Positions 1-16,551 of a DNA stretch of 16,551 nucleotides are shown here, one piece after another. Position numbers and translations under genes: made by a program. The notes beneath the pieces were generated by a model, which was not told the DNA's origin, made no database searches, and was given only the letters and a program-made list of their open reading frames with translations. Numbering within the stretch: position 1 is the stretch's first letter; every line of letters starts with the position of its first letter. Source of the DNA: a bacterium (GTDB lineage: Bacteria > SM23-31 > JAUVVT01); contig JAUWXV010000059.1 in the NCBI GenBank assembly GCA_030616165.1, positions 1 through 16,551 of the forward strand. Reading direction: 5' to 3'.

Positions 1-816
1 CATATACCAGTATTCTCCTCCAATATGAATTCTCTCTGTGTAATCACGTGGATGCACAGCATCAACTGCCAATACCAGAGACTGGCTTTCCTGAAGTGAC
101 GGCACAAAATCAAAAATATCCATACCAAAGCCAAGCGTAAATGTCAGCGGCAGTTCAAATGCCGTTTCCTGATATTTGAACTGTGGAGAAAAGTTTCTAA
201 TGCTCATTCCTACCCTGAAACTCCTGAATCCAGGGTAAAATATAGTCCCAAAGTCATAAGCAAGACCGGTAACTTTGTTTTTAACAGTTTCACCATCAGG
301 AAAAAGATTTTCTCCCAAGTGCTGGTTTGCATATTTGATGTGACCACCTAACGTGAACTTGTCAGTCATCTGTCTTGCATATGCTAAACCCACTGCATAG
401 GCACCAACATCCACATCTCCCGTTTCTATAAAGCCTTTCTCTGTATCTGCAACCCGGGTACCTATTATTTCACCATAATCGCTTGAGATAAAACTAATTC
501 CGACGTTGCCCCAGTTCCCAAAGTTTTGCACAAATGCGGCGGCGTTATACTTGATGTCAACTATCCATTCTGTCCTGCTAACAAAAATGTCAGAAGTTGA
601 GCGCATCGCGGCTATACCGGCAGGATTATAAAACATGGCACTGGCATCATTCCCAACCATCATAAATGCCCCACCCATAGCGGCAGGCCTGGCTCCGACA
701 TCGACCTTCAAGAACTGAAGACCAGTCTGAGCAGTCTTCTTTAAAACCGGATGAGCAGGCATTACAATGACCATACAGAGAAAAACAACAGCCAAAAATA
801 CAGTCAATTTCTTCAT
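1..816 (-). CDS. PorV/PorQ-family outer-membrane barrel protein, 3' end cut off by window
   Basis: The reading frame is open from an ATG at 816 to the window edge, giving 272 residues without a stop, so the C-terminus is missing. The N-terminus is a signal peptide (MKKLTVFLAVVFLCMVIVMP). Next comes the PorV/UPF0164 signature: FLKVDVGARPAAMGGAF, then NDASAMFYNPAGIAAM (about residues 35-72). The rest alternates aromatic/glycine-rich strands as in a FadL-like barrel (VGISFISSDYG, FTLGGHIKYANQHLG). PorV proteins sit in the outer membrane and in Bacteroidota act with the type IX secretion system; PorQ-like relatives in other FCB phyla often accompany TonB receptors. A strong ribosome site, AGGAGG (825-830), lies 8 nt before the start. 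It is the last gene of the minus-strand operon, 80 nt after the FN3 protein gene, with a GC-rich hairpin between. The family call is secure; a role in secretion versus uptake is inference. Confidence 0.85.
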   Translation of the reverse strand, partial: MKKLTVFLAVVFLCMVIVMPAHPVLKKTAQTGLQFLKVDVGARPAAMGGAFMMVGNDASAMFYNPAGIAAMRSTSDIFVSRTEWIVDIKYNAAAFVQNFGNWGNVGISFISSDYGEIIGTRVADTEKGFIETGDVDVGAYAVGLAYARQMTDKFTLGGHIKYANQHLGENLFPDGETVKNKVTGLAYDFGTIFYPGFRSFRVGMSIRNFSPQFKYQETAFELPLTFTLGFGMDIFDFVPSLQESQSLVLAVDAVHPRDYTERIHIGGEYWYM

Positions 817-836
817 TATATATACCTCCTTTTACT

Positions 837-873
837 CCCGACCCTGTCCCGCCTAAGGCGGGACAGGGTCGGG
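837..873. repeat. perfect GC-rich inverted repeat (17-bp arms, 3-nt loop)
   Basis: The left arm CCCGACCCTGTCCCGCC (837-853) and right arm GGCGGGACAGGGTCGGG (857-873) are exact reverse complements around TAA. It is far more GC-rich than the surroundings and lies in the 80-nt gap between two same-strand genes. In the direction of transcription it is followed by GAGTAAAAGGAGG, not a U-tract, so it is a poor intrinsic terminator. It looks like a REP-type intercistronic element that could stabilise or process the mRNA, or dampen expression of the PorV-like gene. Confidence 0.8.
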
Positions 874-896
874 AAAATTTTCTATTTTCAAAAATA

Positions 897-3050
897 TTAC
901 CTTACTATTACGAATTTTACGGCAGTACTCGCGCCGGTTGAAGTTCCGTCTGCATTATTTTCTTCAATGACTGCAATATAAATCCCACTTACAATAATTT
1001 GTCCTATTTCAGTGACTAAATGTTCCTCAAGCAAAACTCCCCATGGCTCATCACCAGAACCGTCGGTGTGTTCCAAAGTTTTTACTAAATCCCCACTTTC
1101 ACTATAAATCTTAATAGTGCAATATGCAGGTATATCCAAAAACATTATTTTATCCGGCTCACCAATATATTGCAGTTCTGCAGCATTAATATTGAACGGG
1201 TTAGGAACAACCCTAACAGAAGAAAGAGTTCCTGCTGGTCTGGTTAAGTATGCTGCTCTAGTTGTCATATTTAAAGATTCTCCGCTCTCGAGGCTCTCTT
1301 TTTTACCATTAGCATCGTGTTCATTTTGTATTCCATCATCAAATGCAGTCACATAGTAAAAATATGCTTTACCTCGCTCCGCTGTAGCATCATCGTAACT
1401 GTGAGTAAGATTATTTGCAGTACCATCTCCACACTCAAATATGGGTTCCCACTTACCAACAACGACGTCATCTTCTGCATCATAATAAGGCGAACCAACA
1501 GCCCTATAAACCCTATAGCCAGAAAAATCAGATGCAGATTCTGACTCATTACCCCACGTTATCTCTATCCTATCAGGCCTTGAGTTTACCTCGACTGATG
1601 GGGGAGATGGTGCAATTGGCACTTCGTAATCGTTTCGAACGTTCCATTGAGCAGCCCACGTATTTATAAAAAGTGAATCCTTGCCTGTAAATATCCAACG
1701 ATCTTTAGCCTGATCGTTAGCAGTAGGAGCAAGTTCCGGATATCTTCCAAATGCAGGATAATACTCGGCCAAGTCATCTGCTCCATCCCATGTGCATGTT
1801 CCATCTTGCCATGCCCTACCGATTTCCCAGCCTTTTTCAGGTGAAATAGTTCCCATTACATCTGCCCAAACTATTCTAATAGACTCTCCAGGTGCTAAAG
1901 TGTAAGGTCCAGAAGCAACATCATGACTGCCCCTTTGCCAAGGGTTCTCCCTTGTAGTTTTCATATCCAGCATATCCATGCTTAATGAATGGTGCGTATT
2001 CGGATATGCACCCTCCATATATGGTTGTCCATTGTAGGGAAGAAAACCAAACTGCATTGTCTGATATATGAGTGCTATATCAGATAGACTGGCTGTAGCG
2101 CCATGTGTTCTCAACCAGCTACAGTTAACATTCTCTTCACCAGTCATCTGTGGTTGAGTTATGTCGTCTGTTTTATCGGTGGGAGATGTGTCAACATGAA
2201 GATGTGCCTCACCCCTCCAATATGCAGACCTGGGAAACCCACTCGATCTCATCTCACCAAGGTTGTCGGTATCCTTACCTCGATCTCTATGAGGATACAC
2301 ATATACTAACCTCAAGCTATCCCCAGGAATTGCCCCATACTCATGACGCCAGTTCCATTGTTGATAACCATGACCGGTCCTTATATTTCTTAGAAAGTAA
2401 AAACCTTCTATGGTCTGATCTGGAAGCTCGATCTCGTCATCCAAATCTACATTTCCTGTGTTTGTTATTGTAAATTCCCTTATATCATAATCATCATGAT
2501 TTATTTGGCTCCAACTCCATGCTCTTTGATGAATAGTAAGTCCCATAGAAATATTAAACCACGACTCTACCATAACATCTGCTGTATTACCCAAGATGTA
2601 ATCTGGATTTACTTCATCGCTTTCGTCCCATGGAAATGGGGCATCTAGCCTAAAGCCATCAACAGTAATAGCAGGAGGTTGATATCGCATATACTTGCGA
2701 ATGTATATTCCCTCACTATCTGGTACAGGCATTATCTCAATTTCTTCATTTATTCCAATCATACCCATAGCGCAAAACTTTATGGCATGATAAGTATTAT
2801 TTTCATCATACCAGTCTCTGCAAGCGAAATGTGTTGCTCCAGTATCCCATACCCCGCGTCTCTCATTATCATAATAATAAAATGCCATATCATCCTCACC
2901 TGAAGCTTGTCCTTGATCGCCAGAATCAACAACCCTCGCCCTATATCTCCCTACTCTCATCCACTTAAACACATTAGCATATGTAGAGTGATAAATAAAT
3001 AGGGAAAACAAAAGACACAAGGGTACTACTAAATAATAAATCTTCTTCAT
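897..3050 (-). CDS. secreted protein with fibronectin type III and C-terminal FlgD/sorting-like domain
   Basis: 717 residues from the ATG at 3050. The frame extends upstream to 3137, but that extension (MLSYWFFPFK...) lacks a signal peptide. The 3050 start gives a clean one (MKKIYYLVVPLCLLFSLFIYHSTYA) and has AAGGAGA 5 nt upstream. The first ~480 residues are rich in W, Y and D and unassigned. About 481-595 resembles a fibronectin type III domain (IEITWGNESES, SGYRVYRAV, AYFYYVTAFDDG). From about residue 612 there is a typical FCB tail, VRVVPNPFNI ... YCTIKIYSESGDLVKTL, ending in VKFVIVR, like the FlgD-like/type IX sorting-type domains. It is probably exported to the cell surface. It lies between the TonB receptor and the PorV-like gene, an order suggesting a surface partner of the receptor. 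The substrate is unknown. Confidence 0.8.
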   Translation of the reverse strand: MKKIYYLVVPLCLLFSLFIYHSTYANVFKWMRVGRYRARVVDSGDQGQASGEDDMAFYYYDNERRGVWDTGATHFACRDWYDENNTYHAIKFCAMGMIGINEEIEIMPVPDSEGIYIRKYMRYQPPAITVDGFRLDAPFPWDESDEVNPDYILGNTADVMVESWFNISMGLTIHQRAWSWSQINHDDYDIREFTITNTGNVDLDDEIELPDQTIEGFYFLRNIRTGHGYQQWNWRHEYGAIPGDSLRLVYVYPHRDRGKDTDNLGEMRSSGFPRSAYWRGEAHLHVDTSPTDKTDDITQPQMTGEENVNCSWLRTHGATASLSDIALIYQTMQFGFLPYNGQPYMEGAYPNTHHSLSMDMLDMKTTRENPWQRGSHDVASGPYTLAPGESIRIVWADVMGTISPEKGWEIGRAWQDGTCTWDGADDLAEYYPAFGRYPELAPTANDQAKDRWIFTGKDSLFINTWAAQWNVRNDYEVPIAPSPPSVEVNSRPDRIEITWGNESESASDFSGYRVYRAVGSPYYDAEDDVVVGKWEPIFECGDGTANNLTHSYDDATAERGKAYFYYVTAFDDGIQNEHDANGKKESLESGESLNMTTRAAYLTRPAGTLSSVRVVPNPFNINAAELQYIGEPDKIMFLDIPAYCTIKIYSESGDLVKTLEHTDGSGDEPWGVLLEEHLVTEIGQIIVSGIYIAVIEENNADGTSTGASTAVKFVIVR

Positions 3051-3184
3051 ATTATTCTCCTTTCTTTCAAATTTAGATGTGTAGCCTAAAAAAGTAATTC
3101 TGAAAATCTTGAATGGAAAAAACCAATAACTCAACATGACTAATTTTGAGAAACCAGCATTTTCAGGCTAAACCTCATTTTCTT

Positions 3185-6100
3185 TTAAAAAATAAATCTT
3201 AATCCGAAAAATATAGCTCTTTGGTTAAAAAATGTAAGGAATTCACGATTTGGCATATTTATATAAGGTTTATCATCGCTTTTAATATCTCCCACTTTAT
3301 CGTCTCCAGCTGTATAGGCACCATATTCTTCACCCGCGTACATGGGCAGGTGTAATGACTCCAAATACATTTCCTCATCGTAATCATCCGCAAAACCATC
3401 TTCATCCATGTATTGTGTATTAAATAGATTTTTGACATCTACAAAGAGCTCAAGGTTATATTTCCCGAACCTTGCTCGTTTGCCTAATCTTGCATCAATA
3501 CTATAATTAGCCTTCCATTGCAAATTATCTCTTAATGTCTTAGTGTCCAATGGATCCCATGTCATATACCTTCCTGCTTTCCAATGAAAAAGAGTGCTGA
3601 GGCGAATATCGCCAAGAGGCTTTATTCCACCTAAGGTTGGTCCCCAATCGTTAGGAGTCCTGACATTAACATTAGCACGAGCTACAGGCCGAGCAAGGGG
3701 TCTCTCCTGATATGGATTCTGCAATCCATATATTCTCTGCATTCTTTCATCCTGAAAGTATTCTTCTCTGCCAACAAATCCAGATGTAGTTACCATATAA
3801 TTATAATTAAGCCATCCAGTAATCCATCGTCCAAAACGCTTATCAATTCTCAGCTCAAATCCTCTTATATCAGCATAGTGGTTGTTCTCATAAGTATAAT
3901 AGTCCACACTTCCATCATAATTTGTATAACTTACACGGCCTGTTTGATCTGATACATCCTTATAATAACCAGCTAAATGAACCAGAAACAGGTCTCGGAC
4001 ATTATATTCCACTCCCAACTCATAAGATACCGTTTTTGGCAAATTTGCAGATGGATTACCTAATTCTTGAACACCTGACCCCCCATACCCAGACCTAATC
4101 ATGTACATATCACTGGATGAGGGCATCGAATAAAAGTGACCATAATTGAAGTACAGTTTGGCATTTTCAGAGATTGGATGAGATACTCCTATACGCGGGC
4201 TAATTTTCAGGTGACCTTTTGCAAGTTCTTTTGGTGTAACTTCAGCGAAATTGCCTCTATATTTAAATGAAAAATATTCAGAATATCTATCCACAGTAAA
4301 CCAGTCACAATTGGGATCATTGTAATCTAATCTCACTCCAAAATTAGCAATCATTCCCTCAAACTCAAGTTTATCCTGTAAATAAGCCCCAACACGGTAC
4401 GGAAAATGCTTCCACTTAACCTCCCTAAATCGCCCAAAAGCCGGAATAGTTTCTTGATAGTGTGTATTAAGATCGTCATAATTAAACATGAAGCCGGTCT
4501 TTATCTGGTTATACCTGTCGATTTGGCTGGTCAGATCAAATTTAACATTTAGTGTGTTCGTCTCCGACCAATTCCGAGGCGCAGAGCCCTCGACCCCAAA
4601 CACTCTTCCATCTACCTCTCTAACCCACAGTTCCTCGTAGTATCCATACGGTATCTCATCAACTGGTGTATTGCCAAAATATCTAACAGTAGCTGTATCA
4701 CGATTCCTATCAGGACCATTGTTAAAATTCTTGATGTGAATATGAGAGATTCTAACATTATAAAATGTACTCGGATTTAAGACATGATCAAAAGATATAC
4801 CCTCCATAGACCTAAAGACATCATATGGATTACGAGCACTAACCCAATATTGGGTGGTGTCTCTAAAGCGCCTTAAATTATCATCCCCGCTTTTTAAATA
4901 GTAACCCAGTCCAGAACCTGTAGCGCCCCTCGAAGCAGAATTAATCTCTCCATACAATACCTCGGCCGTTAATTTCATAGATGAAGATAGACGAGAAGTC
5001 AACTTTAAATTAGTAGTTCTTTCCTTATAGTAATCTCTTACCGTAGGCAAGCCAAACGCTTCCCAATTAGTTCTGTGAGAAACAAAAAAGCTCAGGTTTC
5101 CTAAATATTTACCAATCAAAGGCACCGGGCCACCAAAACTTGCATCCCCATTCCAATCTGGCTTATTACCATACTCTCTTTCTTTCTGGCCAAGTGCTCC
5201 ACTCCCTTCAATAGCACGCTGATATATAAATAAATCCCTACACTCTTCTGGAGTCCGATCGTTCACTGGGTCATCGTCTGTTAAAAGACTTTCAGAGAGC
5301 TTGTTCCACCCTTCAAATGTAACATATTGTCCTTGTGTTTCCTCGTCCCATGTTCCGTTCTTAGTACCAACCCACATAACAGCAGGATCAAGATAGGGAC
5401 GCAAACACCAATTATTATGGTTAAACACGGATACACCTGAGTGTTTTAAGTGAGGTGGGCTATACCTGAAATCAATCGAACCATGATATACACTAGGAGA
5501 ACCTTCTTTAGTAATGACATTAATTAGTCCGGAACGAACGTTACCATATTCAGCATTAAAGCCTCCCTTGATAATGTTAAGTTCCTTCACAGCACTGAGA
5601 TTAACCATCATCATAGGTCTATTTGATTGGTTATCTACAACCATCAATCCATCCATCATAAACGCAGTCTGTTCTAATCCGCCACCTCGAATATAATCAC
5701 CTTCAATTCCAGCCTGTAAATGAATATACTGCGCAATATCAGTAACCATCGGAACTTCCAATATCTGCTCAGCGTCGGCAACAATATGGCTTGCCGAAAT
5801 ATCCATTGGAACTATCTCCCTCTCAGCAGTCACTGTTATCTCCTCTCCTGCTATGGCAGTAACTCTCAGGTCAAAATCAACTGGAGTAGTATGGTCCACA
5901 TTGATAATAACCCCGGTTTTGGTCTCAACCGCATATCCCACCATAGATGCTTCTAATGAATAAGTCCCGGGAGGAATGTTTATTATAAAGTAATGACCCT
6001 CATTATCCGTTGCTCCTCCTAAGGTAGTCCCTTCAATAACAACATTTACAGCGGGCATTGGTTCACCTGTGGCAGCATCTGTAATAACTCCTGCGATTTT

Positions 6101-6187
6101 TCCTGTAATGCCGGCTAATGTTGTTCCTTGATAAACAAAGAGTGCTACACAAACCAACATTAAACTGAAAAGTAACTTTTTTTTCAT
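3185..6187 (-). CDS. TonB-dependent outer-membrane receptor with carboxypeptidase-regulatory-like domain
   Basis: 1000 residues. A signal peptide (MKKKLLFSLMLVCVALFVYQ, cleavage near TTLA-G) is followed by a carboxypeptidase-regulatory-like beta domain at about 28-108 (GKIAGVITDAATGEPMPAVN ... IPPGTYSLEASMVGY). A TonB-box-like stretch EEITVTA (115-121) comes next. The plug, about 125-228, contains YIRGGG, MMDGLMVVD and FNAEYGNVRSGLINVITKEG. A 22-strand-type barrel fills the remainder and ends in a terminal phenylalanine (FFGLRFIF), the usual barrel-insertion signal. Receptors of this type import large ligands across the outer membrane using TonB energy. AAGGAGG (6193-6199) lies 5 nt before the ATG. 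It is the first gene of the operon; the FN3 protein starts 134 nt downstream. The family is secure, the ligand unknown. Its leader contains a terminator-like hairpin (separate entry). Confidence 0.93.
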   Translation of the reverse strand: MKKKLLFSLMLVCVALFVYQGTTLAGITGKIAGVITDAATGEPMPAVNVVIEGTTLGGATDNEGHYFIINIPPGTYSLEASMVGYAVETKTGVIINVDHTTPVDFDLRVTAIAGEEITVTAEREIVPMDISASHIVADAEQILEVPMVTDIAQYIHLQAGIEGDYIRGGGLEQTAFMMDGLMVVDNQSNRPMMMVNLSAVKELNIIKGGFNAEYGNVRSGLINVITKEGSPSVYHGSIDFRYSPPHLKHSGVSVFNHNNWCLRPYLDPAVMWVGTKNGTWDEETQGQYVTFEGWNKLSESLLTDDDPVNDRTPEECRDLFIYQRAIEGSGALGQKEREYGNKPDWNGDASFGGPVPLIGKYLGNLSFFVSHRTNWEAFGLPTVRDYYKERTTNLKLTSRLSSSMKLTAEVLYGEINSASRGATGSGLGYYLKSGDDNLRRFRDTTQYWVSARNPYDVFRSMEGISFDHVLNPSTFYNVRISHIHIKNFNNGPDRNRDTATVRYFGNTPVDEIPYGYYEELWVREVDGRVFGVEGSAPRNWSETNTLNVKFDLTSQIDRYNQIKTGFMFNYDDLNTHYQETIPAFGRFREVKWKHFPYRVGAYLQDKLEFEGMIANFGVRLDYNDPNCDWFTVDRYSEYFSFKYRGNFAEVTPKELAKGHLKISPRIGVSHPISENAKLYFNYGHFYSMPSSSDMYMIRSGYGGSGVQELGNPSANLPKTVSYELGVEYNVRDLFLVHLAGYYKDVSDQTGRVSYTNYDGSVDYYTYENNHYADIRGFELRIDKRFGRWITGWLNYNYMVTTSGFVGREEYFQDERMQRIYGLQNPYQERPLARPVARANVNVRTPNDWGPTLGGIKPLGDIRLSTLFHWKAGRYMTWDPLDTKTLRDNLQWKANYSIDARLGKRARFGKYNLELFVDVKNLFNTQYMDEDGFADDYDEEMYLESLHLPMYAGEEYGAYTAGDDKVGDIKSDDKPYINMPNREFLTFFNQRAIFFGLRFIF

Positions 6188-6261
6188 CTTTACCTCCTTC
6201 TCTTAAGACAATTTAATCTACTGTAAATTTATGCACCAAAAAACAATTAATGTTAACTATC

Positions 6262-6281
6262 ACCTCCTTTCTAAGATTATA
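6262..6281 (-). promoter_or_regulatory. candidate proximal -10 box and second Shine-Dalgarno in the receptor leader
   Basis: On the minus strand TATAAT (6276-6281) is followed by AAAGGAGGTGA, a near-perfect anti-16S match, about 75 nt before the receptor start. No ORF of useful length follows that Shine-Dalgarno; TTG- or ATT-initiated frames stop within about ten codons. The -10 lacks a good -35. It may be a proximal promoter, a standby ribosome site, or the remnant of a lost leader peptide. Confidence 0.3.
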
Positions 6282-6365
6282 TTTAAATTTAAATAACAAA
6301 GAAAACCAAATTAGATGATGAACAATATAAGATAATATGAAATAAGTAATTAGGGAAAAAATTAC

Positions 6366-6406
6366 AAAAGGCAGTATAGATGCCTATACTACTCATACTG
6401 CCTTTT
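6366..6406 (-). terminator. terminator-like hairpin in the leader of the TonB receptor operon (possible attenuator)
   Basis: AAAAGGCAGTAT (6366-6377) pairs with ATACTGCCTTTT (6395-6406), a 12-bp stem flanked by T-runs on both strands, so it could terminate in either direction. In the minus direction it is followed by TTTTGTAATTTTTT. A second overlapping stem is possible: AGTATAG (6373-6379) with CTATACT (6384-6390). No plus-strand gene ends nearby. A good minus-strand promoter lies about 35 bases upstream, so the simplest reading is premature termination in the receptor leader. The alternative is an insulator upstream of a proximal promoter. Confidence 0.6.
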
Positions 6407-6441
6407 TTATTTCAAAACAAAAATTATTATTAAAATACTTT

Positions 6442-6469
6442 ATTATAAAAAATATACCATCAATATCAA
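6442..6469 (-). promoter_or_regulatory. sigma70-type promoter for the TonB receptor operon
   Basis: Reading the minus strand: TTGATA (6464-6469), a 16-bp spacer, then TATAAT (6442-6447). That is five of six and six of six matches to the housekeeping consensus. Transcription would begin near 6435 and give a leader of about 250 nt containing the terminator-like hairpin. AT-rich DNA produces chance matches, and FCB phyla may prefer other promoter forms, so the call is tentative. Confidence 0.45.
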
Positions 6470-7395
6470 ATTAAATGTTTATAATTATTTAACGGGTTTC
6501 AAAAACTTATAAAAAAAAAGATATTTTCTGAGTTAAGGAATAGGATTAAAATAATAGAATTGGAACTTTCAAATCAGTTATTGATCAGTAAAAATACATT
6601 CAATATTATAAGAGATTTCAAACTTCGATGAATTTCAAGCTCTCTCATTGAAAATATCATATAACATAGAAAGGTACTAATAATATAAAATAATCAATCA
6701 TAAATAAATTTTAAATGTAGAAAAAATTAATCTATAATTCTACCTCCCTTAAATTATTGTTACATAAATTGTTTATTAGTATATATTTACAAATTCTAAA
6801 ATATAAATAATTATAGAAATTATACTGATTATGAAATAGTATAATAAATTTTTTATAGTTTGTCAAGGTTTTTTTTAAATATTTTAATCTTTACCTAATG
6901 GAATGATAATTATCATCACTAAATGCTGTCCATATGAAAGGGAAATAACCGGACTTGAAGAATCAACCTTTAAGTTGCTAAACATCATTTTAGGCTTAAC
7001 AGAGGAGGCTAAGAATCAATTTTTTATTTTTAGTCTAAGTTTTACCTTAGATTTAAATTGCAGCTGCAGTTTTATCATCTTCAGTTTCACATTTTCTGCC
7101 AAAAATAACTTTCTTTTACAATAAATTATATACATTCTTAAATAATTTTTGAAAAAATTTTTATAATTTTAATATATTAAATTAAAAAAAATCATATATG
7201 CAAATTTAAAAAGTTAATTTTGTTTATTTTAACCTGAAAACCTGATACACTAATTAAAAGCTCAAGCAGGCATTAATGTGGAAATATGTTATTTCACTTA
7301 TTCCAGTTTTATACTTATCATCTACCCAATTTAAAGGGTAATTCCGCGAAGTGATAAAAACAAATAAAAACCGATAAATTTAAATATTTTATTGA

Positions 7396-7415
7396 TTACC
7401 ATTATAGAATGGTAA
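7396..7415. repeat. 8-bp inverted repeat spanning a small-ORF start codon
   Basis: TTACCATT (7396-7403), loop ATAG, AATGGTAA (7408-7415). The ATG of the small ORF at 7409 lies inside the right arm, so the hairpin would hide the start codon in RNA, or the site could be an operator. Confidence 0.4.
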
Positions 7416-7639
7416 AATTAGAAAAGTCTAAAAATAGAGATGAAATTAAATATCTGAAAAAGATATTAGAGAAAGTAAGAGAAATTAATTCAAAGGCTGA
7501 CCATCTTATAACAGTATTTAGAGAATGGTATTATACACCTTTTAACTGCCCATATGCTGGTTTCAAGTATAGGAACGGTTCACGTAACAGCGTCAACAAC
7601 AATAATAACAATAATTATAACAAAAATAATAGAAATTGA
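7409..7639 (+). CDS. hypothetical small protein, lysine-rich helix with Asn-rich tail
   Basis: 76 residues. About 1-40 is a charged heptad-like helix (EIKYLKKILEKVREINSKA), then an aromatic segment (REWYYTPFNCPYAGFKY), then a low-complexity asparagine tail encoded by AAC/AAT runs. There is no recognisable family. No Shine-Dalgarno precedes the ATG and a hairpin covers it. The charged, patterned helix is better than expected for random AT-rich sequence, but this could still be noncoding. Confidence 0.3.
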   Translation: MVKLEKSKNRDEIKYLKKILEKVREINSKADHLITVFREWYYTPFNCPYAGFKYRNGSRNSVNNNNNNNYNKNNRN

Positions 7640-7854
7640 ATTTCATATATATTTTGGTAGTTCGTAAGTTTATGGTAAATGCCTTTAATTTATGATTATA
7701 AAGACTTTATTATGTTTATGCGTCTAACCACCTAAATATCATTTTCATTTAAATATTGATGATTTGCAAAACATTCTTGTACTTTTAATAGAAAAACCAA
7801 AAACTTAATATATTAAATATTCTTACTCATTAATTGATATAAAGGTGATTTAAA

Positions 7855-8064
7855 TTGAGTTTTACATACGATAGATTAGTAAATTGGCCTTCAGACACAA
7901 ACCATTTTGCAATTTCAAATAATATGTATAATTATTATCTACTTAAAGAAAAATTTAAGGGATTAGAGCAGCAGATCGACAGATTAGAACAAATTATATC
8001 ATCAAATTCTTTCCCCATTATTATATACACAATAAAAATTTGGATTTCCAGCTTTATATGTTAA
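7855..8064 (+). CDS. hypothetical small coiled-coil protein, TTG start
   Basis: 69 residues from a TTG with a good ribosome site, AAAGGTGAT, just upstream; this is the best argument that it is real. Residues ~28-50 form a coiled-coil-like helix (LLKEKFKGLEQQIDRLEQII). The tail is hydrophobic (FPIIIYTIKIWISSFIC). The tail may be an artefact: a second frame, open from 7959, continues with helical sequence to 8225, so a frameshift may have split one ~120-residue protein. No family recognised. Confidence 0.35.
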   Translation: MSFTYDRLVNWPSDTNHFAISNNMYNYYLLKEKFKGLEQQIDRLEQIISSNSFPIIIYTIKIWISSFIC

Positions 8065-8225
8065 AGGATACTCTGGAGTTTATTAGATCAATTGTGAAGA
8101 AATATTCTAAGGGATTTTTAATTGAAACGAATTTTACATTTCGTCTTACAAATTGTGAAAAAAGAGTAAATACGATTTTCTCAAAAGTTCAACAATCATC
8201 AAATGGTAATCCCATTAGAGAATAA
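8040..8225 (+). CDS. possible downstream half of a frameshifted small helical protein
   Basis: A TTG at 8040 opens 61 codons (LKDTLEFIRSIVKKYSKGFL ... CEKRVNTIFSKVQQ), helical and charged. It has no ribosome site of its own and overlaps the ORF at 7855-8064 by 25 nt in another frame. It reads best as the continuation of that ORF after a frameshift, either a real mutation, programmed, or a base-calling error. Function unknown. Confidence 0.25.
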   Translation: MDFQLYMLKDTLEFIRSIVKKYSKGFLIETNFTFRLTNCEKRVNTIFSKVQQSSNGNPIRE

Positions 8226-8296
8226 AAAAAACCATTGAACATGATATTTTTGCAACTAATTAATTTAATATCTATATTATAACCGATAATCTTATT

Positions 8297-8319
8297 CAGT
8301 TCAGTAAACTGTTAGTGAA
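8297..8319. repeat. outlying copy of the CAGTTCAGT...GTTAGTGAA motif
   Basis: This 23-nt segment matches 9803-9825 at 21 of 23 positions (differences at 8306 and 8309). It contains CAGTT-cagta-AACTG and a GTTAGTGAA half. It lies ~170 nt upstream of the amidohydrolase start and belongs to the TTCA-N-TGAA family clustered near the winged-helix gene. Confidence 0.55.
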
Positions 8320-8491
8320 TAATTTTTAAAGTATATTAAAAAATATTTTTTTAAACTTGATATTTATTTTTCTTTTTACTATCATCTTTTTGAAAATGAA
8401 TTAATAATTATAAAATCTTTTGTTTTATAATCAATTTATTACAAAAAGGATTACTAAATGGTTAATTTTTTAGTAATATTAGGAGCAAAAA

Positions 8492-9358
8492 ATGACATAT
8501 AAAAGCAAAGGGATCTCCCGTCGGAAATTCTTAAAAAGCAGTGCTTTGACTGCTTCCAGTATTGCAACTGCTACAACTTTAGATTCATGCACTTCATCGA
8601 CTTCAAAAGGTCCTGTCATTGATGTGCATATGCACCTTGAAAACGTCGGAAATTATTGGGAAGGACTGATTGATGAGATTATCGAGCAATATGATTATGC
8701 AGGTATCGATAAAGGTGTTATTTTTAATATGTGGATGCCTTCTCGAGAGTCGAACGACCGAACCCTTATAGGGTATAAAAAATATCCAGATCGCTTTATT
8801 CCTTTTGGACATGTAAGACCGATAGATTCAGATTGGGAAGATGAAATAAAGCGGATTTCAGATTCAAATTGGAAAGGTATAAAATTGCATCAAGGTGAAA
8901 TGAGAGAAGGTGGTCCTGACCTAAGAAAAACAACATTGGATATTATAGAAAAAGTGGCAAAATATAAGATTCGGATAGTTCTCATTCATCTTAATAACTA
9001 TGAACAAATTGATGAAATCACCCGAGAATTTCCAGAAATTATATGGATTATTCCCCATATGGGTTCTCAGAAGGGACGTGAGGATTTAAAGTTGATATGC
9101 GAGTTGGTAAAAAATAGGAAGAACATGTATCTTGACACATGTAATGTTGGAGATTATCATTTGTTTGGTGAAGCATTTCAATGGGCAGGAATAGAAAAGA
9201 TACTCTTTGGAACAGATGGTTTTCAATGTAGTCCATTAGTTGAAAAAGCAAAAGTAGAAACATTAAAACTTCCCACACCATATAGAACACCACGGTTGAC
9301 TGATGAACAGTTATCTATGGTACTCGGTGGAAATTTGGCTAAAATACTTGGATTATAA
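8492..9358 (+). CDS. amidohydrolase-2 family metal-dependent hydrolase, Tat-exported lipoprotein
   Basis: 288 residues. The N-terminus carries a twin-arginine motif SRRKFLK (residues 9-15) and a lipobox-like LDSC with Cys33, so it is predicted to be folded in the cytoplasm, exported by Tat and lipid-anchored. Metal-site residues of the amidohydrolase-2 TIM barrel are visible: H46 and H48 in DVHMH, H133 in GIKLHQGE, H166 in IHLNN, H189 in IPHMGS and D242 in LFGTDG. Such enzymes hydrolyse or decarboxylate cyclic or amide substrates; the substrate here is unknown. The ATG has AGGAG 6 nt upstream. The HU gene follows after 40 nt on the same strand. Asp at the -2 lipobox position is unusual, so the lipid anchor is less certain than Tat export. 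Confidence 0.88.
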   Translation: MTYKSKGISRRKFLKSSALTASSIATATTLDSCTSSTSKGPVIDVHMHLENVGNYWEGLIDEIIEQYDYAGIDKGVIFNMWMPSRESNDRTLIGYKKYPDRFIPFGHVRPIDSDWEDEIKRISDSNWKGIKLHQGEMREGGPDLRKTTLDIIEKVAKYKIRIVLIHLNNYEQIDEITREFPEIIWIIPHMGSQKGREDLKLICELVKNRKNMYLDTCNVGDYHLFGEAFQWAGIEKILFGTDGFQCSPLVEKAKVETLKLPTPYRTPRLTDEQLSMVLGGNLAKILGL

Positions 9359-9398
9359 TTTCATAGTTAATAAAGAATAAAGATAGGAGAAAAATATC

Positions 9399-9650
9399 AT
9401 GAACAAAGCACAATTAATCGCTGCAGTTGCAAAGAATGCAAACTTAAGTAAGAAAGATGCAGCAAATGCTGTAAGCGCTACTATTGACGCTATTAAAAAG
9501 AATGTAAAAAAAGGAGTAACATTAGTCGGCTTTGGAACATTTAAAGTTGTAAAAAGAAAAGCAAGAACTGGCAGGAATCCTCAGACTGGTGAAAAGATAA
9601 GGATTGCGGCAAAGAATGTTGTGAAATTTAAGACAGGGAAATGGAGTTAA
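9399..9650 (+). CDS. hup: HU-family nucleoid DNA-binding protein
   Basis: 83 residues of standard HU form: the MNKAQLIAAVAKNANLSKKD helix pair, VTLVGFGTFKVVKRKART, and the DNA-bending arm GRNPQTGEKI (58-67) with the Pro61 that intercalates in HU. The C-terminus (KFKTGKWS) is about seven residues shorter than the usual ~90-residue HU, but no core element is lost. It bends and compacts DNA as a dimer. AGGAGA (9385-9390) lies 8 nt before the ATG. A TATAAT at 9354-9359, overlapping the end of the amidohydrolase gene, might be its own -10, but no good -35 is present; co-transcription is equally possible. Confidence 0.95.
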   Translation: MNKAQLIAAVAKNANLSKKDAANAVSATIDAIKKNVKKGVTLVGFGTFKVVKRKARTGRNPQTGEKIRIAAKNVVKFKTGKWS

Positions 9651-9780
9651 TGATAAAAATAATACAAGTTGGAAATTTAAACTCCTGTTTGTATTAAGAG
9701 GTTGGTGTGGATAAGAAATCCTAAGGTCAATCCGTGAGGGATATTGTCTCTCAAGTTTGAGGCAGGAATTGGAGCTATTT

Positions 9781-9851
9781 CAGTTCAGTGAACCGCATGG
9801 AACAGTTCAGTGAAGTGTTAGTGAACTGAATATGGCAGTTCAGTGAACTGC
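9781..9851. repeat. cluster of TTCA-N-TGAA palindromes (operator-like array)
   Basis: Within 71 nt: CAGTTCAGTGAACCG (9781-9795), CAGTTCAGTGAAGTG (9803-9817), the inverted half AGTGAACTG (9820-9828), and a perfect palindrome GCAGTTCAGTGAACTGC (9835-9851, 8-bp arms around one G). The last ends 18 nt past the stop of the winged-helix gene. Repeated same-core dyads suggest binding sites for a dimeric regulator; the adjacent winged-helix protein is the obvious candidate. Hairpin formation is also possible. Confidence 0.7.
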
Positions 9852-9869
9852 ACAAAATCCATAAATAGA

Positions 9870-10457
9870 TTATTTTATATAAACATTAATCAAACTTTTG
9901 AGTTGATTTTTATTCAATTCCTTTTTAACAATTTCAAATCCCTTATTTGTAAGCCTTATAAACCAATAGTTTCCTTTTCTTTCCCTGATTATCAATCCTG
10001 AATCTACTAATTTCTTTAAAATATTAGAAATCGTCGTCTTTATTTTTCTATTTATTTTATCGGGGTATAAATTCGATGTTAAACTCCCTACAGGTATCCA
10101 ATTCCCTCCTGATTCATTCTGAAGCTTTGCAATAAATAAAAATCCTTTCTGTTCTAATTGTGTAAGGCCATTAAAAGCAGATTCTGAATTTACTGGAATT
10201 TTACTTTTTAATTTATTCTCACTTTCGATTTTATTATCTGTAACCTTTTGGCGGTTCAATGAACCGCCACTGAACTGCTTGAGTAGTTCAGTGAACTGTT
10301 TTGAGAGAGGGCACAGTGCCATAGTTAGTTTGGTTAGAACTTTTAATCGATTCTCAAGATCCTTATTATCTGCTTTTACTTTTTTAAAAGACCGGCGAAC
10401 ATTTTGTTTGAATTTCTGAAATTCCTTTTCTGATATCTTTTTCTTAAAAAACCACAT
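9870..10457 (-). CDS. coiled-coil winged-helix DNA-binding protein
   Basis: 195 residues. A basic N-terminal helix or coiled coil (about 5-45, EFQKFKQNVRRSFKKVKADN) leads into a polar linker (about 50-97). The C-terminus (about 98-185) reads as a MarR/TrmB-like winged helix: LTQLEQKGFLFIAKLQ, WIPVGSLTSNLYPD, recognition helix KIKTTISNILKKLVDSGLI, then the wing RERKGNYWFIRLTNKGFEIV. It is probably a DNA-binding regulator. No Shine-Dalgarno precedes the ATG. Residues 54-70 are encoded by palindromic TTCA-N-TGAA sites, so the gene carries motifs that also flank it. The architecture resembles winged-helix proteins I associate with DPANN archaea, which is only an impression. The target and role are unknown. 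Confidence 0.75.
   Translation of the reverse strand: MWFFKKKISEKEFQKFKQNVRRSFKKVKADNKDLENRLKVLTKLTMALCPLSKQFTELLKQFSGGSLNRQKVTDNKIESENKLKSKIPVNSESAFNGLTQLEQKGFLFIAKLQNESGGNWIPVGSLTSNLYPDKINRKIKTTISNILKKLVDSGLIIRERKGNYWFIRLTNKGFEIVKKELNKNQLKSLINVYIK
10250..10297. promoter_or_regulatory. palindromic sites inside the winged-helix coding sequence
   Basis: GGCGGTTCAATGAACCGCC (10250-10268) is a perfect 9-bp-arm palindrome around one A. It is followed by the half-site TGAACTGC (10271-10278) and by AGTTCAGTGAACT (10285-10297), a 6-bp-arm palindrome around G. They share the core of the 9781-9851 cluster. They encode the low-constraint linker (residues ~54-70), which could tolerate DNA sites. Confidence 0.6.
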
Positions 10458-10463
10458 TTTTCA

Positions 10464-10475
10464 ACATAGACAATA
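10464..10475 (-). repeat. TATTGTCTATGT element, inverted partner of 11127-11138
   Basis: On the minus strand this 12-mer ends 6 nt before the winged-helix ATG. The identical 12-mer occurs on the plus strand at 11127-11138, just before the HNH gene's ATG at 11147. The pair brackets the unknown gene at 10610. It could be a shared promoter or operator element or a trace of rearrangement. Confidence 0.4.
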
Positions 10476-10609
10476 TTTTTGCTATTTTCTAAGAAGCTTC
10501 ACTTTTATTTAAAGATAACGTTTCTTGATTTAAGGATAATAACCTTGTTTTCCTGAAACAATATATTTAAATAGTAATTTACCCTAATATATTTTTATGA
10601 GAAGGTAAA

Positions 10610-11116
10610 GTGGATATAAAAATAGGTATTGAGGATTTAGAATTTATAGAAAAATTAAAGCAAGATAAGGCTTATACTGTAATAAACTGTTTATTGGAAT
10701 ATAATACTTTAAGATTTGAGGATATTAGATTTTTGAGGGCATTGAAAAAACCAAATACATTATTCCTACCACAAGAACTAAAATGGATTATTGCCAATCA
10801 TAGATTTTTATTAAATCTGGTTAAGGGAAGAACAAAAGAGGCTAACAAGAAAATAGGTAGAAAGATATTTCTCAAATTATACAGGTACTCTGATAATGCT
10901 TTTTCTATGGCTAAGAAATTAAAAGTAAATAAAGTTACAAAATACAGATGGTTTGCTATATTTGAAGAAAAAGATTTACTTTGGGTGAACCCGTTCACTT
11001 ATCAATCAAAAAACAATGAAACTTTAATGATGTTAAATACTGTTTATTACCCAAACCTAATTAAGCTAATTAAAGTATTAATACATCAACAATTAGCTAA
11101 TGAAAGTTTAAGATAG
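10610..11116 (+). CDS. unknown protein with helix-turn-helix-like segment related to the HNH neighbour
   Basis: 168 residues from a GTG start with GAAGGT shortly upstream. No family recognised. Residues 97-126 (AFSMAKKLKVNKVTKYRWFA ... LLWV) align without gaps to residues 40-68 of the next gene's product (YRLADELKIHHITAIKWVDY ... LLEKV), sharing A, LK, T, W, F, E, LL and V. Both fit a helix-turn-helix reading. The N-terminal 90 residues are helical and unassigned; the C-terminus (YYPNLIKLIKVLIHQQLA) is amphipathic. It lies 18 nt upstream of the HNH-like gene on the same strand and is probably co-transcribed. A DNA-recognition role is inferred. It could be an HNH relative that lost its nuclease part. 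Confidence 0.6.
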   Translation: MDIKIGIEDLEFIEKLKQDKAYTVINCLLEYNTLRFEDIRFLRALKKPNTLFLPQELKWIIANHRFLLNLVKGRTKEANKKIGRKIFLKLYRYSDNAFSMAKKLKVNKVTKYRWFAIFEEKDLLWVNPFTYQSKNNETLMMLNTVYYPNLIKLIKVLIHQQLANESLR

Positions 11117-11124
11117 ATTTAAAT

Positions 11125-11146
11125 AGTATTGTCTATGTACAATACT
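11125..11146. repeat. 8-bp inverted repeat at the HNH gene start
   Basis: AGTATTGT (11125-11132), loop CTATGT, ACAATACT (11139-11146), immediately before an in-frame ATG at 11147 and overlapping the alternative TTG (11129) and ATG (11135) starts. It may be an operator for a helix-turn-helix dimer or an RNA hairpin limiting initiation. The left arm overlaps the TATTGTCTATGT element. Confidence 0.45.
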
Positions 11147-11656
11147 ATGGTATTTAGAGGTTATTCTGGTTTAAAAGAACATTTAAAGAAATGTCCTAAA
11201 GGTTCTTTAATTTATAATTATTTAAAATCAGGTATAGTAACTAATCGTTATAGACTTGCTGATGAATTAAAAATACATCATATAACTGCGATAAAATGGG
11301 TTGATTATTTTGATGAACTTGGTTTATTGGAAAAAGTAGAAAGTATAGTTAATGCTAAAAATTTTATTTTAAAAAAGGACAAAATAGAAGAACTTAAATG
11401 GAATGATATACCTCAAAAAACTTTATATAAAGCAGAGATAGAAAGAAAAAAGAAAGCTCAACACCTAAAAAAAAGATTTAGGATCTTAAAAAAATTTAAT
11501 TTTACATGCCAGTCTTATGGAAGAAAAGCACCAGAAGTTAAGCTACATGTAGACCATAAAAACCCTTTGAGTAAGGGTGGAAGTTCTAAAGAAAGCAATT
11601 TAATTGTTGCCTGTTCTGATTATAATAATGGAAAATCTGATGTATTATTATTTTAA
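11135..11656 (+). CDS. helix-turn-helix protein with degenerate HNH nuclease domain
   Basis: 173 residues from the first ATG; TTG 11129 and ATG 11147 are in frame and none has a Shine-Dalgarno, so the start is open. About 37-69 is helix-turn-helix-like (RYRLADELKIHHITAIKWVD). A basic helix (~100-120) leads to the HNH domain: TCQSYGRKAPEVKLHVDHKN, then SKGGSSKESNL, ACSDYNNGKSD. The HVDH histidine (141) and N155 match the HNH active-site pattern. HNH domains of this type normally hold zinc with two CxxC pairs; here the second cysteine of each pair is tyrosine (C125-x-x-Y128 and C160-x-x-Y163). Each needs only one TGT/TGC to TAT/TAC change. The nuclease may therefore be zinc-free, weakened or dead. 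The layout suggests a sequence-targeted nuclease or homing-type element, which is an inference. Confidence 0.7.
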   Translation: MYNTMVFRGYSGLKEHLKKCPKGSLIYNYLKSGIVTNRYRLADELKIHHITAIKWVDYFDELGLLEKVESIVNAKNFILKKDKIEELKWNDIPQKTLYKAEIERKKKAQHLKKRFRILKKFNFTCQSYGRKAPEVKLHVDHKNPLSKGGSSKESNLIVACSDYNNGKSDVLLF

Positions 11657-11930
11657 AGTTACAATAAAAATGTATGAAACATTATAATAAACCAACCTAT
11701 CTGTATCTATTATTACTTACTACATTTAATATAATAATAAGGTTATACTAATTTTTGGTTCGGTTTATTACATTTATTATTACATTCGTGTAATCACTTT
11801 GTCGTTATAAAATTAAAAAAGAATCAAAATTGTCCACGGTATGAAATAACTGTCGCTTAAATGAAAAAACACCAATATATAATATTATTTACTTTAATAC
11901 TATAAAGAATAAGATAAGAAAAAGAAACAT

Positions 11931-12018
11931 ATTAAATTAACCTAAGTTTTTCCATTATGTCACAACTATGAAAAATCGCAAGGAAGTCTAATATATAAGG
12001 TTTTTCAGGTATTTTTTT
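11931..12018 (+). repeat. direct repeat copy A (~88 bp)
   Basis: It aligns with 16234-16320 at about 89% identity with a single 1-nt gap, including a 23-nt identical core (11965-11987 versus 16268-16290). Weaker collinear similarity continues downstream (TGACGTT at 12031-12037; CAGAACCTCAA at 12067-12077 versus 16389-16399). The two copies face the same way and bracket the GH2 and cytochrome genes. Confidence 0.85.
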
Positions 12019-12069
12019 ACCATATTTATATGACGTTTGCCATATCATATCCCAACCTGGACAAGCCAG

Positions 12070-12143
12070 AACCTCAAATGGCCATTAGCGGTCCCTGACC
12101 GCGATTTCAGGTCGTCAGGGACGACCTCTTGCCATTTTTGGTT
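12070..12143. repeat. compound three-stem inverted-repeat structure
   Basis: An outer stem AACC-tc-AAATGGC (12070-12082) pairs with GCCATTT-tt-GGTT (12131-12143). It encloses two hairpins: GCGGTC-CCT-GACCGC (12088-12102) and AGGTCGTC-AGG-GACGACCT (12109-12127). Their loops, CCT and AGG, are complementary. An alternative 9-bp duplex joins GTCCCTGAC (12091-12099) to GTCAGGGAC (12114-12122). The GC content is far above the surroundings. It may be a structured RNA, a recombination site or a REP-like element; downstream of the minus-strand GH2 gene it could also act as an mRNA 3' end. Confidence 0.6.
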
Positions 12144-12160
12144 AAAATTTGACTGTTTAG

Positions 12161-12180
12161 TTACTAATAGTTACTAATAG
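12161..12180 (+). repeat. tandem decamer TTACTAATAG x2
   Basis: Two exact head-to-tail copies of TTACTAATAG, preceded by AG and followed by TTGTTA as partial continuation, next to the compound structure. Confidence 0.6.
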
Positions 12181-12254
12181 TTGTTATTCAAAATCGAGCA
12201 AGTTGACATAATTATCATCGCTTATATCTCTTTTGCCACGCAAGAATCGATCCG

Positions 12255-15230
12255 CTACCGGCTGACTGAAACAGTTACCGGCGCTGAAGTACCTACTTTG
12301 ATCTCATGCGCCCCTGGCTGCTGAAGCTTTATTGCAGACCAGATCAGCTCCTTGATCTCACCGGGGGCTAAGGCAACTCTTGTATACATATTCGGTTGTC
12401 GATCGACATACAAGTATTGTTGGGCTTTTAAAAGTCCATCTCCGGATGCCGCTGAATTCTTAATAGTAACGCTTACTTCAAATTCCTGACCTGCACGCAC
12501 GCTTTTGGGGGCTGCAAGGTTTATGTATTCAAATGCAGGGGTTACAACCTCATTTGGAGTCTTTGATGTGATCTCTGCCGGCTCTATATTCCATCCCTGG
12601 ATCATCAAGTGCGGGGCATCTCCGTTTAATATTGCCGAATCGAATGTTACAGTTAAATCCCTGCTTTCTTTTGGCAGCAGGCTAAAGTAATTAGCACTCC
12701 AGAAAGCGGGTAAAATCTCGGCGCCATGCAATCCTTTGAGCACCGTGGGATTTATAAAAAAAGCAAGATCATTTGTCGGATTTTCGATTTTAACGCGGAT
12801 GATAGAGTTTTTTCCCTTTTCCTGATACGCTGCCAAAGTATTCAAATTCACGGGCGGCAGCTTTGATAAATCTTTAAAGTCTGCTTGCTGATCGCCTTTG
12901 GTCGAGAGCCAATAAAAATTGGAACTTTTCAATTCACATGAGCTGCTTTCCAGCGTAAGCTTTAAAAAGTAATTACCGGACAATCCTTCTATTGGGGGGA
13001 TTACGAAAGCAGGTTTATTACCATCCGGTTCCATATCCATTGAAACAGTATTGGAATATTTCTCTGTCATGTCCAAGTTTACAACTTTGGCGCTGACTTT
13101 TAAGTTTTTAAAGCCCTGATAAAGGCTATTGACGACAAAGACTGAGCTGTCATCATAAGAATATTGAACGTGCAAAGGTTCGCAGGCCTGCTGGACACCA
13201 TAAAAAGCGCCGTTGGGTCTCAAGTAATAATCATAGAGATGGTAACAAAGCGATGGCCATCCAGCATTGAGTCTATAGATCAATATGCCGCTTGATTTAT
13301 ATTTATTTTTTCGAAAAGCCTCAACCATAGCTCTCATCGCTTCTTTTTGTAATACCTGGGCTTTGACGGTATATTCTTCTAATTCAGTTGGTTCTCCGTA
13401 TCTTGAATATAAAGCTGCTCTTCCCTGAGGGGACAGAGTTCTCCATAAGCGTAAATCCCAGGATTCACTAATTGGCCAAAGGTCTTTCGCCGGCATCATT
13501 TTACGCATGCTTTCGATTGGGGGTATCTGTTCGCCGCCAGGCCCAACTTCGGTATTGAACTCTAAAAATTCATACTTTCCGAGTTCTCCTTTTCCATACC
13601 AGGTCGATGGCGGAAGATAGGCGTATGTTGCAGGATATGGGTCATGCGAAAGGCCTGTGTATCCGCAGATTGCGGTACTGTCCGAATATGCATTAGACTG
13701 ATACGGCCTTGTTCCATCATATTTCTCGATAACGTCTACATATATTCTTTCGGCATCGACAGGCGGGGATTTATCGCTGCCGATAAGCCAATCCACAAAA
13801 CAAGGATGATTTCGCTTGCGGATTATTTGATCCCGCAAACTCTTTCCTGCAATATCAAAGGTGTGTTCCGTCCAATGATCCCATCGCTCCCAAATCGAGC
13901 AACAGTTTGTTCCGTCAAAAATCATAATGCCGTATTTGTCGCATAAATCATAAAAATGATCTGTTCCCCAAAAGCCTTCCGTGCGAAGTGTATTAAGGTT
14001 CATATGGATTATATATTTTGCTTCGGCTTCTTCTCTTTCGCTGGAATGTTCCAACATCATACTCTCAGTATAATTTGCGCCCTTTACCATGATGTTTTTG
14101 CCATTGATCTGAAAAGCCCTCGTTCTTATGCCATGATCAAAAGAGTTCACAACCGAAGTTACCTCGCGAATACCAAAGCGCACATCCTCCCCATCTGATA
14201 GCTCACCGTTTGCTGTAATGAGACGTAATTTCAAATCGTACAGGTTCTGTTTGCCGGTAAGATTCGGCCACCATAAATTCGGGTTCGAGATATCCAATTT
14301 GTGAGTGACTGTTTTATTTTCTGCTGCAGAAAGTGAAATTTCTTTAGAAAACTTGAAGACCTGATCCCCGCCCGCGGAAGTACCTCCCTCGTTAAGATTA
14401 TTTACATTTTCGATTTGCCCCTGCAAAACTCCTTTTACTGATTCATTCGATATATTGACAAAGTCCACTGAAATAGCAATGTGCGCCACTTTAGTGGATG
14501 GCAGGTCCAGATCCGTGATAATGCGCGGATGTTTCATTCTCACAGGACCAGTTGCTATAACTTTGACGTCATACCAAATACCAGTATCTTTATCCGGAGG
14601 TGTTCGCGTTCCTTGCATCCATCGAATCGAAAGATCGGTTCCTTTCACAGGAGGGATAATTTCCAGCGCCAGACAATTTTCCTTTCCGGGCATTGCCGCA
14701 TCGGTAATATTTAGTTCAAACAGCCTGTATGCACCTTCTACCGTCGTCGTGTCGGCAATCAAATGCCCATTGAGCCAGACATTTGCCTTATAGTTTATGC
14801 TGTGCAGCTTTAAACATGTATATTTATCACGATAATTTGCAGGTAGTTTAAATACAGTGCGGTACCACCAGGGGACGCAAAAGGGGCTGTCTTCCGGCAT
14901 GTCCAGTATGCCCCAGGCCCTGGAACGGAATCCAGGAATTGTCAGTAAATTTGTTCCGTAATAAGGATCCGGGTAGACTTTGTTTTCAACCAGCGCTTTT
15001 AAAACAGTGACAGGGGCCGTCGTTGGATACCAGCCATTCGTTGAATATTCAACTGTTGATATTTCTTTGCCACTGGCAGCCACCTTGGCAGAGGATTGAA
15101 TGGCCCAGTCGTCCTTTAAAACTAGTTTATTTTGATTTTCACTTCCATTCGCGCAACCGATAGCAAAAACAATGATGAGAAATGGGAGTATAGCGCTAAT
15201 GTCAAGTTTTTTTAAGACCGTCTGTTTCAT
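12255..15230 (-). CDS. glycoside hydrolase family 2 lipoprotein, exo-beta-D-glucosaminidase (CsxA-like) subgroup
   Basis: 991 residues. A lipoprotein signal peptide ends FAIGC (Cys26). Domains in order: N-terminal sugar-binding sandwich (~35-230, WWYRTVFKLP, KANVWLNGHLI, GIWYDVKV), Ig-like domain (~235-355), TIM barrel (~360-690) and C-terminal Ig-like domains. The barrel carries NGKNIMVKGANYTESMML, MNLNTLRTEGFWGTDHFYDL, WLIGSDKSPP and FNTEVGPG. In the CsxA subgroup of GH2 the acid/base is an Asp in a GSD motif and the nucleophile a Glu in NTE. These would be D486 and E561, which also explains why the usual GH2 Asn-Glu pair is absent. RYGEPTELEEYTVKAQ and ACEPLHVQYSYDDSSV are likewise subgroup-typical. 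It likely trims terminal glucosamine or a related sugar from the non-reducing end at the cell surface. GGGGA (15238-15242) is a weak ribosome site 7 nt before the ATG. Substrate specificity is not certain. Confidence 0.88.
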   Translation of the reverse strand: MKQTVLKKLDISAILPFLIIVFAIGCANGSENQNKLVLKDDWAIQSSAKVAASGKEISTVEYSTNGWYPTTAPVTVLKALVENKVYPDPYYGTNLLTIPGFRSRAWGILDMPEDSPFCVPWWYRTVFKLPANYRDKYTCLKLHSINYKANVWLNGHLIADTTTVEGAYRLFELNITDAAMPGKENCLALEIIPPVKGTDLSIRWMQGTRTPPDKDTGIWYDVKVIATGPVRMKHPRIITDLDLPSTKVAHIAISVDFVNISNESVKGVLQGQIENVNNLNEGGTSAGGDQVFKFSKEISLSAAENKTVTHKLDISNPNLWWPNLTGKQNLYDLKLRLITANGELSDGEDVRFGIREVTSVVNSFDHGIRTRAFQINGKNIMVKGANYTESMMLEHSSEREEAEAKYIIHMNLNTLRTEGFWGTDHFYDLCDKYGIMIFDGTNCCSIWERWDHWTEHTFDIAGKSLRDQIIRKRNHPCFVDWLIGSDKSPPVDAERIYVDVIEKYDGTRPYQSNAYSDSTAICGYTGLSHDPYPATYAYLPPSTWYGKGELGKYEFLEFNTEVGPGGEQIPPIESMRKMMPAKDLWPISESWDLRLWRTLSPQGRAALYSRYGEPTELEEYTVKAQVLQKEAMRAMVEAFRKNKYKSSGILIYRLNAGWPSLCYHLYDYYLRPNGAFYGVQQACEPLHVQYSYDDSSVFVVNSLYQGFKNLKVSAKVVNLDMTEKYSNTVSMDMEPDGNKPAFVIPPIEGLSGNYFLKLTLESSSCELKSSNFYWLSTKGDQQADFKDLSKLPPVNLNTLAAYQEKGKNSIIRVKIENPTNDLAFFINPTVLKGLHGAEILPAFWSANYFSLLPKESRDLTVTFDSAILNGDAPHLMIQGWNIEPAEITSKTPNEVVTPAFEYINLAAPKSVRAGQEFEVSVTIKNSAASGDGLLKAQQYLYVDRQPNMYTRVALAPGEIKELIWSAIKLQQPGAHEIKVGTSAPVTVSVSR

Positions 15231-15232
15231 TT

Positions 15233-15259
15233 GATATTCCCCATATTAAAATCAAACAT
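15233..15259 (-). repeat. 27-bp element upstream of GH2, copy 1
   Basis: It matches 16065-16091 at 24 of 27 positions, sharing GATATTCCCCATAT (plus strand) and AAAAT-AAA. It begins 2 nt upstream of the GH2 ATG, and its GGGGA serves as the ribosome site there. The second copy lies 68-94 nt upstream of the cytochrome gene, same orientation. Confidence 0.6.
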
Positions 15260-15472
15260 GCCTTTAGTTTGAGTTTTCGTTATGTTTTAAATGAAAACTA
15301 ATAATTTTTCAGTTAAATGCAACTATTTTTTCTTACTATTTCAATGAATATTGTCTGTTTATTTCTAATTAAGAGCACATTTACCATCACAAAATAGCTC
15401 AAGATGAGAGAACAGATAAATTAACCGATCTTATAATTGGCTTTTTTATCGGGTCTATTTTATTTAAAGGTT

Positions 15473-15997
15473 TTATTTTTCTTGTGGTTTTTCTTTTGGT
15501 TTCGGGTGGGCTATTTTTGAACATTTATCCTTGAAGTTAAATTCACGAATTGTATGAACAGAATCGCTATGGCATTTTAAGCAGTCTTTTTCTTTTGGGA
15601 GGAAGGTTTTGGTAATAAATTTTCGTCTGTGGCAAGCTTCGCAAGTTACTCCTTCTTCTTTTTTGTAGGTAGCTGTGAAGTATGATGCATCAAGTTCTCC
15701 ACCTGTAACGTGGCATTTCAAACATTCTTTGCTTCTTAGAGGATTTTCTTTTACATTGGCATTTTTCGCGTACAGCTTTGCTTTTTTTGATGAGAGGATT
15801 GTAAAAGCTTTTGAATGGAGGCTACTTTTCCAGACATTATACTGGGAACCTATCTTTTTGCTATTATGACAGGAAGAAGCACATTTTTCTACACCGACGT
15901 ACTGGTATTTGGATTTTTCTTGTGAAAGGTCGCTGTTTATGTAAAATATAAATGTAAGGAGAATAAAGACAATTGCTGATAAGTATATTTTCTTCAT
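15473..15997 (-). CDS. periplasmic tetraheme cytochrome c, c554-like
   Basis: 174 residues. The N-terminal segment (KKIYLSAIVFILLTFIFYIN) is a signal peptide or anchor. Four heme-attachment motifs are seen: C39-ASS-C43-H44 (a spaced CX3CH form), C92-LK-C95-H96, C119-EA-C122-H123 and C139-LK-C142-H143. The wording VGVEKCASSCHN, KECLKCHVTGGELDASYF, KKEEGVTCEACH fits the cytochrome c554-type multiheme family common in FCB bacteria. It carries electrons in the periplasm; partners are not visible here. The C-terminus is basic (AHPKPKEKPQEK). AGAAGGT (16007-16013) lies 9 nt before the ATG. It is 242 nt upstream of the GH2 gene on the same strand. An unpaired Cys159 is present. Confidence 0.88.
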   Translation of the reverse strand: MKKIYLSAIVFILLTFIFYINSDLSQEKSKYQYVGVEKCASSCHNSKKIGSQYNVWKSSLHSKAFTILSSKKAKLYAKNANVKENPLRSKECLKCHVTGGELDASYFTATYKKEEGVTCEACHRRKFITKTFLPKEKDCLKCHSDSVHTIREFNFKDKCSKIAHPKPKEKPQEK

Positions 15998-16064
15998 ATT
16001 TTATGTACCTTCTAACAGTTTGTTAGTTTTTATGTAAAAATATGTGATTTTTTTTCAATTATCC

Positions 16065-16091
16065 GATATTCCCCATATCAAAATTAAATAT
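16065..16091 (-). repeat. 27-bp element upstream of cytochrome gene, copy 2
   Basis: Same element as 15233-15259 (24 of 27 identical), here 68 nt upstream of the cytochrome ATG. It could be a shared regulatory site or the trace of a duplication when the cytochrome gene was inserted upstream of GH2. Confidence 0.55.
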
Positions 16092-16233
16092 AACTACAAC
16101 CAGTGTTTTCATCAAGTTGTAGATGAAATATATAAATTTTTTGGCGCTATTCAAACATTTTTTTCATAATATATTAACTATAAATTGACTATTCCTTTTA
16201 GGATAAGATGTTTTTTCACATAATAAGATTACA

Positions 16234-16320
16234 ATTAAATTATCCTAAGTTTTACTATTATGTCCTCACTATGAAAAATCGCAAGGAAGTTAAATATATA
16301 AGGTTTTCAGGAATTTTTTT
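16234..16320 (+). repeat. direct repeat copy B (~87 bp)
   Basis: Partner of 11931-12018. Collinear similarity resumes after a palindromic insert, with TGACGTT (16361-16367) and CAGAACCTCAA (16389-16399). Confidence 0.85.
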
Positions 16321-16329
16321 CAAAATGAG

Positions 16330-16355
16330 TAAGTGCGGTTCACGAACCGTACTTA
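16330..16355. repeat. palindromic insert within repeat copy B
   Basis: TAAGTGCGGTTC (16330-16341) pairs with GAACCGTACTTA (16344-16355) around AC, with one G-T mismatch. The 26-bp element is absent from the matching place in copy A, as shown by the spacing of the conserved TGACGTT and CAGAACCTCAA blocks. Its CGGTTCA/GAACCG core resembles the palindromes near the winged-helix gene. Confidence 0.6.
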
Positions 16356-16406
16356 TATACTGACGTTAAATTCTATCAAACCAGTGTTCAGAACCTCAAT
16401 GTAGGA

Positions 16407-16550
16407 TTACGTATAAACATAATGAAATAACTGTCCTTCATATAATTTTCCGATGTCGGCCTTGTGTTGGTCTATCCACTTCAATTCCATATCTATTAAT
16501 TGCTGTATCTGGCATTGAAGTAGGGCTGGCTTTTTGATACGAGTCCCCAA
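16407..16550 (-). CDS. C-terminal fragment of an unknown protein (runs off the window)
   Basis: The frame is open from the window edge to a TAA at 16407-16409, giving 47 residues that include LLQCQIQQLIDMELKWIDQH and KLYEGQLFHYVYT. The composition is protein-like, with an amphipathic helix, and the GC content is higher than in the surrounding intergenic DNA. The pattern W-I-x-x-H...LYEGQ recalls short proteins of the DUF5678 type, where a helix precedes 'Y-G-x-W/Y', but that is speculation. The N-terminus lies beyond the window. Confidence 0.4.
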   Translation of the reverse strand: MGTRIKKPALLQCQIQQLIDMELKWIDQHKADIGKLYEGQLFHYVYT

Positions 16551-16551
16551 C

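Follow-up and report, generated by a model that had tools for sequence, protein, structure and literature searches.

A winged-helix gene in the genome of a bacterium of the SM23-31 lineage is most likely a laterally acquired orphan of DPANN-archaeal type. It belongs to a family, here called type B, whose archaeal members are encoded close to orc1/cdc6, and it carries palindromic sites both inside and just past its own coding sequence. The gene (9870-10457, minus strand) lies in a window, by which we mean the whole analysed stretch of 16,551 nucleotides. In this family the link between protein, private array and orc1/cdc6 is well supported, and it is probable that the window gene is an orphan member of it and that the private arrays serve autoregulation and, near orc1/cdc6, origin control or segregation. 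The DPANN are a very large and almost uncultivated group in which origin control and chromosome segregation are essentially unknown, and we found no open papers joining DPANN, chromosome segregation and winged helix. The observations below point to a system of origin-associated control or segregation in these archaea that has not been described before.

Palindromic sites in and beside the window gene

Five dyads with the core TTCANTGAA are found at the gene. Three of them lie past its stop codon: dyad 1, AGTTCAGTGAACC (9782-9794; its 11-bp core, 9783-9793, is perfect, and the outer bases A/C are asymmetric), dyad 2, AGTTCAGTGAAGT (9804-9816; a near-palindrome centred 22 bp from dyad 1), and dyad 3, GCAGTTCAGTGAACTGC (9835-9851; a 17-bp perfect palindrome centred 33 bp from dyad 2). 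A half-site, TGAAC, is found in the same region at 9822-9826. The coding DNA of residues about 54-69 contains dyad 4, TGGCGGTTCAATGAACCGCCA (10249-10269; a 21-bp perfect palindrome), a further TGAAC half-site (10271-10275) and dyad 5, AGTTCAGTGAACT (10285-10297; a 13-bp perfect palindrome centred 32 bp from dyad 4). The sites are restricted to the linker and the region past the stop, and no dyads were found upstream of the window gene. The initial annotation had described this same arrangement, with at least three full or near palindromes and half-sites past the stop, and two palindromes and a half-site in the linker-coding DNA. It had also proposed that the flanking bases co-vary symmetrically; this is clear in only two of the five sites.

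The palindromes are real and far above chance. With 0.69 copies expected in the window, the core TTCANTGAA is present 6 times, a count matched in 0 of 200 shuffles, and GTTCANTGAAC occurs 4 times, in a 520-bp stretch, against 0.01 expected from dinucleotide shuffles. The 80 nt past the stop contain six GTTCA/TGAAC half-sites, the shuffle maximum being 4. When the window gene was shuffled synonymously (n=2000), two such dyads were obtained in no case and one in 31. As the two in-gene dyads are also read in different codon phases (as QFTEL and GSLNR), the constraint behind them appears to be on the DNA rather than on the protein. A general test for inverted repeats in the window gene alone gave 40 against 29 expected; this is not significant because chance pairs in AT-rich DNA swamp the signal, and the motif-specific test is significant.

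Two more distant places in the window had also been put forward as related copies. The one given as 8297-8319 is indeed a decayed extra unit of the array, CAGTTCAGTaAACTGTTAGTGAAt (8297-8321), about 21 of whose 25 bases, read by eye, match the segment at about 9803-9827. It adjoins a second very AT-rich stretch of the window (6001-8300, 22-25% GC) that lacks long genes. The other, offered as a possible copy at 16330-16355, is not convincing: the intergenic stretch there contains a near-perfect dyad, AAGTGCGGTTCACGAACCGTACTT (16326-16350), built around GCGGTTCACGAACCGT (16333-16349), and its core spacing differs from that of the array. It is probably unrelated and was dropped as an array member.

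The encoded protein and its archaeal relatives

The 195-aa product comprises an N-terminal coiled coil, a linker (residues about 54-72) and a C-terminal winged helix of the MarR/Lrs14/AspA type. Against the MarR family (PF01047) it scores 26.0 bits, the Pfam gathering cut-off being 24.6, with a best stretch that aligns 22 residues only, and all NCBIfam models match it far below cut-off. A profile of the DPANN B family covers the coiled coil, the linker and the winged helix (model positions 1-199, E = 5e-46); since the alignment behind this profile includes the window protein itself, the independent figure is the single-sequence match to archaeal proteins, with E down to 2.6e-18 over residues 1-181. 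The window protein is 20-29% identical to the aligned archaeal homologues, and its start, MWFFKKK, may be compared with MWFIKKK at an array-bearing gene of Woesearchaeota. No close homologues were recovered in scans of phages, plasmids, viral contigs and genome contigs. A single-sequence AlphaFold2 prediction gave a poor model (pLDDT 52.5).

The link to DPANN was obtained by DNA pattern only, using two dyads 5-35 bp apart as the query in 84,980 genomes. This returned 101 loci, two of which are from Woesearchaeota and have exactly the 21-bp gap of the window; nearly all of the remainder look like unrelated operator-like or chance pairs, and the matches on viral contigs had no related protein beside them. 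At the protein level, single-sequence searches detected relatives in 56 of 281 genomes of the Woesearchaeota class, and profile searches in 151 of 265 Woesearchaeota-type genomes.

The archaeal module consists of two genes, A plus either B or C, and A adjoins B or C in most of the loci seen. Type B, the type of the window gene, combines the coiled coil with a winged helix of the pattern LTxTQK...LAxELYPxKxYxxVRSTxSxY...KGKxTY. Type C has an N-terminal half like that of B, followed by a linker (e.g. VQTAVQT or SFMNVQS) and a different winged helix. Type A is composed of a coiled coil, an SSxGNxGV motif, a repeat-rich linker and a winged helix. None of the three types reaches an NCBIfam cut-off, and their Pfam matches are generic, mostly to winged-helix families. 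In A-type genes (e.g. L375:1987-2625 and L398:1958-2623) the SSxGNxGV stretch, which directly precedes the repeat linker, shows strong conservation in the protein and in the DNA (roughly TTCCAnnGGAAATnnnGGGG), and it may be more than a protein motif.

Signs of foreign origin and decayed copies in the bacterium

The genes around the window gene are bacterial, encoding a TonB-type receptor, a PorV-like protein, HU, an amidohydrolase, a GH2 enzyme and a cytochrome. Around 9.8-12 kb the DNA has a GC content of only 24-32%, compared with 41-43% for the better flanking genes. When 98 bacterial genomes (the host and 97 relatives) were searched with the single sequence, matches came from the host genome only, and the family profile found nothing convincing in 144 other bacterial genomes, the hits being weak coiled-coil or wing fragments. 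The host has B-type matches only, a profile search having detected no partner gene A; the window gene is an orphan copy among bacterial neighbours, close neither to a gene A nor to orc1/cdc6. The two adjoining genes at 10610-11116 and 11129-11656 bear no relation to genes of the archaeal locus. The former is AT-rich and could be assigned to no family. The latter (plus strand) encodes a protein with a helix-turn-helix-like part at the N terminus and, at the C terminus, an HNH domain similar to that of IscB; the NCBIfam match (E 1.6e-10) falls far short of the cut-off.

Relics of the window gene are present elsewhere in the same genome as two decayed pieces, on contigs C72 and C326, with 82-92% DNA identity and other genes around them. 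These pieces bear on whether an archaeal fragment was misjoined into a bacterial contig during assembly, an explanation for which the composition of the island, unlike that of its flanks, would speak. A chimera accounts neither for two relics on two other contigs, in other gene contexts, nor for the low identity of the window gene to its archaeal homologues, and we consider it extremely improbable.

The segment GGAATTGGAGCTATTTCAG (9765-9783) is common to the window and the decayed copy on C326, and forms an edge of the duplicated block. This identical 5' flank, together with the decayed copy at 8297, shows that a block was copied, as would be the case if the palindromes were a small REP- or MITE-like repeat element that had landed in and beside the gene by chance. 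Against such an element, GTTCANTGAAC has only 9 exact sites in the 3.74 Mb host genome, 4 of them in the window array and 1 in the decayed gene copy on C326; the reversed control pattern has one site. The genome-wide scan proposed in the initial annotation therefore finds a motif that is not scattered, 5 of the 9 sites being with the window gene or its relic. As the archaeal relatives furthermore possess phased arrays of their own with other sequences, a mobile repeat of this kind is very unlikely to be the source of the palindromes.

Arrays at the archaeal loci

Most archaeal modules carry an array of their own, the sequence of which is private to the locus. In the 200-nt regions upstream of B, inverted repeats exceed those of shuffles in 64% and direct repeats in 79%, the corresponding figures for control upstream regions at these loci being 1% and 4%. 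The repeated motif varies from locus to locus and includes GTTCANTGAAC, AGACGTCT, CGTCTAC, GACGCGTC, CGTCANTGACG, GTTCGNCGAAC, CGTAANTTACG and others. Homologues of the window gene thus do have dyad arrays at their own genes, and neither of the two outcomes named in the initial annotation as refuting it, homologues that lack palindromes and a motif scattered genome-wide, was obtained. The half-site spacings upstream of B peak at 11, 21, 32, 43 and 53 bp, hardly any falling between these values, and the B repeats therefore lie on one face of the helix; the spacings of 22, 33 and 32 bp in the window fit this helical phasing.

The B arrays are situated just upstream of a TATA-like box, which is most often at -27 to -32. 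This position favours plain autoregulation, by which the protein would be an ordinary MarR-like repressor, the array its operator, and the proximity of orc1/cdc6 described below a conserved gene order without functional meaning. The same explanation draws support from unrelated genomes, Streptomyces among them, in which the GTTCANTGAAC dyad occurs in pairs that look like operators, and from the lack of other genomic targets of the motif in the three genomes checked, in which every genomic GTTCANTGAAC is within the array just before gene B (three sites in G098, two in G099 and two in G247). The family indeed resembles MarR/TetR-type autoregulators in its winged helix and in using a common type of dyad, but is distinguished from them by long phased arrays, the coiled coil, the origin linkage and the paired gene A. 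An operator requires neither such arrays nor repeats in the coding linkers of A and C, nor does it require a link to an initiator gene, and on balance we find it rather unlikely that autoregulation is the whole of the function.

Repeats within coding DNA are a property of A and C. Direct repeats beyond those of synonymous shuffles are present in 91% of A genes and 90% of C genes, versus 11% of controls and 3% of B genes, and inverted repeats in 52% of C genes, versus 2% of controls and 0% of archaeal B genes (the sample comprised 22 classified A genes and 21 C genes, with 24 further A-like genes left out). The unit TGTCCAAACAGCTGTCCAAACA in linker DNA is read as VQTAVQT or SKQLSKQ, GTTCATGAAC-type units are read in two codon phases, and A units such as CAATCAATC are read in all three frames; because tetranucleotide units shift frame by themselves, the shuffle test is for A the stronger evidence than the change of frame. 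The dyads in the linker of the window gene are without counterpart in archaeal B genes, and their layout resembles that of type C.

Linkage to orc1/cdc6 and the gene neighborhood

Among the matches listed, 62 genomes have orc1/cdc6 and B or C on the same contig, and in every one of them the two are 2.7-33 kb apart; the distance is <=20 kb in 61 of the 62 and has a median of 7.1 kb. Sixteen further genomes among these matches are fragmented assemblies, with orc1/cdc6 and the module on different contigs. The count leaves out three of the first fifteen genomes: in G333 and G286 the only hits are weak matches to the coiled coil that are distant or on a different contig, and G180 lacks a strong match to orc1/cdc6. 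On each of ten long contigs (0.25-0.83 Mb), the chance of such closeness to orc1/cdc6 is 1-5%.

The common gene order is DNA polymerase D (polD) large subunit, polD small subunit, orc1/cdc6, a PRC-barrel protein, small genes, A, and B or C, where the first gene is one that we take from its sequence to be the polD large subunit. A tyrosine recombinase is often close to the module. At loci L448-L457 the interval from orc1/cdc6 to A repeatedly contains the PRC-barrel protein, a conserved family-less small protein and a small winged-helix protein, and genes of the argS and LonB type join the region in some lineages.

The GC skew of two near-complete archaeal contigs (G192 and G169) has no turning point at the module locus, and the origin is accordingly placed from orc1/cdc6 only. 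In 12 genomes no ParA-type ATPase was found close to the module, and a classical partition system is the less likely for it. The interpretation of the initial annotation, an autoregulated or partition/replication-like system, is partly supported: its replication-like part is upheld by the linkage to orc1/cdc6, with DPANN archaea rather than the bacterium as the setting.

The neighborhood also raises the prospect that the arrays are themselves an origin or origin element, with A and C as initiators that contain iterons inside their own genes. There are precedents for such an arrangement: ori-lambda is located within gene O (PMC6022878), and RepN-type rep genes carry iterons (PMC4490491). The direct repeats of several codon phases in A and C linker DNA, and the adjacency of the module to orc1/cdc6 and DNA polymerase D, agree with this proposal. 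The module shares with lambda O and RepA_N plasmid rep the presence of repeats inside its own coding DNA (in A and C, and in the window gene, where they take the form of dyads and not of iterons). It differs in that those initiators belong to phages or plasmids and no similarity to them was detected, whereas here we have a chromosomal gene pair with the B sites at a promoter. Moreover, Orc1/Cdc6, the expected initiator, is present, the repeats of A, being short and tetranucleotide-like, are not typical iterons, and the GC skew lends no support, so that we hold this proposal to be unlikely.

Comparison with known systems

The nearest worked example is AspA of Sulfolobus pNOB8. As a winged-helix dimer, it recognizes a 23-bp palindrome that precedes its own gene, and it spreads over 200 bp (PMC5120986). 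AspA, of the AspA-ParB-ParA system, is likewise an archaeal winged-helix protein, with a similarity to the present family that is marginal (E 0.008-0.017) and confined to the recognition helix and wing. The present family differs from it in the long N-terminal coiled coil, the locus-specific arrays, the chromosomal location, the linkage to orc1/cdc6 and the lack of a ParA-type gene nearby. SegB of the SegAB cassette binds site-specifically to palindromes upstream of its own cassette, which have been proposed to be an archaeal centromere (PMC5120986). The likeness lies in the palindromes by the own gene, and the difference in the absence of a SegA-type neighbor at the module; SegB did not appear in the results of any search carried out here. 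WhiP, the winged-helix initiator of Sulfolobus oriC3, is encoded beside this origin and specific for it (PMC4010727), an example of an archaeal origin being defined by a winged-helix protein; it too did not surface as a match in our searches. By its description it stands apart, serving its origin in place of Cdc6, whereas the archaeal module has orc1/cdc6 in the cluster. The module is filed as a member of none of the AspA, WhiP, lambda O and RepN-type systems.

Functional implications

In the most likely working, a winged-helix dimer, held together by the coiled coil, would occupy the dyads cooperatively, always from the same side of the DNA helix. To judge by the position of the arrays, the bound protein would occupy the B promoter, and would thereby repress or tune its own gene. 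The resulting nucleoprotein complex near the origin would probably control initiation or help chromosome segregation. With protein and sites in one short segment, both can change together.

The bacterial copy would have moved without its archaeal partners; it retains dyads, in the linker and past the stop, and two further copies have decayed. That perfect palindromes of 21 bp and 17 bp persist alongside copies in decay suggests that protein and sites of the window are still, or were until recently, in use together.

More tentatively, and with rather less than even confidence, we propose that DPANN chromosomes possess a new kind of origin-associated system, in which a winged-helix pair and arrays partly within its own coding sequences, diversifying quickly by lineage, form an origin-side centromere or an initiation-control complex, and in which gene and sites can be transferred together to a bacterium. 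In dozens of genomes the module provides a defined pair of proteins, with defined sites, at a defined position close to orc1/cdc6, and this makes binding, specificity and a role at the origin directly testable. It also provides a natural series of protein-site pairs for the study of co-change, in which the sites of A and C double as protein linkers.

Other dyad-bearing loci

Several other loci with dyads have distinctive layouts of their own. In Streptomyces and Actinomadura (L194, L201, L203, L204, L231, L232, L243 and L251) two GGTTCANTGAACGAACC-type dyads flank a promoter-like stretch; this is a common operator layout and is unrelated to the window gene. Gemmatimonadota (L178, L182, L186, L190, L210, L217, L221, L225, L237 and L252) have many GTTCANTGAAC pairs about 20-22 bp apart, in apparently unrelated places. 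A repeated element resembling a hairpin, GGTTCAATGAAC-N6-GTTCATTGAACC, is present three times in one Marinicaulis genome (L197, L218 and L223). The viral contig IMGVR_UViG_3300027848_000819 (L054:4790-4878) has tandem 26-bp repeats at its end, each with a GTTCAGTGAAC dyad.
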